A stretch of DNA of 64,000 nt from Gimesia sp. GTDB lineage: Bacteria; Planctomycetota; Planctomycetia; Planctomycetales; Planctomycetaceae. The first letter of the stretch is position 1, and every line of letters starts with the position of its first letter. The notes under the pieces were generated by a model. It did no database searches, had not been told where the DNA came from, and saw only the letters and a list, made by a program, of their open reading frames with translations. The position numbers and the translations under genes were made by a program. Location of the stretch: positions 64,380 through 128,379 of the forward strand of contig PAJV01000010.1 in NCBI GenBank assembly GCA_002706765.1. The letters are read 5' to 3'. Below are positions 1 through 64,000 of the stretch, in pieces.

Positions 1-399
1 CAGAAGGTCGGGCAGAAAAAACCGAATCCCTGGGGACTGTATGACATCCACGGAAATGTTTCCGAGTGGGTTCTCGATCAATACATTCCTGACGCTTATA
101 AAAAATGGGGCGATAAAGGAACGCTGAATTTTCCGGTTAATGTTCCTACGACGCTTTATCCTCGGGTCGCCCGCGGTGGATCATGGGATGATGAACCCGA
201 GGCGCTTCGCAGTGCCAACCGGATCGCTTCCAGTGCTGACTGGAAAATTCAGGACCCGCAGATCCCGCAGAGTATCTGGTATCATACCGATGCCATTATG
301 GTTGGTTTCCGGGTGGTTCGTCCTTTAAATGTGCCTACCGCTGAAGAACGGAAAAAATACGGCCTCGATCCTGCGATCCCGGCTGATGAAGGACGCTGA
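1..399 (+). CDS. FGE-sulfatase/SUMF1-like domain protein, C-terminal part
   Basis: The gene begins before the window; 132 codons and the TGA stop are visible in frame from base 1. The order [12 protein letters not shown] (visible residues 12-23), RGGSWDD (58-64), RSANR (70-74) and GFRVVR (102-107) is the signature of the formylglycine-generating-enzyme-like fold. In genuine FGE the active-site cysteines lie between the last two motifs. No cysteine occurs anywhere in the visible part, so I infer it is one of the many SUMF1-like proteins with another role, not a sulfatase activator for the sulfatase at 38869. The N-terminus, and any signal peptide or kinase domain, is outside the window. A strong hairpin follows the stop. 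Confidence 0.85.
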
Positions 400-436
400 G
401 CGGCTGATTTTATTCCAGAGATTATTGTGAAACAGT

Positions 437-479
437 TGCATTTGCCGGATTTCCATCAACGGTTGATCCGGCAAATGCA
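437..479. terminator. Strong hairpin after the FGE-like gene
   Basis: A perfect 14-base inverted repeat: left arm 437-450 (TGCATTTGCCGGAT), right arm 466-479. The loop itself can form an alternative small hairpin (ATCAAC/GTTGAT, 455-467). No clear T-run follows, so it may be a transcript-stabilising 3' structure or a non-classical terminator. Confidence 0.5.
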
Positions 480-541
480 TATGTGTATTAGAAATATTTC
501 TATCTTACCAAATCGTCCTGCAGATTAGGGAAAGGCCTCTG

Positions 542-1870
542 ATGACTCAATCTAACAATCAATCTACTTCCAGACGCGACTTCTTGAAAGTAACTACCGC
601 CACTGCGGTGGGTACAGGGATCCTTTCCACACTGGGGTCATCCGCTCATGTTCACGCCAGTGGTGATGATACAATTAAAGTTGGCCTGGTTGGCTGTGGT
701 GGTCGTGGTACCGGGGCTGCTTCCCAGGCGTTGTCGACAAAAGGGAATGTCAAGCTGGAAGCGATGGCAGATGCTTTCAAAGACCGTATGGACAGCAGCT
801 TGACAAACCTGCAGAAACAGTTTTCGGGTCGCCCGGAACGTGTTGATGTTGCTGAAGATAAAATGTTTGTCGGCTTCGATGCCTATCAGAAGCTTCTGGA
901 TAGCGGCGTGGATGTCGTCATCCTGGCGACTCCTCCCGGGTTCCGTCCAATTCATTTTGAAGCAGCCGTCAATAAAGGCGTGCATATCTTCATGGAAAAA
1001 CCGGTGGCGACTGATGTCACCGGTGTGAAGAAAGTTCTGGAAGCCGCCAAGAAAGCCAAGGAGAAAAACCTGGCAGTCGGCGTGGGGCTGCAGCGTCATC
1101 ACCAGGCGCCCTACATCGAAACCATTCAGCGACTGAAAGATGGAGCGATTGGTGACATCACATCCATGCGCTGCTACTGGAACAGTGGTGGAGTCTGGGA
1201 ACCCCGACTGGCCCGGGAAGATGCGAAATCAGAAATGGAATACCAGATGCGAAACTGGTACTACTATAACTGGCTCTGCGGGGATCACATCAACGAGCAG
1301 CACATTCATAACATCGATGTCTGTAACTGGTTGAAAGATGATTTCCCCGTGAAAGCTTATGGGATGGGCGGACGCCAGGTTCGAACCGACAAAAAATACG
1401 GTGAGATCTACGATCACTTCGCCGTTGAGTTTGTCTATGCCGACGACACCCGGATGTACAGCCAGTGCCGACATATTCGTAACTGCTGGAACAGTGTGAC
1501 CGAGCATGCTCAGGGTAGCAAAGGTTCCTGCGATATCAGTGGTGCCAAGTATGAAACGACTGGTGGCTATAAATGGAAATATCGTGGCAAGAAAACCAAT
1601 CCCTACCAGGTGGAACACGATGATCTGTTCGCAGCCATCTACAATGGAACGCCTTACAATGAAGCCGAATATGGTGCGAAATCCACGATGACTTCGATTC
1701 TGGGTCGCCTGGCAACTTACAGTGGTAAGCCAATCACCTGGGATGAAGCGATGGCTTCTGAAGTCAGTCTGATGCCGAAAGAGTTCTCCTGGGAAGCCAC
1801 TCCTGTGACGGTTCCTGATGAAAATGGTTTCTATCCGATTCCGACTCCCGGCGTTACAAATGTTCTGTAA
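542..1870 (+). CDS. Tat-exported Gfo/Idh/MocA family oxidoreductase
   Basis: A 442-residue NAD(P)-dependent oxidoreductase, probably acting on sugars or cyclitols outside the cytoplasm. The N-terminus has a twin-arginine signal (SRRDFLKV, residues 10-17) followed by a hydrophobic stretch and an Ala/Ser-rich region to about 40. The Rossmann nucleotide site is a glycine-rich GCGGRG (51-56), and the family's EKP motif is at 152-154. GDHINEQHIHNID (247-259) holds the histidines typical of the catalytic or substrate region. Planctomycetes encode many such Tat-linked members, and how they obtain cofactor outside the cytoplasm is unresolved. The start is an ATG with an AGGCC-type purine stretch a few bases upstream. 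The substrate cannot be deduced. Confidence 0.92.
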   Translation: MTQSNNQSTSRRDFLKVTTATAVGTGILSTLGSSAHVHASGDDTIKVGLVGCGGRGTGAASQALSTKGNVKLEAMADAFKDRMDSSLTNLQKQFSGRPERVDVAEDKMFVGFDAYQKLLDSGVDVVILATPPGFRPIHFEAAVNKGVHIFMEKPVATDVTGVKKVLEAAKKAKEKNLAVGVGLQRHHQAPYIETIQRLKDGAIGDITSMRCYWNSGGVWEPRLAREDAKSEMEYQMRNWYYYNWLCGDHINEQHIHNIDVCNWLKDDFPVKAYGMGGRQVRTDKKYGEIYDHFAVEFVYADDTRMYSQCRHIRNCWNSVTEHAQGSKGSCDISGAKYETTGGYKWKYRGKKTNPYQVEHDDLFAAIYNGTPYNEAEYGAKSTMTSILGRLATYSGKPITWDEAMASEVSLMPKEFSWEATPVTVPDENGFYPIPTPGVTNVL

Positions 1871-1894
1871 AAAAACTGGTTGAATTATTTCTCA

Positions 1895-1930
1895 GCCGTC
1901 CTGTTTCTTTGAAGCGGGGCGGCTTTTTTT
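1895..1930 (+). terminator. Rho-independent terminator after the Gfo/Idh/MocA gene
   Basis: GCCGTCC (1895-1901) pairs with GGGGCGGC (1916-1923), followed at once by seven T residues. It lies 25 bases after the stop codon of the upstream gene. Confidence 0.85.
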
Positions 1931-2016
1931 ATTGATTAAATCAGGGTATTCTGGTTTCTCGATTTCGTTCCGTCAGCGCTGCTTAATCCATCGATTGATC
2001 ACTTTCTTTATTTGTT

Positions 2017-2466
2017 ATGACTCCTTCATTTCAGATTTCGAATCTCAAACCAGCAGATCACCCGCGGGCACTGGATGTCTGGGAAGCATCGGTGCGTGCG
2101 ACGCATGATTTTCTGGATGAAGATACCATTCAATCACTCAAACCGCTGGTGCAGGAAGCCTGTCTGGAGTGCCTGCCTGTATATTGTGTTCGTGACGAAT
2201 CTCAAGCCGTGATTGGCTTTGTCGGGGTCGAGTCTCCGAAGATCGAAGCTCTGTTTATTGATCCAGCCTGGCGCGGAAATGGGATCGGGCGGCAACTGGT
2301 AAGTTATGCGGTCAATGAACTGGGCGCTGAGCTTGTTGATGTGAATGAGCAGAACGAACAGGCTTTAGGCTTTTATCAACATCTGGGGTTTGAAGTGGCA
2401 CATCGATCTGATGTGGATGGCTTCGGCAAACCGTTCCCCTTATTGCATCTGAAGCTCGCGGAATAA
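2017..2466 (+). CDS. GNAT family N-acetyltransferase
   Basis: A 149-residue acetyl-CoA-dependent N-acetyltransferase, probably cytoplasmic. The acetyl-CoA pyrophosphate-binding motif A is visible as DPAWRGNGIGRQL (82-94). The C-terminal motif B region has NEQALGFYQHLGFE, with the usual Asn, Phe-Tyr and Gly-Phe pattern. Its size is normal for a single-domain GNAT. The N-terminal part (HPRALDVWEASVRATHDFLDEDTI) resembles small-molecule or peptide-modifying GNATs of the YjaB/YiiD type, but the substrate is unknown. It is preceded by a terminator and followed by an 88-base gap, so it is probably a single-gene unit. No Shine-Dalgarno sequence is obvious. Confidence 0.9.
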   Translation: MTPSFQISNLKPADHPRALDVWEASVRATHDFLDEDTIQSLKPLVQEACLECLPVYCVRDESQAVIGFVGVESPKIEALFIDPAWRGNGIGRQLVSYAVNELGAELVDVNEQNEQALGFYQHLGFEVAHRSDVDGFGKPFPLLHLKLAE

Positions 2467-2554
2467 AAGATGCATTTCTGGTATTTAAAGCTGATATTCT
2501 GCTGGTGATCTGGTATCGTAAAATGGAACCATTTACCCACCAGGAGTATCCACC

Positions 2555-4093
2555 ATGCCTGTGACTGCCTTCCATTTTCAGTTTGTGCTCTGTCTCACAA
2601 TTCTTCTGAGTTCTCTGCAATCCGTTTCGGCAGAGTCGCCTGTGAAAATCGGTAATCGGCGAGAAATGTTCATCGAAAAGACGCTGATCGATCAAATCAC
2701 GGGAGACGCAGAACTTCGTCTGCAGAAGCCGGTTCCCCGCGAAGTGGTCATCCAGTTCGATCAACCCTGGGAAGGCAGCAGTTCGGGCTATCATACGATC
2801 ATCCAGGAAGGCGATCTCTATCGGCTGTATTATCGTGGTTCACATATCATCGTTTCAGAAGGAAAACTGAATACCGGCAGCCATAAGCCATACTATTGTT
2901 ATGCCGAGAGCAAAGACGGCATTCACTGGACTCGACCGGAACTGGGGATTGTTGAATTCAAGGGATCGAAAAAGAATAACATCATCCTTGAGGGGAAGGG
3001 GTGTCATAACTTTGCGCCCTTTCTGGATAAAAACCCCGACTGCAAACCGGAAGCGAAATTTAAGGCGCTGGGAGGCTTGCAGGGAGAAGGGGGGCTGTAT
3101 GCCTTTCAGTCAGCGGATGGAATTCACTGGAACCTGATGCAGGAAGCACCAGTCATCACGAAGGGGGCCTTCGATTCACAGAATCTGGCATTCTGGGATT
3201 CGGTCCAAAAACAGTATCGAACTTATTACCGGGTATTCACTGGGGGGATCACTGATGCGAAAACCTGGAAACCTGAGGGGGATCGTGCGATTCAGACGGC
3301 GACTTCACCGGATTTTATCCAGTGGGAAAATGTGGCAGATCTGGTCTACGAAGATTCGCCCAGCGAAGAACTGTATACGAATCAGGTGGCGCCTTACTTT
3401 CGCGCACCGCATATCCGGATCGGTTTTCCCGCTCGCTATATTGAACGGGGCTGGTCGGAATCCATGCGGGCGCTACCCGAGTATGAACGGCGAAAGTTAC
3501 GGGCTTCCTCAGTTGAACGGTATGGTACGGCTGTCAGTGAAGGACTGTTAATGGCCAGCAGGGATGGAGTGCATTTCAAACGCTGGAATGAAGCCTTCTT
3601 GAGGCCGGGCATCGAGCGTCCGGGGACATGGCAGTACGGGCATCAGTTTATCGCCGAAAATGTGGTTCAGACAAAGTCATCATTCGCAGGGGCACCGGAT
3701 GAACTTTCCATCTATGCTGCGGAAGACTACTGGCATGGAAAGGGGAACTCCCTCAGACGCTATTCGCTGCGACTTGATGGTTTTGTGTCGCTGCATGCCT
3801 CGATGAAGGGGGGAGAGTTATTGACCGTTCCGATCACTTTTACGGGAAATCAGCTGTCTCTTAATTTTTCCACTTCTGCAGCCGGCAGTCTCTATGTGGA
3901 AATTCAGAATGCGGCTGGCGAACCGATACCGGGCTTTACTTTCCAGGACTGTGATGAGTTATTCGGTGACACCGTCGACCGTACGGTCACCTGGAATAAA
4001 AAACCGGATGTCAGCAGCCTGGCCGGTAAACCAGTTCGACTGCGCTTTCGCTTGAAAGATGCGGACCTGTTTTCCTATCAGTTTCAGGACTGA
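2555..4093 (+). CDS. Secreted five-bladed beta-propeller protein, GH32/GH43-like
   Basis: A 512-residue exported protein. Residues 1-26 form a signal peptide ending VSA-ES. The body repeats propeller-blade phrases: YRLYYRGSH, YCYAESKDGIHWTRPE, YAFQSADGIHWN, IQTATSPDFIQWEN and LMASRDGVHFKRW. The D-G-I-H-W phrase is typical of inverting and retaining five-bladed propeller glycosidases (GH32, GH43, GH130-like). The C-terminal 100 residues look like a beta-sandwich. I do not see a certain catalytic triad, so glycosidase activity is an inference. A good ribosome site (CAGGAG) sits 11 bases before the ATG. It converges with the DUF1552 gene on the other strand, 17 bases away. Confidence 0.75.
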   Translation: MPVTAFHFQFVLCLTILLSSLQSVSAESPVKIGNRREMFIEKTLIDQITGDAELRLQKPVPREVVIQFDQPWEGSSSGYHTIIQEGDLYRLYYRGSHIIVSEGKLNTGSHKPYYCYAESKDGIHWTRPELGIVEFKGSKKNNIILEGKGCHNFAPFLDKNPDCKPEAKFKALGGLQGEGGLYAFQSADGIHWNLMQEAPVITKGAFDSQNLAFWDSVQKQYRTYYRVFTGGITDAKTWKPEGDRAIQTATSPDFIQWENVADLVYEDSPSEELYTNQVAPYFRAPHIRIGFPARYIERGWSESMRALPEYERRKLRASSVERYGTAVSEGLLMASRDGVHFKRWNEAFLRPGIERPGTWQYGHQFIAENVVQTKSSFAGAPDELSIYAAEDYWHGKGNSLRRYSLRLDGFVSLHASMKGGELLTVPITFTGNQLSLNFSTSAAGSLYVEIQNAAGEPIPGFTFQDCDELFGDTVDRTVTWNKKPDVSSLAGKPVRLRFRLKDADLFSYQFQD

Positions 4094-4110
4094 TCCATTT
4101 CGAGATTGAT

Positions 4111-5487
4111 TCAGGAAAGCCCTTTTAATTCACCCGTGCTGTCGCCAAATCGCTCGGTCTGAATTCCCATTCGCTGCAGCATGGAGACATACAGATTACA
4201 GAGTGGAGTGTCTTTCGGAGCCGTCAATCGACGTCCGGGGCGAATCGTGCCTCCCCCTCGGCCGGCGAGAATCACGGGCAGGTTGTGTTCATCGTGGCGG
4301 TTTCCATCTTTGATCGTGGAACCGAATAACAGCATGGAATTATCCAGCAGCGTGGATTCTCCTTCACTCAGGGAACGCATTTTATCGATCACATAAGCCA
4401 GCTGTGTGATATGCCAGGTCCCGATGGCTTCGTACATGTCGCGTTCCTTCTCCTGTTCCCGATGGTGTGACAGCTGATGGAAACTGCCTTTGACACCATC
4501 CAGGAAGGAGAAGTTTCGACCGGTCTGAGCATTGCCAAACATGAAAGTGGAAATACGGGTCGAATCAGTCCAGAACGCGAGTACCATGATATCGAGCATC
4601 ATACGCACGTGTTCCTGATGATCTTTGGGAATACCGGGGCCCGGTCGGGGTACATCGAAACGGCCTTCATTGATCCAGCGCTTTTGCGGTTTTAATGCAG
4701 ATTCAATGCGGCGTTCGACAGAGCGGACGGAGTCCAGGTATTCGTCGATTTTGGCACGGTCCTGTATGCCGACTTTACGTTGGAGTGACTTTGCATCGTC
4801 ACGGACGAGATCGAGTACGCTGGTGTCATCTCGCTGAAGCGATTTGACGACCTGGGGTTGGTTCGGATTGAAGCCGGACACGACAGGTCCTGCAGAACTC
4901 GTGCGAAACAATCGATCGAAGGCCAACTGCGGAATGATTTCCTTGGGAACCGGTGTATGAGGATCGCGCCAGGCGATATGCGAGCCGTAAATGCGAGTGA
5001 ATCCTCCGCCAATATTATCAATTCCATTGCGGGCGGGATCGACACCCAGTTCGAAGGTAGGCAGGGGAGTCCGGTTGCCAATCTTGCGTGCCATCATCTG
5101 ATCGAGGGACGTTCCGCCGGTATCCATATCCCGGCCTGAAGTCCTGACAACAAAACCTCCCGAAAGAAAGGCGGGGACTTTGGGCCAATGACCGTTACGA
5201 CCGACGGTCTGTTCATTCCAGAGATTTTCCAGCAACAGGAATTCTTCTTTGACTCCGGCAAGCGGCTTGAGCATGGGAGTCAGATCAAACTGATCATTGT
5301 CTTTCTGTGGTGGATCCCAATGTTTGGGGACCACCCCATTGGGCATAAACAGAAAAGCGGTACGTACGGGAGGTTTGTCGAGTGATTCCGCAGCACGACT
5401 GCGTGATGTCATCGCGTCCAGCCAGGGTAATGCCAGGCTGGCACCCAGGCCTCGGAGTACGGTTCGTCTTGAGATTGGTTGAGCCAT
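4111..5487 (-). CDS. DUF1552 family Tat-exported protein
   Basis: A 458-residue protein whose N-terminus (SRRTVLRGLGASLALPWLDAM, residues 6-26) is a twin-arginine signal. The body carries familiar DUF1552 phrases such as FLFMPNGVVPKHWDP, a GGTSLDQ-like segment, YLDSVRSVERRI and MLLFGSTIKDGNRHDEHNLPVILAG. DUF1552 proteins are planctomycete/verrucomicrobial exported proteins of unknown biochemical role. They are nearly always encoded next to a DUF1587/1592/1588/1585 cytochrome-like protein, as here: that gene lies directly upstream on the same strand with a 42-base gap. They probably form one transcription unit and an exported complex. Start: ATG with GGAAGGAAGTGAG just before it. Confidence 0.9.
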   Translation of the reverse strand: MAQPISRRTVLRGLGASLALPWLDAMTSRSRAAESLDKPPVRTAFLFMPNGVVPKHWDPPQKDNDQFDLTPMLKPLAGVKEEFLLLENLWNEQTVGRNGHWPKVPAFLSGGFVVRTSGRDMDTGGTSLDQMMARKIGNRTPLPTFELGVDPARNGIDNIGGGFTRIYGSHIAWRDPHTPVPKEIIPQLAFDRLFRTSSAGPVVSGFNPNQPQVVKSLQRDDTSVLDLVRDDAKSLQRKVGIQDRAKIDEYLDSVRSVERRIESALKPQKRWINEGRFDVPRPGPGIPKDHQEHVRMMLDIMVLAFWTDSTRISTFMFGNAQTGRNFSFLDGVKGSFHQLSHHREQEKERDMYEAIGTWHITQLAYVIDKMRSLSEGESTLLDNSMLLFGSTIKDGNRHDEHNLPVILAGRGGGTIRPGRRLTAPKDTPLCNLYVSMLQRMGIQTERFGDSTGELKGLS

Positions 5488-5529
5488 CTCACTTCCTTCC
5501 TGTCTAAAGTTGACAGTTTAAAATTAAAA

Positions 5530-7797
5530 CTATTCCGCTCTCTCTGATTTTACCTCAGAGTGAGTACTGTCGCGATAGAGAAACGGTTTGCTGAATACGA
5601 TTTCACGAATCAGTGTCTGCGACCGATAGTCGTTCTGCTCCAGTTGTTTCACAATCTTTTCAATCGTACAGTCGTCCGCATCTTCCAGGCTGCGCCCCAG
5701 TGCATAGCCGAGCATTTTGCCCGTGAAGTGCCGAGCCAGTTCGTCTTTCCGTTTGAGCAATACTTTTTTCAATTCACCCGGTCCAGCGAAGGTTTCCCCG
5801 GAAGGAAATTCGCCAGTGGCATCAACGGGCTGACCTCGCTCCTTTTCTCTCCATCGACCAAACAGGTCATAGTTTTCCAGTCCAAAACCGATGGGATCGA
5901 TAATATCATGGCAGGCAGCACAGGTGGCGTGTTCACGATGAGCCTCAAGGATCTGGCGAATGGATCGTTTTTTATTATCTCCGCTCTTCTCCTTGAGAGG
6001 GGGCACACCCGGTGGTGGCGAAGGGACTGGTGTTCCCAGCAAGGTTTCGAGTACCCAGGCACCGCGTAGAACCGGACTGGTCCGCTTGGGGTAGGATGTC
6101 AGCATGTGAACTCCACCGAGGCCCAGTACGCCTCCACGCCTGCCGTCCTTGACGGTCACTTTACGAAACTCACGGCCTTTAACGCCGTCGACATCGTAAT
6201 GTTTTGCGAGCCTCTGATTCAGGAAGGCATAGTCAGCGTCAATGATTTCCAGCAGACTGCGATTTTCCTGGAAAAGATAATTCATCATCTGGACTGCTTC
6301 TTCACGGAAGTCGAGTGCCAGTTCGGTAGAATACACATCGCGGAACTGTCCACTGACAGGGGCGATACGGCCGCCGACATCTTTAGTTCCCAGCCACTGC
6401 TCTGTAAACAGTTCGGATAAAGCCCGCGCTTTCGGATCGGCCAGCATACGCTTGATCTGCTGTTCGAGGATCGAATTCTGATGGAGTTTTCCTTCATCCG
6501 CCAGTTGCATCAGTTCTGCGTCTGGCATGCTGGCCCAGAAGAAATAAGAGAGCCTGGTTGCCAGTTCGTAATCCGAGATGCGCTGAATGCCCGGTTGCTC
6601 AGGAGCAGCGTCGGTACGAAACAGGAAGTGAGGTGATACCAGGGCTGCTTTCAACGCCAGTTTGATTCTTTCTTCATACGGATCGTTTCGTTCGGCGGCG
6701 CGATCATACAGCTGCAGCAGTTGAGTCAGTTCATGATCGGTCAGCGGCCGTCGATATGCTTTCTTTGTCAGGGCGCGAATGATCTTCTGCGCAGATTCAC
6801 GATTTGGCGGAAGATCTTTGCCGGCGACTTCGAAGATACGTTGATGCAGATGTTTTTTTTCTTTTGATACGGGTTCTCGTCGTTCTTCCAGATTCAGTGA
6901 GCGGACTTTGACAGCGGCCTCACCCTCGGGAACCGCGAGTGTCATCGAATGCAAGCCACGCATCAGTCGCACATCAGTGGCAACGGTCTGGCTTTCCAGG
7001 GGCTTTAACTGAAATCGATGCGCTTTGATACCGTCGATCTTCAGGATGACCTGCGTGTTCTTTTTTTCTGGTGAGAGCAGTTCAATTTTAACGCTGTAAT
7101 CACTGGTAAGATAGATGCCTTCAATCACGGAAATCTCATCGCCCGGCTTGATCTCTCGTGAATCAGTATTGTCTGCTGAGAGGGGAGGCAGGAAATCAGA
7201 GACCTTGTATGTTTTTTTTAAGGGGGGAGTGATGATGGCAGCATCGAGAATTTCCTGCGCTGCTTCCAGGTAACGTTCCATTAAAATGGGAGGCAGAAAC
7301 AGGGTTTCACCGTTATTGTCGAATCCTTCTCCCCCCGCTCCATCATTGGGGAATTTTTCCGAGAACTTCAACTCCAGGCCGAACAGATCGCGGATCGTAT
7401 TATCGTACTCGGTTCGGTTCAGACGTCTTGGTAAAACCCGACCGGCGTGTTCGCCCCGGTCACAGGCGGTCTCACGGAGAAAAGTTTCAATCCAGTTCGC
7501 GATCCGCAAGCGTTCTGCTTCTGTGGGTTGATCTTCATCAGCAGGAGGCATCGTCCTGTTTCTGAGCTGGTGTGACGCACTCAGCCAGATTTTACTGAAT
7601 TGAGAAATTTCCTCCGCTGTCCTGGCCTGGAGTAAGCGGACGTCATTTTTTGAATCGTCTGGATCGTGGCAGTCCGCGCAATATTTCATCAGTATCGGGC
7701 GGACTGACTTTTCAAAGTAATCAGCTGGTTCCGGAGTCACGGCAGTGGCAGAGCCACTGATCAGAAACAGCATCAGAAAGCAGATAGCAAGTCGCAT
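5530..7797 (-). CDS. DUF1587/DUF1595/DUF1592/DUF1588/DUF1585 planctomycete cytochrome-like protein
   Basis: A 755-residue exported protein. After a signal peptide (MRLAICFLMLFLISGSATA) comes a c-type heme motif YCADCHD. Then follow DUF1587 (RLNRTEYDNTIRDLFGL), DUF1595 (KKAYRRPLTDHELTQLLQLY), DUF1592 (ISDYELATRLSYFFWASMPDAEL), DUF1588 (GGVLGLGGVHMLTSYPKRTSPV), a second CxxCH (CAACHDIIDPIGFGLENYD) and DUF1585 at the end. Two CxxCH sites suggest a di-heme extracytoplasmic redox protein. It is the upstream partner of the DUF1552 gene. I place the start at the ATG at 7797 (AGGA six bases upstream) rather than an in-frame TTG two codons earlier. The function of this pair is not established. Confidence 0.92.
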   Translation of the reverse strand: MRLAICFLMLFLISGSATAVTPEPADYFEKSVRPILMKYCADCHDPDDSKNDVRLLQARTAEEISQFSKIWLSASHQLRNRTMPPADEDQPTEAERLRIANWIETFLRETACDRGEHAGRVLPRRLNRTEYDNTIRDLFGLELKFSEKFPNDGAGGEGFDNNGETLFLPPILMERYLEAAQEILDAAIITPPLKKTYKVSDFLPPLSADNTDSREIKPGDEISVIEGIYLTSDYSVKIELLSPEKKNTQVILKIDGIKAHRFQLKPLESQTVATDVRLMRGLHSMTLAVPEGEAAVKVRSLNLEERREPVSKEKKHLHQRIFEVAGKDLPPNRESAQKIIRALTKKAYRRPLTDHELTQLLQLYDRAAERNDPYEERIKLALKAALVSPHFLFRTDAAPEQPGIQRISDYELATRLSYFFWASMPDAELMQLADEGKLHQNSILEQQIKRMLADPKARALSELFTEQWLGTKDVGGRIAPVSGQFRDVYSTELALDFREEAVQMMNYLFQENRSLLEIIDADYAFLNQRLAKHYDVDGVKGREFRKVTVKDGRRGGVLGLGGVHMLTSYPKRTSPVLRGAWVLETLLGTPVPSPPPGVPPLKEKSGDNKKRSIRQILEAHREHATCAACHDIIDPIGFGLENYDLFGRWREKERGQPVDATGEFPSGETFAGPGELKKVLLKRKDELARHFTGKMLGYALGRSLEDADDCTIEKIVKQLEQNDYRSQTLIREIVFSKPFLYRDSTHSEVKSERAE

Positions 7798-8084
7798 AGA
7801 CAATCCTGATCAAGGTGGTGTGGCAGGCAAATTCAGAGGAAGGTTAAATCTGAGGAAAACTCAGCTCTCATTATATACGGAGCAGGAAGCGAGGGAAAGG
7901 ATTGATCCGTTTGGGATCAGATTACGTTTCTCCTGTTTAAGCAGGAAAGCGCGCTGAAAGCAGTTCTTTCGAATCAGGTTGACCTCGAAAGTGGATTTCG
8001 TACATAATCTGGGACTGCAGTCGTATGTTTCGTACATCTCCCGGAAATGGCATCGCGAAATTATTAATGATCGAAAGTATCTGA

Positions 8085-8936
8085 ATGTCTGAGTCGAAAA
8101 AGACGCCGGAAATAAAATCGCGTGACTGGCGGGATCGCTGGTACGAAATTATCTTCGAGGCGGATACACGGGCGGGGAAAGCATTTGATGTCATTTTGCT
8201 GATTGCTATTTTACTGAGTGTGCTGGTGATCATGCTGGAAAGCGTGAATTCACTGGACAAGGACTATGATGTCCCGTTTCATTATGCGGAATGGTTTTTC
8301 ACAATTCTCTTCACCATTGAGTATGTTGCGCGCATCATCTGTGCCCGTCATCCTCTGCGCTATATCTTCAGTTTTTATGGCGTTGTCGATCTGCTTTCGA
8401 TTCTGCCGACCTACATTATGAATATTGCGCCGGGGGAAACACAACGACTGGGAGTGATTCGCGCGCTGCGACTGCTGCGTGCCTTCCGAATCTTTAAACT
8501 GGCACATATGCTTTCGGAAGCTTCGGAATTGCGGCGTGCCATCTGGGCCAGTCGCTCCAAGGTCGCGGTTTTTCTGGCGACTGTACTCATCGCGGTTGTC
8601 ATCGAAGGGGCGGCATTACATCTGATTGAAGATGATAAAGGAAGTGGCTTTGATTCGATTCCCGAGAGTATGTACTGGGCGATTGTCACAATGACGACCG
8701 TCGGCTATGGTGATAGTGCGCCGGTCACCCCTCTGGGAAAATTCCTGGCCTCCCTCATTATGATTCTGGGTTACAGCCTGATTATCGTGCCCACGGGAAT
8801 CGTCTCTGCTGAATTGGCGCATGGAGCGAGAGCATCAGATCGAAGCAGGATTACGACGCAGGTCTGCCCTGAATGTATGCGGGAAGGCCATGATTCCAAC
8901 GCCACGTTCTGTAAATTCTGTGGTGCCCGGCTCTGA
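8085..8936 (+). CDS. Voltage-gated-like potassium channel with C-terminal zinc ribbon
   Basis: A 283-residue inner-membrane ion channel. Hydrophobic segments S1 (about 34-52), S2 (67-86) and S3 (94-113) are followed by an arginine-rich S4 (RLGVIRALRLLRAFRIFK, 121-138), S5 (159-180), a pore helix with the K+ selectivity filter TVGYGD (205-210), and S6 (218-240). This is the six-TM KvAP/Kch architecture. The odd feature is the tail: after a short linker, four cysteines (261, 264, 276, 279) form a CPEC...CKFCG zinc ribbon, which may tether, assemble or gate the channel. The downstream MFS gene on the other strand ends five bases away, so the two converge without room for a separate terminator. 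Confidence 0.93.
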   Translation: MSESKKTPEIKSRDWRDRWYEIIFEADTRAGKAFDVILLIAILLSVLVIMLESVNSLDKDYDVPFHYAEWFFTILFTIEYVARIICARHPLRYIFSFYGVVDLLSILPTYIMNIAPGETQRLGVIRALRLLRAFRIFKLAHMLSEASELRRAIWASRSKVAVFLATVLIAVVIEGAALHLIEDDKGSGFDSIPESMYWAIVTMTTVGYGDSAPVTPLGKFLASLIMILGYSLIIVPTGIVSAELAHGARASDRSRITTQVCPECMREGHDSNATFCKFCGARL

Positions 8937-8941
8937 CGGGA

Positions 8942-10306
8942 TCAGCCTGTGGAGACAGTACCTGCGTCGGATTCTTCCTGTTGTTTAAACAGCTTGGGAG
9001 GATGAGCGGACCAGACCGCGGCTGCTGAGATTAAGGGGAGAGTGGCAAACAGGTAGAGAGCCGGATTGTAAGAATCGAAGTAGTCAATCGACATGGCGAC
9101 CGGGAGCGGTCCTAAAGCAGAGGCCAGAATCATCATCGACCAGGCTACGCCTCGGACGGCACCCTGGTTCATGCGGCCGTAATAGTTAATCCAGACAACG
9201 GTTGCCGTACTGCGAAACACGCTGCCTGTCAAACCGAGCAGAAAAGTATACACGACCACCATCCACAGGGCAGGCATCGTGAGGACAATCAGATTCGCCA
9301 ATGACAGACAGAGCATGGAGCCACATAGAATATAACGACTGGGAAAACGGTCGGTCAGCCAGCCAGCCGGAAACATCAGTACGGTAGCGCAGATCGCCTG
9401 AAAGGACATCATGCGAATGGCCCAGTTCATGGGAACACCGTGACTGCCCAGCAGGGCGATCTGGTGAAACACAAGTCCGGTTCCCACTAATGCATGAGTC
9501 GTGATGACCGTCAGAAGTTTCCAGAAAGTCGGGTCGCGTAAAACCTGGCGGACAGTCCAGGATTCAATGGTCGCGGTGATCAGAGGGCGTTTCTGTCGGG
9601 CACCGGGGAGCTCAGGCTCAGGTTCCGGTTCGTCTGCGGGGTCGATTCCATCCGGGTGCAGTCCCAGGTCTTCCGGACGATTTCTGACAATAAAGATTCC
9701 AGGCAGAATCAGGCAGACGGCGACCGTGACCGCGTGAACAAGCCAGCCGGTCTGCCAGCCATAATGGGTAATCAACCAGCTGTTCAGCAGAGGTATGGTC
9801 ATCACGGAGAAGGCACTGCCAAATCCAGCAAGTGCCGTGGCACGTCCCCGTTTTTTCTCGAACCATTCTCCCACCATCCAGACGGAAATTAAAGTGAGGG
9901 CACCTTGTCCCAGGCTGCGAACGAGACTGAATCCGATATAAAGTTCCGACAGTGAGTGAATCCGCGACATGAAGAAGCAGGCGGCAGCGAGGCCCACGGC
10001 GATGATGGGCAGAATGATTCTTGCGCCAAAGTGGTCCAGCAAACGCCCGACAAACGGGAGCAGGCAGGCACTGACGATTGTGGCAAACCCGTAAGCCAGT
10101 GAGTATTGCGTCTCGGTTAACCCCAGGGAGGCTCGCATGGGATCTTTAAAAACAGCGACGGAGAAAGACTGGCCGGGGGCGGATAAAAACTGCGCCAGCG
10201 CCGCGATTCCCAGCATGGACCAGCCGGGAAAATATTTGTAAGTGGGGAGGGTGAGTTCGGGGGAGGTTGCATTCAGCTCTGCGTCAGCAGTCGACTGCGA
10301 ATTCAT
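8942..10306 (-). CDS. MFS transporter, oxalate/formate antiporter-like
   Basis: A 454-residue major facilitator with about 12 membrane segments in two halves and a charged central loop (about 205-235, with DPADEPEPEPELPG). The A-loop signature between TM2 and TM3 reads GRLLDHFGARIILP, and the second-half equivalent is GWLTDRFPSRYILC. The start of the first half (GWSMLGIAALAQFLSAPGQSFSVAVF) resembles the OFA/monocarboxylate branch. The substrate is unknown; small carboxylates are a reasonable guess. Monocistronic in appearance: it converges with the K+ channel gene and has a 264-base gap upstream. Confidence 0.88.
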   Translation of the reverse strand: MNSQSTADAELNATSPELTLPTYKYFPGWSMLGIAALAQFLSAPGQSFSVAVFKDPMRASLGLTETQYSLAYGFATIVSACLLPFVGRLLDHFGARIILPIIAVGLAAACFFMSRIHSLSELYIGFSLVRSLGQGALTLISVWMVGEWFEKKRGRATALAGFGSAFSVMTIPLLNSWLITHYGWQTGWLVHAVTVAVCLILPGIFIVRNRPEDLGLHPDGIDPADEPEPEPELPGARQKRPLITATIESWTVRQVLRDPTFWKLLTVITTHALVGTGLVFHQIALLGSHGVPMNWAIRMMSFQAICATVLMFPAGWLTDRFPSRYILCGSMLCLSLANLIVLTMPALWMVVVYTFLLGLTGSVFRSTATVVWINYYGRMNQGAVRGVAWSMMILASALGPLPVAMSIDYFDSYNPALYLFATLPLISAAAVWSAHPPKLFKQQEESDAGTVSTG

Positions 10307-10570
10307 TACAATTTATTTCTTACCTGGATTATTTGAGGTATTAACCCGGGGCGGGCGACCGGTGGGCTGAATCCAAATATATCAGATGAGCAAATGAACG
10401 CGTAGCGTAGAAAGTAACTGCTTTTCACAAAAAACAGATCTTCATCTGATCCTTAAAGGAACCTCATCCATAAGTAATCTGGTGCCTGTGGTTTACTCAG
10501 ATTGATGAGGGTAAATCAGTTACACTTTCCCATACAGATCTACCGGCATTTTTTCACGGTACACAGTAAA

Positions 10571-11464
10571 TCAAATTCCCAGCCAGTCATTGAACAGGAA
10601 CACGAGTCGGCCACTGAGCAATGCGATTCTGCCCATCACGGTATAGGCAAAGCTTGCGCCAAAGGTAACCATCAAAAACCAGATCCCCAGACGGGAAATA
10701 TATTTGACGACTCCTTCATGTTCGATGGAGAAGAAGAAATAGATCATGCAGGAGACCACGCCCACGATAAAGATGGTATTTCGTAGTGATTTGATCCACA
10801 GCAGAGAGCCATCGGAGGCAAACACAATGAAGGGCATGACGGTACTTTGCAACTGTCCCACAAAGTCCGTTTCCAGATAGCTGATCAGGCGGATTCCGGC
10901 CGTGGCACCGATAAAGAATGCGAGTGGCCAGCGGGCAATCCAGCTTCCTTTGGGGGATAGACGCCATAACAATAAAATACTCAAGACGAGCGGGATCAGA
11001 TAGAGATAGTCCGGCCTGGCTGTGGAATCAATATCAGGATAAAAGGTAATGCGTGCCAGGCCTGGCAGAAGTTTCGCGTACAGGTTGGTCATGATTTCTG
11101 TCCAGAACGCGACGACCATCGCGTAGGCCGCAGAAACTCCGACAAATACTGATTCCGTAAATTTATAGATCGGGTTATCGCCGTACAGAAAGGAAAAAAT
11201 GGCCAGAGTACTAAATGCGGCGACCCACAGACCCAGCGTGCGTGACAAACTGAAGCGAACGTCTGGTTCCCCTTTTTCCGCTTCCGTCACCTGTTGATAT
11301 CGCGTCCAGCGATAAACCTGTTCCTCTCCCTCGGGCTGAGACGCCTGGGCTTCGACGGGGATTTCACGCACGTAGACGCGACCATTTCCTTTGCTTGCCT
11401 GGAACAGCAGAAATGCACCACCGGCGACCATCAAGATTGTCCAGATGAGTGTTGATTGCTTCAT
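10571..11464 (-). CDS. Polytopic membrane protein, last gene of the MutL-like/DUF6754 operon
   Basis: 297 residues. An N-terminal membrane segment (about 5-23) is followed by a polar stretch and then six or seven further hydrophobic segments reaching the C-terminus. I do not recognise a family or a catalytic motif. Charged residues within otherwise hydrophobic stretches (AFWTEIMTNLYAKLLPG; FLFNDWLG at the end) could line a path, but that is speculation. The start codon overlaps the stop of the upstream gene by four bases (ATGA), showing translational coupling and joint function. It is the distal member of the seven-gene block 10571-17768. Confidence 0.75.
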   Translation of the reverse strand: MKQSTLIWTILMVAGGAFLLFQASKGNGRVYVREIPVEAQASQPEGEEQVYRWTRYQQVTEAEKGEPDVRFSLSRTLGLWVAAFSTLAIFSFLYGDNPIYKFTESVFVGVSAAYAMVVAFWTEIMTNLYAKLLPGLARITFYPDIDSTARPDYLYLIPLVLSILLLWRLSPKGSWIARWPLAFFIGATAGIRLISYLETDFVGQLQSTVMPFIVFASDGSLLWIKSLRNTIFIVGVVSCMIYFFFSIEHEGVVKYISRLGIWFLMVTFGASFAYTVMGRIALLSGRLVFLFNDWLGI

Positions 11465-12324
11465 TGATGCAGTCCCTGTTTTCGTTCCCAGAAATAAATC
11501 ACGTTACCTAAAAATATCAGGCTGATGAGCAGAAGATGTGCTACCAGCTGAGGTCCCATGCGAACCAGGCCTTCCTTGGCGTTCGGATTGTTTTCCAGTT
11601 CGGGGTATGCGTTGATAATCGCCTGTTCGTATTCGGCGGCTCCTTTGATTGCAGCCAGCATGCCCGTCAGCTGGTCGGGGATGTAAGGCAGCATGATCGG
11701 GGCCTGGACTCCGGTGCAACCCACGACAGTGGGAATATCAAAGGGGGAAGAGCCATACAGCACCCATTCCTGTGAGCCGGGATAGCCGGCGCTGACATTA
11801 CACAACAGGTCGACCTGCTGAATGTTTTTGAGGTTCTTTGTGAGGGGGATATTATCGAGGTTTGTGCCGTGAATGTCCGTGGAGTAGGACTTTTTCAGAT
11901 CTTCCACGACGAGTTTAATCACGCCTTCGTTGCCGGCCCGGAATCCAAGGTTGACGTATTTTGTGCCGTATTTGCCTTTGTAGGTCTCAGGGTATTCATC
12001 CTGCAGGATGCCGATCGAATTCTGGATCATGGAAATCCCCTGAGGCCAGAGTGTCATAAAATAGATGTTATGTTTTTTGATGGCGCAATGTCGGGCGAAG
12101 GCAGACGCCATGGGCTGGAGTTCTCCCTGGCTGGCAGGATCATAATCCAGAGCCATGACCACGTTGGAACCATCGGGCAGATTATCGACGGCATCAAAAA
12201 CCGCCATCACCTGATCCGAGGGGACTTCAGGAAATGTCGTGCCCATGATGAGGGGAACGGCAACGGCGATAAACATCAGGAAAAAGATCCAGCGACGATC
12301 CAGATGTTGTAGAAAGTCCAGCAT
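11461..12324 (-). CDS. Bitopic membrane protein with extracytoplasmic domain, MutL-like/DUF6754 operon
   Basis: 287 residues with a membrane segment near each end (about 13-30 and 260-277). Both flanks look cytoplasmic, so the 220 residues between are probably outside. That central domain alternates beta and helix (NVVMALDYDPA, HNIYFMTLWPQ, TKYVNLGFRAGNEGV, QVDLLCNVSAG, IPTVVGCTGVQAP) in a Rossmann-like manner. I do not recognise the family. It overlaps the downstream gene by four bases and lies three bases after the upstream one, so the three are co-translated. Confidence 0.72.
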   Translation of the reverse strand: MLDFLQHLDRRWIFFLMFIAVAVPLIMGTTFPEVPSDQVMAVFDAVDNLPDGSNVVMALDYDPASQGELQPMASAFARHCAIKKHNIYFMTLWPQGISMIQNSIGILQDEYPETYKGKYGTKYVNLGFRAGNEGVIKLVVEDLKKSYSTDIHGTNLDNIPLTKNLKNIQQVDLLCNVSAGYPGSQEWVLYGSSPFDIPTVVGCTGVQAPIMLPYIPDQLTGMLAAIKGAAEYEQAIINAYPELENNPNAKEGLVRMGPQLVAHLLLISLIFLGNVIYFWERKQGLHQ

Positions 12325-12327
12325 TGA

Positions 12328-13056
12328 TTACGCCTCCTGATCCGAGCCAAGGTAAGAACGGTCAACGCCTAATAAAACTTTCAGCGAAGTGGAAGCCACA
12401 CCCAGGGCAATTCCAATCTTGATGGCCCGCATCCCCGGCGTGGTAAAGTCTTCCATGATGATTTCCGATAAATTCTGCAGATTAAAATCACTGTATTTGA
12501 TGCCGCTCTCGCCGATAATAAATTCATCCGGAAACCAGCCTGTCAGCCAGACACTGGCGTAAGTGCGTCCCAGTAAAATGATGACGGCAATGATCAGCAG
12601 AATCGTGGCTTCCGTGTTTTTGGCACGGAAAGCCCGAAAGGCGGCGGAAGAAATATAAAACGCCAGCAGGGCAAACATGGTGGCAGAGAGCGGCGTGAAA
12701 ATATATTCGAACAGCCACCAGAAGACGCCGTCTTCCTGCAGGTAATCCCCCGACCAGGCAAATTCCGGGAACTTCACATTCGGGTGTACGCCCACTTTAG
12801 CCAGCCCGACAAAAAGAGTAATGAAAAATGCAATCAGGGTGACGGCCGCATAGCCCCAGCCTGGTTGTTGTGCAGATATTTTCTGCAGCTGCATCTTGAG
12901 CAGGTTGCCACCGCCGAGGATGAAAGCAAATGCAGCAAGCAGATTGAACCAGGACATTGCAATATTACCCCAGTCCACGAACAGGGGGATAAACGCGGTT
13001 CCAATCAGGACGAACCCCGTAATCGCGGAAATCAGCAGGGGGATGGTTCGCTTCAT
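12328..13056 (-). CDS. Six-TM membrane protein, MutL-like/DUF6754 operon
   Basis: 242 residues, with about six hydrophobic segments at roughly 4-26, 34-49, 69-87, 113-140, 148-171 and 208-230. A conserved-looking glycine-rich turn (FILGGGNLLKMQ) follows the second segment, and a longer polar loop (about 172-207) precedes the last one. No known family is recognised. It overlaps the stop of the DUF6754-like gene by one base (TAATG) and precedes the next gene by three bases, so it belongs to the same tightly coupled operon and probably the same membrane complex. Confidence 0.72.
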   Translation of the reverse strand: MKRTIPLLISAITGFVLIGTAFIPLFVDWGNIAMSWFNLLAAFAFILGGGNLLKMQLQKISAQQPGWGYAAVTLIAFFITLFVGLAKVGVHPNVKFPEFAWSGDYLQEDGVFWWLFEYIFTPLSATMFALLAFYISSAAFRAFRAKNTEATILLIIAVIILLGRTYASVWLTGWFPDEFIIGESGIKYSDFNLQNLSEIIMEDFTTPGMRAIKIGIALGVASTSLKVLLGVDRSYLGSDQEA

Positions 13057-14315
13057 TATTTGAAACCTCCTTTACCGAGGATATTCTCTATGATGTAGTT
13101 CGACGCGGACTGCAGGTAAGTCGGCTCCTGATTATCGGGAGCGACTCCACGTGACTGGATTGAGGAGAGGGTCATAATGAGGCAGCCGGCAATCAGCAGC
13201 AGGCCTCCAATCAGTTTTCCAAAGTCCTGTCCCTTCAGGCTGCCCAGCTGCTGGGGTTCACCTGACAGGTAAGCGGAAGCAGCAAAGAACTCTTCACCGA
13301 TCAGAGTGAAATCGCAGGCAGCGACGAAGAAGGGGAGCTGGGTCGGCATCGCGGTGCCTGCGACCTGAATCGCGCCGACCGAGTTGCCGGTCTCCGCCAG
13401 GATCAGTGACTCGGCGTAAAACGCACCCATGTAAAAACAGGCCGCCGGTTTGTCCCGGACCATTTTACCCGTAACGCTGGCAACATATCCGAACTGTTCG
13501 TCGGTGATGTAGTAGATGTCATCTTCGTTGTACTCATCGGGTCGCCCTGCTGACAAGTAAGCGGCTTCCACGGTATCCCGGGCCGTCGTCATTACCAGGG
13601 AGCGGGAAGTCGGGACTTCCAGCTGGGCGCGATAGTCTGCTGTTGTCTCTGCCACCTGCGCGAGAATCGTAATGCCGGCGACAGTCTGAATGTCATTGAT
13701 ATCCTGAATCCCGGGGACGAACAGGCAGGATCGCCCCATTTCAGTCGCACGGCCCACTGCATCGTTAATTGCTTCCAGGCCCGCAATTTTTCTGACTTTC
13801 AGTTTTTTACCGCTCCGTGCGAGTCTGATGAAGACGATGACTGAGCCGCAGATCAATACCACAAAGACTGCGAACCAGCTGCGCTGCAGGTTAAACCATT
13901 GCAGCGAGGCGATGACTGGCTCATTGAGGACGACGGGTTTCGATGTCAGGCTCTCCTGGCCGACGGCTTCGATCTGGTAGAGATAGGGAGTACCAGCTTC
14001 ACAGTTCGAATCCCGAAAGGTGTTGACCCGATAAGTGGGCTCGCCGATATTTTCAAACTTTGATTCTTCGTTATCTGCTTCCTTTCGAGAGATGACATAT
14101 CGTAAAACCTTGCGCGGTTTGAGATCGGGTTGATCATCCGGCGAAAGTGTCCAGAACAGATCAATGGCAGTGCCCGCATCCCCGGGAACATCCTCGGCTC
14201 GAAAGTCAGCAGGAGGCGCTGGTGGTTCGGCTGCTCGAATTACTGATAACCCTGAGACAGAGACCAGGGGCAACAGCAGTAAAATCAGTGCAAGCTTGAA
14301 TATCCGGTATTGCAT
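13056..14315 (-). CDS. DUF6754-like membrane protein with fibronectin type III-like domain
   Basis: 419 residues. A signal peptide or first membrane segment (about 6-29) leads into a fibronectin-type-III-like domain (about 33-130: PPAPPADFRAEDVPGDAGTA, PYLYQIEAVG). A membrane segment WFAVFVVLICGSVIVFI (about 142-158) follows, then a cytoplasmic alpha/beta domain (about 170-365) with GLEAINDAVGRATEMGRSC, TTARDTVEAAYLSAG and GNSVGAIQVAGTA, and a last membrane segment (about 367-386). This arrangement matches what is annotated elsewhere as DUF6754, usually found with MutL-like proteins. The function is unknown. It sits six bases downstream of the barrel/KOW protein and overlaps the next gene by one base. 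Confidence 0.75.
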   Translation of the reverse strand: MQYRIFKLALILLLLPLVSVSGLSVIRAAEPPAPPADFRAEDVPGDAGTAIDLFWTLSPDDQPDLKPRKVLRYVISRKEADNEESKFENIGEPTYRVNTFRDSNCEAGTPYLYQIEAVGQESLTSKPVVLNEPVIASLQWFNLQRSWFAVFVVLICGSVIVFIRLARSGKKLKVRKIAGLEAINDAVGRATEMGRSCLFVPGIQDINDIQTVAGITILAQVAETTADYRAQLEVPTSRSLVMTTARDTVEAAYLSAGRPDEYNEDDIYYITDEQFGYVASVTGKMVRDKPAACFYMGAFYAESLILAETGNSVGAIQVAGTAMPTQLPFFVAACDFTLIGEEFFAASAYLSGEPQQLGSLKGQDFGKLIGGLLLIAGCLIMTLSSIQSRGVAPDNQEPTYLQSASNYIIENILGKGGFK

Positions 14316-14321
14316 AAATGA

Positions 14322-15452
14322 TTATCCTTCGATGAGTTCCACATTGGCACGTGGAACAATCACGATTTCTCCAGAATCCAGAATGACTTCCAGGACGCGG
14401 GACAGCGATCCTGATTCGAGTGTCCGCAGTTCCGTAGGCATTTCACCCACCTCGCCCAGCAGACCAAAATACGGGTCCCGGATGATTCGCACGGGGACGC
14501 CCGTTTCCAGAATTCCAGCTGAATTAACCTGTCTGGTTTTATTATCGGGAGAGGTTTTGTGTTCCAGGGGAATGACGATTTCCGGTCGCAGAACGCCAGC
14601 CCGGATTTGCGTGGTCCCGTTGACGGCGGCTTTGGCTCCTTCGCGTTCTTTGAGCAGGTTGAACGTGCGATCCGCCATGGCAATATCACCGAAGCCTTCC
14701 GTGATAATCAGGGTGGTGCCGATATGTTCGGAACCCGTGACCGCCACGCCCAGATCGTAGCCCAGAATTTCTTTGAGGTCTTCATCATCGATTCCCCCGG
14801 AAATCATGGCGGCGACACCAATTTCGATTCCCCGCGATACGGCTTTGCCGGTCATGCGGGCACCGCCGATAACGATTTTTCCCTGCATTGATTCATCGAG
14901 CAGATCGTCTGTGAATGGTTGCTGTTTATTCTCGCAGGCGAAGGAAATCGTTCCGAAGGCTTCACCACCGATACCGAGGATGCCCTGCAAAAAAGTGACT
15001 TCCGATTCGATGACGACTCCCTGGTCGGGAATGACTTCTTTCACCGTACCTGCCTGGTAGGCACAAACCTGAATGGGCATGGGGGCACCCCGGAGAATAA
15101 CCTGTCCCGTCACATGCGAGATGGATTCAATCGTACCGGCTGTTTTGGCTCTTGTTTCCGATTTGAAAAACCCGAAAATGCCATTACTGCGTGCCAGGAT
15201 GTCACCCACGTGTACTTCTTCCCCTTCTGCAATCAGCATGCAATGGGGGACTTCCGCAGGAGCTACGGAAATCTGATTGGCAATATTGATCGGAGTCACA
15301 TCTCCCGGCATAAAGGTCTGGGCGACGATCTGGTCAGCGGTGACCCGATCACCCACTTTCACCAGCACATCGCCTGGAATGGGGAGCAGACGCCTGCTGG
15401 CGTGCAGAACGCGCTGCCTGATCTGTAAGCCGGGGGAATATGCTTTCGCCAT
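14322..15452 (-). CDS. Barrel-sandwich/KOW-like protein, MutL-like/DUF6754 operon
   Basis: 376 residues, with no signal peptide or membrane segment. The N-terminal 140 residues hold three lipoyl-like barrel-sandwich phrases (PGDVLVKVGDRVTADQIVAQ; AEGEEVHVGDILARSNG; AKTAGTIESISHVTGQVILRG). None has the lysine context of a true lipoyl or biotin site, so it is structural, as in RnfC or RNA polymerase hybrid domains. The middle (about 195-300) is alpha/beta with IVIGGARMTGKAVSRGIEIG and AVTGSEHIGTTLIITEGFG. The C-terminus contains a KOW-like turn (VRIIRDPYFGLLGEV, about 321-335). The function is unknown; it may be a cytoplasmic adaptor between the MutL-like ATPase (25 bases upstream) and the membrane proteins downstream. 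Confidence 0.7.
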   Translation of the reverse strand: MAKAYSPGLQIRQRVLHASRRLLPIPGDVLVKVGDRVTADQIVAQTFMPGDVTPINIANQISVAPAEVPHCMLIAEGEEVHVGDILARSNGIFGFFKSETRAKTAGTIESISHVTGQVILRGAPMPIQVCAYQAGTVKEVIPDQGVVIESEVTFLQGILGIGGEAFGTISFACENKQQPFTDDLLDESMQGKIVIGGARMTGKAVSRGIEIGVAAMISGGIDDEDLKEILGYDLGVAVTGSEHIGTTLIITEGFGDIAMADRTFNLLKEREGAKAAVNGTTQIRAGVLRPEIVIPLEHKTSPDNKTRQVNSAGILETGVPVRIIRDPYFGLLGEVGEMPTELRTLESGSLSRVLEVILDSGEIVIVPRANVELIEG

Positions 15453-15477
15453 AATGCTTATATCTCTGCTGGTTGAA

Positions 15478-17316
15478 TCATACTTCTGTAAGAGCCGGTT
15501 CCGGATACAACTGCAGTTCCTCGACCCAGCTGTTCAATTCTGATAAATGGTCTGTTTCACTGGTGGGAACAACCAGTGGTCTGCCCCGTGCATCCAGAAT
15601 CAGTCCCACCTTACCGCCACGCGCCTTAAACTCTGTTCGTTTACCCGGGCCGTTTCCAAAATCATAGCCCCGGCTGGGTTCGACGGTGACAACCGCCTGT
15701 TCATTTTCATCCAGGGGAAACAGCTTCATTTCACCACAGAGCATTTCACCAGACTCTTCCAGCGATTTGCTGCGAATGTGGTATCGAAAGCATGTTTTAC
15801 CAGCACGATATAGACCACGGGGGGCGATACAGGTACCCAGATAGATCAGACAGTCACGCTCGAATACCTGAAGTGCTGCGCGGGGATGGACCTGTGCCAG
15901 CACTCCCAGATGAGGCATCATGAAAATGCTGTCTTTGGCGAGTACGGTCATGCCCTCCGGTTCAAATGCATCAATCATCATGGAGGCGGTCTGATTCATA
16001 CTGGGGGCGTGTGAAAGTACCCCACCGGACGCGACCAGCAAATTGAGTTTCATGTTATCGACGATCGAGGCACCACTGGTGTTCTGGCTGAAAGTGTCAC
16101 CCACCGTTCGCTGTTGTTGAACCCCTTTTAAAGTGGTGGCGAACTCTTTGTGTTGAATGTAAGCCAGACGCAATGCTTCGCGGGCGACCGCCTGTTCGAA
16201 GACCAGCGCTTCCCGGGTCTGCGGAATGGTTGTCGGGCGGATCATTTTATTCTTGATATGATTCCGCAGTTCACGCGGATCCATTTCCAGGTGCACCCAG
16301 CGTAAGATCATGGGCAAGGTTGCTGATGCGCAGACATTGGAAATCGAGTAGCTCATCCCCAGGTTGGCACTTACTGTACGGTTAAAGGTGCCATTGAAAA
16401 CACTGAAAACATCGGTCGTCGCACCGCCAATATCGACGCCGAGGGCATTGATATTCTGTTGCTCGGCGATCGTCTGCAGGATGTTTCCCACGGCACCGGG
16501 TGTCGGCATGATCGGCGCATCTGCCCAGGAGATCAGTTTGTTGTACCCCGGGGCATGAGCCATCACGTGTTCGAGGAACAGATCGTGAATGGCGTCCCGC
16601 GCGGGGGCCAGGTTCTCCATTTCCAGTACCGGACGGACATTTGCCACGGTCGTCAGTTTCACATCATCATCAAAGGCTTCTGCAACCAGTTCTGCCGCCT
16701 CCTGGTTTCCCGCAAAGATGATTGGCATTTTATAGGTACCCCCAAAACGCGGCTGCGGTTTGGCAGGCGCAATCAGCTCTGCCAGCTCAACGACGTGTTT
16801 CTGAGTCCCTCCATCTGTGCCTCCCGCCAGAAGAATCATATCAGGGCGCAGTTCGCGGATGCGCTGGATCTGTTCGTGAGGCAGTCGTTTGTCGTTCGAG
16901 CAGATCGTGTCCATGACAATCGCTCCTGCTCCCAGGGCGGCGCGCTTCGCACTGGCGGCGGACATTTCGCGAACCACACCAGCGACCATCATTTGCAGTC
17001 CGCCCCCTGCGCTGGAGGTCGAAATATAAATGTCGCAACCGGTGTCTCCCTGTGCCGGTCGGATGATTTCACCATTGTCATCGATCAGTTTGCGACCTGC
17101 TAATTCGCCGACTTCGGTAACGGCATTGACGACACCTACCGTCACATCTGCGGCGGGTTCCTCGACGGTCGTGGGGGCTTCGCCTCGAAATGTCTGGCGG
17201 TATTCCCCATCGATTTTCTCAATTAATATGGCCTTGGTTGTCGTGCTGCCACAATCGGTCGCCAGGATGACGTTGATTTGATTGGGATCGAGTTGTTTTG
17301 CTGTCGTGGAATTCAT
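15478..17316 (-). CDS. MutL-like (glutamate mutase L family) ASKHA ATPase
   Basis: 612 residues resembling the MutL/GlmL family. The ASKHA nucleotide-binding motifs are visible: phosphate-1 at 20-30 (TDCGSTTTKAI) and phosphate-2 at 294-303 (VDIGGATTDV), with glycine-rich LLAGGTDGGT (162-171) between. In clostridia the gene lies between the glutamate mutase subunit genes and was proposed to be a reactivating chaperone. Here no B12-dependent mutase gene is near; the neighbours are membrane proteins, so I infer an ATPase that works on a membrane complex. The family name should not be taken as proof of glutamate mutase activity. Length is full for the family. The gene is second in the operon. Confidence 0.85.
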   Translation of the reverse strand: MNSTTAKQLDPNQINVILATDCGSTTTKAILIEKIDGEYRQTFRGEAPTTVEEPAADVTVGVVNAVTEVGELAGRKLIDDNGEIIRPAQGDTGCDIYISTSSAGGGLQMMVAGVVREMSAASAKRAALGAGAIVMDTICSNDKRLPHEQIQRIRELRPDMILLAGGTDGGTQKHVVELAELIAPAKPQPRFGGTYKMPIIFAGNQEAAELVAEAFDDDVKLTTVANVRPVLEMENLAPARDAIHDLFLEHVMAHAPGYNKLISWADAPIMPTPGAVGNILQTIAEQQNINALGVDIGGATTDVFSVFNGTFNRTVSANLGMSYSISNVCASATLPMILRWVHLEMDPRELRNHIKNKMIRPTTIPQTREALVFEQAVAREALRLAYIQHKEFATTLKGVQQQRTVGDTFSQNTSGASIVDNMKLNLLVASGGVLSHAPSMNQTASMMIDAFEPEGMTVLAKDSIFMMPHLGVLAQVHPRAALQVFERDCLIYLGTCIAPRGLYRAGKTCFRYHIRSKSLEESGEMLCGEMKLFPLDENEQAVVTVEPSRGYDFGNGPGKRTEFKARGGKVGLILDARGRPLVVPTSETDHLSELNSWVEELQLYPEPALTEV

Positions 17317-17381
17317 AGCTGACTCACCATCCGTGTCAATCTGAGAGCAGTTGAAGTGTCGTTCAGGCTGTGTGTTTATAG

Positions 17382-17768
17382 TCAGGAATCATCGTTTTTT
17401 GATACCCCCGATGGCGCGGGCTCCGCATTCGGAGCTCGATCTTCCGGCTTGGCATTGCTTAAAAATTCCAATCGCTGACAGAGCCATTCAATCGAGCCGC
17501 GCTGCTCCAGAAAATCAGCAAAGGTCTTCTGGGCGCGGGGGTCTACCAGGATTGACAGTAGGGGGGTGAAGAAATGGATGGCCTGGGAGCCGATGTAATT
17601 CAGGGGGCGGCAGGTTTCCAGTGTGAGGATTGCCAGGGTCACCATTTCCCGGCGAATGATTTCCCTGCAGATGCGATCTGCGATCTGCTGTTGCTCGACG
17701 GTGGGAGCAAAATCTTCGGGGCGTTCTACCGCGAAGGCGTGCGCGAGCCACTTTTTGATCATGACCAT
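17382..17768 (-). CDS. Small uncharacterised protein, first gene of the MutL-like/DUF6754 operon
   Basis: 128 residues, mostly helical. The N-terminus is basic (MVMIKKWLAHAF), followed by a hydrophilic helix, a hydrophobic stretch (about 45-75) that could be a buried or peripheral membrane helix, and a charged Pro-rich tail. I do not recognise the family. A second ATG two codons in (17762) has AGG at better spacing and may be the true start. It lies 65 bases upstream of the MutL-like gene on the same strand, so it probably opens the operon. Confidence 0.6.
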   Translation of the reverse strand: MVMIKKWLAHAFAVERPEDFAPTVEQQQIADRICREIIRREMVTLAILTLETCRPLNYIGSQAIHFFTPLLSILVDPRAQKTFADFLEQRGSIEWLCQRLEFLSNAKPEDRAPNAEPAPSGVSKNDDS

Positions 17769-18005
17769 CCTAGCCTGTATCCAGATATACTGAGCGTTTC
17801 GGAAGCTACTTTCAACAAAAACAGTTGTCAGTAAGCTGAGGGAATTCGTTGAACGCGTTTCTGTAATTCTGTTGTGGTTTCAATTGACGCAAGTTATTTC
17901 CATAATTGAACTAAGTCTAACAATAGCAGGATTGAATAAAAATGAAAGTATCCATCCGAAAGAAATAGCGATTCTGAAGAATCCCTCAAAAAACGGGCTT
18001 CTGTT

Positions 18006-18779
18006 TCAGGCAATATTGAAGAGTGCTCTGGCGTTGGCGGTAGTGATCTCTGCCATCTCTTCCGTAGTTTTCTGATGGAGTTCTGCCAGACAGGCGCACG
18101 TGTATTTCACAAATGCAGGTTCGTTTCTTTTGCCTCGCATGGGAACCGGGGCGAGGTAAGGGGCGTCAGTTTCAACCAGCAGTCGATCGAGGGGGATCTG
18201 TCTGGCGGTCTCTCGCAGTTCGTCATTTTTCTTAAAGGTCAGCATGCCGGCAAAAGAAATATGCAGACCCAGATCCAGACAGGCGACCGCTGTCTCCGGG
18301 CTGCCACAGAAAGAATGCATGATCCCTTTGAAAGGAACCCCGTTTGCTTCCTGCTGTAACAGTTCGATCACATCAGCTTCCGCTTCGCGGCAGTGGATCA
18401 CAAATGGGAGATCCCGATTACGGGAAAGCTGGATGTGTTTGCGGAAATACTCCTGCTGCAATTCGATCGGTGCGTAATCCCAATAACGGTCCAGTCCTGT
18501 CTCACCAATGCCAACGACTTTCTCGGCAGTTGAGAGTGACTCAATCAGTTCCCAGTCATTGGGTTTCATTTGAGCGACGTAGTTAGGCTGGATCCCGACT
18601 ACTGCGAAAACATTTTCAAAAGTTGCTGCCAGATCAACGGCTCGCTGGCTGCTTTCCGCGGTGATGCCGATGGAGAGGATTGTCTCCACGCCGGCGTCGA
18701 TGGCGTTTTGCACGGTTTCCGGGCGATCGGGGTGAAAGGCTTCTTCATCCAGATGGGCGTGGGTATCAAATAACTTCAT
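18006..18779 (-). CDS. TatD family metal-dependent hydrolase
   Basis: 257 residues of the amidohydrolase-like TIM-barrel family; TatD proteins are metal-dependent 3'-5' exonucleases and D-aminoacyl-tRNA deacylase-like enzymes in the cytoplasm. Metal ligands are visible: DTHAHLD (5-11), the Glu of GIGETGLDRYWD, VIHCREA, and ETDAPYLAPVPMRGKRNEP near the C-terminus. Full length. It is the last gene of a minus-strand run beginning with the vWA gene at 23317, with a 30-base gap to the ExbD gene upstream. Its presence beside ExbB/ExbD is probably genomic linkage, not a shared pathway. Confidence 0.95.
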   Translation of the reverse strand: MKLFDTHAHLDEEAFHPDRPETVQNAIDAGVETILSIGITAESSQRAVDLAATFENVFAVVGIQPNYVAQMKPNDWELIESLSTAEKVVGIGETGLDRYWDYAPIELQQEYFRKHIQLSRNRDLPFVIHCREAEADVIELLQQEANGVPFKGIMHSFCGSPETAVACLDLGLHISFAGMLTFKKNDELRETARQIPLDRLLVETDAPYLAPVPMRGKRNEPAFVKYTCACLAELHQKTTEEMAEITTANARALFNIA

Positions 18780-18809
18780 GGGGAATTACAGATTTCAATC
18801 TTGAGATGT

Positions 18810-19277
18810 TCACAGTTTCTTTTTGGGAGTGACTTTATTCGCATCGGTTGCAAAATTAATCGACTGGAACCCGGCAGCCAGGCAGGTATCGTAGGTGCGA
18901 ATCATTTCGCCCAGGGGGACTTCTGCCTGGATATCCAGAATCACCGGGATCTCAGGTGCCAGTTCGGCCAATTGCATCAAAGTCTGTTTCAATTGATCGA
19001 ACTGAGCATACTCGCGCTCATTTAATTCTACAATGGTCTGGTTATCCTGCCATTTGAGTTTTAACCAGACTTCACCCAGTGGCTGTTCCTGCGGAGTTGA
19101 TTCGACAGATTCAATGCTGCCCGTCGCCAGTTCTGTCGGCAGCAGAAATTCACGAATCTGATTCGCGGAGGCGCTGATGAAAAAAATCAGCAGCAGAAAT
19201 ACCACGTCAATCATCGGCGTCATGGTAGCCTGATCCTGGATGTCTGATCGGCTGTTATGATGGGAAGGGATTTTCAT
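18810..19277 (-). CDS. ExbD/TolR family protein
   Basis: 155 residues, single-pass inner-membrane protein of proton-motive-force-driven energising complexes (ExbD/TolR). The transmembrane segment TPMIDVVFLLLIFFISAS (20-37) carries the essential membrane aspartate (Asp24), which takes part in proton flow. A periplasmic domain of about 110 residues follows, with the usual beta-alpha pattern (IPVILDIQAEVPLGEMIRTYDTCLAAGF). It sits 11 bases after a second ExbD gene and downstream of ExbB, so the complex may use two different ExbD chains. Confidence 0.92.
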   Translation of the reverse strand: MKIPSHHNSRSDIQDQATMTPMIDVVFLLLIFFISASANQIREFLLPTELATGSIESVESTPQEQPLGEVWLKLKWQDNQTIVELNEREYAQFDQLKQTLMQLAELAPEIPVILDIQAEVPLGEMIRTYDTCLAAGFQSINFATDANKVTPKKKL

Positions 19278-19288
19278 GGCTGGGCCGG

Positions 19289-19705
19289 TTACTCGTTCAG
19301 GACTAGAAATTTAACGTTTGAGATCCCTGCGCGGGCGCAGCTGATCAGCACGGCTTCAACGATTCGATAGGGAATCCGCCGGTCCCCGCGGATTCTGATT
19401 TCCATCTCGTGTCGTTTGCTTTCCTCCAGAGACAAAAGCTGAGCTTCCAGTTCTTCCGGGCTGATTTCATTACCGCGCAGATGCAGTTTATCATCCTGTG
19501 TGATCGTGATAATCATCCGGCGGGGTGCTTCATCCGGTTCATTTTCATTTTGAGAGGCTTCGGGTAATTCGACCGCTTCCAGCTTCTCATTCTGCGTAAG
19601 GTGAGTCGCTGCCAGAAAGAAGACAATCAGCAGAAAGACGATGTCGATCAGGGGGGTGATGTTAAATCGGATCCCCGGCTGGCGGGGACGCATGGGGACT
19701 CTCAT
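19289..19705 (-). CDS. ExbD/TolR family protein (first of two)
   Basis: 138 residues. A basic N-terminus (MRVPMRPRQPGIRFN) precedes the single membrane segment TPLIDIVFLLIVFFLAA (17-33) with the conserved aspartate at 21. The periplasmic part ends RIPYRIVEAVLISCARAGISNVKFLVLNE, matching the ExbD fold. It partners the ExbB-like protein encoded five bases upstream to form a proton channel that energises an outer-membrane or periplasmic partner. Which partner is unknown; the vWA/TonB-like protein at 22301-23317 is a candidate. Confidence 0.93.
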   Translation of the reverse strand: MRVPMRPRQPGIRFNITPLIDIVFLLIVFFLAATHLTQNEKLEAVELPEASQNENEPDEAPRRMIITITQDDKLHLRGNEISPEELEAQLLSLEESKRHEMEIRIRGDRRIPYRIVEAVLISCARAGISNVKFLVLNE

Positions 19706-19710
19706 CTGCT

Positions 19711-20577
19711 TTATCCTCCGGGAGGTGCTGAGGGTCGCGTTCCCTGCTGATCGGCGAGTCGCTGTGCCTGCTCCTCTTCCGGTCGCTTGCGGAGTGGTTT
19801 GCCCGACTGTTTTGCTGGTACTGCCACATTACGTTTGAAGTCTGCAAAAACATGTTCTGCCAGGAGTGAAGATTGTGCAACGAGTTCATCAATCCTGTTG
19901 CGGAAGAAAGCAAAGCTGGCGAGCGCGGGCACTGTGACACTCAGTCCAAACAGAGTAGTGATGAGCGCTTTGGAAATTCCGGGAGCCAGTTCTGCCACAT
20001 CCGGATTGGCTTTGGCAGTGAATTCCGAAAAGGCCAGGATCATACCCCAGACAGTTCCCAGCAGTCCCAGCATGGGAGAAAGTGTACCGATTACGGACAG
20101 GTATTCGATTTTTCTGTTCAATCGCGCGGACTGCTGCATGGCGGCATCTTCCATCGCTTTTTCAACAGCCCCGTAACCCAGTTGGACTTCAGCCAGGCCG
20201 GCAGAGAGCACGTATGACAGAAAGCTGGGGTTTGACTTGCAGACGGAATCGGCACTGCGATACTGCTGCTGCGTGATTAAGCCATGCACTTCTTCAGCCA
20301 GCCCGGGGGGCATCAATGCATTGCTGCGGATGCTGATGACATGTTCGACGATTAATGCGACCATCGCGATACTCAAGACCGCGATGATGATTCCGATGGC
20401 ACCTGCATCATCAACGAGCTGCCGGAAGTCGATTTTAGAGATGTCTGATCCGGCAGCCGTTTCGGAATCCTCTGCAGCAAAGCAGAAGGCAGGAGTCGCC
20501 AGTGACAGGCAGGCGCAGATCAGACTGCCCCAGAGGTATTTGCTCAGCGGTTTGCTTCGATCCATCAAATCATTCAT
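19711..20577 (-). CDS. MotA/TolQ/ExbB proton channel family protein
   Basis: 288 residues from the ATG at 20577. Longer readings begin inside the upstream TPR gene, which ends at 20600, so I prefer this start. An N-terminal signal-like segment (about 15-36, ending FCFAAEDS) is followed by the first membrane helix GAIGIIIAVLSIAMVALIVEHV. The cytoplasmic domain has the family's hallmark ARLNRKIEYLSVIGTLSPMLGLLGTVWGMI, and a third helix (ISKALITTLFGLSVTVPALASFAF) follows. It forms the pentameric channel in which ExbD works. The Arg/Lys/Pro-rich C-terminal tail is cytoplasmic. Confidence 0.93.
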   Translation of the reverse strand: MNDLMDRSKPLSKYLWGSLICACLSLATPAFCFAAEDSETAAGSDISKIDFRQLVDDAGAIGIIIAVLSIAMVALIVEHVISIRSNALMPPGLAEEVHGLITQQQYRSADSVCKSNPSFLSYVLSAGLAEVQLGYGAVEKAMEDAAMQQSARLNRKIEYLSVIGTLSPMLGLLGTVWGMILAFSEFTAKANPDVAELAPGISKALITTLFGLSVTVPALASFAFFRNRIDELVAQSSLLAEHVFADFKRNVAVPAKQSGKPLRKRPEEEQAQRLADQQGTRPSAPPGG

Positions 20578-20599
20578 TTCCAGAAAAAATTCGTACTGT

Positions 20600-21649
20600 T
20601 CAATTATCTTGTGTTGTGGATTGAGAACTTTTATTTGTGATCTGGTCAATCATCTGCAATGCCATCTGTTGTACAGGTGATTTTGCGTAGCGGGCCGCTG
20701 TTTCCTGGTAGAGTCTCAATGCGTTACTGGTCTGTCCCATGGCCAGAAGGGAATCAGCGGCTTTCAGACTGGCCTCTGCAGAGAGTTGAGGGTTTGAGTT
20801 TTCAGCAAGTGGAATCCAGAGAAATGAAGCAGCTGCCTGCCCGTGTCGATCCAGCATGGCGTAGCCGGTTCCCAGCAGGAAATGAGGGCCTGCTCTGAGG
20901 TGTTCCGGAACCTGGTTCAGATTGCGTTCCCAGCGCTGCAGTTCCAGCAGGCTGATGTCGCCGGCACGCAAGCGGAGTCGCCAGAGCTGGGTGCGTGCGA
21001 GTTGCTGGATGTTGACGTGAGGGCTTGTTGCCAGGGAGCGGAGTGCTGCTTCTGCCTGTGCCTGATAGTCAGGAGCCGTTAACAGAATACTGGCTCCCAT
21101 CAGCTGTTGAACTTCATCCGGGTTGGTTAACCAGCCTTGCGCTGCATTCCGGACGGGGGACAAGGTTTCTTTCATTCCCCAGTCGAGCGGAATCAACTCA
21201 AAGTAACGGGCATCTGGTTCATTCTCAACCATGATTTGAAATCGCAGTGCTGCCTTCAGATTGTCTCCCAGTGCCAAGGCGCCTTTGGTCATCAAGGCCA
21301 GGATTTCACGGCGGACCCAGAGACGGTTTTCGATATTCAGAGCTTCACTGAATGATTCAATGGCTTTTTCGTATTCTTCGTTATGCAGCTGTTCCAGCCC
21401 CTGCTGGTGCTGTTCTGTCTGCGGTGTATGTACCTTGACGATTTCTGAGCTGGGGTAGATTTTCACAGTGCCGCTGGGCAGCAGCTTCACTTTGATCTCT
21501 GATTGCGTGAAATCCAGAATCGTACAGGGCAGCGTGGCCTGGCCTACATGATGATCCGGACGAACTTCGATCTTATCCTGTGCGCAGGTAATCTCTGTAT
21601 TCTGAAATACGAATACAAGCGCCAGGTTGATCAACAAAAAAGTTCGCAT
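20600..21649 (-). CDS. Exported TPR-like repeat protein
   Basis: 349 residues. A short signal peptide (MRTFLLINLALVFVFQNTEITCAQ) is followed by a small beta-rich region (about 25-75, IKVKLLPSGTVKIYPSSEIV). Helical repeats follow with tetratricopeptide character: EEYEKAIESFSEALNIE, and near the end DRHGQAAASFLWIPLAEN and GQTSNALRLYQETAARYA. It probably acts as a periplasmic scaffold in the ExbB/ExbD system encoded directly downstream, like the TPR protein YbgF/CpoB beside TolQR; that analogy is inference. It lies 26 bases downstream of lspA. Confidence 0.8.
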   Translation of the reverse strand: MRTFLLINLALVFVFQNTEITCAQDKIEVRPDHHVGQATLPCTILDFTQSEIKVKLLPSGTVKIYPSSEIVKVHTPQTEQHQQGLEQLHNEEYEKAIESFSEALNIENRLWVRREILALMTKGALALGDNLKAALRFQIMVENEPDARYFELIPLDWGMKETLSPVRNAAQGWLTNPDEVQQLMGASILLTAPDYQAQAEAALRSLATSPHVNIQQLARTQLWRLRLRAGDISLLELQRWERNLNQVPEHLRAGPHFLLGTGYAMLDRHGQAAASFLWIPLAENSNPQLSAEASLKAADSLLAMGQTSNALRLYQETAARYAKSPVQQMALQMIDQITNKSSQSTTQDN

Positions 21650-21675
21650 GGAATTCTTTCGACTGGGGAATGGAG

Positions 21676-22233
21676 TTATTCCGCAGTTGCTGGAGTGTTC
21701 TGTTCTGAAACGGGTTTCTCGGTTTTCAGTTCAGGCTGGTCCTTAGTGAAAAACCAGGAAAAGAGCATGAGCAGTGCGCCTCCCGTAATTGCCATGTCGG
21801 CGACATTAAATATACCAGTTCTCAACGGGCCAAACCCGATGTTGAGAAAATCGATGACAATCCCGTTCAGGAAAACTCGGTCAATTAAATTACCGATCCC
21901 TCCCGCCAGCAATAATGAAAGCGCGATAAACTGAACCAGTGGCATCTGCCAGCGAAAGACCAGCATTCCCATCACGAGCAGTAAAAATGCGGCGTTAGCG
22001 ACGACCAGCAGAAAAAAACGAACCGGTTTCGACAGGCGGCTTCCTACACTGAGAAATGCCCCCGTATTCTCGGCGTATTCCATGCGAAAGGTATTATTGA
22101 GATACGTAACCGGTGGTTCGTATTTCAGCTTTTCGACGGCGATCTTCTTGGTGTACTGATCACAGCCAACGCAAAATAACAGGCAGGCAAACAGCAGTGT
22201 ATAGCGAGTCGCTTTGGATACTGAGGAGGACAT
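21676..22233 (-). CDS. lspA: Lipoprotein signal peptidase (signal peptidase II)
   Basis: 185 residues, four membrane helices, an aspartic protease of the inner membrane that removes signal peptides from prolipoproteins after lipidation. The conserved motifs are present: DQYTK near residues 25-29, ENTGAFLSVGS, GGIGNLIDRVFLNGIVIDFL with the first catalytic aspartate, and GIFNVADMAITGG with the second. The C-terminal tail is polar and Glu/Lys-rich. Several of its likely substrates are encoded in this window (lipoproteins at 24807, 26850, 46350 and 57631). Confidence 0.97.
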   Translation of the reverse strand: MSSSVSKATRYTLLFACLLFCVGCDQYTKKIAVEKLKYEPPVTYLNNTFRMEYAENTGAFLSVGSRLSKPVRFFLLVVANAAFLLLVMGMLVFRWQMPLVQFIALSLLLAGGIGNLIDRVFLNGIVIDFLNIGFGPLRTGIFNVADMAITGGALLMLFSWFFTKDQPELKTEKPVSEQNTPATAE

Positions 22234-22300
22234 TATATCAGAGGCTTTCTGAGTGATTGAATTTGATTTCGGTTGATTCGCAGGCTGTTAATGCTGTCCC

Positions 22301-23317
22301 TTAGGGGCGTTTGATAAATTTGCGGACATTATAGTATCGATAGCTGCCTTTATTCTGGCGGGCCAGTTTATCAAGGGAGTTACCTTCCTTGACGGGGTAA
22401 CCCTCTCCAAATTCGATGCAGTGAATTTTTGCTCTGCCGCCATTTTCTTCATGAATATCATTGAGGTCAGCACTTGATAGCTGCGGGTGTTTGGCATCTG
22501 TCAGGAAGAATATGACATCGGGGTTAAAACTCAAAGCTCTTTTTAACGCAGGCAGATGGTCAGTGCCGCCATCAGGTTCGACGCTCTGAATAAATTGACG
22601 TGCCAGGGTTCGATTGATATCTGAGGCATACAGCAGTTCTGCTGACTTTCCCCGATGCTGCATGGCACGTGTGGTGGTATTATAAAAAATGATCTGAAAC
22701 TGCTGCTGGTGATTTAATCCCGCCAGGCTGGAAATCAGTTCGGAACGGGCCTTGCGAATGGGGGCTCCCTGGGGGGCCGCCATGCTGCCCGAGCAGTCAA
22801 GTACGAATACAAATCGCTTGCCGGAATCGACGGCGTCGAAAAAATTGACATTTCCTGCGCCCATCACCGGGGGGGCCAGAGCGGTACTGGGGGACATTAA
22901 CTGGTCAGTCGTGAGGTCGGCAGTGGGATTGCCGGGAGCCTGGGTCGGTCCTGAACCGAGCAGTCTGGAATTCAATTCCGGAAGCTGCGGCGCGACCGGT
23001 GGCTGCTCCATGACTTCGCTGATCTGTTCCCGGGACTGTGAAAGCTGTTGATTTTCAGGAGATTCCAACGGTTCCTGTTCAGAGTCTTCAGCCTGATCTG
23101 CATCTGCTGACTGTTTGACGTAGATCCCGACGCTGCGAAGTTCTCCTTCATCTCCTCCTGTCTGACCGCTGTCACAACGGTTCAGGCTGGAAATCAGGAT
23201 GAGCAGAATCAGCGAATGGATGGCCAGTGATGCAGCCCAGCTGGGTACAACGAGCAGAGGAGAGTTTGTCTGCCATCGTGCGGTGCGTTGTTCCATTTCA
23301 GTGAATGCTGCTGGCAT
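22301..23317 (-). CDS. TonB-like anchored protein with von Willebrand factor A domain
   Basis: 338 residues. One membrane helix near the N-terminus (about 24-45, WAASLAIHSLILLILISSL) is followed by a long Gln/Glu/Pro-rich periplasmic linker (about 50-150), as in TonB/TolA. The C-terminal von Willebrand A domain (about 160-330) has the metal-ion-dependent adhesion site: DCSGS, a later GGTDH and FFLTDAKH. The build suggests a periplasm-spanning adaptor that binds a ligand through a divalent metal. It starts a run leading into lspA, TPR, ExbB and two ExbD genes, so I infer that the ExbB/ExbD motor energises it. Confidence 0.85.
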   Translation of the reverse strand: MPAAFTEMEQRTARWQTNSPLLVVPSWAASLAIHSLILLILISSLNRCDSGQTGGDEGELRSVGIYVKQSADADQAEDSEQEPLESPENQQLSQSREQISEVMEQPPVAPQLPELNSRLLGSGPTQAPGNPTADLTTDQLMSPSTALAPPVMGAGNVNFFDAVDSGKRFVFVLDCSGSMAAPQGAPIRKARSELISSLAGLNHQQQFQIIFYNTTTRAMQHRGKSAELLYASDINRTLARQFIQSVEPDGGTDHLPALKRALSFNPDVIFFLTDAKHPQLSSADLNDIHEENGGRAKIHCIEFGEGYPVKEGNSLDKLARQNKGSYRYYNVRKFIKRP

Positions 23318-23500
23318 TTGTACAATTCCATCGCTGATTAATTCAGTCCGTCAAATCAGACCGTCAAAGCCTGACTTAAGTCTCTCTATTGTAGTGGATT
23401 ATCAAGTCACGAACAGTCGGGATTCCCGGGAGGAGATGTGCGCAGGGACAGATAGGCCCTTACAGCTCAGTGTTCTGACAAGTCAGGCACTTCTCTTACG

Positions 23501-24478
23501 TTATTTCTGATTCAACTGTTGAAGGTATTGTTTCGTAATGTCCACAGGAAAAACGCCATCCGGTGGCTCGTAAGCGAATTCCGTTTCGGAGATCGGTGAG
23601 TTCAGGATTACTTTACTAAAGTCAAGCGTAACAATACTTTGCAGAGAGTTCTCTGTTTTTTTAAGGTAGACAATACGACGTGGGAAGAGTGATTCCTGAT
23701 CCAGGTAGATTCTGACTGCATCCGGTACATAGGCGGGCAGTTCGACGGGGGCTGCCGGATCTCCCCCCTTCCATTGAGCCAGAAATTCATCTTTCCAGAC
23801 ACCATTCAGGACCGTCAATGTTTTTCCACTGATGGTTCGTTCTGAAACACTGACGAAATTCATGTTTTTCTGAATGGAGGCCAGTAAACCCGGAAGACCT
23901 CCCAGACCCAGCTCTGCCACCAGCATATTTGACTGTGCCTGTGGATTGAGTTCCGCCTGGTTGAGAATCGCCTGTACATCGCGGCGGGTCACACGCGAAT
24001 TTCCTTTTATAGTGTGTTCTGTCCATAAAACCTGGCCATCACAGATCTCGAGCAAAGTGCCGACCGGTTTTCCCTCAGCGGTTTGGCTCTGCACCTGAAA
24101 TTCAAGTCGAAGTTTCAGGTCTTTTCCCTGCAGGTAATTCCCCGTGATCACAAAGGGCTTGGGCCCGATCTCGACTTTCTCGGTAATTTGGGTTCGAATC
24201 GAGCTGTAACTGAGCAGCTTTTCCCGGGCTTTTTTAAGCAGCGACGCTGCGTACACCGGATTTTTTTTCAAATTTTTCTCGGACTCATCGGTCGCAGCAT
24301 TTTTATCTGCTGTCTGCTCCTGGCCGTCTGTCTGCGCGAGCAGCCTTTCATTGGGTCTATTGCTATCTTCCTGTCTGATAAGGTTTTGCGGCAATTGAGC
24401 CCAGGAAGAGATCGAGAAAAAATCATTCAGGACTGCGACGAGCAGGATGCCTGTTGTCAGGGTTAAAATGCGTAACAT
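23501..24478 (-). CDS. LolA-like exported protein
   Basis: 325 residues. A signal peptide (MLRILTLTTGILLVAVLNDFFSISSWAQ) and a charged Asp/Lys-rich linker (about 30-75) are followed by a beta-rich domain. That domain has helices at its start (YAASLLKKAREKLLSYSSIRTQITEKVEIG) and strand pairs such as LKLRLEFQVQ, GTLLEICDGQVLWTEH and VRIYLDQESLFPRRIVYLKK. This is the pattern of the LolA/LolB/MucB half-barrel that carries lipids or lipoproteins across the periplasm. A specific role cannot be given. It has its own 183-base upstream gap to the vWA gene and is divergent from the surface lipoprotein cluster. Confidence 0.7.
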   Translation of the reverse strand: MLRILTLTTGILLVAVLNDFFSISSWAQLPQNLIRQEDSNRPNERLLAQTDGQEQTADKNAATDESEKNLKKNPVYAASLLKKAREKLLSYSSIRTQITEKVEIGPKPFVITGNYLQGKDLKLRLEFQVQSQTAEGKPVGTLLEICDGQVLWTEHTIKGNSRVTRRDVQAILNQAELNPQAQSNMLVAELGLGGLPGLLASIQKNMNFVSVSERTISGKTLTVLNGVWKDEFLAQWKGGDPAAPVELPAYVPDAVRIYLDQESLFPRRIVYLKKTENSLQSIVTLDFSKVILNSPISETEFAYEPPDGVFPVDITKQYLQQLNQK

Positions 24479-24806
24479 GTTCTAATTGTTCGGAAAAAAA
24501 CGAATTTATCAAAGAATCGGACCACATTAGTCCGAAAACAGATGTATGAGGCCATCTATGTGCCTCTAGCTGGTTGAAGTATTTCAGCCGGCAGACCGTT
24601 TAGCTCAGCAATAAGATCGTTGAGATTTGGGACTGATCGCATTTTAACGATATTTTGGGCTTTGGGTCGACCTGAAAACTGAGTCTTTTTTGAACCGAAC
24701 GTCGACCGTTCCAATTTCCCAGGGATCGACGTCTTAGTTTGCGATGGACGGTTCTTCACTTAACAAGTCGCATTATTCGTCGTGGGTATTCGAACAAGGG
24801 GTCATG
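24479..24806. other. 328-base regulatory gap between divergent genes
   Basis: No convincing gene. It should hold the promoters of the LolA-like gene (minus) and the lipoprotein cluster (plus). Three GTCGAC-type sites occur (near 24666, 24701 and 24725); the middle one is an inverted repeat GAACG-TCGAC-CGTTC at 24697-24711 and could bind a dimeric regulator or follow an ECF-type GAAC box. A GTG-started 67-codon frame on the minus strand (24556-24759) is not supported. Confidence 0.4.
24697..24711. promoter_or_regulatory. Inverted-repeat operator candidate upstream of the surface lipoprotein cluster
   Basis: GAACG (24697-24701) and CGTTC (24707-24711) flank TCGAC, giving a near-perfect palindrome about 95 bases before the lipoprotein start. 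Seen in sequence; the function is a guess. Confidence 0.25.
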
Positions 24807-25943
24807 ATGAAGTACTACTTCCTGGCTTTAGGAACACTGGTAGTTGTCTGTGTTGGCTGTGCAGCCGACGGGCAACAGGTAATTAAAAAGGGTGAGTACC
24901 ATGCTCCACCAGCTGCCATGATGCAGCGACCGGGGCCAATGGTAGATGGACCGGGGCCTGGCGTTTTGCCGATGCTGGCTCCGCCTCCGATGAGTGCCTA
25001 CGCAGCACGAACCTCACAGGTTCGCTTTGTAGGACCAGCGGGCATGAAAGTGGGCTGGCAAGTCGCGGAAGGCTATGCCGAAAACCAGATCACAGCGCCG
25101 GGTCGCTACAACTTTAACCAGGGAGCAACTTATCGGTTAAAGATGTCACACATTCCCGGACGCTCCATTCCTGCTCTGTATCCTTCATTGCAGGTGTATC
25201 CATCACATCCAACGACAGATGCTTACCTGTCGCATAACAGTATTCCTCTGGAAATTACTCCGGAAGATCTGGATCAGGTGGAAAGCAACAACTTTGTCAC
25301 TAAGGTCATCTATCTGCCAGATGAAAAGTTCCAGGAACTGGCAATCGCCGGTGTGGAAACTCTGGTTTCGACCCGTCTTGATCCCGGTGTAGATCCGGTC
25401 GCGGAAGCAGATCGTCGTGGAACCATTATGGCTGTCCTGCGAATGGGTAACATGGATCTGGAAATGCCAACTGAAGATGGTGGCAACGAAACTGTTTCAC
25501 AGGTTTCCTATGATGGTGACGCCGGAGCACACATGGCTCCCATGCCGATCCCCGGTGAATCGATTGGTGTTGCCTCCGGTGTGCCTGTCCCCACAATGAT
25601 GGGCGGCATGGGTGCTCCCGGTCAGCCAGCATACAATCCCATCTCTGGAATGGGGCCCACTCCTGCCTGGGGTATGCCCATGACAGGAACTCCGATCGGA
25701 CTTCCAGGCCCTCCCCATATTCCATTGGGTGGACCAGCCAGTCTGAAGTCTCACACGATTCGGAACGTATCGAAAACCAATCTGCCCAAACCAGTGGATC
25801 ACTTCCTGATCGACGTCAAACAGAATCCGCCACCAAGCCTGCCGAAACCTGTTAAGTATGTCCAATACTCAGAAAGTCATCCAGTACACTCTCCAGGCCA
25901 GGTTTCTTACCCAAGAACAATGGCCCCGGGACCTGGTTATTAA
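24807..25943 (+). CDS. Surface lipoprotein with planctomycete cluster domain (paralogue A)
   Basis: 378 residues from the ATG at 24807, five bases after an AAGGGG ribosome site; an ATG one codon earlier is also possible. A lipoprotein signal ([11 protein letters not shown]) ends with the lipidated cysteine near residue 17. After a Pro/Met-rich stretch comes a beta-rich domain: [62 protein letters not shown] and [22 protein letters not shown]. The C-terminal 130 residues are Gly/Pro/Met-rich and disordered. The domain clearly matches the next gene (YRVKISGMP...LYPTIEL, AEDIELVLSGRMVTKVVYLE, AEADLLGRPMLILRMGG), so they are diverged tandem paralogues. Function unknown. Confidence 0.8.
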
Positions 25944-25966
25944 CAGTTAAAAGACTCTGGACCCAC

Positions 25967-26001
25967 GTGACACTCCCGGAAGCGAAAGCCGGGAGTGTCA
26001 C
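25967..26001 (+). terminator. Strong hairpin between the paralogous surface genes
   Basis: A perfect 13-base stem, GTGACACTCCCGG (25967-25979) with its complement at 25989-26001 and a nine-base loop. The following CCCCTTGTCTTTTC is a weak T-run. It may be a partial terminator or an mRNA-processing structure setting the ratio of the two gene products. Confidence 0.6.
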
Positions 26002-26103
26002 CCCTTGTCTTTTCAAGTGTCATCTCTGCTCTGCATTATCCACTCTTACGACTAATACTCTTCTGTCATCCCTCTGGACAACTGATCGTAGAAACGCTTA
26101 GTC

Positions 26104-26850
26104 ATGACGAATTTAAACCGACAAAACCGATCACGCTTATTAACTTTACTGTTAATGACCCTGATCGTTTTTGTCATGGATGTACCTGCTGCCTGGTCCC
26201 AACAGATGATCGGCGGTCGCGAGTACAATTCCGGAAATCAATTCTATCACCCTCTGAATCAGCGCACTCCACCCGGGGTTGCCGGTCAGTGGGCGGCAAT
26301 GTCCGGCCAGGTGCAACCCGGTTATATTCAACCGATGAAATTCAGCCTGCCTTCCACTGGCGCTCTGACGTTTTATGCAGGTGGGCCTGATCAGGCTATT
26401 CAAAAAACATCACCCGCTTCTGTTGGCTTTGGTGTCGGTTATGTATATCGCGTCAAAATCAGCGGGATGCCCGAATTCCCAGGTGTCGAATTATATCCGA
26501 CGATCGAGTTGATTGACCGTCTGCATCCTCCTGCCGGACTGGCGGAACAATATCCCATTCCGGTCAGTTTTACTGCCGAAGATATTGAACTCGTGTTGTC
26601 CGGAAGGATGGTGACGAAAGTTGTATATCTGGAGCGACCTCAAACCGCAGTCCCTGCCCGGTTTGATCGACAGCCGACTCAAACGATCACCGCACAGAAA
26701 AACCTGATTGCGGAGGCTGATCTGCTGGGCCGTCCAATGTTGATTCTGAGAATGGGGGGCCGGTTGCCTGCTACAAATGGTGAAGACCCTGCCTTTTTCG
26801 GGAACGGGGCACCTGTCATTGAATTAAATCAACCCGCTGTCAAAAACTGA
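26104..26850 (+). CDS. Exported protein with planctomycete cluster domain (paralogue B)
   Basis: 248 residues with a signal peptide (LLTLLLMTLIVFVMDVPAAWSQ, about 13-34) and no lipobox. The domain from about 75 to 240 matches the upstream lipoprotein in order and spacing: YRVKISGMPEFPGVELYPTIEL, PVSFTAEDIELVLSGRMVTKVVYLE, LIAEADLLGRPMLILRMGG. It lacks the Gly/Pro/Met-rich tail. Its stop overlaps the start of the DUF11 lipoprotein by one base (TGATG), so the two are translationally coupled. I infer a periplasmic or surface partner of the lipoproteins on both sides. No known function. Confidence 0.8.
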   Translation: MTNLNRQNRSRLLTLLLMTLIVFVMDVPAAWSQQMIGGREYNSGNQFYHPLNQRTPPGVAGQWAAMSGQVQPGYIQPMKFSLPSTGALTFYAGGPDQAIQKTSPASVGFGVGYVYRVKISGMPEFPGVELYPTIELIDRLHPPAGLAEQYPIPVSFTAEDIELVLSGRMVTKVVYLERPQTAVPARFDRQPTQTITAQKNLIAEADLLGRPMLILRMGGRLPATNGEDPAFFGNGAPVIELNQPAVKN

Positions 26851-28178
26851 TGAGTCGTTTAACCAAAGGATATTCCGTGTTTAAATTGTCGTTGAAAAAT
26901 CAAAGAGGAGTATCGCGTCAGCAGCGTGTCTGCTCTCTGGCGGCGATCATGCTGATGACTGTCAGCAGCGGGTGTTCCAGTTTATCTCCCGTATCGGTTT
27001 CCATGCCCTGGGATAAACCAACTACAAAACCGATTGAAGAACCGGCACCATCAGTTCAACATGCCGACTTTGACAGCAGTGAAAGCAGAGAAGGCGCTGT
27101 GACACTGTCAGCGCCTGCCCGGCAGGCGGCTCCAGTTTCAGCCGTCCAGCAGGTTGCTTATTATCAGCCTGCTCCGGTCTGTGAACGACCTCCTTACTGT
27201 GAATTCTCTCCTGCTGTAGAGCGGGATTACACACTGCCTGCAGGCACCGATCCTGCCACGGTGGAAATGTATCCGGATGAATATCTGTTTGATGGTGGTG
27301 ATCGGGAAAACCCGGTTCATTACGACGATTACAGTCGTCTGGGGCTGGATACGGAAGATACCATTGTTGAATATCAGACACACAAAGGGAATCACGAAGT
27401 GAAAAAGTCGAATCGAGTGGCAGTTTATGCTCCCCGGTTCGCAGCCATTCGTTCCGCCAGTTCGCCTCTGTCTGGTACTTCTGTCGATACTCTGGCAACC
27501 ACGGAAGATACCGTACAGGGAGTCGGTCTGGATGCACGGACTGTCATCACACAGCATAAACAGCGTGAGCAGCTGGAAGGAATTCGCATGCGTTCCCGTG
27601 CCAGCGGCGTGGAAACGGAACAACTACAGGGAGCCGTCGGACAGACTGCTTATCTGGGAGCGCATACCAAACTCAACAATCTGTTCCAGGATACCGGGAC
27701 CGAAACTACAGGTCAGTTTGAACAATCTGATGAAGCACGCATTGCCTATCAGATTCAGGCAGCCGCCATCTGGTCTCGTACCCAGTTTCCTGTGATTGCC
27801 ATTCGCCAGCAGTCAGCACATTCTTCCAAGAGTGCCGTCAAACCTGAAGAATACGTAGGAATTGAAGATAAACGCAAAACCGAAGGTAACCTGAAGCTGG
27901 TGAAACTGGCTGATAAGAAAAACGCGGAACCAGGCGATATCATCACATTCACAATCAAATACGAAAACGTGGGTGACTTCGATGTCGAAGGCATCAAGAT
28001 TGTCGACAACCTGACACCGCGGCTGGAATACATTCAGGACTCTGCCACATGTGATCGAAAAGGACGACTGGTCGTGGAAGACAACCAGGAAGGCAGCCTG
28101 ATCCTGACCTTTGAAATCGATGAAACTGTTCCCGGTCATCAGGGCGGAGTTGTCACTTTCCAGGCACGAGTTCGCTGA
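26850..28178 (+). CDS. Surface lipoprotein with DUF11 repeat domain
   Basis: 442 residues. A lipoprotein signal (AAIMLMTVSSGCSS) places the lipidated cysteine near residue 42 from the ATG that overlaps the previous stop. An in-frame GTG at 26877 with AAAGGA upstream would give a more normal signal peptide and may be the real start. A long low-complexity region (about 50-330) is followed by a C-terminal DUF11-type beta-sandwich (about 345-442: KLVKLADKKNAEPGDIITFTIKYENVGDFDVEGIKIVDNLT). DUF11 domains occur in bacterial and archaeal surface proteins, including isopeptide-type adhesins. It ends the three-gene surface cluster and is followed by a good terminator. Confidence 0.85.
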   Translation: MSRLTKGYSVFKLSLKNQRGVSRQQRVCSLAAIMLMTVSSGCSSLSPVSVSMPWDKPTTKPIEEPAPSVQHADFDSSESREGAVTLSAPARQAAPVSAVQQVAYYQPAPVCERPPYCEFSPAVERDYTLPAGTDPATVEMYPDEYLFDGGDRENPVHYDDYSRLGLDTEDTIVEYQTHKGNHEVKKSNRVAVYAPRFAAIRSASSPLSGTSVDTLATTEDTVQGVGLDARTVITQHKQREQLEGIRMRSRASGVETEQLQGAVGQTAYLGAHTKLNNLFQDTGTETTGQFEQSDEARIAYQIQAAAIWSRTQFPVIAIRQQSAHSSKSAVKPEEYVGIEDKRKTEGNLKLVKLADKKNAEPGDIITFTIKYENVGDFDVEGIKIVDNLTPRLEYIQDSATCDRKGRLVVEDNQEGSLILTFEIDETVPGHQGGVVTFQARVR

Positions 28179-28238
28179 TTTTCGACCCAGGATGACTTTG
28201 ACGCCATCAAATAAATTTTGTGGATTCCCGCGAATCCT

Positions 28239-28277
28239 GAGCCCGTTGTGCAACATGCATGACGGGCTCTTTTTTTT
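28239..28277 (+). terminator. Rho-independent terminator of the surface cluster
   Basis: GAGCCCGT (28239-28246) pairs with ACGGGCTC (28262-28269), followed by eight T residues. Confidence 0.9.
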
Positions 28278-28510
28278 CGTGCGTCGACAACTGAAATGGT
28301 GCCTTGAGAAACAGCAGCCTTGCCTGCGTGAAGTGTTTTAAATTGCCACACACTGAGGTGTTTTACTGCAGCGTTCCAGCTGTGTTTCAAAAGAAGCGTG
28401 GGCGAGCTTGGTTAAGATTCGGTTATAAAACGAGATTTTTCATGTACTTAACTCCCAAAACGCAAGAGCCAATTACTCTACGGGGCAATTTTATGTATAG
28501 GCATTCTCAC

Positions 28511-28526
28511 TGGCACGTGAATTGCG
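28511..28526 (+). promoter_or_regulatory. Candidate sigma-54 (-24/-12) promoter of the STAS gene
   Basis: TGGCACG-TGAA-TTGC matches the sigma-54 consensus at every fixed position, with the invariant GG and GC ten bases apart. It lies about 120 bases upstream of the STAS start. Consensus match seen directly; activity is inference. Confidence 0.65.
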
Positions 28527-28646
28527 AATATCGGATTTGGAATTTGTCAATGTGATGCGAAGTCTCACGCGGAACGCAGTTGTTCTTTTTATATTTTTTA
28601 TGCCTGGCTTCGTGTCCTGTATTCTTTTTGAAAAGGATAAAATTCG

Positions 28647-28985
28647 ATGACGGTACAACAACAGGGAGGAATTCTCCAGGTGTATCATTCAGGACCTATG
28701 TGTGTTGCCGGTTTCGGCGGCAGGGATGTTCTGGATACCTTCAGTGTAAAAGATGTCCGGGATGAATTACTGGAGCTGGTTCAAGTTCAGCAGTGTGAAA
28801 CACTGGCTCTTGATCTGACGGGAGTGAAGCTGATTCCCAGTGGAATGCTGGGTCTGCTGTCCTCAATACGTGACCGCGGCGTTGAAATTCATCTCTACAA
28901 CCCTTCAGAAGATATTCGGGAAGTTCTCGAAATCACCAGGCTGGACCAGTTCATGCAACTGCATGATATGGAAATCCCTTATTAA
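28647..28985 (+). CDS. STAS-domain protein (anti-sigma factor antagonist-like)
   Basis: 112 residues, single-domain cytoplasmic protein. The core CETLALDLTGVKLIPSGMLGLLSSIRDRGVEIHLYNPS (about 51-88) follows the SpoIIAA/STAS pattern: a hydrophobic strand, an Asp, then a loop with serine (the usual phosphorylation position), and the following helix. The PSG replaces the more usual SSG, but the serine is kept. It may act in a partner-switching pathway; no cognate kinase or phosphatase is adjacent. The ribosome site AAAAGGA is about ten bases before the ATG. A strong terminator follows, and a candidate sigma-54 promoter precedes it. Confidence 0.82.
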   Translation: MTVQQQGGILQVYHSGPMCVAGFGGRDVLDTFSVKDVRDELLELVQVQQCETLALDLTGVKLIPSGMLGLLSSIRDRGVEIHLYNPSEDIREVLEITRLDQFMQLHDMEIPY

Positions 28986-29008
28986 GGATGTCCTTCGAGT
29001 TATCATTG

Positions 29009-29047
29009 AAAAAGCGAAAGTTGATCTTGATCGGCTTTCGCTTTTTT
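29009..29047 (+). terminator. Rho-independent terminator after the STAS gene
   Basis: AAAAAGCGAAAG (29009-29020) pairs perfectly with CTTTCGCTTTTT (29035-29046), ending in a T-run. Confidence 0.9.
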
Positions 29048-29150
29048 CAGGCAGACTCTTCACGGCTCCTTTTCAAAAACACGACCAGTGATTACTCTGG
29101 ATTCCCGGCTCGCACTGTTTCTGCCCTGGATTCTCTCTGGTTGAAAAAAG

Positions 29151-30269
29151 ATGTCTCTCATTATTTCTGAACGCTGGCACCATGTCGAAAAACTGATTGA
29201 CAGGTTCTGCCAAACTGATCAGGTTCCGGCAATTGCATTGCAGGTCACGGTGGGGGAGGAGTCGCGCCATTATTTCAGGGGACGACAGCGAATCGCAGAT
29301 CAGTCTGAAACGCTGTCCTTGGATGCCATTTTTCTGGTCGCTTCCATTACCAAGCCAATCGTGGTCTCGGGTATATTGAAGTTGCTGGAAGAGGGAGAAC
29401 TCTTACTGGGAGACCGGGTCAAGAGATTTATTCCGGAATTCGGTTGTGCTGGCAAGCATGGAATCACTCTTCGGCATCTGATGACGCATACTTCCGGATT
29501 GCCAGATATGCTTCCCGATAACCAGGAACTGCGGGCCGCCAATGCCCCGCTTTCTGAATTTGTGCAACAGATCTGTGAACTTACTCCGGATGAACCGCCC
29601 GGTAGAATCGTACAATATCAAAGTACGGGAATCGCGATTCTGGGCGAAGTGATCTCGCGAATTTCAGGCTTGTCCTGTGCCGACTATTTGCGACAGTCTC
29701 TGTTTGAACCTCTGCAGATGCATGATACCGCACTGGGGCTGCCTGAGAATTGGACTCGGGGAGACAATCCCCGCGTCGATCGAATCGCAGAAATCCGAAT
29801 TCCAGCAGAACTGGATGTGGAGTCTCACTGGGACTGGAACAGTTCTTACTGGAGGCAGTTCGGGGCACCATGGGGAGGGCTGCTGACGACCGCTGCCGAT
29901 CTGGGGAATTTTGCCGGAATGTTGCGACAGGGAGGTCGTTTTCAGGATCAGCAGATTCTCTCGCGCCAGACAATCCGTGAAGCCACCCGTGACCAGTTAC
30001 CGTCAATCGCCAGCTTATCTGATGCTGCCAGGCAAGGGAAAGGCTGGGGGCTGGGCTGGCAGATCGTTTCTGCCTGCAACAGTGATTATTACGGGGATTT
30101 GCTTTCCCGTTCCGCTTATGGCCATGCCGGTGCAACGGGAACTGTTTTCTGGATCGATCCCGACCTGGATGCTTCCGCGGTGATTCTGTCGACTGAGCCT
30201 CAGGAACCGCATGGACGATATCTTTCGCGGATCACAAATGGAATCGTCTCTTCCATAGATCCTGAATAA
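29151..30269 (+). CDS. Serine hydrolase of the beta-lactamase class C/PBP4* family
   Basis: 372 residues without a signal peptide, so apparently cytoplasmic. The family's active-site motifs are visible: SITK (65-68) as the SxxK nucleophile and lysine, a YQS triad in IVQYQSTGIAILGEVI in the position of YxN, and HAG in AYGHAGATGTVFWIDP in the position of K/HxG. MTHTSGLPDMLPDN is also typical. Members act as esterases, D-aminopeptidases or penicillin-binding-like enzymes; the substrate cannot be told. The gene stands alone after the STAS terminator. Confidence 0.92.
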   Translation: MSLIISERWHHVEKLIDRFCQTDQVPAIALQVTVGEESRHYFRGRQRIADQSETLSLDAIFLVASITKPIVVSGILKLLEEGELLLGDRVKRFIPEFGCAGKHGITLRHLMTHTSGLPDMLPDNQELRAANAPLSEFVQQICELTPDEPPGRIVQYQSTGIAILGEVISRISGLSCADYLRQSLFEPLQMHDTALGLPENWTRGDNPRVDRIAEIRIPAELDVESHWDWNSSYWRQFGAPWGGLLTTAADLGNFAGMLRQGGRFQDQQILSRQTIREATRDQLPSIASLSDAARQGKGWGLGWQIVSACNSDYYGDLLSRSAYGHAGATGTVFWIDPDLDASAVILSTEPQEPHGRYLSRITNGIVSSIDPE

Positions 30270-30297
30270 TGTATTTGCTGGTACAACAGTGATAAGC

Positions 30298-30327
30298 TTG
30301 CCTTGATTTTTTTATTCGGATTATAAT
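30298..30327 (+). promoter_or_regulatory. Candidate sigma-70-type promoter of the acyltransferase gene
   Basis: TTGCCT (30298-30303), an 18-base spacer and a consensus TATAAT (30322-30327), about 85 bases before the ATG. Confidence 0.5.
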
Positions 30328-30412
30328 ACACGCTGTCTACGGATGAGGTGTTAACTGTATTATTCGTATCTGACGTCACTGTTCAAAGCTGCCATCCTGT
30401 TTTGTATGAATC

Positions 30413-31225
30413 ATGATGAACCCTGAAGCCGCCGCCATTCTGTTACTTCTGTTCTATCTGCTGCTGACTTCAGCTCTGCTGATTTATCAGGCGCTGCATC
30501 TTCCTGATGGCTGGCGTGCCTGGATTTTATTTGCCATTACGCGGGTTTATGCCCCTGGCTTGTGGCATGTGCGGCGGAATCGTCGTTGTCCATTTCCGGG
30601 AGACACCGCAGGTATCGTGGTCGCCAATCACCGCAGTCCGGCGGATCCGATCATCCTCTGGCACAATTCTCATTTGGGAAATCCACAGAAAAAGATGCGC
30701 TGTATCAGTTTTTTAATGGCCCGGGAATATTATGAACTGCCGGGGCTGATAGGCTGGATTTCACGTGCCATGCATTCCATTCCAGTCGACCGTAATGGGC
30801 AGGATGTCGTACCCGTACGGGAAGCATTGCGACGTCTGAAAGAAGGGGGATTGATCGGCGTTTTTCCGGAAGGGGGGATTCAGGAAAGTCGTCCCATCGC
30901 CCATGCCAATTCCGGGATTGCGTTTCTGGCCCTGCGTTCCAGGGCACCCGTATATCCCGTCTATATCAACAATACCCCTCGAGGCAAGAATATGATCGAA
31001 CCGTTTTATTCACGGGCCGATACCTCGCTGGTATATGGAGAACCGATTGATCTCTCCGCTTACTATGGTAAGCGTCTGTCTCGTGAAGTCCTGGAAGAAG
31101 CCACGACACTGATGATGTGGAAACTGGCTGAACTGGGAGATACCGAATATCTCGGTGGACCCCGGCCTGATACCCAGTCAGAGGTAATCCCGATTTCTGC
31201 CGATCGATATCATTCAGGAAGCTGA
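30413..31225 (+). CDS. 1-acyl-sn-glycerol-3-phosphate acyltransferase family protein (PlsC-like)
   Basis: 270 residues. One N-terminal membrane helix (about 6-28) anchors the enzyme at the inner face of the cytoplasmic membrane. The acyltransferase motifs are visible: motif I NHRSPAD (72-78) with the catalytic His73 and Asp78, motif III FPEGG (151-155), and a later PVYPVYINNT. The usual role is transfer of an acyl chain to lysophosphatidic acid in phospholipid synthesis, but related enzymes acylate other lipids. Two adjacent ATG codons are possible starts. It stands alone. Confidence 0.92.
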   Translation: MMNPEAAAILLLLFYLLLTSALLIYQALHLPDGWRAWILFAITRVYAPGLWHVRRNRRCPFPGDTAGIVVANHRSPADPIILWHNSHLGNPQKKMRCISFLMAREYYELPGLIGWISRAMHSIPVDRNGQDVVPVREALRRLKEGGLIGVFPEGGIQESRPIAHANSGIAFLALRSRAPVYPVYINNTPRGKNMIEPFYSRADTSLVYGEPIDLSAYYGKRLSREVLEEATTLMMWKLAELGDTEYLGGPRPDTQSEVIPISADRYHSGS

Positions 31226-31797
31226 TCTGTTTTCACGCCGGATCAGTCAGAGGGCTCTGTTTCGCTTCTTCCGTTGTATGAGCCAACCTGGGGAAAGTGT
31301 ATTGCACGGGCTTACCAGTGATGCAGCACAGCCCCGCAGGATTCTGATCGATGAACGATCGCGTTCAGGCAATTGCTGCACCGACCAGAATGACCCCCGG
31401 GGTTGCCTGCTTCTGAAGACTGTTCCAGCTGTTGAAATTCCAGATTTGAACTAAATATGACCTGAAGTGTCAGAACTGAGAGGTATTCGACGGCCTGATT
31501 AAAAATGCGACAAAATGGTTGAGTTTTTGAAGTGAAAAAATCGCATTGTCACAGATTACCGGATTCCGATTCTGGATAATCTGAGAAAAATCAATAAGAT
31601 GCAGTTGTTAATCACGCGATTGCTGTGAACCAGTTTCAGTTGAATCTGTCAGCAGAGTGCTTGGTCAAGCTGGAAATTGAGGGTTGTTTATGTTGATTAC
31701 GTGCTCCGTTGTCGAACTTTCGTGATATTGATCAACCCAAAATTTAAAATGACATTCCAATAGTATTTCAGAAGATCCCATAGAAAGAATGTGAATC
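31226..31797. other. 572-base gap upstream of pdxJ, nothing firm
   Basis: No gene supported. A minus-strand stop-free frame ending at 31312 has two CxxC-like cysteine groups but no start codon and no ribosome site. No clear promoter or riboswitch was found. Confidence 0.3.
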
Positions 31798-32514
31798 ATG
31801 CCGGCTCTGGGTGTAAATATTGATCATGTCGCGACTGTGCGTCAGGCCCGTTTAACTTTTGAACCGGATCCGGTCTGGGCAGCCGTCCTGGCGGAACTGG
31901 GGGGGGCCGACGGAATCACATTACACTTGCGAGAGGATCGGCGTCATATTCAGGATCACGACCTTTATACGATGAAGAAAACCGTTCAGGTTAAACTGAA
32001 TCTGGAGATGGCGGCCGAAGAAGAAATGACCCAGATTGCTCTGGATGTCCACCCGGATCAGGTTTCTCTGGTTCCTGAGAAAAGAGAAGAGCTGACGACA
32101 GAAGGGGGACTGGATGTGATCGCGAATGCAGAGCGGGTAAGTCAGTGTGTTCAGCGGCTGCAGCAGGCCGGGATTGAAGTCAGTTTGTTTATCAATCCTG
32201 ATCCGGCACAGATTGCGGCTTCCAAGAAAGCGGGAGTGCACGCTGTCGAACTGCATACCGGGCGGTATGCGGATGCTTCTTCTGCGGGAGAGCAGGAACA
32301 GGAGTTGAATATCCTGAAGAAAGCTTCGGCGTTCACGATTGAGCAGGGAATGAAACTGCACATGGGGCACGGTCTCACGTATCGCAATGTAACTCCCGTT
32401 GCCGCCATTCCCCATGTGAGCGAACTGAATATTGGCCACAGTATTATCTCCCGGGCCGTGCTGGTGGGAATGGAACAGGCGGTACGCGAAATGAAAGCCC
32501 TTGTGAATCTTTGA
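31798..32514 (+). CDS. pdxJ: Pyridoxine 5'-phosphate synthase
   Basis: 238 residues, the normal length. PdxJ condenses 3-amino-2-oxopropyl phosphate with 1-deoxy-D-xylulose 5-phosphate to make pyridoxine 5'-phosphate, the last ring-forming step of the DXP-dependent vitamin B6 pathway. The family signatures are clear: [13 protein letters not shown] (5-17), a catalytic-loop region with [32 protein letters not shown] and [10 protein letters not shown]. It is a soluble cytoplasmic TIM-barrel enzyme. No other B6 gene lies nearby, and it appears to be a single-gene unit. Confidence 0.97.
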
Positions 32515-33175
32515 AAAGTGGGCTGCGTCATCAGGGACTCCTGTTCACAATTAACGCGGAGACCTTGTTAATTAACGTCGTTTAGTTATCAATCGCGACT
32601 GATTGTAGTAAGCGCTGCGGCTTCGCTGGTTTTGCTGATCCTCAGAAACCGCAAACCTGTGTTATGAAGCCTGTCCTGTTACCGTTTTGTCAGATCCTGA
32701 TTTGGCAGAGAACTTGGTTTTGACAGTAGATTTCTACCGCTTGATACGTTATGGTGATTTTCAAACTAGCAGAGCACATCGCCCGATAGATTCCGTCAGC
32801 TTCGAGAGTGGGTGTGTTCTGTGCCTGAGGGTTTCGGTATGGTTGCGAATTCCTGCAATCGCTGTCTTACCAGCCGATCTACTTCTAGTCATGATGAATA
32901 CAAGTAACCCGGAAAATGTGAGTGTTTCTCCTGCAGCCTGTAACAGGGTGTCTGGCAGGATGCTCATGGCAAAAACGAGTAAAGAGAAAAGCGTTCCAAT
33001 ATCTGAATCGTTTTGGTTTTAAAATGAAATGCTTACACGGAGCCTGGTAAAATTCTTTACTGGCTGCGGTCTTTGCTTGAACTTATTTTGGAAATGATCG
33101 GTTCTTCGCAGGACAGGGTAGGGCGGACCTCTTCACCTGCTGGTTTATTCAGAATTTATAGAGGAGCAAATTGAG
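32515..33175 (+). other. 661-base leader region upstream of glnA
   Basis: No supported gene. TTGACA (32720-32725) with GATACG 17 bases on is a weak sigma-70-like candidate. I looked for a glutamine riboswitch and for a sigma-54 box (NtrC-type control) and found neither in proper form; CTGGCTGCGGTCTTTGC at 33060-33076 has the right elements but GG and GC are one base too far apart. Confidence 0.35.
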
Positions 33176-34588
33176 ATGACTCCCAAAGATTTTTTTGCTT
33201 TTGCAGAAAAAAATGGCGCAAAGATGGTCGACTTGAAGTTCACCGACATCTTTGGAACCTGGCAGCACTGTTCTTACCCCCTCAGTACCTGGAATGAAGG
33301 TACTTTCGAAGATGGCGTCGGTTTCGATGGATCTTCCATTCGAGGGTGGCAGACGATCGACAGCTCAGACATGCTGGCGGTACCAGACCCGGCTTCGGTC
33401 AAGCTTGATCCTTTTTTCAAGCAGCCTACCGTGAGTGTGCTGGCTGATATTGTCGATCCCATCACCAAAGAGGATTACAATAAAGACCCCCGCAATGTCG
33501 CTAAAAAAGGTCTGGCTTACCTGCAGCAGACGGGGATTGCCGATTCCTGTTTCATTGGACCGGAACCGGAATTCTTTATTTTTGATGATGTGCGCTATCT
33601 CTCCAATCAGAGAGGCGCCATGTACGAAATCGATTCTTCGGAAGCCGCCTGGAATACAGGTCGTTCTGAAGAGGGGAACCTCGGGCATAAAATTGGTTAC
33701 AAGGGGGGCTACTTCCCCGTTGCTCCCACTGACACCTATGGTGACCTGCGTGCAGAAATGGTGGAAGAACTTCAGAAAGTGGGCATCGTAGTCGAAGCCC
33801 ATCATCATGAAGTTGCTACTGCGGGACAGTGTGAAATCGATATGGAATTTTCACCTCTGCTCCAGATGGCTGACCAGTTCATGTGGTACAAGTACATCAT
33901 CAAGAATGTTGCGAAACGAAACGGGAAAACCGTTACTTTCATGCCCAAACCAGTGTTTGACGACAATGGTTCCGGCATGCATACCCATATTTCGCTCTGG
34001 AAAGATGGCAATACCCTGATGGCGGGCGACGGCTATGCCGGTCTCAGTGAACTGGCGCTGCATGCGATAGGTGGAATTCTGAAGCACGGTCGTGCCCTGA
34101 TTGCTCTCTCCAATCCGACTGCCAACAGCTTCCATCGTCTGGTGCCTGGTTTCGAAGCACCTGTTACGCTGGCAATGAGTCAGCGTAACCGTTCTGCTTC
34201 CTGCCGTATTCCGATGTACTCAGGAAGTCCGAAAGCGAAACGCGTTGAGTTTCGGTGTCCGGATCCGACTGCCAATGGCTATCTGAGCTTTACCGCTTTG
34301 ATGATGGCGATGATTGATGGTGTGCAGAATAAGATCGATCCTGGTGAACCGCTGGACCGCGATATTTATGATATGACACCTGAGGAACTGGCTGAAACCA
34401 ATGTGGCTCCCAAGTCACTTGATGAAGCATTGATCGCTCTGGAACAAGACAGCGCCTTCCTGACCGCGGGTGATGTCTTTAGTGAAGACCTGATTAAGGC
34501 GTTCATTAAGTTCAAACGGACTGAAGAGTTGGATCCCATCCGTTTACGCCCTCATCCTTATGAGTTCGACCTCTATTACAATGCATAA
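33176..34588 (+). CDS. glnA: Glutamine synthetase type I
   Basis: 470 residues, the normal length for GSI. It joins ammonia and glutamate with ATP, as a cytoplasmic dodecamer. Visible signatures: the latch [11 protein letters not shown] near 50, the metal and substrate region [28 protein letters not shown], the ATP signature region with [16 protein letters not shown], and NRSASCRIP. The C-terminus carries IYDMTPEEL with Tyr398 at the adenylylation position, followed by the GSI-beta-like [10 protein letters not shown]. So the enzyme is probably adenylylated by a GlnE-type enzyme (not in the window). The ribosome site GAGGAG is about ten bases upstream. A strong terminator follows. Confidence 0.98.
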
Positions 34589-34623
34589 TTTGTATGATGT
34601 AATAGTGGTATAAAGAGTAATTT

Positions 34624-34662
34624 AACTCGCAGTAGATCTCCCGATTTACTGCGAGTTTTTTT
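34624..34662 (+). terminator. Rho-independent terminator of glnA
   Basis: AACTCGCAGTA (34624-34634) pairs perfectly with TACTGCGAGTT (34647-34657), followed by a T-run. Confidence 0.95.
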
Positions 34663-34837
34663 AGTTTTGCGGGACGTGGTGCCATAATGGCGTGTCTTGC
34701 CGTGTGGTGAAATGTGCCAAATCGGCATCTTCTTCAGGTTCTGGATCATCTTCTTAATTCTCTTTAATGTTGATTATGAGCCATAAGTCCTTTTGATTTA
34801 ATTGGATATGATTATTTTGTTTTTTGGGTGTCTAAAA

Positions 34838-34853
34838 TGGCATGGGTTGTGCA
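34838..34853 (+). promoter_or_regulatory. Candidate sigma-54 (-24/-12) promoter of hsp20
   Basis: TGGCATG-GGTT-GTGCA: the invariant GG and GC are ten bases apart, with two departures from the consensus (T for C at the sixth position, G for T at the start of TTGC). About 90 bases before the ATG. Confidence 0.4.
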
Positions 34854-34943
34854 GTTAGTTGTTTCCGTCAAAATGGAAGAAAAACCCTCAAGGGGTTCAA
34901 ATAACTTCATCAATCTTGTTTCTGGATTTAAGGAGCAAAAACC

Positions 34944-35387
34944 ATGTTAAGCACACGCACACACAAATTGGGATTTCCTTTTTCTGCGAACCTTCGAAAT
35001 GAATTAGACGATGCTTTCAGCCAGATGTTTGGAAAATCGTTGAATGGCCTCGAAGGTGCCTATTCTCCCTTGTCTGTCTGGGAAGAAAACAGTCAGTATC
35101 ACATCGCACTTGATGTTCCGGGGATGAAAAAGGAAGAGCTGTCACTGGATATCCAGGATGGTTACCTGATTCTGACAGGAGAACGTAAAACAGTGGAAGA
35201 ACGCGAATTTCTGCATAATGAGCGTCGTTATGGAAAGTTCAAACGAGTGGTGCAGCTGCCAGACTGGGCTGATCCAACCTCTGTTAAAGCAACTCTGGAC
35301 TCGGGAGTTTTGACTGTGATCCTGGATAAAAAGCTCGAAATGCAGCCGAAAAAAATTGAGATTCAGGATGTACCAAAATCTGAATAA
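34944..35387 (+). CDS. Hsp20/alpha-crystallin family small heat-shock protein
   Basis: 147 residues. An ATP-independent holdase that keeps unfolding proteins soluble, forming large cytoplasmic oligomers. The alpha-crystallin domain spans about 45-140: PLSVWEENSQYHIALDVPGMKKEELSLDIQDGYLILTGERK, then RYGKFKRVVQLPDWADPTSVKATLDSGVLTVIL. The C-terminal IEI near residue 140 is the I-x-I anchor used in oligomer assembly. The ribosome site AAGGAG is nine bases before the ATG. A hairpin terminator follows. Confidence 0.96.
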   Translation: MLSTRTHKLGFPFSANLRNELDDAFSQMFGKSLNGLEGAYSPLSVWEENSQYHIALDVPGMKKEELSLDIQDGYLILTGERKTVEEREFLHNERRYGKFKRVVQLPDWADPTSVKATLDSGVLTVILDKKLEMQPKKIEIQDVPKSE

Positions 35388-35433
35388 TCACTGATACCAT
35401 TTCGGACAGAGGAAAATATTGTTGGTTGCGCTG

Positions 35434-35463
35434 CCCCGGTCCGCTTGTCAAAGTGGGCCGGGG
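35434..35463 (+). terminator. Probable terminator of hsp20
   Basis: CCCCGG (35434-35439) pairs with CCGGGG (35458-35463), with further imperfect pairing inside; TATTTCT follows. About 45 bases after the hsp20 stop. Confidence 0.6.
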
Positions 35464-35707
35464 TATTTCTATGTAGTCCGGATACGAATCTTCCTGAAAT
35501 CAGTTCAGTCAGTTCTCCTGGATCTGTCTAATTCCTGAGCAGCATCGCCTAAATGCTAAGTCTTCCTCAATCGCTCAGTATGAGTTCCGGATAAAGATTT
35601 CGTGGTTTTCAGATCAATCCTGCAAAAGGATGCGGGTTAAATGTTGTTTTACAGTAACAGCTTACGGCGATCAATGTTTACCGGTCATCATTCCGGTCTC
35701 CCGAATC

Positions 35708-35723
35708 CGGCACGGCAATTGCG
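35708..35723 (+). promoter_or_regulatory. Candidate sigma-54 (-24/-12) promoter upstream of the NagD-like gene
   Basis: CGGCACG-GCAA-TTGC: only the first base departs from TGGCACG-N4-TTGC, and the GG-GC spacing is correct. It would give a leader of about 220 bases with hairpins before the gene at 35959. Confidence 0.45.
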
Positions 35724-35958
35724 AAGTCCTTTAAGTATGTTTCTTTGAAATGCGCCAAAAATTCTTCAGCAGATGCGATCTAAAATGAATTGTTCTGATG
35801 GTCAATTTGGAGTGGAAAACTAATAAGTGAATTCGCCTGTGAACGGCAGGTATTCTTCCAAGACCCGATTCAAACACTGATTTCTCAGTGAGCGCGCTCC
35901 AGCATCTGAAGATCTCCTACATGAGTCTCGACTCATTTTATTAATTCAAGGACTGAAC

Positions 35959-36777
35959 GTGATGTTACCAGGATTTTTGATTGACATGGATGGTGTGATC
36001 TACCGTGGAACTGACCTGATTGAGGGGGCAGTTGGATTTATCAACGAGTTGAAAAAACGTGATCTACCTTTCATGTTTTTAACCAATAACAGCCAGAGGA
36101 CCCGTCGTGATGTTGTAACAAAACTGTCGCGAATGGGGATTACTGTGGGCGAAGAGCATATTTTTACCTGTGCGATGGCGACAGCCCGCTTTCTGGCACA
36201 AAGCAAGCCGAATGGGACTGCCTACGTAATTGGAGAAGGGGGGCTGCTGCATGCCTTGCACAGAAATGGATATTCGATCGTGGACCATGATCCCGATTAT
36301 GTGGTCGTCGGCGAAGGTCGTTCGATGAACTTTGAAATGATCGAAGCGGCAGTTCGCATGATTGAAAATGGGGCAAAACTGATTGCCACAAATATGGATC
36401 CGAACTGCCCGACTCAGAATGGGCCCCGGCCCGGCTGTGGAGCCATCGTCGCCATGCTGGAAGCAGCCACAAAAAAACAGGCTTTCAGTGTCGGTAAGCC
36501 CAGTCCGGTGATGATGCGGAGTGCCCGGCAGGAACTCGGTATATCCTCTGCCCAGACGACAATGATCGGTGATACGATGGAAACAGATATCCTGGGAGGG
36601 GTTGAAATGGGCTACCGATCGGTACTGGTTCTGTCCGGGGGAACTGCGTTGTCCGACCTGGCTAATTTCGCGTATCAGCCAGACCTGGTGGTGGATAGCA
36701 TTGCCGATCTGAACAACGAAGAGTTCTTTCAGTATGAACGGACTCGATTTCTTAAGCCCGAGCGTTTACTGGCCTGA
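35959..36777 (+). CDS. HAD-IIA family phosphatase (NagD-like)
   Basis: 272 residues. The first HAD motif is DMDGV (9-13), with the nucleophile Asp9 and the general acid Asp11; motif II is in FLTNNS, and motif IV is GDTMETDILGG near 213-223. A cap inserted between motifs II and III (about 80-180) is the C2 type of NagD/PGP-like enzymes. These remove phosphate from small metabolites such as nucleotides or sugar phosphates. The GTG at 35959 and the ATG at 35962 are both possible starts behind CAAGGA. The substrate is not known. Confidence 0.92.
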   Translation: MMLPGFLIDMDGVIYRGTDLIEGAVGFINELKKRDLPFMFLTNNSQRTRRDVVTKLSRMGITVGEEHIFTCAMATARFLAQSKPNGTAYVIGEGGLLHALHRNGYSIVDHDPDYVVVGEGRSMNFEMIEAAVRMIENGAKLIATNMDPNCPTQNGPRPGCGAIVAMLEAATKKQAFSVGKPSPVMMRSARQELGISSAQTTMIGDTMETDILGGVEMGYRSVLVLSGGTALSDLANFAYQPDLVVDSIADLNNEEFFQYERTRFLKPERLLA

Positions 36778-37001
36778 AAATCCAACTGTCGAGAGACTTT
36801 TTACCCGGTTTCGGCAGGAAATTCGCTTTGATTGATGCAGAACCCGTTGATGCGCGCATTGAGGTATTTCTGATGGTTCGCTACAATTCCTGAAAATATC
36901 ACGATAATGTGATTCGATACCAGATTTACAGGATTTTGCAGGAACTTCGATGATCTGCTGTTTTCGATCCATCGAGAAAAAACAGCAGCAGGAATACTTG
37001 A

Positions 37002-37793
37002 ATGGCACGTCTGACGCAGGCCGATTTATCAGATTTGAATGAGTCGTTTGAAGAACGGACTCCGCTGGAACTGATTCACTGGGCACAGGAAATGTTTGGC
37101 ACACGGCTCGCGGCATTATCGTCGATGCAGCGTGCGGGGTGTGTTGTCGCCCATATGCTGAGTGAGATTAAAGCCGACATTCCGATACTATTCGTCGATA
37201 CCGGAGTTCTGTTTCAGGAAACCCTGGAGACCCGGGATCGCCTGGTTCAAGAGTATGGCGTCAACATCGTCACACTTGAGCCTGCCAAAACCATGCAGGA
37301 ACAGACTGAGGAACTGGGGGTTCTCTATCTCTCTGTTGAGGGGCAGGAGCAGTGCTGTGATTTACGGAAAACCCAGCCCTTAATCCAGGTTGCCGAGCAG
37401 TACGATGCTCTGATTGGGAGCCTGCGTCGTGCGGATGGCGGTCAGCGTGCCAATGTACCGATTCTGGCGATTGACCCGGCCATGAACTGTCTCCGCGTGA
37501 ATATTCTGGCCAGTCTCTCCAAAGAGGAGTTTCAGAATTACCTTGAGGAAAACCAGGTCATTACCAATCCATTGCATCGGCAGGGATACCCGACGATCGG
37601 ATGTAACCGGTGCACCACGCCGGTGATGGAAAGTGAGCCAGGTCGAGCGGGCCGCTGGCGACATCTGGGGCCCTGGTCGCAATATTGCGGAATCAATCCG
37701 ACCGATGTTGCCGGTAAGCACGCACCTTCGATAGAACTGCCACAGGATCTGGTGGATCGAGTACTGGGGCGTGAAACTGATTTCATGATCTGA
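37002..37793 (+). CDS. cysH: Assimilatory APS/PAPS reductase (CysH family)
   Basis: 263 residues. It reduces adenylylated sulfate to sulfite in sulfate assimilation. Two cysteine pairs, CC (118-119) and CxxC (201-204, GCNRC), are the ligands of the [4Fe-4S] cluster that marks the APS-using branch. The catalytic cysteine is in YCGIN (229), in the place of the usual ECG(I/L)[16 protein letters not shown] near 39-53 is the nucleotide-binding P-loop-like region, with SMQ where many relatives have SFG(A/G)E. So it is probably an APS reductase with thioredoxin as donor. Sulfite reductase is encoded at 54024-55745, outside this operon. The gene stands alone. Confidence 0.92.
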
Positions 37794-37799
37794 TGGATA

Positions 37800-38756
37800 T
37801 CATTGCGACTCTGTCGGTTCCAAGTGTAAACGGGTAGTAGAACTCCCCCAGGCGGGAATGAACCCCGCAGCGCGGCTTTTCTGAAAGAACTGTTTCCGAT
37901 CAGCTTTCGTGTCTGTATAGCCGAGCGTGAAGACTGTTGTATGCCCCTGCTGCTGGATTTGCCGCAGCTCGCGTTCTTTTGCTTCGATCCATTCACCGGA
38001 ATGCATGTAAGCAGATTCCCAGAGTAAACCATCCGGATTGTGAGGATGTTGCTGTTGCAGGTCTAATCCCGGCACAAAAACTCCGGCGGCATCTCCCACA
38101 AACACAGTCTTACCGATCAGATTCAATCCTCGGTTCTGCAGAATGAATTTTTCAGGTGAAACCGCTTTGATCTCCCTGATCAGGGAAATCATTGATTTCA
38201 CGCTTTGTGCTCTGCGTGGGACAGGCCAGTCTTTCTTTGTGATATATAAATCAACCGAATCGATGGTGTCCAGGAACAGGCCATCGACTGGCAGTTGATA
38301 AATCTGCCTGACTCGCTGCATGACAAAATCGCGCCAGGCTGGTTGTCTGACATCCATATGCCAGGACTGGAACGTTTCGTTTTTGCTGAGACTCATCTCT
38401 GCCAGAGAAGACTGGGGCGCATGTTGCTTTAAATACTGTTGGAAATTCTGTTGTTCAATCTGACCCAGTTCTCCCACACTGAGGTATGCGATCATTTTTG
38501 CTTTAACCTGCTGCGCGCGATCAGCCAGCTTTTGAATCTGTTCTTTACTCAGCCCGCGGAGTTCGATTACCACTACCTGTCCTGGTTGCATGCGCTGCTG
38601 TAACAGGTTCAGTACTTGAGGGTCGCTGCCATAATAGAGTTGAAAGCCGACAGGTTTGGATTTATCTGTTTCCTCACCCATTATCGCTGGAGGTGAAATC
38701 ACGAAGAGCATCAGATACATTACTGCTGGATTGATACGGGGCAAAATGTAATTCAT
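37800..38756 (-). CDS. Exported GH114-like (endo-alpha-1,4-polygalactosaminidase-like) protein
   Basis: 318 residues with a signal peptide (about 1-27, ending IMGEETD). The TIM-barrel phrases match the GH114/TM1410 family: VVVIELRGLSKEQI, MIAYLSVGELGQIE (usual Y-x-S-x-G-E), WHMDVRQPAWRDFVMQRV, and VDGLFLDTIDSVDLY with the catalytic-type aspartates. Family members cut polygalactosamine-containing exopolysaccharides; whether this one does is not known. It converges with cysH (six-base gap) and is divergent from the sulfatase, with 112 bases between them holding both promoters. Confidence 0.82.
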   Translation of the reverse strand: MNYILPRINPAVMYLMLFVISPPAIMGEETDKSKPVGFQLYYGSDPQVLNLLQQRMQPGQVVVIELRGLSKEQIQKLADRAQQVKAKMIAYLSVGELGQIEQQNFQQYLKQHAPQSSLAEMSLSKNETFQSWHMDVRQPAWRDFVMQRVRQIYQLPVDGLFLDTIDSVDLYITKKDWPVPRRAQSVKSMISLIREIKAVSPEKFILQNRGLNLIGKTVFVGDAAGVFVPGLDLQQQHPHNPDGLLWESAYMHSGEWIEAKERELRQIQQQGHTTVFTLGYTDTKADRKQFFQKSRAAGFIPAWGSSTTRLHLEPTESQ

Positions 38757-38868
38757 GAATCGGGATCCCGAAATGTTGTTTGTATTTTCTCGAAAGCATC
38801 TGTTATTCTAAAGTAGATTACCAGCTTATCGAAAGTATCCTTTGTTGAAATCATCTGAAAGTACATCC

Positions 38869-40374
38869 ATGAGTCTGAATCAGATCCAGCGTCACCGTCG
38901 CAGCCTATGCAAAATCATCAGTCTGACTTTACTGGTTTGTCTGTTTTCGATCCTCAGGGTAAATGCTGCTGACACGCCGCCCAATATCATATTGATTGTC
39001 AGCGACGATCAGGGATATCGGGATCTGGGCAGCTTCGGCAGTGAGGAGATTATTACACCCCATCTGGATCGTCTGGCAAAAGAAGGGGCTAAGCTGACCA
39101 GTTTCTATGTCACCTGGCCGGCCTGTACTCCCAGTCGAGGCAGCCTGCTGACGGGGCGTTATCCTCAGCGAAACGGGATCTACGATATGATTCGCAATGA
39201 AGCACCGGACTATGGTCACAAATACAAACCTGAGGAATATGAAGTGACGTTCGAGCGGATTGGCGGTATGGATGTCCGTGAAAAATTACTGCCAGCACTG
39301 TTAAAACCGGCAGGATATGTCAGCGCCATTTATGGGAAATGGGATCTGGGGATACACAAACGGTTTCTGCCCCTTGCCCGGGGGTTCGATGAATTTTATG
39401 GTTTTACGAACACCGGCATCGATTACTTCACTCATGAGCGATACGGAGTGCCTTCCATGTATCGCAATAATCAGCCGACTGAGGAAGACAAAGGCACGTA
39501 TTGCACGTACCTGTTTCAACGGGAAGCGGTGCGTTTTATCAAAGAAAATCATCAGCGACCATTTTTTCTTTATTTGCCTTTCAATGCACCCCATGGAGCC
39601 TCCAGCCTGGATCCCCGAATCCGTGGCGGTGCCCAGGCCCCGGAAAAATACAAAAAAATGTATCCGCATTTGCAGGATACGCTGGTGACGAAGAAGAAAA
39701 CGGGACGCTATGAATTTCGTGAAAGTCCAGGGGGGCCTGTCATTAATCAGGGGGTCTCTGCCAGCAAGCGACGACTGGAGTATGTGGCTTCCATTACCTG
39801 TATGGACGATGCGATTGGCGAAATGCTGGGATTGCTGGACGAATATCAAATCGCCGACAATACCATCGTGGTTTTCTTCTCTGACAACGGGGGCAGTGGC
39901 GGTGCAGACAACAGTCCTCTCAAAGGAAAAAAGGGGATGATGTTTGAAGGGGGAATCCGCGTGCCCTGCCTGGTACGATACCCCGCCAAAATAAAACCGG
40001 GAACGGTAAACGATGATCTGCTGACGTCACTGGAACTGGTTCCGACGTTCCTCAAAGAAGCCGGGATTCCAATGCCAGCTGATACCGTCATTGATGGTTA
40101 CGATATGCTGCCTGTCCTGACGGGGAAGACGGCCTCTCCCCGGGACGAAATGTTCTGGCAACGTCGCGCCGATAAAGCAGCGCGGGTCGGGAGCTGGAAG
40201 TGGGTGGAGTCGGCGAAAGGAAATGGTCTATTTGACCTGTCGCAGGATATCGGCGAAAAACATGATCTCTCCAAAGCACATCCTGAAAAGCTTAAAGAAA
40301 TGAAGGCCCGTTTTGCAGACTGGAAAAAAGCGATGGCCGATGCAGAACCGAGGGGGCCGTTCCGTGATTATTAA
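38869..40374 (+). CDS. Exported sulfatase (arylsulfatase family)
   Basis: 501 residues from the ATG at 38869; a TTG nine codons earlier is also open but gives an unlikely signal. Signal peptide about 10-33 (ending VNA-ADT). The metal-binding IVSDDQG (44-50) and the sulfatase signature CTPSRGSLLTGR, with Cys86 as the residue turned into formylglycine, are intact. KWDLGIHKRFLPLARGFDEFYGF and FFSDNGG are further family marks. It removes sulfate esters, most likely from polysaccharides. A cysteine-type signature needs a maturase; the FGE-like fragment at 1-399 lacks the expected cysteines and is not a good candidate. Confidence 0.95.
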   Translation: MSLNQIQRHRRSLCKIISLTLLVCLFSILRVNAADTPPNIILIVSDDQGYRDLGSFGSEEIITPHLDRLAKEGAKLTSFYVTWPACTPSRGSLLTGRYPQRNGIYDMIRNEAPDYGHKYKPEEYEVTFERIGGMDVREKLLPALLKPAGYVSAIYGKWDLGIHKRFLPLARGFDEFYGFTNTGIDYFTHERYGVPSMYRNNQPTEEDKGTYCTYLFQREAVRFIKENHQRPFFLYLPFNAPHGASSLDPRIRGGAQAPEKYKKMYPHLQDTLVTKKKTGRYEFRESPGGPVINQGVSASKRRLEYVASITCMDDAIGEMLGLLDEYQIADNTIVVFFSDNGGSGGADNSPLKGKKGMMFEGGIRVPCLVRYPAKIKPGTVNDDLLTSLELVPTFLKEAGIPMPADTVIDGYDMLPVLTGKTASPRDEMFWQRRADKAARVGSWKWVESAKGNGLFDLSQDIGEKHDLSKAHPEKLKEMKARFADWKKAMADAEPRGPFRDY

Positions 40375-40391
40375 TCCGCAGGGAGTTCGAA

Positions 40392-43292
40392 TCAGGGTTT
40401 TGTGAGCAGTTCCAGTTCTTGTGCAGGCAGTTCTACGAGTGAATCGACAGGCAGACTCTGTTCAATCAGTTCCAGACCGCAGATCAGCGGTTCTCCTGTA
40501 AGCGCAGTGAATGTCAGGTTCAGTTTCTGATCCAGGTGGATTTGTGAAAACTCGCGCACCAGAATCTTCTGGCTGGATTTTGTCTCCTGAAAAATATCGA
40601 ACTGGCTGATCAGGGGCTTTCCATTGAGCGAAATATCAAAGACCCGTTGCCCGGTGCTGGAAAACTGCGGCTCTCTGAAATAGAGCCGGACTGTGTAATC
40701 TCCGGCTTTTATTTGATTCAATCGGATTTCACGAACGCCCGTGATACCTGACGCGCCCACCCACGGCCAGCCTCGTCCTCCTTCTATCCAGAGAGAATGC
40801 TCATAGAAAGGTTTTACTGATATCGGGCTGACCTGCAGATCAAGTTCTGGAGAAGGACCACCCACGCTGGGAATATCCAGCCAGAGGGTGCCTTTGTCGG
40901 TCATTCGATCGCCGGGCGCACCAAAGTTTAAACCGACGCGATGAACCTGTTGCACATCGCTTTTTCCCCAGACCATCCATTGCTCGTGTGTCTCGGGCAT
41001 CGCGATCAGGGAAAGTCCCACTGGCAGGGGATAGCTGCAGGTGCATCCCTGAAAATAGTAGGGGACGTTGAGCAATCCATTGGCGGGGACGATGCTGTTG
41101 GTACAGCCGGAACGGGGGCCGCTGATATGAATTGTGCCGCTTTCGATTCGTTTATCGTAAAACGCCGCCGTTCCTGATCGCATGGTATAAAGGTAGCTGT
41201 AGTCGACGCCTCCATCGCAGCCATAACTTTTAGGGAACGCGCGCGGCTCGGTTTTACCCGTGAGTGGGTTGGTGCGTTCTCCAATGACGGGAGGAGCCGG
41301 GCTCCAGTCGTTTTTCTGATAAGGGGGCCGATATTGACTGGGTTGTTTTTGTGCCTGGTCCAGTGTTGGTAATTCTGTAGTCAGCATTTCTGCCTGCGAT
41401 GCAGTCAGTTTTCTTCCGGTATACACGTCCGCAAACTGTGGTGCGAGTAATTGATACGGTGGGCGAATGCCAGCCGGATAGCCTTGCCAGTACTTCGAAT
41501 GCGAGATCATGACTCCATCTACAAACAGTGGTTGCGGTGCCCGTTTAAAATTTCCCACGCTGTCGTCATACCAGAGAACTCCGACGGGAGCTTTCACAAG
41601 TTCGTCAGGACTGGACCAGCCCCCTGTATAATTTGTTGATCCGGGGATTGCACCTGATTTTTCAAATACCGTATACCCGTCAATACGTGAAATTTTGGCT
41701 TGAGAGAGCGTTTCAAACTCTGCAGCCAGCTTTTGATGGTCGGCTTCTGAACATTTCAAAAGTAATCTGCCACCATAGGGTCTGAGTGCCGGGTAAAGAA
41801 GGGAAATCAGGTCTGAATACGATTTCACTCCCGAGGCAATGTGTTCTGCGGCGATAATCGTTTGAGCAAAGTAGGGGGGAAGTTGAATCTCCTCCAGCGT
41901 GCCGGATAGAAATGACAGTTGGGAACTGGAATGTCCCCGTTCGTGATATAGCTGACGCAGGGATTTGATCTGTCCTGCATGCTTCACTGGATAAATCAAT
42001 TGCAACTGCGGTTGAGTCAGTAATGAATCGAGCAGCCTGGCATCGGGAATGCCTGCCAGAAGGACGTAACCTCCTGCCTGAAGCGGTCCTGAAAATATTT
42101 CTGGTATGGGGTTGGATTGAGGCGTGTCGGGTTGCTTTGTCGGCTGCTTCAGTAAAGGTGATTCGTAGGTGACTGGTGTGGTGGGTTCTGAACCCAGGCA
42201 ATAAATGCTGCCTTCGAGAGTCACTGCGATCAGATAATCCGAGGCAACGAGCAGAGAATGGATGGTCCCGTCTACACCCGGGATGGGGGTCTGATATTTG
42301 AGGCTTTGATTGCCGACCTGAATCTGCTGCCTGAGCCCGCGCTTGCCATCGGGACCATAGTTCTGGCCATTTTCATGACGGGCTGAATTCACGTCGCGAT
42401 CGAATTGCAGACTGGGAGTGGCGACTTCAGTTTCGCCTCGTCGTGCTGCTTTATCTGCTGCGGTAAACCAGCCTCCAGGGGTACGCCCCGGTTTGGGGAG
42501 TTCAAATGCAACCAGTTTTCCTGTCTGTTTATTCAGACGGGCGGGGAATGCAGTACCACAGGGAACAATCAGTTCGTTGTCAGAGATAACCAGATAACCC
42601 TGCGGTGTCACGCCTCCCAGGGCTTCTGCGGCATGGGGGTGTTGTCCATACAGGAATCCCAGGCGATCATTCATCCATTTGACTTTACCGGTCGTTGTAT
42701 CGAGGGCATAAATAAAAACGCCTTCAAACGGCCAGACCCCTGCTGCGAAATAGACTGTGTCATTTTCAATGACGGGGCCTCCCCTTACAGGCCAGACTGA
42801 GATCAAGCGGCGATTGCCGAGAATCAGACGCCTGGATGGGACTGCACGGAATTTCCAGAGCAGTTTGCCGGTCTGAGCAGAGACAGCATAGAGACAGCCA
42901 TCATCGGAACCAAAATACACAGCATCTTTCCAGGACACCGGTGCAAAGCGTATCGGACCCTCCGTTGTATACTTCCAGAGTTGTTTCCCCGTTTTCAGGT
43001 CAAGGGCTGTCACACTGTCATTCTGAGAGGAACCGAAAAACAGAATTTCATCTTTGACCACCGGTTCGTAGCCCGCGTCAAACTGCAGGCGTTCATTTTT
43101 ATATGCCGGTTCCAGCTGGGGGAGTCGATGTACCCACTGCAGATGAAGCGACTCGGGAAGTAGCTGTTCCGTTTGTGCCGAACGAGCCGGGTCCTTGCGC
43201 CACATCGCCCAGTCACTGGCCTGAACTGCTCTCTCCTGTAGTGAACCCAGGAGAAGCAGCAGCAGGGATACTCTCAAAGCAGAATAGCGCAT
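40392..43292 (-). CDS. Exported PQQ-like beta-propeller protein with malectin-like C-terminal domain
   Basis: 966 residues. A signal peptide (about 1-25) is followed by DWAMWRKDPARSAQ and blade repeats of the BamB/quinoprotein type: TALDLKTGKQLWKYTTEGPIRFAP, GSDDGCLYAVSAQTGKLLWKFR, IYALDTTTGKVKWMN. A middle part (about 380-560) includes a region resembling a nucleotide- or SAM-binding fold (SGVKSYSDLISLLYPALRPYGGRLLLKC). The C-terminal 140 residues look like a malectin carbohydrate-binding domain (AGDYTVRLYFREPQFSSTGQRVFDISLNGK). No PQQ ligands are evident. I infer a large periplasmic or surface carbohydrate-binding protein. It converges with the sulfatase (17 bases), suggesting a link with sulfated glycans. 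Confidence 0.85.
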   Translation of the reverse strand: MRYSALRVSLLLLLLGSLQERAVQASDWAMWRKDPARSAQTEQLLPESLHLQWVHRLPQLEPAYKNERLQFDAGYEPVVKDEILFFGSSQNDSVTALDLKTGKQLWKYTTEGPIRFAPVSWKDAVYFGSDDGCLYAVSAQTGKLLWKFRAVPSRRLILGNRRLISVWPVRGGPVIENDTVYFAAGVWPFEGVFIYALDTTTGKVKWMNDRLGFLYGQHPHAAEALGGVTPQGYLVISDNELIVPCGTAFPARLNKQTGKLVAFELPKPGRTPGGWFTAADKAARRGETEVATPSLQFDRDVNSARHENGQNYGPDGKRGLRQQIQVGNQSLKYQTPIPGVDGTIHSLLVASDYLIAVTLEGSIYCLGSEPTTPVTYESPLLKQPTKQPDTPQSNPIPEIFSGPLQAGGYVLLAGIPDARLLDSLLTQPQLQLIYPVKHAGQIKSLRQLYHERGHSSSQLSFLSGTLEEIQLPPYFAQTIIAAEHIASGVKSYSDLISLLYPALRPYGGRLLLKCSEADHQKLAAEFETLSQAKISRIDGYTVFEKSGAIPGSTNYTGGWSSPDELVKAPVGVLWYDDSVGNFKRAPQPLFVDGVMISHSKYWQGYPAGIRPPYQLLAPQFADVYTGRKLTASQAEMLTTELPTLDQAQKQPSQYRPPYQKNDWSPAPPVIGERTNPLTGKTEPRAFPKSYGCDGGVDYSYLYTMRSGTAAFYDKRIESGTIHISGPRSGCTNSIVPANGLLNVPYYFQGCTCSYPLPVGLSLIAMPETHEQWMVWGKSDVQQVHRVGLNFGAPGDRMTDKGTLWLDIPSVGGPSPELDLQVSPISVKPFYEHSLWIEGGRGWPWVGASGITGVREIRLNQIKAGDYTVRLYFREPQFSSTGQRVFDISLNGKPLISQFDIFQETKSSQKILVREFSQIHLDQKLNLTFTALTGEPLICGLELIEQSLPVDSLVELPAQELELLTKP

Positions 43293-43381
43293 TCAGCCAG
43301 CCCTTTATCAGGAATGCAGGAAAGCAAAACTTGAGAAAGCGTTCTCTCAGACTTTAAAACTATCAGCTGTATCCGTTCGAT

Positions 43382-44038
43382 TCAACTCTCTTCCTGAGTG
43401 GATTCTTCTGGATGTGGAATGGAAGAGTCCGGGTGTGATACCTGTAAACTGGCCCAGATTGCTGCCAGACAACTGAATACCAGCTCTATAGTCCAGAACA
43501 GTTGAGGCCAGGGTGCTTCGACACGCGCCACGGAGGATATCCGATGTTGCAGGTAGGACGAGACAGCCAGTAACTGTTGTTCTTTGTCTTGCCGTTCCTG
43601 TTTGGCAGCTTCGAACTGCTTCAGTACCTGATCGTATTGCTTGCGGGACTCCGGATCGGTGGGAGGTTCCCCTTGCATCATCCGGTTCAGCATCAACGAA
43701 GTTTTGTCTAATTTGAATTGCTGCAGAGTTGCTTCTTTATAACGCTGATGCGACAGATACAGGACCAGTGACTGGCCGAATACAGTCAGGCAGAGGATGG
43801 ATACAAGCAGAGATCGCTTGACAGGTACATCCAGTTTGACAGCCAGGCTCGTCAGTAATCCACCTGCAATCAGACCATAGACGACAGCAAAAACGAGCAA
43901 TAATTTCAGTCGTTCCGGCAGATGGACTGCCAGAATTGAAAGTGCCGTAATCAAAACCAGCCCGATACAGAACCATTGAAAAAAGCTGGACTTCGAACTG
44001 ATCGTCGCCGCGGGGGATACTAAAGACGGATCCGTCAT
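43382..44038 (-). CDS. Membrane protein with four hydrophobic segments and a coiled-coil loop
   Basis: 218 residues. Three hydrophobic segments occur in the first half (about 21-42, 47-68 and 77-97). A long charged helix follows (about 98-170: QRYKEATLQQFKLDKTSLMLNRM and KQFEAAKQERQDKEQQLLAV), probably a coiled coil, and then a last membrane helix (about 185-200). The family is not recognised. It lies 10 bases downstream of trpS on the same strand, so it is probably co-transcribed with it. No function is proposed. Confidence 0.65.
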   Translation of the reverse strand: MTDPSLVSPAATISSKSSFFQWFCIGLVLITALSILAVHLPERLKLLLVFAVVYGLIAGGLLTSLAVKLDVPVKRSLLVSILCLTVFGQSLVLYLSHQRYKEATLQQFKLDKTSLMLNRMMQGEPPTDPESRKQYDQVLKQFEAAKQERQDKEQQLLAVSSYLQHRISSVARVEAPWPQLFWTIELVFSCLAAIWASLQVSHPDSSIPHPEESTQEES

Positions 44039-44048
44039 ATTCTCAGTT

Positions 44049-45029
44049 TCATTTTGCTAAATGTTTTGATCCCAGGCCACAGGCGGCCTGAACCCGGTCC
44101 AGTACCTGCTTCCCTTTTTCTCTGGCTTTGCGGGCACCTTCAGCCAGAATATCATTCAGGGTATCGGTATCTGCAGCGAGTTGCTCTCTTCGTTCCCTGG
44201 CCGGGCCGAAGTATGCGAGGGCAGCATCGTGAACAGCCTGTTTCGCTTCACCATAACCCATGCCCCCGGCGCGGTAACGCTGCGCCAGTTCTGCCTGCTG
44301 TGTTTCATCTGCGAAGAGTCTGTAAAGTGCATAAACGGCACACGTGTCGGGGTCTTTAGGGTCTTCCAGTGCAGCCGAGTCTGTTTTGATGGACATGACT
44401 TTTTTGCGCTGCTTTTTGGGATCCTCAAATATTTCGATCACATTTTTATAACTTTTGGACATCTTTTCGCCATCAATGCCAGGTACCTTCGCTGAAGTAT
44501 CCAGGACGCGTGATTCGGGTAGAATCAGTGTTTCACCAAACAGAGAATTAAAGCGTTGTGCCAGGTCACGAGTGACTTCGACATGCTGAATCTGATCCTG
44601 GCCGACGGGGACCAGATCACTGTCATAAAGTAAAATATCAGCAGCCATCAAAACCGGGTATGTAAACAATCCCGCGTCGGCGGCGATCCCTTTATCTTTC
44701 TTATCTTTGTAAGCATGACATTTTTCCAGAAGGCTCATCTGAGTGATTGTCATCAGTATCCATGTGAGATCGGTAATCTCGGGAACGTCTGACTGTCGGA
44801 ACAGTGTGGCTTTCTGAGGGTCCAGTCCGAGTGCGAGGAGATCGATGGCCGCTTCCTGTGTATTCTGACGCAGGCGCTTGGCGTCCCGGATTGTGGTCAG
44901 GGCGTGTAAGTCGGCAATGAAATAGAAAGCCTGCTGATTCTCCTGCAGGTCGATGTATTGCTTGATCGCGCCAAAGTAATTTCCCCAGTGGAAGCGGCCC
45001 GTCGGTTGGATTCCAGATAACACTCGCAT
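44049..45029 (-). CDS. trpS: Tryptophan--tRNA ligase
   Basis: 326 residues, the normal length for bacterial TrpRS. Class I aminoacyl-tRNA synthetase that charges tRNA-Trp in the cytoplasm. The first signature is FHWGN (13-17) after GIQPTGR, and the second KMSKS (189-193). The tryptophan-pocket region [29 protein letters not shown] is clear. It lies 80 bases from pyrD upstream. No Trp-rich leader or T-box was found before it. Confidence 0.98.
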
Positions 45030-45109
45030 GAATGGATTTTCTATATAGTCTTTGAAACAGAGAGTAATTGATCAAATGGTTCTGCCACAACGGGTATTGG
45101 AAAGGGGGT

Positions 45110-46048
45110 CTACCGTTCCGGATACTTCAGGGAGCCCACAAGTTCACTGATATGTGAGCATTTTTCGGAGACGAGTATCTCTTCCAACTCATTGACCAGT
45201 TGTGCCGCAAGACCTGGATTGTAGAAGTTGGCAGTACCAATTTGAACAGCAGAAGCACCAGCGACGATGAATTCCATGACATCATCGATATTGGCAATAC
45301 CACCTACCCCAATAATCGGGATGTCAACAGCGCGGGCCACCTGGCAGACAACCCGTAAAGCGACCGGTTTGATAGCGGGGCCGCTGAGGCCTCCAAAAAT
45401 GCCACCCAGTATCGGCTTTCGACGGCGCCAGTCGATGGCTGTTCCCTGGACAGTGTTGATCAGGGAGACGGCATCTGCTCCCCCGGCAGTGGCCGCCTGG
45501 GCGATCTCAACAACGCTGGTCACATTTGGCGTCAACTTTGCGATGATGGGTAACTGGCAGCTCTCTGTGACCTGTTTGAGCATCTTTTCGGTCATCTCGG
45601 GCTGTGTACCGTAATCAACACCACCACTGACGTTCGGGCAGGAGATATTCAGTTCCAGTGCTGCAATCTGATCGGGGTATTGATCAAGTCGGGAAGCCAT
45701 GACGGCCATTTCATCAATGCTGCGTCCGGCGATATTCACAATCAGCGCTGTTTCGAGGGAAGAGAGGTAGTTCAGATGCTTTTCCAGAAAGAGATCAATG
45801 CCGTCATTATCCAGGCCAATGGAATTGAGCAGGCCAGCACTGGTTTCCACCGTACGGGGAGGGGGGTTGCCGATACGTGGTTCTGTGGTAATCGTTTTGG
45901 GAATAATTCCCCCCAGGCGGGAAAAATCCAGGAATGCTGCCATTTCTTTTGCGTAACCAAAAGTCCCCGATGCCACAAGGACGGGATTTTTAAGATGCAG
46001 GCGGTTCAGGGAAACCGCTAAGGGATCCGTTTGGGTGGGAGCATTCAT
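45110..46048 (-). CDS. pyrD: Dihydroorotate dehydrogenase, class 1B-like
   Basis: 312 residues. It oxidises dihydroorotate to orotate in pyrimidine synthesis, using FMN in a TIM barrel. Visible marks are [15 protein letters not shown] near the N-terminus, [11 protein letters not shown] with the catalytic cysteine that marks class 1 enzymes, and the FMN phosphate site [31 protein letters not shown]. The length and GTFGY motif fit class 1B (NAD-linked through PyrK); no pyrK gene is adjacent, so the electron acceptor is uncertain. Confidence 0.94.
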
Positions 46049-46349
46049 CTAATCAGGTCCATGTAGCCAGTGGCTACTTGCTCATTCTATTTATAAAAAA
46101 TATCAGGTTGGCAGGCCAGCCATCTGGCTCTGAGGTCTATTTTCTAATCTGGAAATCCACTGAACCACATCTTAGCGTTCCTTGATGATGAGAACCAGTT
46201 AGGGCGGTATGGAAAACAGTGACCACAATAGCAAGAAAAGCTGCCGGGAATGAATTCCCGGCAGCTTTAAATATATTCGAGGCAACAGCCGGTTCAAATG
46301 GAGTTGATCCAGTCAAACGACTTGCGCGTGAGTCCCTGAGCTATAAAAA
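46049..46349. other. 301-base gap between pyrD and a small lipoprotein gene
   Basis: It holds the symmetric terminator at 46237-46268. Nothing else is recognised; the pyrD promoter should lie within 46049-46236. Confidence 0.5.
46237..46268 (-). terminator. Rho-independent terminator of the small lipoprotein gene
   Basis: A perfect 14-base stem AAAGCTGCCGGGAA (46237-46250) with its complement at 46255-46268 and a four-base loop. On the minus strand it ends in TTTTCTT. It may also work in the plus direction. Confidence 0.9.
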
Positions 46350-46568
46350 CTAAATGACACCACCATGGGTGCGGTAGGGGGTGGCCACATCCGGCATATC
46401 CAGGCCCCAGATTCGCTCCCAGATTTTGGGAATGTGCCGCATACTTTCTGATTGGAAAATTAATTGACGAGCACGGTCATCTCGTGAAGATGAGTAGATA
46501 GGAACCACACATCCGACCTGAGTGAGGGACATTGCAATTAACATGCTGGCCAAAAGGAACTTACGCAT
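46350..46568 (-). CDS. Small planctomycete lipoprotein
   Basis: 72 residues from the ATG at 46568, which has GGAG six bases upstream; longer readings begin in what looks like leader. A lipoprotein signal (RKFLLASMLIAMSLTQVGC) gives a lipidated cysteine near residue 21. The mature part is only about 50 residues: VVPIYSSSRDDRARQLIFQSESMRHIPKIWERIWGLDMP, then a C-terminal TPYRTHGGVI. The aromatic WERIWGLDMPD and the GGVI end look conserved, and I believe similar small proteins occur in other planctomycetes. The function is unknown. An ATATGG-TCGTG-CCATAT palindrome lies just upstream of the start and could be an operator. Confidence 0.75.
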   Translation of the reverse strand: MRKFLLASMLIAMSLTQVGCVVPIYSSSRDDRARQLIFQSESMRHIPKIWERIWGLDMPDVATPYRTHGGVI

Positions 46569-47109
46569 TTTTTTCTCCATGATATGGTCGTGCCATATTT
46601 GCTGGTCTTGATCCCAGGCAACGATCCCTTTATTCAAACCATTGAATGGAAGGCATCAAACCGATATCGAAGGGGTTAAAGTGCTGAATTGTGAAGCGAG
46701 GAGAATGGAGAAGCAGGATTATAAATACCGCTTTTAATTTCCTCTAGGTCGTTTTATCGACATTCAGATCAGGTGACTTTGGTAAAAAATGCGGATTATT
46801 CCAATTATTTTGGTATTCTGGTTGAAGAGGATGATTTCGATTATGAAATGGCGAGAGGGCATCACATGAAACCATAGTATTGTTCCACCTGGTATTCCCG
46901 GTGCAAATGGATTGGGTGACGTCAAGGTAAGCATATCACAGTAACACGAGACACCGTCTATCTTACAACGCGATAGTGGTTGTCAATGTTCACTTACTTT
47001 GGGCAGGTGAGTCCGTAAAAAAGCCGGCCTGTTTGTGTACACTAAAACAGACCGGCTATGAGAAAGTTCATACCAGCTCTTTCAACAATAAAGTCTTTGG
47101 AGATCAGGT
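46569..47109. other. 541-base gap between the small lipoprotein and HU genes
   Basis: It holds the ATATGG/CCATAT palindrome near the lipoprotein start (about 46584-46600) and the HU terminator (47017-47057). No gene or RNA is recognised in the rest. Confidence 0.4.
47017..47057 (-). terminator. Rho-independent terminator of the HU-like gene
   Basis: AGCCGG (47022-47027) pairs with CCGGCT (47052-47057), with CTGTTT/AAACAG as a second stem part inside. On the minus strand a run of six T follows. Confidence 0.85.
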
Positions 47110-47574
47110 CTAAGGTGTATGCTGAGATCCTGAACTGTAGGAACCGTTATTGTAGGTTCCCATCGAAGGTGCTCCTGGCGTGGCACCAGGGCTCGGAGGA
47201 GCCTGTGGTGTCTGGTGCGGCGGTGGTGCCGAACCTGCAGGAGGAGGACTGGCTGGGGGCTGGGAAGCGGCCGCGTTTAAACGGGCTGCTTCTTCCTCCA
47301 GATTGCGTACACGCTTTTCCATCTCCTTGCCAGGCTTGAACGTGACGACGTATTTTTCTTCTACGTCTACACGATCACCTGTGCGAGGATTTCTGGCTTT
47401 ACGCGCAGCTCGCTTTTTGACTTCAAAGACGCCAAAATTGCGGAGTTCGATTCGCTTGTCTGTAACAAGTGTATCAACAATCGCATCGAACGTTTTTTGC
47501 ACAATCTCTTTTGTCTTGAGTTGTGTCAGACCAATCTCTTCCGAAATTACTTTGACAATCTCTTTTTTCGTCAC
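47110..47574 (-). CDS. HU/IHF family DNA-binding protein with proline-rich C-terminal tail
   Basis: 154 residues from a GTG start with GGGAG nine bases upstream. Residues 1-92 form a standard HU/IHF domain: [24 protein letters not shown], the [22 protein letters not shown] arm region, and [13 protein letters not shown] dimers bend and package DNA. The unusual part is the tail: a short helix (about 93-103) leads into some 55 residues rich in Pro, Ala, Ser and Gly ([21 protein letters not shown] and similar). It has almost no charge, unlike the Lys/Ala tails of some actinobacterial and other HU proteins. The gene is preceded by a structured leader and a good promoter. Confidence 0.93.
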
Positions 47575-47592
47575 GACTGGGTTCTCCCAATT

Positions 47593-47648
47593 TTGAGAAG
47601 CCGTCGGACAGCTACGCCCTTGGTAAGGGCACTCGAGAGCCGTCTCAA
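47593..47648 (-). promoter_or_regulatory. Structured 5' leader of the HU-like gene
   Basis: Outer arms TTGAGA (47593-47598) and TCTCAA (47643-47648) enclose a perfect hairpin GCCCTT-GGT-AAGGGC (47616-47630, three-base loop) and two near-identical GAGA(A)GCCGTC segments. It would lie within the HU mRNA leader, ending about 20 bases before the GTG. It could control translation or stability. It looks tRNA-like at first sight but does not fold as one. Confidence 0.45.
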
Positions 47649-47682
47649 CTGTAATGGGTTACACGACTTAGTGTCACAATAG

Positions 47683-47712
47683 ATTATTTCCCACAATTGA
47701 ACAGTAAGTCAA
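47683..47712 (-). promoter_or_regulatory. Candidate promoter of the HU-like gene
   Basis: On the minus strand: TTGACT (47712-47707), an 18-base spacer, and AATAAT (47688-47683). The predicted transcript starts near 47676 and has a leader of about 100 bases. Confidence 0.55.
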
Positions 47713-47756
47713 GACCGATCTTAGCTTACCGCTTTGAAACGGTGTATTATTAGACA

Positions 47757-47784
47757 TGAATTCACTATGCCGGTGTGAATTCAC
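47757..47784. repeat. Two TGAATTCAC repeats upstream of the HU promoter
   Basis: TGAATTCAC occurs at 47757-47765 and at 47776-47784, 19 bases apart. Each contains the palindrome TGAATTCA. The pair lies 45-72 bases upstream of the -35 box, where an activator could bind. Confidence 0.35.
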
Positions 47785-48077
47785 AACATCGACAAAAAAT
47801 GAACTATTTCGAAGAAGTATGATTGCGTATGCGTTGTAAGTATAATGATATAAATATCTTATGGTTTCTCGATGGGCCGCATACAATGAGGGCACAGAAA
47901 ACTCGCAGACTTATTATTGTTCCCAAATAATAACACGAAATTATTTTTACAATCTTGAGATGAAATTGCAAAAAATGTATCTGAAACATCGAAACTGCGA
48001 TCTTTCAGTGTTCCAAACTCTTTAAAAATACATACTTAATCAACAGCATTCGAGAACAAGCTTGAGCGTTAATCAAA

Positions 48078-48101
48078 CGTCTGATTTTTGATATTCAGAC
48101 G
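48078..48101 (-). terminator. Probable terminator of the YkgJ-like gene
   Basis: CGTCTGA (48078-48084) pairs with TCAGACG (48095-48101). On the minus strand TTTGATT follows, a weak T-run. About 80 bases after the stop. Confidence 0.5.
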
Positions 48102-48178
48102 AGACTCCGTTTGGTTATGAGGAGTTCTTGGGATCAGTTTGAAAGATCGTTCGCGGTAACAATCATTTGTGAAGGAGG

Positions 48179-48610
48179 TTACAAGTCAGTTTTCTCAGCC
48201 TGGATCCGGATGTCTTCGAAACTGACAAAATTTCCTTTACCTGCGCCCGGGCAATCCGGAGAAAGTGACTCCCAGCTCGCACGGCTTTCCAGATTTGAAT
48301 TCCAGAAGGGCCACGTTTTGCACTGAGTCGGACGAGCTTCATAGATAGTACAGCAACGTTTTTCGGGATCGAAAAATGTGCAATCTCCATTGGCATATTC
48401 AGTTAAGGAACGTCTTCCGCCATACAGGCGGGTATGCATTAACAGAATTTCTCCTGTCGATTTTCCCGTTACTTCTGCAATTGCCTTGATTTCTGATTCA
48501 TCCACCCAGACGACACCAGGCGCGCCGGTACAACAATTACCACACTGCGTACAGGAAAATTGTAGCCCGTCACGATACCATGGTTCCTGTTCAGAATTTT
48601 GATCACTCAT
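48179..48610 (-). CDS. YkgJ family cysteine-cluster protein
   Basis: 143 residues, soluble. The cysteine pattern of the zinc/iron-chelating YkgJ/CxxCxxCC family is visible: FSCTQCGNCC (18-27), then CTFFDPEKRCCTIYEARPTQCKTWPFW. The cysteines probably hold a metal or an iron-sulfur cluster. The biochemical role of the family is not settled. It is divergent from the MobA-like gene, with 74 bases between the two starts. Confidence 0.9.
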   Translation of the reverse strand: MSDQNSEQEPWYRDGLQFSCTQCGNCCTGAPGVVWVDESEIKAIAEVTGKSTGEILLMHTRLYGGRRSLTEYANGDCTFFDPEKRCCTIYEARPTQCKTWPFWNSNLESRASWESLSPDCPGAGKGNFVSFEDIRIQAEKTDL

Positions 48611-48684
48611 TTTTCAGATCACATCACTATAAAATTAGATAAACTGAAACTTAGAAGTTCTTTTTGTAAGTAACCCGGACGAGT

Positions 48685-49335
48685 ATGTCAAACACAAACG
48701 GTCAGATCAAAGTCGGTGGAATGATTCTCTGCGGGGGCGAAAGCATGAGAATGAATTATCCCAAAGCGTTATTACCATTGGGCTCAGAGCTGATGTTACA
48801 GCGCATCATTCGCATTGTGTCTGAAGTGGTATCTCCTGTGATCGTCGTCGCCTCCCCCGGGCAGACTTTGCCGGAAATCCCTTATTCGGTTCGCGTTGTG
48901 TATGATGTCAAACCAGGTGCCGGGCCTCTTCCAGCAATTGCACAAGGTCTTCGTGAACTGGAATTCGATTGTCAGGCGGCCTTTGTGTCAGCCTGCGATA
49001 CACCACTGATACAAAGAGAGATGATACGTGCGATTCTCTCAAGGCTGCCAGATCACGATCTGGCGATCGTCAGGGAAGGCAAAAGGTACCATCCTATGGC
49101 AGCTGTGTACCGGACATCACTGCTGGAATTGATAGAGGAAATGCTGGCCGAAAATGTTCAAAGGCCCATTGATCTGGTAGAGCGGGTTCATAGTGCGTTT
49201 CTCGAAGCGGAAGAGCTGAAAAATGTCGATCCCGAATTACTTGGATTACGTAATATCAATACTCGTGAACAGTATTTCGAACTACTGCGTGAGACCGGGT
49301 TGGCAGCAACTACCACTGTTCCCTTTGTCCGATGA
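48685..49335 (+). CDS. MobA-like nucleotidyltransferase (molybdenum cofactor guanylyltransferase family)
   Basis: 216 residues. The NTP-transferase signature LCGGESMRMNYPKALL (15-30) matches the MobA/MocA pattern GGxSxRMG..K, with N replacing the usual G. FVSACDTPLIQREMI holds the metal-binding aspartate of the DxP type. MobA joins GMP to molybdopterin to form the bis-MGD cofactor. The differing signature, and the 30 or so extra C-terminal residues (LLGLRNINTREQYFELLRE), leave room for a related nucleotidyltransferase. The HPMAAVYR motif near 133-140 supports MobA. Full length. Confidence 0.85.
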   Translation: MSNTNGQIKVGGMILCGGESMRMNYPKALLPLGSELMLQRIIRIVSEVVSPVIVVASPGQTLPEIPYSVRVVYDVKPGAGPLPAIAQGLRELEFDCQAAFVSACDTPLIQREMIRAILSRLPDHDLAIVREGKRYHPMAAVYRTSLLELIEEMLAENVQRPIDLVERVHSAFLEAEELKNVDPELLGLRNINTREQYFELLRETGLAATTTVPFVR

Positions 49336-49368
49336 CCTGACTGGCTTTCTGATCCCACAATGATCTCA

Positions 49369-51120
49369 TTACGGGGACTGCAAACTTCTATTCGCCTGCA
49401 TCACAGCAGTCCGCCAGCGCGCGATGTCTTCGGGGGTTAAGTCATAGTAGTTGATCGAATATCCCAGTTGCGCTTCGGGTTCAAAAAATCGGAAAAATCC
49501 CAATGCGTCATGCTGCAGGTTATAACGGCTGCCATCCTGTCTGCGCAAGGTATAAGGCCGCCCCTGAAGAATGCTGGCGCTGATGGCATATTTCCCGGGA
49601 ACGGGGCGGAATTCAGCAGGGAATTCATATTTGATCCCCAGTTTTCCGGGGGGAATTGTGCCAAAATAGGCGAGTCTCAGATCTTCAACCGGGTGTTCCT
49701 CCAGGTATTCCTGAAGTCGATAGAGATCCTGCCCCCAGTCGATATTGGAATCGACCAGATGGGTATCCCCCAGTTCCGGCCCTCCTGCCAGTTCATTAAA
49801 GTAGGCCAGGTGATCCGGAGCATACCGGAGTGAGAGCGGGAGTGAAAGAATGGCAATGGTCACCAGATAGGAGAGGATTTTACGTCGTTCAAAATCCAAT
49901 TGCTCTACCAAAGGAGCGCACAACAGAATCAGGAAGGGAAAGATCGGCAGCACATAGCGCAGGCCCAGCTGGTTATTCGCCAGACTGGCGATGGTTAACA
50001 GCAATACAACTGGTGTCAGCAGGACGGCCAGGGTTCGTCTCGGGAGCAGGCGAGGGTTTTTAAGCCAGCTGTAAAGAGCGATGACAATCAGAAATTGAAA
50101 ACCGTGTGGCAATTTATAAAGCAAGGTATAGAGGTAGTACGAGCGAAACCCATGTTGTTCCCACTGATTATCCAGAAAGGTGGGGTGGGATTGCTGCATG
50201 ATAAAACGTTGCAGGTCAAAGCCCATGATGTAGTCACGGGGAACAGGCAGGGGGAAACTCTGCAGAACTTCAGGAAGTGCTGTCAAAAATTTGAGCTCGG
50301 AGCTTTGGAACTGATAGCTGCTTACAGGCTGGAAGGTCGATTGGAACAGATAACCGGCATTCAGGATGAAAAGGCAGGAGAAAACAAGTATTCCCCAATA
50401 CATGGCGAGTGTTTTTTTAGCCTGTCGCTCCCGGATTTCTGGATTCTTATATCTCACGAGAATCCACTGAATCACAAGTAGGGGAGCTAACAGAATCGCC
50501 GTATATTTTGTCAGTTGAGCCAGGCCTAAAACAACCCCTGTCACTATGGCCCACTTCCAGGAGGGGAGGCAGGCAAACTTCCAGCCACAGTAGAGGGCGG
50601 CCAGAAAGAAGCCCGTGATCGCCAGGTCCTGGGTACCCAGGGCCGCGCTGGCCAGAATATTCGGGCTCATTGCCCACAGGAAAACTGCAAAACAGGCTGC
50701 CTGAGAACTAAACAGCTCACGTGTCCAGAGTGCCAGCAACAGTCCCGATGCGACAGCCAGTAACAGGATCATGCAGCGACCAAGGAAATAGAAGTGTTGA
50801 TAATCTACCGGATTGGCATCCAGGAAGGCATCTCCATAATCAGCAGGATCAGAGGAGAGATCTGGAGATCCACTCTGAGCAGACGTCATCAGTAAAGGCA
50901 GAGCCGACCAGCTGCGAATTAGCGGAGGATTGAGCCGATCATAGTCAAAGCGACTGGTTTCCAGACTCAGGAATCCGACCGGCAGATGCCAGTACTCATC
51001 ATGGGTGACACTCAGTTGTCTGGCAGAATACACGCCCAGGCAGAATTGGATCAGCAGAAGAAAACCGACGACAGACCAGAAGACCGGAGGGCGTTGTATT
51101 ACTTTCTGTAGAGAAGCCAT
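49369..51120 (-). CDS. GT39-like (PMT family) membrane glycosyltransferase
   Basis: 583 residues from the ATG at 51120; an open frame upstream has no membrane character or ribosome site. About ten membrane helices. The first lumenal loop carries THDEYWHLPVGFLSLE...NPPLIR, with the Asp-Glu pair and the NPPL motif typical of PMT/ArnT-type enzymes that use polyprenyl-phosphate sugars. The C-terminal 120 residues are soluble (DSNIDWGQDLYRLQEYLEEHP). It probably moves a sugar from a lipid carrier to a protein or glycan outside the membrane. It lies downstream of a candidate sigma-54 promoter and structured region (51364-51494), which could drive it. Confidence 0.88.
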   Translation of the reverse strand: MASLQKVIQRPPVFWSVVGFLLLIQFCLGVYSARQLSVTHDEYWHLPVGFLSLETSRFDYDRLNPPLIRSWSALPLLMTSAQSGSPDLSSDPADYGDAFLDANPVDYQHFYFLGRCMILLLAVASGLLLALWTRELFSSQAACFAVFLWAMSPNILASAALGTQDLAITGFFLAALYCGWKFACLPSWKWAIVTGVVLGLAQLTKYTAILLAPLLVIQWILVRYKNPEIRERQAKKTLAMYWGILVFSCLFILNAGYLFQSTFQPVSSYQFQSSELKFLTALPEVLQSFPLPVPRDYIMGFDLQRFIMQQSHPTFLDNQWEQHGFRSYYLYTLLYKLPHGFQFLIVIALYSWLKNPRLLPRRTLAVLLTPVVLLLTIASLANNQLGLRYVLPIFPFLILLCAPLVEQLDFERRKILSYLVTIAILSLPLSLRYAPDHLAYFNELAGGPELGDTHLVDSNIDWGQDLYRLQEYLEEHPVEDLRLAYFGTIPPGKLGIKYEFPAEFRPVPGKYAISASILQGRPYTLRRQDGSRYNLQHDALGFFRFFEPEAQLGYSINYYDLTPEDIARWRTAVMQANRSLQSP

Positions 51121-51363
51121 GACTGTCCGAAGTTTGAGGTAATAGACTGTGTCCCGTTTTACTGTAGCGTTTCCGAGGCCATTTGGGCCGAGTGTAATAG
51201 ATAGCGAGACGCCATGGTTAAATGTGACGCGCACTAGATATCTGAAGCTTCGATGATATCCTGACCAGTATCGCTACGAAAGGGTTTTCAGGACAGGAGA
51301 AGAGGACGAGTTGAAGATTTTGAATCTACAACAGGCTGAGAAATGTTGAAGGCAGGTGGCTCC

Positions 51364-51453
51364 CCCTCCAGCCAGTTAAAGACGGGCGTCATCACTCTGG
51401 CTGGAGGGAAGCCTCAGTTTCTGTTGAAGCTCAGTAAATAATTAATGAGGCTT
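51364..51453 (-). ncRNA. Candidate structured RNA: two adjacent inverted repeats
   Basis: CCCTCCAGCCAG (51364-51375) pairs perfectly with 51397-51408; AAGCCTCA (51409-51416) pairs with 51446-51453. AGCC at 51410-51413 could also pair with GGCT at 51359-51362, so the folds compete or stack. They lie just downstream of the sigma-54-like element on the minus strand. RNA function is inference. Confidence 0.35.
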
Positions 51454-51478
51454 CAATTCGACAGGCAGCTCAACATAA

Positions 51479-51494
51479 TGCAATGTCTGTGCCA
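51479..51494 (-). promoter_or_regulatory. Candidate sigma-54 (-24/-12) promoter in a gene-free region
   Basis: Read on the minus strand: TGGCACA-GACA-TTGCA. Only the seventh base differs from TGGCACG-N4-TTGC, and the GG-GC spacing is right. The predicted start is near 51468, just before the paired hairpins and about 350 bases before the GT39 gene. Confidence 0.5.
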
Positions 51495-51642
51495 CTACCG
51501 AGAATTCTCTCCAGTCCCTAAACATACCGTTTTCCAGTTAAGAAACAGGGGCTACTCAGTGGACTGGTAAAGCGTAAAGAAGACCGAGTCGGAATAAGCG
51601 ACAGGTCTGTCTGTTTCTGCAACAGGAGAGGAGTGAGCGAAT

Positions 51643-52083
51643 TCAGTTCCGATTGATCCAGGTTTTGATGTCGCGAGTCACATCGCGCATGATGATTTCC
51701 TGTTCTGGAATTGCCTGGTAGAAGTGCAGTTCGGCCTGTTCGTAGTCTTCCAACTGCAGGTTTTTCGAAGCAATTTCAAGGATCCGATCGCCCATCTGCT
51801 GGATTTCCTCATCCTTTTCATGCGGATTGAAGGGGACCGCCATCGTCACGCGAAAGGTAAGAGGATTCTGCTGTTTGCCTTTGAGTCGTCCCCCTTCTAC
51901 GCGGGGACGTGATTTGGGAAATTCCTTCGCCAGGGCGTTCTGAGTATCAGCAAAGTGATACGTATTGATTGCCTGAAAAACATACAACGATCCTGACATC
52001 ACCAGCCCGAAGAGTAACAGGCCGAGAACAATGGTTCTGCCTTTGACTATCCGGGGTGCTGATTCAGGATCGTATGTAGTCAT
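51643..52083 (-). CDS. Small single-pass membrane protein downstream of leuA
   Basis: 146 residues. One membrane helix (about 17-38, TIVLGLLLFGLVMSGSLYVFQA) is followed by a soluble domain of about 100 residues (FRVTMAVPFNPHEKDEEIQQMGDRILEIASKNLQLEDYEQAELHFY). I do not recognise the family. It lies 30 bases downstream of leuA, so it is probably on the leuA transcript and subject to its attenuator. Why it should be co-regulated with leucine synthesis is unclear. Confidence 0.65.
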   Translation of the reverse strand: MTTYDPESAPRIVKGRTIVLGLLLFGLVMSGSLYVFQAINTYHFADTQNALAKEFPKSRPRVEGGRLKGKQQNPLTFRVTMAVPFNPHEKDEEIQQMGDRILEIASKNLQLEDYEQAELHFYQAIPEQEIIMRDVTRDIKTWINRN

Positions 52084-52113
52084 TGATCACCAGGTCCAGT
52101 AGAGAAAGTGTAC

Positions 52114-53637
52114 TCAGTTTTCCAGTTTTGCAGCTGCTTTGTTGATGGCCTGCAGATAGGCTTTGGCACTGGATTCGATGATGTCTGTACTGACGCTGCG
52201 GCCAGTGAATAATTCACCATTGATGCGAACTTCGACGCGTACCTCTCCCTGGGCATCCTTACCGCTGGAAACACTGCCGACGTGGTACTGGTCCAGTACA
52301 GCAGTAATGCCTGAGATGCGTTCCAGTGCCCTGAAGACGGCATCAACAGGGCCATCTCCGGTAGCTGCATCACAGTGGATTTTGCCTGTTTCATCTGACA
52401 GTTCAATCGTCGCGGTCGCGATGGTGCCGGTTCCGGCGGAAGTGTGGAAGCGGGCAATTTTCCATTTCTCCGGTGCATCGGTGACCTGGTTCTCGATTAA
52501 GGCGACAATGTCGGAATCGTAGATTTCCTTTTTCTTGTCAGCCAGCGTGATAAACTCATTGAAGATCCGCTCAAATGTTTCATCATCCAGGGTATGGCCC
52601 AGGGTCTGAATTCGATCGCGGAATGCATGACGGCCACTGTGTTTGCCGAGGACCAGGTTAGTGCCTACATAACCAACATCTGCAGGAGACATGATTTCAT
52701 AGGTTGTGCGTTCCTGCAACATGCCGTGCTGATGAATGCCTGCTTCGTGTGCAAAAGCGTTTCTCCCCACGATCGCTTTGTTGCGTTGTACCGACATCCC
52801 GGTGACTGTCGAGACCAGATGGCTGATCGGATACAGGCGTTTTGTATTGATATTAGTGTGTACGCCGTAATAGTCCGCGCGGGTTTTCAACGCCATTACG
52901 ACTTCTTCCAGTGCGCAGTTTCCAGCACGTTCCCCCAGGCCATTGATCGTACATTCCACCTGGCGGGCGCCCGCTTCCACAGCGGCGAGGCTGTTTGCGA
53001 CGGCGAGTCCCAGGTCATTGTGACAATGCGTGCTGATGATGGCCTGCTCTATGTTTGAAACATTTTTTTTCAACGTGGTGATGACATCATGGAAATGGGC
53101 GGGAGTCGCATAACCGACGGTGTCGGGAATATTGACGGTGCTGGCTCCGGCTTCGATGGCGCGTTCCACCACTTCACAGAGGAAATCTTTCTCGGTTCGG
53201 GCAGCGTCCTCTGGTGAGAATTCGATATCCGGGCAGTAGTCTCGGGCTCGCTTGACCATTTCGACCGCCGTCTCCACGATCTGTTCTTTCGTCATTTTGA
53301 GTTTATGCTCCATGTGGATGGAACTGGTTGCGAGGAAGACGTGAATCCGCGACTGCTTTGCCTCTTTTAATGCTACCCAGGCCCGGTCGATATCGTCTTT
53401 TCGGCAGCGGGCCAGAGCGCAGATGGTCGTCTGATCGCCAAATTCATTTGCAATTTTGCGAACGGATTCAAAATCGCCGGGAGAGGCAATCGGGAAGCCT
53501 GCCTCAATGATATCGACCCCCAGTTTGACAAGTTCCCGGGCGACTTTCATCTTTTCCGAAGTGGTCATACTGCAGCCAGGTGACTGCTCACCGTCTCTCA
53601 ACGTGGTGTCGAATATCTTTACTGTATCATTGGACAT
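52114..53637 (-). CDS. leuA: 2-isopropylmalate synthase
   Basis: 507 residues, normal length. It joins acetyl-CoA to 2-oxoisovalerate, the first committed step of leucine synthesis. The catalytic signature is DTTLRDGEQSPG (10-21). STHCHNDLGLAVANSLAAVEAGARQVECTINGLGERAGN holds the HxH metal site, and AGIHQHG is also intact. The C-terminal regulatory LeuA dimer domain (about 390-507) is present, so feedback inhibition by leucine is expected. The ribosome site GGAG is about seven bases before the ATG. Upstream is a complete leucine attenuator. The gene for a small membrane protein follows after 30 bases. Confidence 0.97.
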   Translation of the reverse strand: MSNDTVKIFDTTLRDGEQSPGCSMTTSEKMKVARELVKLGVDIIEAGFPIASPGDFESVRKIANEFGDQTTICALARCRKDDIDRAWVALKEAKQSRIHVFLATSSIHMEHKLKMTKEQIVETAVEMVKRARDYCPDIEFSPEDAARTEKDFLCEVVERAIEAGASTVNIPDTVGYATPAHFHDVITTLKKNVSNIEQAIISTHCHNDLGLAVANSLAAVEAGARQVECTINGLGERAGNCALEEVVMALKTRADYYGVHTNINTKRLYPISHLVSTVTGMSVQRNKAIVGRNAFAHEAGIHQHGMLQERTTYEIMSPADVGYVGTNLVLGKHSGRHAFRDRIQTLGHTLDDETFERIFNEFITLADKKKEIYDSDIVALIENQVTDAPEKWKIARFHTSAGTGTIATATIELSDETGKIHCDAATGDGPVDAVFRALERISGITAVLDQYHVGSVSSGKDAQGEVRVEVRINGELFTGRSVSTDIIESSAKAYLQAINKAAAKLEN

Positions 53638-53717
53638 TGGGTTTCTCCGCGAGTCAATTTCCGCTCCCGATCAGGGAGCTAATGAGAGACCAGAATAGTA
53701 CCAGCAGGCAAAATAAA

Positions 53718-53748
53718 AAACCCTGAGGCCGATCTGGTCTCAGGGTTT
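53718..53748 (-). terminator. Attenuator terminator upstream of leuA
   Basis: On the minus strand AAACCCTGAG (53748-53739) pairs with CTCAGGGTTT (53727-53718); two more G-C pairs follow past an A/C mismatch, and the 3' arm runs into TTTTTTATTTT. It lies 80 bases before the leuA start, so termination here would prevent leuA expression. Its 5' arm (53748-53736) also pairs with the antiterminator arm at 53789-53779. Confidence 0.9.
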
Positions 53749-53778
53749 CGCTGTTTTTTGATTAACAATCGTACAAAG

Positions 53779-53789
53779 AACCTAAGACC
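53779..53789 (-). promoter_or_regulatory. Antiterminator arm of the leuA attenuator
   Basis: On the minus strand GGTCTTAGGTT (53789-53779) pairs with AACCCTGAGACC (53747-53736) as eleven base pairs with one wobble and one bulged base. This excludes the terminator stem. It also pairs with the leader-peptide segment AACCTGAGCC (53826-53817), the expected protector arm. Confidence 0.75.
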
Positions 53790-53793
53790 TGGC

Positions 53794-53847
53794 TTAAAGA
53801 AGCAGGTTTCGTAGCAGGCTCAGGTTTAGTAGATTGTGAATGTGCAT
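53794..53847 (-). CDS. leuA leader peptide
   Basis: A 17-codon frame on the minus strand: MHIHNLLNLSLLRNLLL, then TAA. Eight of the 17 residues are leucine, read by CTA, CTG and CTT codons. The TAA is five bases before the antiterminator arm. This is the classical design of a leader peptide whose stalled ribosome senses scarcity of charged tRNA-Leu: stalling on the leucine codons frees the antiterminator arm, which opens the terminator and lets transcription reach leuA. No strong Shine-Dalgarno precedes the ATG, only an A-rich stretch. It is too short to be called by usual gene-finders. Confidence 0.88.
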   Translation of the reverse strand: MHIHNLLNLSLLRNLLL

Positions 53848-53908
53848 TTTATTTTGTTTTTTCAACTGGTTTAAACTGGACAGTCTTAGACTGCCTTACC
53901 GCTCTGAC

Positions 53909-53937
53909 AATTTACCTGCTCAATCGACCATGGTCAA
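53909..53937 (-). promoter_or_regulatory. Candidate promoter of the leuA leader
   Basis: On the minus strand TTGACC (53937-53932), a 17-base spacer and TAAATT (53914-53909). The predicted start is near 53902, giving a 55-base leader before the peptide ATG. Confidence 0.6.
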
Positions 53938-54023
53938 CCCGTCGTTGATTGAATTTGTCAAAATCAAAGACCGCCTCAGTAATGAGAGGTTCAGTAAAAT
54001 TTCACTTCTGGCGGGATTACAGA

Positions 54024-55745
54024 TTATTTCGCAGCGAGTCCTGCTTTCTCCTGTAATGCTTCTTTCCCCATTCTGTGACAGAAATCACCAAAGGATTCTC
54101 CTGCCTGACGCTCTTCCTTGAAGCATTCCAGAAGTGGAGAAATTCGACCGGTGATTTCGGCTAAGGGAACCATATCGTCATACACAAAGGCCAACCTGTT
54201 GCCGAGCGAGTTTCCACCCAGGTAAAGTGTGTATTTTCCGACGGCCCTTCCTACGAGTCCAATATCGGGAACATAGGGGCGGGCACAACCGTTTGGACAA
54301 CCGGTGGTGTTGACGGAGATTTTTTCGTTTTCCAGCCCCAGACGTGCCAGTTCCTCCTCGAATTCGGTAATTAAAGCAGGCATGACCCGTTCCGATTCAG
54401 TGATGGATAATCCACACATGGGGAGTGCGGGGCAGGACATGGAAAATCGACGAATCAAAGTGAGTTCATCCGCTTTTTTCATCCCGTGATCGGTCAGGAT
54501 CTGATCAATTTCGGAACGCAGTGAGGGGTCAATGTCACAGAAGATGACACTTTGTTTTGCGGTGATGCGGGCATTGAATCTGTAGGTTTCCAGGATCTTT
54601 CGGAGACCGGCTTTGATCCGAAGCTCTCCTTCATCCTTGATGCGGCCATTTTCGATGTTCACCCCGAGAAAGAGCTTGCCATCTCCCTGTTCATGCCAGC
54701 CCATATGGTCTTCCATACCCGTGACTTCAATATCACGTGGGGCTGCTATGCTTGAACCATAATGTGCTTCCACTTTCTCACGGAACGTTTCGATGCCCAG
54801 GTTATCGACCAGATACTTCATACGCGCCAGTTTACGGTCTTCACGGTTTCCGAGGTCACGTTGTACTTTGACAACCGCTTCTGCAACGGCGAGTACGTGC
54901 TCGTTTTCGACGAATCCCAGTGGTTTCCCCAGGGCGGGATAGGTTTTTTTATTACTGGGAGTGACTCCCATACCGCCACCGACGTAAAAGTTATAACCGA
55001 CGATAGCGTCATTTTCGACAATGCCCAGCAAGCCGATATCCTGTGTGTAGATATCGACACAGTTGTCTTCGGGCAGGGCGATCCCGATTTTAAACTTGCG
55101 CGGTAGATAGGTTTTGCCGTAGATAGGCTCCTCGACGGGCTGGTATGCGGCTTCATTGGTTTGATTGCCTTCTTCGTCGGTAATCCACAGGTCGAAGTAG
55201 GCGGTGGTTTTGGGGCGCAGGTGTTCTGCCAGCGCGTAAGCCATATCCTGCATGGAGTCGAAGATGGCATTGTTTTTATAAGGGGCAGGGCAGGCCATCA
55301 CGTTTCGGTTGACATCGCCACAGGCTGCCAGCGTGGTCAGTTTAGTATCGTTGATCCCTTTGATGGCTGCTTTGAGATTGCCTTTGATCACGCCATGTAA
55401 CTGAAAGCCCTGTCGCGTGGTGAGTCTGACCGTTCCATCTCCATACTTGTCACACAGGTTGAGTTCAGCCAGGAATTGATCTGCAGTCACTTTACCGCCG
55501 GGCACACGAGTACGGATCATGCAACTGAATGCTTTTCCTTTGGGTGTACCATCCGGATTTTTGGCTTTTCTGAGGTCACGATCATCCTGCTGATAGGTAC
55601 CGTGATGTTTCAACAGTTGTGTCGAATCGCCGGAGAATTCATCACTGTCGTTGAGCAACTCTTCCGCGATGGTACCACGCAGCTGATGACTGCCTTCTTT
55701 GAGAAACTCCATTTTGGAAAGCTTGGGGCCTTCTTGGGATGTCAT
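54024..55745 (-). CDS. cysI: Assimilatory sulfite reductase, hemoprotein subunit
   Basis: 573 residues from the ATG at 55745 (AGGA eight bases upstream); a TTG nine codons earlier is less likely. The enzyme reduces sulfite to sulfide with a coupled siroheme and [4Fe-4S] cluster. The ligand cysteines are visible as CPALPMC and GCPNGC in the C-terminal half (SFSMSCPALPMCGLS-like and NTTGCPNGCARPYVPDIGLVG). VRLTTRQGFQLHGV and the duplicated ferredoxin-like halves are typical. The electron donor (CysJ or ferredoxin) cannot be told from the sequence. Works with CysH (37002-37793). The gene stands alone. Confidence 0.95.
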   Translation of the reverse strand: MTSQEGPKLSKMEFLKEGSHQLRGTIAEELLNDSDEFSGDSTQLLKHHGTYQQDDRDLRKAKNPDGTPKGKAFSCMIRTRVPGGKVTADQFLAELNLCDKYGDGTVRLTTRQGFQLHGVIKGNLKAAIKGINDTKLTTLAACGDVNRNVMACPAPYKNNAIFDSMQDMAYALAEHLRPKTTAYFDLWITDEEGNQTNEAAYQPVEEPIYGKTYLPRKFKIGIALPEDNCVDIYTQDIGLLGIVENDAIVGYNFYVGGGMGVTPSNKKTYPALGKPLGFVENEHVLAVAEAVVKVQRDLGNREDRKLARMKYLVDNLGIETFREKVEAHYGSSIAAPRDIEVTGMEDHMGWHEQGDGKLFLGVNIENGRIKDEGELRIKAGLRKILETYRFNARITAKQSVIFCDIDPSLRSEIDQILTDHGMKKADELTLIRRFSMSCPALPMCGLSITESERVMPALITEFEEELARLGLENEKISVNTTGCPNGCARPYVPDIGLVGRAVGKYTLYLGGNSLGNRLAFVYDDMVPLAEITGRISPLLECFKEERQAGESFGDFCHRMGKEALQEKAGLAAK

Positions 55746-56070
55746 AAGATCAATCCTGGTTGATTTTGTCAAAACGACATTCAGATCCGCACTTCACCGG
55801 AAGCTTTTCTGAATGACTGGGTAGGTTTTATTGGAATCCAATTGGAAAATATGAGCACTAACAAGTACGATTTAGAAAATCAAAACACTCAATCACGTCG
55901 ATTAAGGCCGATCTTTCTGGATAGCTGCAAAGACAGGGGTGTGTTCCCATGTTCATTTTTCGCAGGGTGGGTCGCACATACAGGAAGTATAAACGACTTC
56001 CATAATCTTGAATAGTGACTTTTCCGTGTCCTTCACAGCAGAGAATTTGCTGACCAGATATTTACCACAA
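55746..56070. other. 325-base gap between divergent cysI and pgpA-like genes
   Basis: It should hold both promoters. Seen: ATTGGAATCCAATTGG (about 55838-55853) and an inverted repeat GGAAGT...ACTTCC (about 55983-56001), either of which may be a regulator site. No gene is supported. Confidence 0.35.
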
Positions 56071-56562
56071 ATGAGAAACATCAAGCAGCAAACGATTTTA
56101 CTGTGTGCCACAGGCCTGGGAATTGGTTGGATTCCGCGTGCTCCGGGAACATTTGGCAGCCTGCTGGGGCCCCCCCTGGTTGCTGGTCTGTTATGGTTTG
56201 ATCCAGCCTGGCCTGTGTATTTGTTTCTTTCGGTGATCATCTTCCTGCTGGGAGTTTATTTCTGTGATCGGGGGGCTAAAATTCTGGGATTAGATGATCC
56301 GGGATGTATCGTCTTCGATGAAATCGGTGCTTTCACAGTCGTATTATTACCTGCTTTCCACCATGAACTCAATTTACGGTTCTGGTGGATCTCTTTGATC
56401 GGCTTTCTCTGGTTCCGTCTGTTTGACATCTGGAAGCCGTGGCCGGTTCGATATTTTGACCGAATCCATGGAGGCTGGGGCATCATGTCTGACGACTATG
56501 TAGCCGCGATTTATGCCGCGATTTGTCTTTACGTGACATTAATTCTTTTGGGGTGGTTTTAG
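56071..56562 (+). CDS. pgpA: Phosphatidylglycerophosphatase A
   Basis: 163 residues from the ATG at 56071, the normal length; upstream in-frame TTG and GTG codons have no ribosome site. An integral membrane enzyme that removes phosphate from phosphatidylglycerophosphate to give phosphatidylglycerol. Visible PgpA marks: GIGWIPRAPGTFGSLLG near the N-terminus and the catalytic DDPGCIVFDEIGAF, followed by FRLFDIWKPWPVRYFDRIHGGWGIMSDDYVAA, which carries the metal-binding acidic residues. About four membrane helices. It is followed by folD after 70 bases on the same strand. Confidence 0.93.
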   Translation: MRNIKQQTILLCATGLGIGWIPRAPGTFGSLLGPPLVAGLLWFDPAWPVYLFLSVIIFLLGVYFCDRGAKILGLDDPGCIVFDEIGAFTVVLLPAFHHELNLRFWWISLIGFLWFRLFDIWKPWPVRYFDRIHGGWGIMSDDYVAAIYAAICLYVTLILLGWF

Positions 56563-56632
56563 ATTTCCTGCTGATAAGTTATCTTGGGGGCCGATTGAGA
56601 GTTTCCCCCTTATTTTACAAGGAAATATCAGC

Positions 56633-57502
56633 GTGTCAGCAGAGATCATCGATGGTAAAGCGCTTGCCGCCACTTTTCGCGGGCAGATCGCTGAGCAGGT
56701 CAGTCAGCTCAAGCAAGAAAAGAACGTTGTCCCTCATCTGACGGCTGTTCTTGTCGGTGATGATCCGGCAAGTGCCGTGTATGTCCGTAATAAACAGCGG
56801 GCCTGTGAAAAAGCGGGTATACAGAGCACTCTGAAGCGCTTGTCGGCTGACACAACCGAGGCTGAATTAATTTCAATCGTGGAATCACTGAATGCAGATT
56901 CCGGGGTGCACGGCATTCTCGTCCAACTTCCTCTCCCGAAACATATTAACGAGACTGCGATTCTGGACGTGGTCAATCCTCTAAAGGATGTGGATGCGTT
57001 TCATCCGGAAAATGTGGGACTGATCGTGCAGGGACGTCCCCGCTATCTGCCCTGTACTCCCTATGGAATCCAACAAATGATCCTCTCCACCAAAATGGAG
57101 ACCGCTGGAAAACACGCAGTGGTTCTGGGACGCAGTGAGATCGTAGGTAAGCCAATGGCCATGCTGCTGGTTCAGCGTGGACCGGGAGCAGATGCGACCG
57201 TAACCATCTGTCACAGCAGGACCCGGCACCTCAACGAAATCGTAAAAACCGCGGACATTATTATCGCCGCTATTGGCAAACCTGAGTTTGTGACCGCCGA
57301 TATGGTCAAGCCGGGAGCTGTCGTGATTGATGTCGGCATCAATCGGGTCGACGACAGGCTGGTAGGTGATGTCGATTTTGAGGGCGTCAAAGAAGTGGCT
57401 TCTGCGATTACCCCGGTTCCCGGTGGTGTAGGCCCGATGACGATTGCCATGCTGTTAAAGAATACTTTGATGGCGGCCCGGATTCAGTCCGGAGGCGAGT
57501 AA
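56633..57502 (+). CDS. folD: Bifunctional methylenetetrahydrofolate dehydrogenase/methenyltetrahydrofolate cyclohydrolase
   Basis: 289 residues from a GTG start with AAGGA nine bases upstream. It interconverts 5,10-methylene-, 5,10-methenyl- and 10-formyl-tetrahydrofolate in the cytoplasm. The family marks are clear: VGDDPASAVYVRNKQRACEKAG with the catalytic Tyr-x-x-x-Lys, GILVQLPLPKHI, VVLGRSEIVGKPMAMLL with the NADP site, and ITPVPGGVGPMTIAMLLKNT. Full length. A two-way terminator separates it from the convergent small lipoprotein gene. Confidence 0.98.
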   Translation: MSAEIIDGKALAATFRGQIAEQVSQLKQEKNVVPHLTAVLVGDDPASAVYVRNKQRACEKAGIQSTLKRLSADTTEAELISIVESLNADSGVHGILVQLPLPKHINETAILDVVNPLKDVDAFHPENVGLIVQGRPRYLPCTPYGIQQMILSTKMETAGKHAVVLGRSEIVGKPMAMLLVQRGPGADATVTICHSRTRHLNEIVKTADIIIAAIGKPEFVTADMVKPGAVVIDVGINRVDDRLVGDVDFEGVKEVASAITPVPGGVGPMTIAMLLKNTLMAARIQSGGE

Positions 57503-57554
57503 ACTTTCCCGCTGTCCCATTTCTCCAGGTATAAAATTATACCGACTCGATCAA

Positions 57555-57590
57555 TAAAAAAAGCCCTCCCGGAAGGGGGAGAGCTTTTTT
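57555..57590. terminator. Two-way terminator between folD and the small lipoprotein gene
   Basis: AAAAAAGC-CTCCC (57557-57570) pairs with GGGGAG-GCTTTTTT (57576-57590) around a short loop, with T-runs on both strands. Confidence 0.88.
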
Positions 57591-57630
57591 CGTTTTTCTT
57601 CAGCTGTTGCTGAGGATCTGTTCGACTCAA

Positions 57631-57882
57631 TCAGGGAGTCTTAGGATCTGCTGTTTTAGGGTCAGCTGGAGTCTCTGGTTTGGGCTCTTCAGCTTTAGGG
57701 TCAGCTGGTTTTTCTTCAGCTGGTGTAGCAGGATCTGCTGCTGGCTCATCAGCTGGCATTGCTGGATCTTCTACAGGTGTTTCAACTGGTGCAGGTTCAG
57801 GAGTTGTCGCAGCTTTATCGCCACAACCTACTGCGAACAATGTCAAACCCAGCAACGTAAAGAGTGTCGAAAGTAATTTCAT
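57631..57882 (-). CDS. Small Pro/Ala/Glu-rich lipoprotein
   Basis: 83 residues. A lipoprotein signal (LFTLLGLTLFAVGC) ends with the lipidated cysteine at residue 20. The remaining 60 residues are a low-complexity tail rich in Pro, Ala, Glu and Asp (units such as ADEPAADPATPAEEKPADPKAEEPK). A tail of this kind would be extended and acidic, a possible spacer between membrane and cell wall. GGAGA lies seven bases before the ATG. No globular domain is present and no function can be proposed. A Cys/Trp-rich antisense frame over the same DNA is an artefact of its repetitive composition. Confidence 0.85.
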   Translation of the reverse strand: MKLLSTLFTLLGLTLFAVGCGDKAATTPEPAPVETPVEDPAMPADEPAADPATPAEEKPADPKAEEPKPETPADPKTADPKTP

Positions 57883-58755
57883 CTCTGTTCTCCATTTCTC
57901 GATTAGATATCTGATCTGTCAGACTGAGAATCTCACAAATCGGGTTTAATTCAGGAATATATTGAAGGAAACCCTGTAATCAGGCTGTTTTTACTGTTCA
58001 AACAAGCCCCCCTGTTAAAGATAAGAGTCCGGCTGTCGCAGGTTTATTCCCTGGATTTATGAAATTTCCAAAAAGATTTCAAATTGCTCAGCCAGTGAGG
58101 AAGCTGCTTCTTCAGGTGGACAGAACCAACCCGGGAGAACCTGATAATCCAATTTGCATGTTGCAGAGACAAAATGACATATATTGACTTCCCGATCGGT
58201 CAAACCTATCGTGAATACCAGAGCGAACAAGTATTGTTCCTGGGAATTCAGTAAGCTGTTCCTGTCCGCATATGTTCCACATTTTATGAAACTGTTGAAC
58301 CTGGGATTGATTCAGTCTGAGTTTTCGAAACTGCTGGTCTCTTTATTCACCTGCCCCAAAGCTCTCTCATGAATAACAGACTCAGTCGAATGGCAATATC
58401 AGTTCGATCCACATTATCTGATAGATAAAGTTGTGATTGACCGGGCCTCAATCTTTAGCGCTGTTTTTCTGTCCCCTGATACGTCTCCTTCCGTTCTTTA
58501 GCGAAGGTTCTGTTGTTTGTGACTGCCGGTACGTGAGTCCGGATGTTACAGCAAATGAAATTGATGTGATCGATGAGACTGTTCAGGGATTACAGAGTGG
58601 AATTCTCAGCTGGCAATTCTACAACTGAAGTCGAGTTGTTTTAATTTAACCAAAATGAGATTGATCAGGAAAAGACGGCTTACTGTCACCCTGCAATCCC
58701 ATACATGAGGTCGATCGGAAGGCTCACTGGTTTCCTGATCGAACAGGTGTAAGTG
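57883..58755. other. 873-base gap, the largest in the window
   Basis: Between divergent genes. I see no supported gene, tRNA or repeat. A 63-codon plus-strand frame at 58437-58628 has no ribosome site or recognisable motif. A gene lost by decay is possible. Confidence 0.35.
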
Positions 58756-60663
58756 ATGAGGCAATACCTAAAGCGAACAGGTGTGATATTTGCATTTCTG
58801 GCAATGCTGGCTTTCAGTCAGGCTGACAGTTTTGCTCAACGAGGCGGCCAGGGCGGCGGACGCGGGCCCGGAGGTGGTGGCGGACACAGAGGCGGTGGAC
58901 ATGGGGGCGGAATGTCTCGTGGCAGCGGCAGTCACCAAGGGGGAATGTCGCGGGGGAGTTTCTCACGAGGCAGCAGTTCACGAGGCAGCAGTTCAAGAGG
59001 GAACAGTTCAAGAGGTAATTCCCATTTTGGCAATTCTTCACGCTCCGCTGCTCCCTCAAGAAATCATTCTTTCTCCAATCGCAGTTCTTCTGTACCTCGA
59101 CAGAGTGCCCCTTCGCGATCGCTCAATTCCTCTTCGAACCGAACTTCCAGGTCGACTATGAAACCTGGACAAGGAGTTGATTTCTCCAGAGGAAGTCGGT
59201 CTGGTTCAGCGCGGCAATCGGGGGACATTACTTCTCGCCGGAGGAGTGGGGTTAGTAACCCCGGCTTAAGTTCCGGGAGTAGAGCAAGAGGCAGTTCAGG
59301 ATTTTCTCACTTCAACAGTGGTTCACATAACCGAGGCAGCATTGGTTCAAATCAGCGGGGAAATAATCCGGGATTACGACCAGGCAGCAGCCGATTCAGT
59401 AACGGCAGCAGAAACAGTTTTGGCAGTCATCGCTTCCATGGCGGCTCTGGCTTGAGTTCCAGTAGGAATCATCACGGAGCTGGAAGCCATCACTCTGGTA
59501 ACCCTGGTCTGAGACCGGGGGGGAACCGACATGGGAATCATCATGCTTCTCACGGTACGGGACGACGACACGATGGTGCGAATCGACATGGTGGGAACTA
59601 CTCGCGATATGGAAACAACAGATACCATTACCGGCCTGGTTACTGGTCCGGATATCGATCACGGTATGCCCTGGGGTATGGGTTTGGGAGAGGCTATGGT
59701 TATGGATATGGCTACTATCCTTATTACCATTATCGTCGCTATGGCTATCGTCCGTGGGTCTGGACCACGTTTGGGGGACTGTCGACCTGGATTGGCTATA
59801 ACAACCTGAATCCAGTGATCTATGATTACTCACTCAATGATGGTTACATTTACAATGATGGTGTGCAGATGGCACCGGTCACCGCATATGAATCTCAGGC
59901 TGAAGAAATTGCAGATAGTGTACCTCCGCCAGACGATGCGACCGAATGGATGCCGGTAGGAATTTTTGCCATTGTTCCCCAGGGGACAACTGAAGTGAAT
60001 GTGACCGTACAACTTGCTGTTGGCAAAAATGGTGCGGTCGCTGGTACCTATTTCAATAAAGACGGGAATATTACATTACCCCTTCAAGGAGCCATCGATC
60101 AGTCAAAACAGCGTGTTGCCTGGAAAGTGGGTGAGGAGGACACGATCACCATGGAAACCGGACTGGATAGTCTGACCAAAGATAAATCGAAAGTGATTAT
60201 CTATTTTACAGGAGGGACATCTGAAGTCTGGGAGATGCTGCGCATTGATGAGGAGACTGCGAAGCTTGCTCAGCAGGAACTTCAGGTAGACGATTTGAAA
60301 TACGAACTGCTGGGGTCGTTTCAGGAACTGGAACAGACTCTGGACGATGCCTGGAAAGATTATCTGGCTCTTCCGGAAAATTTCTCGACAACGGGCACAA
60401 TTCCTTCCGTAGAAGAACTGGAAGCGATTGTGAAAAATTATCAGCAGATACAGCTTGATTCCTCGTATCAGGTTATTACCAATCGCCAGGAGTTTCAGAA
60501 CACGTATCAGTTACTCACTGATTATCTGAAAAGTCTGAAAGAACAGCAGGAAATTACCGTGCAGAAAAAACTGCCGACACCTCCCCAGGGAGCACCGACA
60601 GTCATTGCACCTTCTGTACTGGAAGCGCCCAAACCCCTGGAGCCGGCTGGACCCGATCAGTAA
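58756..60663 (+). CDS. Exported Gly/Ser/Arg/His-rich protein with Tyr/Gly-rich and C-terminal domains
   Basis: 635 residues from the ATG at 58756; a GTG one codon earlier is possible. Signal peptide about 1-27 (ending DSFAQ). Residues about 28-280 are low-complexity, rich in Gly, Ser, Arg, Asn and His, including tandem SRGSS units. A Tyr/Gly/Arg-rich stretch (about 280-335, YGFGRGYGYGYGYYPYY) follows, and then a folded C-terminal part (about 370-600) with strands (GIFAIVPQGTTEVNVTVQLAVGKNGAVAGTYFN) and helices. The basic, sticky front part could bind polyanions such as sulfated glycans or nucleic acid; this is inference. A strong terminator follows. Confidence 0.85.
   Translation: MRQYLKRTGVIFAFLAMLAFSQADSFAQRGGQGGGRGPGGGGGHRGGGHGGGMSRGSGSHQGGMSRGSFSRGSSSRGSSSRGNSSRGNSHFGNSSRSAAPSRNHSFSNRSSSVPRQSAPSRSLNSSSNRTSRSTMKPGQGVDFSRGSRSGSARQSGDITSRRRSGVSNPGLSSGSRARGSSGFSHFNSGSHNRGSIGSNQRGNNPGLRPGSSRFSNGSRNSFGSHRFHGGSGLSSSRNHHGAGSHHSGNPGLRPGGNRHGNHHASHGTGRRHDGANRHGGNYSRYGNNRYHYRPGYWSGYRSRYALGYGFGRGYGYGYGYYPYYHYRRYGYRPWVWTTFGGLSTWIGYNNLNPVIYDYSLNDGYIYNDGVQMAPVTAYESQAEEIADSVPPPDDATEWMPVGIFAIVPQGTTEVNVTVQLAVGKNGAVAGTYFNKDGNITLPLQGAIDQSKQRVAWKVGEEDTITMETGLDSLTKDKSKVIIYFTGGTSEVWEMLRIDEETAKLAQQELQVDDLKYELLGSFQELEQTLDDAWKDYLALPENFSTTGTIPSVEELEAIVKNYQQIQLDSSYQVITNRQEFQNTYQLLTDYLKSLKEQQEITVQKKLPTPPQGAPTVIAPSVLEAPKPLEPAGPDQ
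58963..59022 (+). repeat. Four 15-base tandem units encoding SRGSS/SRGNS
   Basis: Units of 15 bases begin at 58963, 58978, 58993 and 59008. The first two are identical; the third and fourth diverge. They encode the Ser/Arg/Gly-rich front part and may change in number by slippage. Confidence 0.7.
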
Positions 60664-60687
60664 TTCAGCGTCTGGCTGTTAATCAAT

Positions 60688-60719
60688 AAAAAAACGTCCT
60701 GGAAACGGGACGTTTTTTT
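60688..60719. terminator. Two-way terminator between the Gly/Ser-rich and dipeptidase genes
   Basis: AAAAACGTCC (60690-60699) pairs with GGACGTTTTT (60708-60717) around an eight-base loop, with T-runs on both strands. Confidence 0.92.
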
Positions 60720-60775
60720 ATTGAGAGTCTCGGGTACTCTGTTGCTGCAAAAGCGGATAGCGAGACCAGAAAGTG

Positions 60776-62038
60776 TCAATGGGGGTTCTGTTGCAGTTGT
60801 TTTGAAACTTGTTCGGCTTCGCGCAGTACCCGCATCAGATTCTGGCCCATGATCAGTTTGATCTGCTGGTCTGAATAACCCCGATCCAGGAGAGCCTGCG
60901 TGATGAGAGGATAAGTGGAGACATCTTCAAGTTGAGCGGGCAGGGTGGAAACACCATCAAAGTCAGAGCCGATGCCGACGTGCTCCACGCCGGCGACTTT
61001 GACGATATGGTCGATATGATCCACTACATCATGGATTGTCCCCGGTTTCATTTTATGGTTGCTTCGCCAGCGATTGTATTCCCGGTTGTAATCCGTTTCA
61101 TCTGGATATTTCTGTTTCAGTTCCCGTCTGATATGAAACATTTCCGTCATCTGTCGGGCTGATTCAGGAACCACGAATCCGGAGAAGTAGTTGACCATGA
61201 TCACGCCGCCATTCTGTTTCATTTTGACGAGGATTTCATCGGGAACATTCCGCGCATGATCAGCGATGGCACGTGCGGAAGAGTGCGAGGCGATGACAGG
61301 AGCTGTACTCACCCGCAGAACATCCTCCATCGTCGCTGGAGAGACGTGTGAAATATCTACCAGCATTCCCAGTTGATTCATGGTTCGGACCACTTCCTCT
61401 CCAAAGGGAGACAGCCCGTCACTGATGGCGGTGTCGGTGGCAGAATCGGCCCAGTCGAGTGAGTCAGAATGGGTCAAAGTCATATATCGAACGCCCAGGC
61501 CGTAGAAAATACGCAGCAGAGATAAAGAATTTTCAATCGAATGTCCTCCTTCAACACCAATCATGGACGCGATTTTTCCCGACTTGTGCATACGTTCGAT
61601 GTCGTCTGCCGTAGACGCCATCTCAAATGTTTCAGGATATCGCTTGATCATGCGGTGGATCAGGTCGATCTGTTCCAGAGTGTAGTGTGCGGATCTTCGT
61701 TCTTTTTGTGTTTCTGAGGGGACATAGGCCGACCAGAATTGTGCGCCCACATTCCCCTGTTTGAGACGTGGAATATCTGTATGAAACTGAGGTTGAGGCA
61801 GAGCAATGTCAGCCTGTTTAAAAGATGACGCCGCCTTTTCCCGCATTGTCCAGGGAAGGTCGTTATGCCCGTCAATCACCAGGCATTGCTGATGCAACTG
61901 TCGCGCCCGGTCTGTCAAAATGACCGGTTTGCGCGCTGGTGGATCGGCTGCCTGCCCTGATTGAATCAGGTTGATAAAGACCAGTGGCAGCAATAGACCT
62001 CGAATAATCTGAATCCACTCTTGAAAGGCGATTTTCAT
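60776..62038 (-). CDS. Exported dipeptidase of the renal dipeptidase family (M19)
   Basis: 420 residues with a signal peptide (about 1-30). A binuclear zinc amidohydrolase-like TIM barrel. The metal ligands are visible: DGHND (56-60), the Glu of GVEGGHSIEN, VDISHVSP, and SHSSARAIADHARN. GIGSDFDG near the C-terminus is also a family mark. It cuts dipeptides, possibly including D-amino-acid or cell-wall dipeptides, in the periplasm. The gene stands alone; the upstream 255 bases separate it from the divergent DUF2007 gene. Confidence 0.95.
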   Translation of the reverse strand: MKIAFQEWIQIIRGLLLPLVFINLIQSGQAADPPARKPVILTDRARQLHQQCLVIDGHNDLPWTMREKAASSFKQADIALPQPQFHTDIPRLKQGNVGAQFWSAYVPSETQKERRSAHYTLEQIDLIHRMIKRYPETFEMASTADDIERMHKSGKIASMIGVEGGHSIENSLSLLRIFYGLGVRYMTLTHSDSLDWADSATDTAISDGLSPFGEEVVRTMNQLGMLVDISHVSPATMEDVLRVSTAPVIASHSSARAIADHARNVPDEILVKMKQNGGVIMVNYFSGFVVPESARQMTEMFHIRRELKQKYPDETDYNREYNRWRSNHKMKPGTIHDVVDHIDHIVKVAGVEHVGIGSDFDGVSTLPAQLEDVSTYPLITQALLDRGYSDQQIKLIMGQNLMRVLREAEQVSKQLQQNPH

Positions 62039-62293
62039 TGAATCAGTTCCCGAATCTGAATGACGAATCTCAGTAGTTGCTCAGAAGCACATCTCAGTAT
62101 GAGATACAGCAGTCTTGGAATCCACGATTCCCTGAATGACGTTTTCTGCTTCTCTCGTGAAAGTCAGAATTGATATTGATGTCTAAACCGTTTCCGGTTA
62201 GCTTGAATCAGTGCAAGATTCGCTTGTGACTGACTGTTAAGCGCTTCCTGCGGGATTACAACCGCTGGGATGGTTTGTCTGAGGATTATAAAG

Positions 62294-62536
62294 ATGAGTG
62301 ATAGCCTGGAAACAGTGTATTCGACTACGAATGCAATGGAAGCGGAATTTATTAAAATGACACTGGAAGGCGAAGGGATTCGCTGCCTGCTCGAAAATGA
62401 ACTGCAGGCTGGCCTCACAGGTATTTTCGAAATCAAAGTTGATGTCATGAGTTCGAACGTGGATCGTGCCCGGCAAATCATCGATGAAATTCGTGAGTCA
62501 TCTGAGTCGCATGAGGATACATCAGAAGAAGAGTGA
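62294..62536 (+). CDS. DUF2007 family small protein
   Basis: 80 residues from the ATG at 62294, which has GAGG nine bases upstream; an earlier in-frame start lacks a site. The DUF2007 pattern is clear: LETVYSTTNAMEAEFIKMTLEGEGIRCLLEN, followed by IFEIKVDVMSSNVDRARQIIDEI, a ferredoxin-like (beta-alpha-beta) small domain. It resembles GlnB-like or signal-transducer folds, but its role is not known. The C-terminal tail is acidic. It converges with the MnmM-like gene after 64 bases. Confidence 0.85.
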   Translation: MSDSLETVYSTTNAMEAEFIKMTLEGEGIRCLLENELQAGLTGIFEIKVDVMSSNVDRARQIIDEIRESSESHEDTSEEE

Positions 62537-62600
62537 TTCTCATTACCTTGTTTAACGGACTTAAATGCACTCAGACAAGGGAACTTCAGATCGTCAGGGA

Positions 62601-63206
62601 TCATAGTATGCTTGACTCCGCGCTTGCTGGCTTAAGCCTGGTGACGACGAACAGGCGCGGGGCCTCCGTCGATTGAGTATTGGGAAGAATCAGTTGCGTT
62701 TTGAACTGTGAATGCTCCAGTTGGCTCAAGAGAGTGGCGACGGCGCTGGTCTCTGCAGCGCCCCCCGGATGACCGGGGTAAGCCAGAATCGTGATGATGC
62801 CTCCCGGCCTGATCAGCGTGAGTGCAGCTTCGATTGCAGGTAGAGTTGATAATTCGTCTGTGATTTGCGCGTGATCTCCTCCAGGCAGGTAGCCCAGGTT
62901 AAACATGATGGCACCGATATGCCCGCGATGTTCAGAGGGGATTAATTCTGCGAGCAGACAATGGTTACCGCAGATCAGTTCAAAGTTATGGAATTCTGAA
63001 TCCTGGAGCATCACAGCAGCCTGGTCCAGAGCCTGCTGTTGGATGTCGATCGCAAAGACCTTACCGGACTGGCCCGCCAACTGACAGAGAAAACGTGTGT
63101 CGTGCCCATTACCAGCAGTGGCGTCGATCGCCGTTTCGCCAGCCTGGAACACTTTGGCAATCAGAGCATGAGCCTGGTCTGTGAGACGCATCATGAGAAG
63201 CTTCAT
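62601..63206 (-). CDS. MnmM/YtqB-like class I SAM-dependent methyltransferase
   Basis: 201 residues from the ATG at 63206, one base after the stop of the upstream oxidoreductase; the open frame upstream of it runs inside that gene. Motif I AIDATAGNGHDTRFLCQLAG, motif II VFAIDIQQQAL, IMFNLGYLPGGDHAQIT and ILAYPGHPGG match the YtqB family. YtqB is now MnmM, which adds the methyl group to nm5s2U at the tRNA wobble position in bacteria without the MnmC methylase. The upstream neighbour is a DAO-family FAD oxidoreductase, so the pair may act on the same base. Confidence 0.9.
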   Translation of the reverse strand: MKLLMMRLTDQAHALIAKVFQAGETAIDATAGNGHDTRFLCQLAGQSGKVFAIDIQQQALDQAAVMLQDSEFHNFELICGNHCLLAELIPSEHRGHIGAIMFNLGYLPGGDHAQITDELSTLPAIEAALTLIRPGGIITILAYPGHPGGAAETSAVATLLSQLEHSQFKTQLILPNTQSTEAPRLFVVTRLKPASAESSIL

Positions 63207-63207
63207 T

Positions 63208-64000
63208 TTAAAGTTTGTGGACGAGATCGAGTGATTTATCAGGTGTGGCTTTGCCTTCCAGAATATCTGCAAAATGATTTGCCATCCAGGGAGTCTGCAA
63301 ACTTCCTTTTGAGGCAAAGCCGTTGAAGAATCCAATTTGAGGCTGCTGAGGATGCAGACCCATAATGGGTAAACGCCCCCGGATGACAGGGCGGACAGCA
63401 GCACGATGGTCTATAACCTCCACAGGAAGTTTTAGAAATTCGGACAGGCGCGAGCAGATTTCTTCTCTGCCTGCGAGAGTCGGTTCACAGTTAAGGTGTT
63501 CTCGATCATAGGTTGAACCGGCCCGGTAGAGATCCTCTTTCCAGTGAGCCAGCCAGATACCCCGGTGGACCACGCGTCGTTCCTGCAGTCCTGGAATTTT
63601 CAGAGTGAGTATTTCCCCTTTGGCTCCCTCAAATGGAATGGTTTTGAACCAGGGGTTTTGCTGACTGTGGATTCCTTCACAGAAAATGATTCTGTCAGCA
63701 GAAACGTTCCAACACGGCAGAATCACACGGTTGGATTCAAATTCAAGATCGTTAGCTGTGTCGAGGTTTGCTTCCAGAAAACAATCCTGTTTTATGAAAT
63801 GCGCGCGGGAGAGACGAAGATACGTCGGCACATCCAGTTGTCCGCCGCCGGTCATCTCAAAGCCGCCTTGACTCATCTCAAACGCACTCTTGTCGGCGAG
63901 TGGCTGCGGTACCGAAATCAGTTTTGGGAAGTGTGTTTGCGAACGTTGTCGATATTGTTCCTGCTCCTGTTCTGAAGAAAACAGTCGCAGCATCGGTTTC
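63208..64000 (-). CDS. DAO-family FAD-dependent oxidoreductase, C-terminal part
   Basis: The gene's start and its FAD-binding GxGxxG are outside the window; 263 codons are seen, with the frame still open at base 64000. HRAAVRPVIRGRLPIMGLHPQ followed by FFNGFASKGSLQTPWMANHFADIL is the C-terminal FAD region of the DAO fold, as in ThiO, glycine/sarcosine oxidase and the MnmC oxidoreductase. The stop is one base from the MnmM-like start (TAAaATG), so they are translated together. By context it may remove the carboxymethyl group of cmnm5U, as MnmC1 does. Glycine oxidase (ThiO-like) is the alternative. Confidence 0.8.
   Translation of the reverse strand, partial: KPMLRLFSSEQEQEQYRQRSQTHFPKLISVPQPLADKSAFEMSQGGFEMTGGGQLDVPTYLRLSRAHFIKQDCFLEANLDTANDLEFESNRVILPCWNVSADRIIFCEGIHSQQNPWFKTIPFEGAKGEILTLKIPGLQERRVVHRGIWLAHWKEDLYRAGSTYDREHLNCEPTLAGREEICSRLSEFLKLPVEVIDHRAAVRPVIRGRLPIMGLHPQQPQIGFFNGFASKGSLQTPWMANHFADILEGKATPDKSLDLVHKL

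Follow-up and report, generated by a model that had tools for sequence, protein, structure and literature searches.

A leucine-codon leader with the anatomy of an attenuator upstream of leuA in planctomycetes

Upstream of leuA in a planctomycete of the genus Gimesia, we find a short leucine-rich reading frame followed by RNA segments that can pair in alternative ways and that end in an intrinsic terminator, an arrangement that very probably acts as a ribosome-mediated transcription attenuator coupling leuA to the supply of charged tRNA-Leu. An earlier note on the 64,000-nucleotide stretch of DNA analysed here (the window) had proposed a complete leucine attenuator at this place, and its parts can indeed be read: the leader and the 1:2, 2:3 and 3:4 pairings are all present in the window, and the leader and the 2:3 and 3:4 pairings are conserved in relatives. 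If this reading is correct, planctomycetes, whose cell biology is known to be unusual, would join the phyla with reported ribosome-mediated attenuation, and their transcription and translation would be close enough for a ribosome to steer RNA polymerase. The analysis also yields a covariance model and, in a stretch that is easily missed by annotation, a testable candidate leucine sensor for leuA.

Anatomy of the leader region

The gene downstream of the leader, at 52114-53637 on the minus strand, encodes a 2-isopropylmalate synthase of 507 aa, and its earlier naming as leuA is borne out by two NCBIfam equivalog models, NF002086 (780.7 bits, cut-off 532) and TIGR00973 (738.5 bits, cut-off 598.7). 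It is 91% identical to the leuA of an uncultured Gimesia sp. (L036), and GGAG at 53648-53645 (minus strand) is its likely Shine-Dalgarno sequence. The same genome carries two further leuA-like genes, L002 and L003, at 41% and 30% identity; L003 is a citramalate synthase (TIGR00977 above cut-off), and L002 is closest to leuA, yet below every cut-off listed. Elsewhere in the sample (G430:C241), two equal-scoring leuA genes lie in head-to-head orientation with about 0.5 kb between them; this may be an assembly artefact.

The leader frame, MHIHNLLNLSLLRNLLL-stop, occupies 53794-53847 on the minus strand, with its ATG at 53847 and its TAA ending at 53794. Read directly from 53847 to 53794, it holds the 17 codons with eight leucines that had been described before (CTA, CTA, CTG, CTG, CTA, CTG, CTT and CTT); by eye, no obvious Shine-Dalgarno sequence precedes its ATG in the window. 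Four bases separate the TAA from the GG of segment 2, rather than the five given in the earlier note. This TAA is private to the window's genome: the 14 other distinct sequences of the genus are without it, and their leader frame, which closes with …QARS or …PARS, is ended by a TAG inside segment 2 (53782-53784, minus strand). The window retains that TAG triplet, which is not reached because of the private TAA. From either stop, a ribosome footprint of 12 nt, the size given in a passage of PMC4833913, would by geometry reach over segment 2.

Segment 1 (53813-53826, minus strand), which contains the pairing stretch 53817-53826 pointed out earlier, pairs with segment 2 (CCAGGTCTTAGGTT, about 53779-53792, minus strand) in a helix of -15.7 kcal/mol that also appears in the global MFE. 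Segment 2 can alternatively pair with segment 3 (GAAACCCTGAGACC, 53736-53749, minus strand) to form an antiterminator, at -17.9 kcal/mol in the window, and segment 3 can pair with segment 4, which together with the U-tract of the intrinsic terminator takes up 53710-53731 on the minus strand; the 3:4 hairpin (-18.7 kcal/mol) is followed by TTTTTATTTT. An RNAfold-based terminator finder reports the window hairpin on the minus strand; a pattern-based scan lists it on the plus strand only, the minus-strand version having an interior mismatch. The region upstream of leuA in the window folds with z = -3.98, that is, 4 standard deviations better than shuffles.

A putative promoter at 53909-53937 (minus strand) consists of a -35 box TTGACC (53937-53932), 17 nt and a -10 box TAAATT (53914-53909), and transcription would start about 55 nt upstream of the leader frame. 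The boxes that had been called promoter-like are present, with 9 of 12 consensus matches; because the consensus scan gave two promoter-like sites against 0.6 in shuffles, they are weak evidence when taken alone. GGGTTGACC and a TARATT-like -10 recur in five of six genus rows. Conservation in the genus alignment is low from the promoter-like region to the leader ATG and high from the ATG on. At one locus (L012), a different sequence replaces the TTGACC promoter-like region of the genus, and the leader onward is still conserved.

Distribution, codon choice and covariation among planctomycetes

We drew leuA loci from 150 genomes of the order, 138 genomes of the phylum and 80 named contigs. The order set gave a leuA match in 143 of 150 genomes, of which 133 were used and 10, at contig edges or split, were left out; the phylum set gave a match in 58 of 138, with 53 used and 5 left out. 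The 255 leuA loci used became 254 once placed (L068 was dropped) and 220 when only regions distinct by their last 250 nt were kept, and among the distinct regions 217 were long enough for a count of upstream ORFs and 219 for a 700-nt search for leader and terminator. A later, partly overlapping Pirellulales-type order set was scored for the leader only: 103 of 108 genomes were matched, 93 used and 10 left out, and, minus L367, 73 of the remaining 92 genomes have the leader.

When upstream ORFs with at least five Leu in ten codons are counted as leucine-rich, 170 of 217 distinct leuA upstream regions contain one; dinucleotide shuffles yield 16.4 and the opposite strand 10. For other amino acids the counts lie close to those of the controls (Ala 10, with 4.4 shuffled and 9 reverse; Arg 16, with 17.6 shuffled). 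The 700-nt search found a leader in 175 of 219 regions and a terminator-like hairpin after 169 of the 175 leaders, and when 40 real regions were sampled, 39 had a terminator after the leader, versus 12 of 40 mononucleotide (composition) shuffles. Given these two comparisons with shuffled sequence, a chance origin of the leuA leader is excluded.

By a stricter rule, leader and terminator occur together in 162 of 219 regions, a set that includes doubtful rows such as L083 and L098. The element is found in all 15 loci of the genus, in 85 of 93 of the family, in 3 of 3 others of the same class, in 54 of 69 on named contigs and in 5 of 39 from other classes, so that by this rule it is missing in 34 of 39 other-class loci and 8 of 93 family loci. 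This extends the earlier reading: the element is present in many Planctomycetales and Pirellulales loci, with Thalassoglobus, Fuerstiella, Planctomicrobium, Rhodopirellula, Lacipirellula and Adhaeretor among those that the rule picks out, and also in a Paludisphaera, a genus of the Isosphaerales. Of the 57 loci that do not pass the rule, the covariance model recovers 17 at E below 1e-4, the match in L066 covering the terminator part only. Scanned against the window's own genome (7.9 Mb), it gives one strong full-length match, at leuA, the others being partial or weak; at E 0.001 some match appears in 105 of 294 phylum genomes, many of these matches being partial, and the figure is not a count of attenuators. 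Two loci from other classes, L249 and L244, have upstream ORFs ending LLGLLLLRP before leuA with a weak terminator or none, possibly a different form of leuA control.

Beyond leuA, the scope of the search was ilvB and trpE in 13 planctomycete genomes, where upstream ORFs, the sole basis of judgement, gave no convincing regulatory leader; within 500 nt upstream of the profile match, whose start codon was unchecked, ilvB has two Leu-rich upstream ORFs and trpE three with a Trp pair. We claim no general use of attenuation by planctomycetes.

Leucine in the leader follows the reading frame: its share of the last 15 codons is 42% in the leader's frame versus 7% and 3% in the other two, and it is commonest 6 to 11 codons before the leader stop. 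Codon choice is biased as well: CUA, which the window's genes use least of all Leu codons, accounts for 54 of the 116 Leu codons in the leaders of the genus (47%), compared with 29 of 1661 (1.7%) in window ORFs and 0 of 30 in leuA. Most Leu columns of the genus leaders stay Leu despite codon change (for example CTG/CTA/CTT), a few rows losing one to Arg, Gln, Thr, Ser or Phe, and apart from Leu the leader peptides differ widely between genera.

The alignment with related planctomycetes for which the earlier note had called has now been made, and it finds the Leu codons and both hairpins conserved with compensatory changes. Exchanging arms between species, in a test that covers all 162 loci, takes the 3:4 pairing from -22.2 native to -15.7 swapped and the 2:3 pairing from -19.3 to -15.1; the effect on 1:2 is weaker (-17.0 native, -14.5 swapped, p 5e-4). 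Shuffles in this test were mononucleotide. Pair-by-pair counts come from alignment A1, the 55 rows of which were hand-picked from 122 non-redundant sequences after viewing the 2:3 pairings of about a fifth of the 162. In A1, 93.2% of terminator cells are paired and 10 of 12 pairs show double changes, counts that lean upward because having a terminator was a condition for entry into the 162; the antiterminator has 77.3% paired cells and double changes in 11 of 14 pairs, counts that may be flattered because A1 was hand-picked and is enriched for a stop inside segment 2 (53 of 55 rows versus 107 of 162 overall). Both paired-cell percentages were reached by 0 of 500 shuffles, and sliding the partner lowers both; for 2:3, one of five measures, further pair types, is less clear, being reached by 14 of 500 shuffles. 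Column 124 co-varies with both of its partners, columns 55 and 143, as expected of an arm shared by both structures. RNAalifold alone predicts the terminator. Judged from these sequences, the terminator and antiterminator structures are both selected.

Proposed switch, rival readings and a neighbouring tRNA gene

We envision the following course of events. With ample Leu-tRNA, the ribosome would pass the Leu codons to the stop and place its footprint over segment 2; with segment 2 covered, 3:4 would pair and RNA polymerase would terminate before leuA. When Leu-tRNA is scarce, the ribosome would stall in the Leu run, where the rare CUA is over-represented, and the free segment 2 would pair with nascent segment 3, pre-empting the terminator and allowing leuA to be transcribed, so that the gene would respond to leucine. 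Without translation, 1:2 would form in the window and the terminator would be the default.

Geometry and folding models agree with much of this course and qualify some of it. In 161 of 162 loci, half or more of segment 2 would lie under the 12-nt footprint of a ribosome standing at the stop codon; this codon is within segment 2 in 107 loci, 5' of the segment in 43 and past it in 12. When the window RNA is modelled as ending with segment 3, the predicted upstream pairing of the segment 3 core is 0.83 for a ribosome halfway along the Leu run, 0.26 for one that has reached the stop and 0.07 if there is none; across the 162 loci, the same early-RNA model reaches 0.5 upstream pairing of segment 3 in 159 when the ribosome is stalled, in 16 when it is at the stop and in 111 when there is no ribosome. 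Because these 111 loci show early 2:3 pairing without a ribosome, the default-off state is clear in the window and not general. Once segment 4 is present, the modelled mean pairing of segment 3 with it is 0.77 stalled, 0.95 at the stop and 0.92 with no ribosome over the 162 loci, and 3:4 pairing in the window is 0.89, 0.91 and 0.91, respectively, the terminator prevailing there by 0.89 to 0.02 even with a stalled ribosome. Since the terminator wins as soon as segment 4 exists, the modelled switch must be kinetic, a choice of the kind that is assumed for classical attenuators.

Downstream of the terminator, the genus has a feature that goes beyond the earlier reading, a genus-specific fifth segment (TCTGGTCTC, 53686-53694, minus strand) complementary to segment 3. 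Segment 5 is invariant in 15 aligned genus sequences, over which the 3:5 duplex scores -17.6 native versus -10.9 swapped; the 143 sequences outside the genus give no signal of 3:5 complementarity. The stretch after the terminator from about 53704 to 53679, CTGGTACTATTCTGGTCTCTCA, is near-invariant and genus-specific, with one variable position over 53704-53683 in the 15 genus sequences, and it may be an internal promoter, an anti-Shine-Dalgarno sequence or a fifth arm; as an internal promoter, it could bypass the attenuator. A small hairpin at 53660-53680 lies just upstream of the leuA Shine-Dalgarno sequence, and by eye its arms vary together in the genus; in several predicted folds it is enclosed by the pairing of the near-invariant stretch with the Shine-Dalgarno region.

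Such a promoter could in principle dispense with attenuation altogether, the hairpin being a constitutive terminator or 5'-UTR structure and leuA being driven mainly from TGGTACTAT at 53703-53695, which resembles an extended -10. The near-invariance of this stretch in the genus speaks for that account, which is nonetheless very unlikely in our estimation, as it leaves the Leu codons and the 2:3 covariation unexplained and as the leader, the antiterminator and the terminator extend far beyond the genus, to which 3:5 complementarity is limited. Segment 5 bears on another account too, since several predicted folds in the genus pair it partly with the leuA Shine-Dalgarno region, as might suit a structured leader before leuA like the LEU element of Actinobacteria, in which a pseudoknot and a base stem between the Leu run and the Shine-Dalgarno sequence would act translationally or through a protein. 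The LEU element, as set out in part of PMC1262725, has a leucine leader ORF before leuA as well, but its description there names no terminator, and here a U-tailed, covarying one is present. We tried the base stem and rejected it: over 162 loci the Leu run pairs with the Shine-Dalgarno sequence no better natively (-13.06) than swapped (-13.09, p 0.71), and an element of this type is even less probable than control from an internal promoter.

Least probable of the three is an arrest peptide, in which a specific nascent chain, and not Leu-tRNA supply, would stall the ribosome. A short leader ORF before a structural switch would look alike in that case; the non-Leu residues, however, are very different from one genus to another, and the Leu codons chosen favour the rare CUA. 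The attenuator stays the reading that we hold with high confidence.

Pirellulales add an observation about the far side of the gene: a tRNA-Leu(UAA) gene often follows leuA on the same strand, lying 7-417 nt downstream in 22 loci (L072, L076, L082, L091-L094, L100-L102, L104, L106, L108, L121, L321, L328, L333, L338, L345, L352, L355 and L400). We compared 97 Pirellulales-type and related loci with a leader and known downstream sequence, and the leader contains UUA at all 22 loci that have the tRNA no more than 600 nt away versus 18 of the 75 that do not (Fisher p 3e-11, which ignores kinship). The 92 order genomes have the tRNA within 600 nt in 9, with UUA in 9 of 9 such leaders versus 16 of 64 without the tRNA, 3 of these 64 having less than 600 nt of sequence after leuA. 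In a FastTree phylogeny of leuA, six independent pairs on well-supported branches gave on average three that agree, none that oppose and three without difference (median sign-test p 0.25), too few pairs for power in a test that included L367, whose tRNA is an artefact of empty downstream sequence. Of the 22 loci, 4 have a terminator-like hairpin between leuA and the tRNA; of the 75 tRNA-less loci, 14 have one in the first 150 nt past leuA.

A search for tRNA-Leu(UAA) in 11 genomes returned that tRNA as the best match in 10; in G431, a CAA gene outranks the UAA copy next to leuA, and the eight other lower matches scanned are CAA or UAG isoacceptors. The gene is on another contig in G437 and is not beside leuA in the window's genome. 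Because tRNA-Leu(UAA) lies after leuA and reads the UUA codons of the leader, the Pirellulales attenuator might also be a homeostat for this tRNA, low charging or amount of which would raise transcription of its own gene; we offer this tentatively, as a possibility that we doubt more than we believe.

Relation to known systems

A leader-peptide attenuator in planctomycetes does not appear among the literature matches listed, and this agrees with the earlier note's statement that it knew of no described case. PMC4833913 tallies short ORFs close to planctomycete genes, and its main text contains neither leuA nor leucine as a word. The authors of PMC2965389 (2010) state that, as far as they knew, no leader-peptide system had been shown outside Proteobacteria and Actinobacteria before their own case in Firmicutes. 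Searches of Rfam at the gathering score returned no match in the window and only tRNAs in 20 related loci, and its T-box and riboswitch families gave no match; a permissive scan gave three weak matches, with Phe_leader as the sole leader family (16 bits versus a cut-off of 55, E 4.1). The mechanism is a classical one, and the planctomycete element is absent from Rfam.

Enterobacteria have a leu attenuator (leuL) that combines a leader of rare CUA Leu codons, 1:2, 2:3 and 3:4 alternatives and a U-tailed terminator with leuA downstream. The planctomycete element is like leuL (Rfam Leu_leader) in all of these features and differs from it in phylum, in having no Rfam leader match at the gathering score and in the position of its stop, which falls inside segment 2 in 107 of 162 loci. 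With the LEU element, as described in the relevant part of PMC1262725, it has a Leu-codon leader ORF before leuA in common; the LEU element has a pseudoknot and a Shine-Dalgarno base stem, whereas here the base stem is not found and a terminator is present. The hisS/hisZ leader peptide of Firmicutes, on which we draw from part of PMC2965389, is likewise outside Proteobacteria and Actinobacteria and concerns another amino acid, gene and phylum. Finally, the classical attenuators of actinobacterial trp and leuS, as presented in part of PMC1262725, follow the same ribosome-mediated logic, with regulatory codons, an antiterminator and a terminator, which the planctomycete element would apply at leuA.
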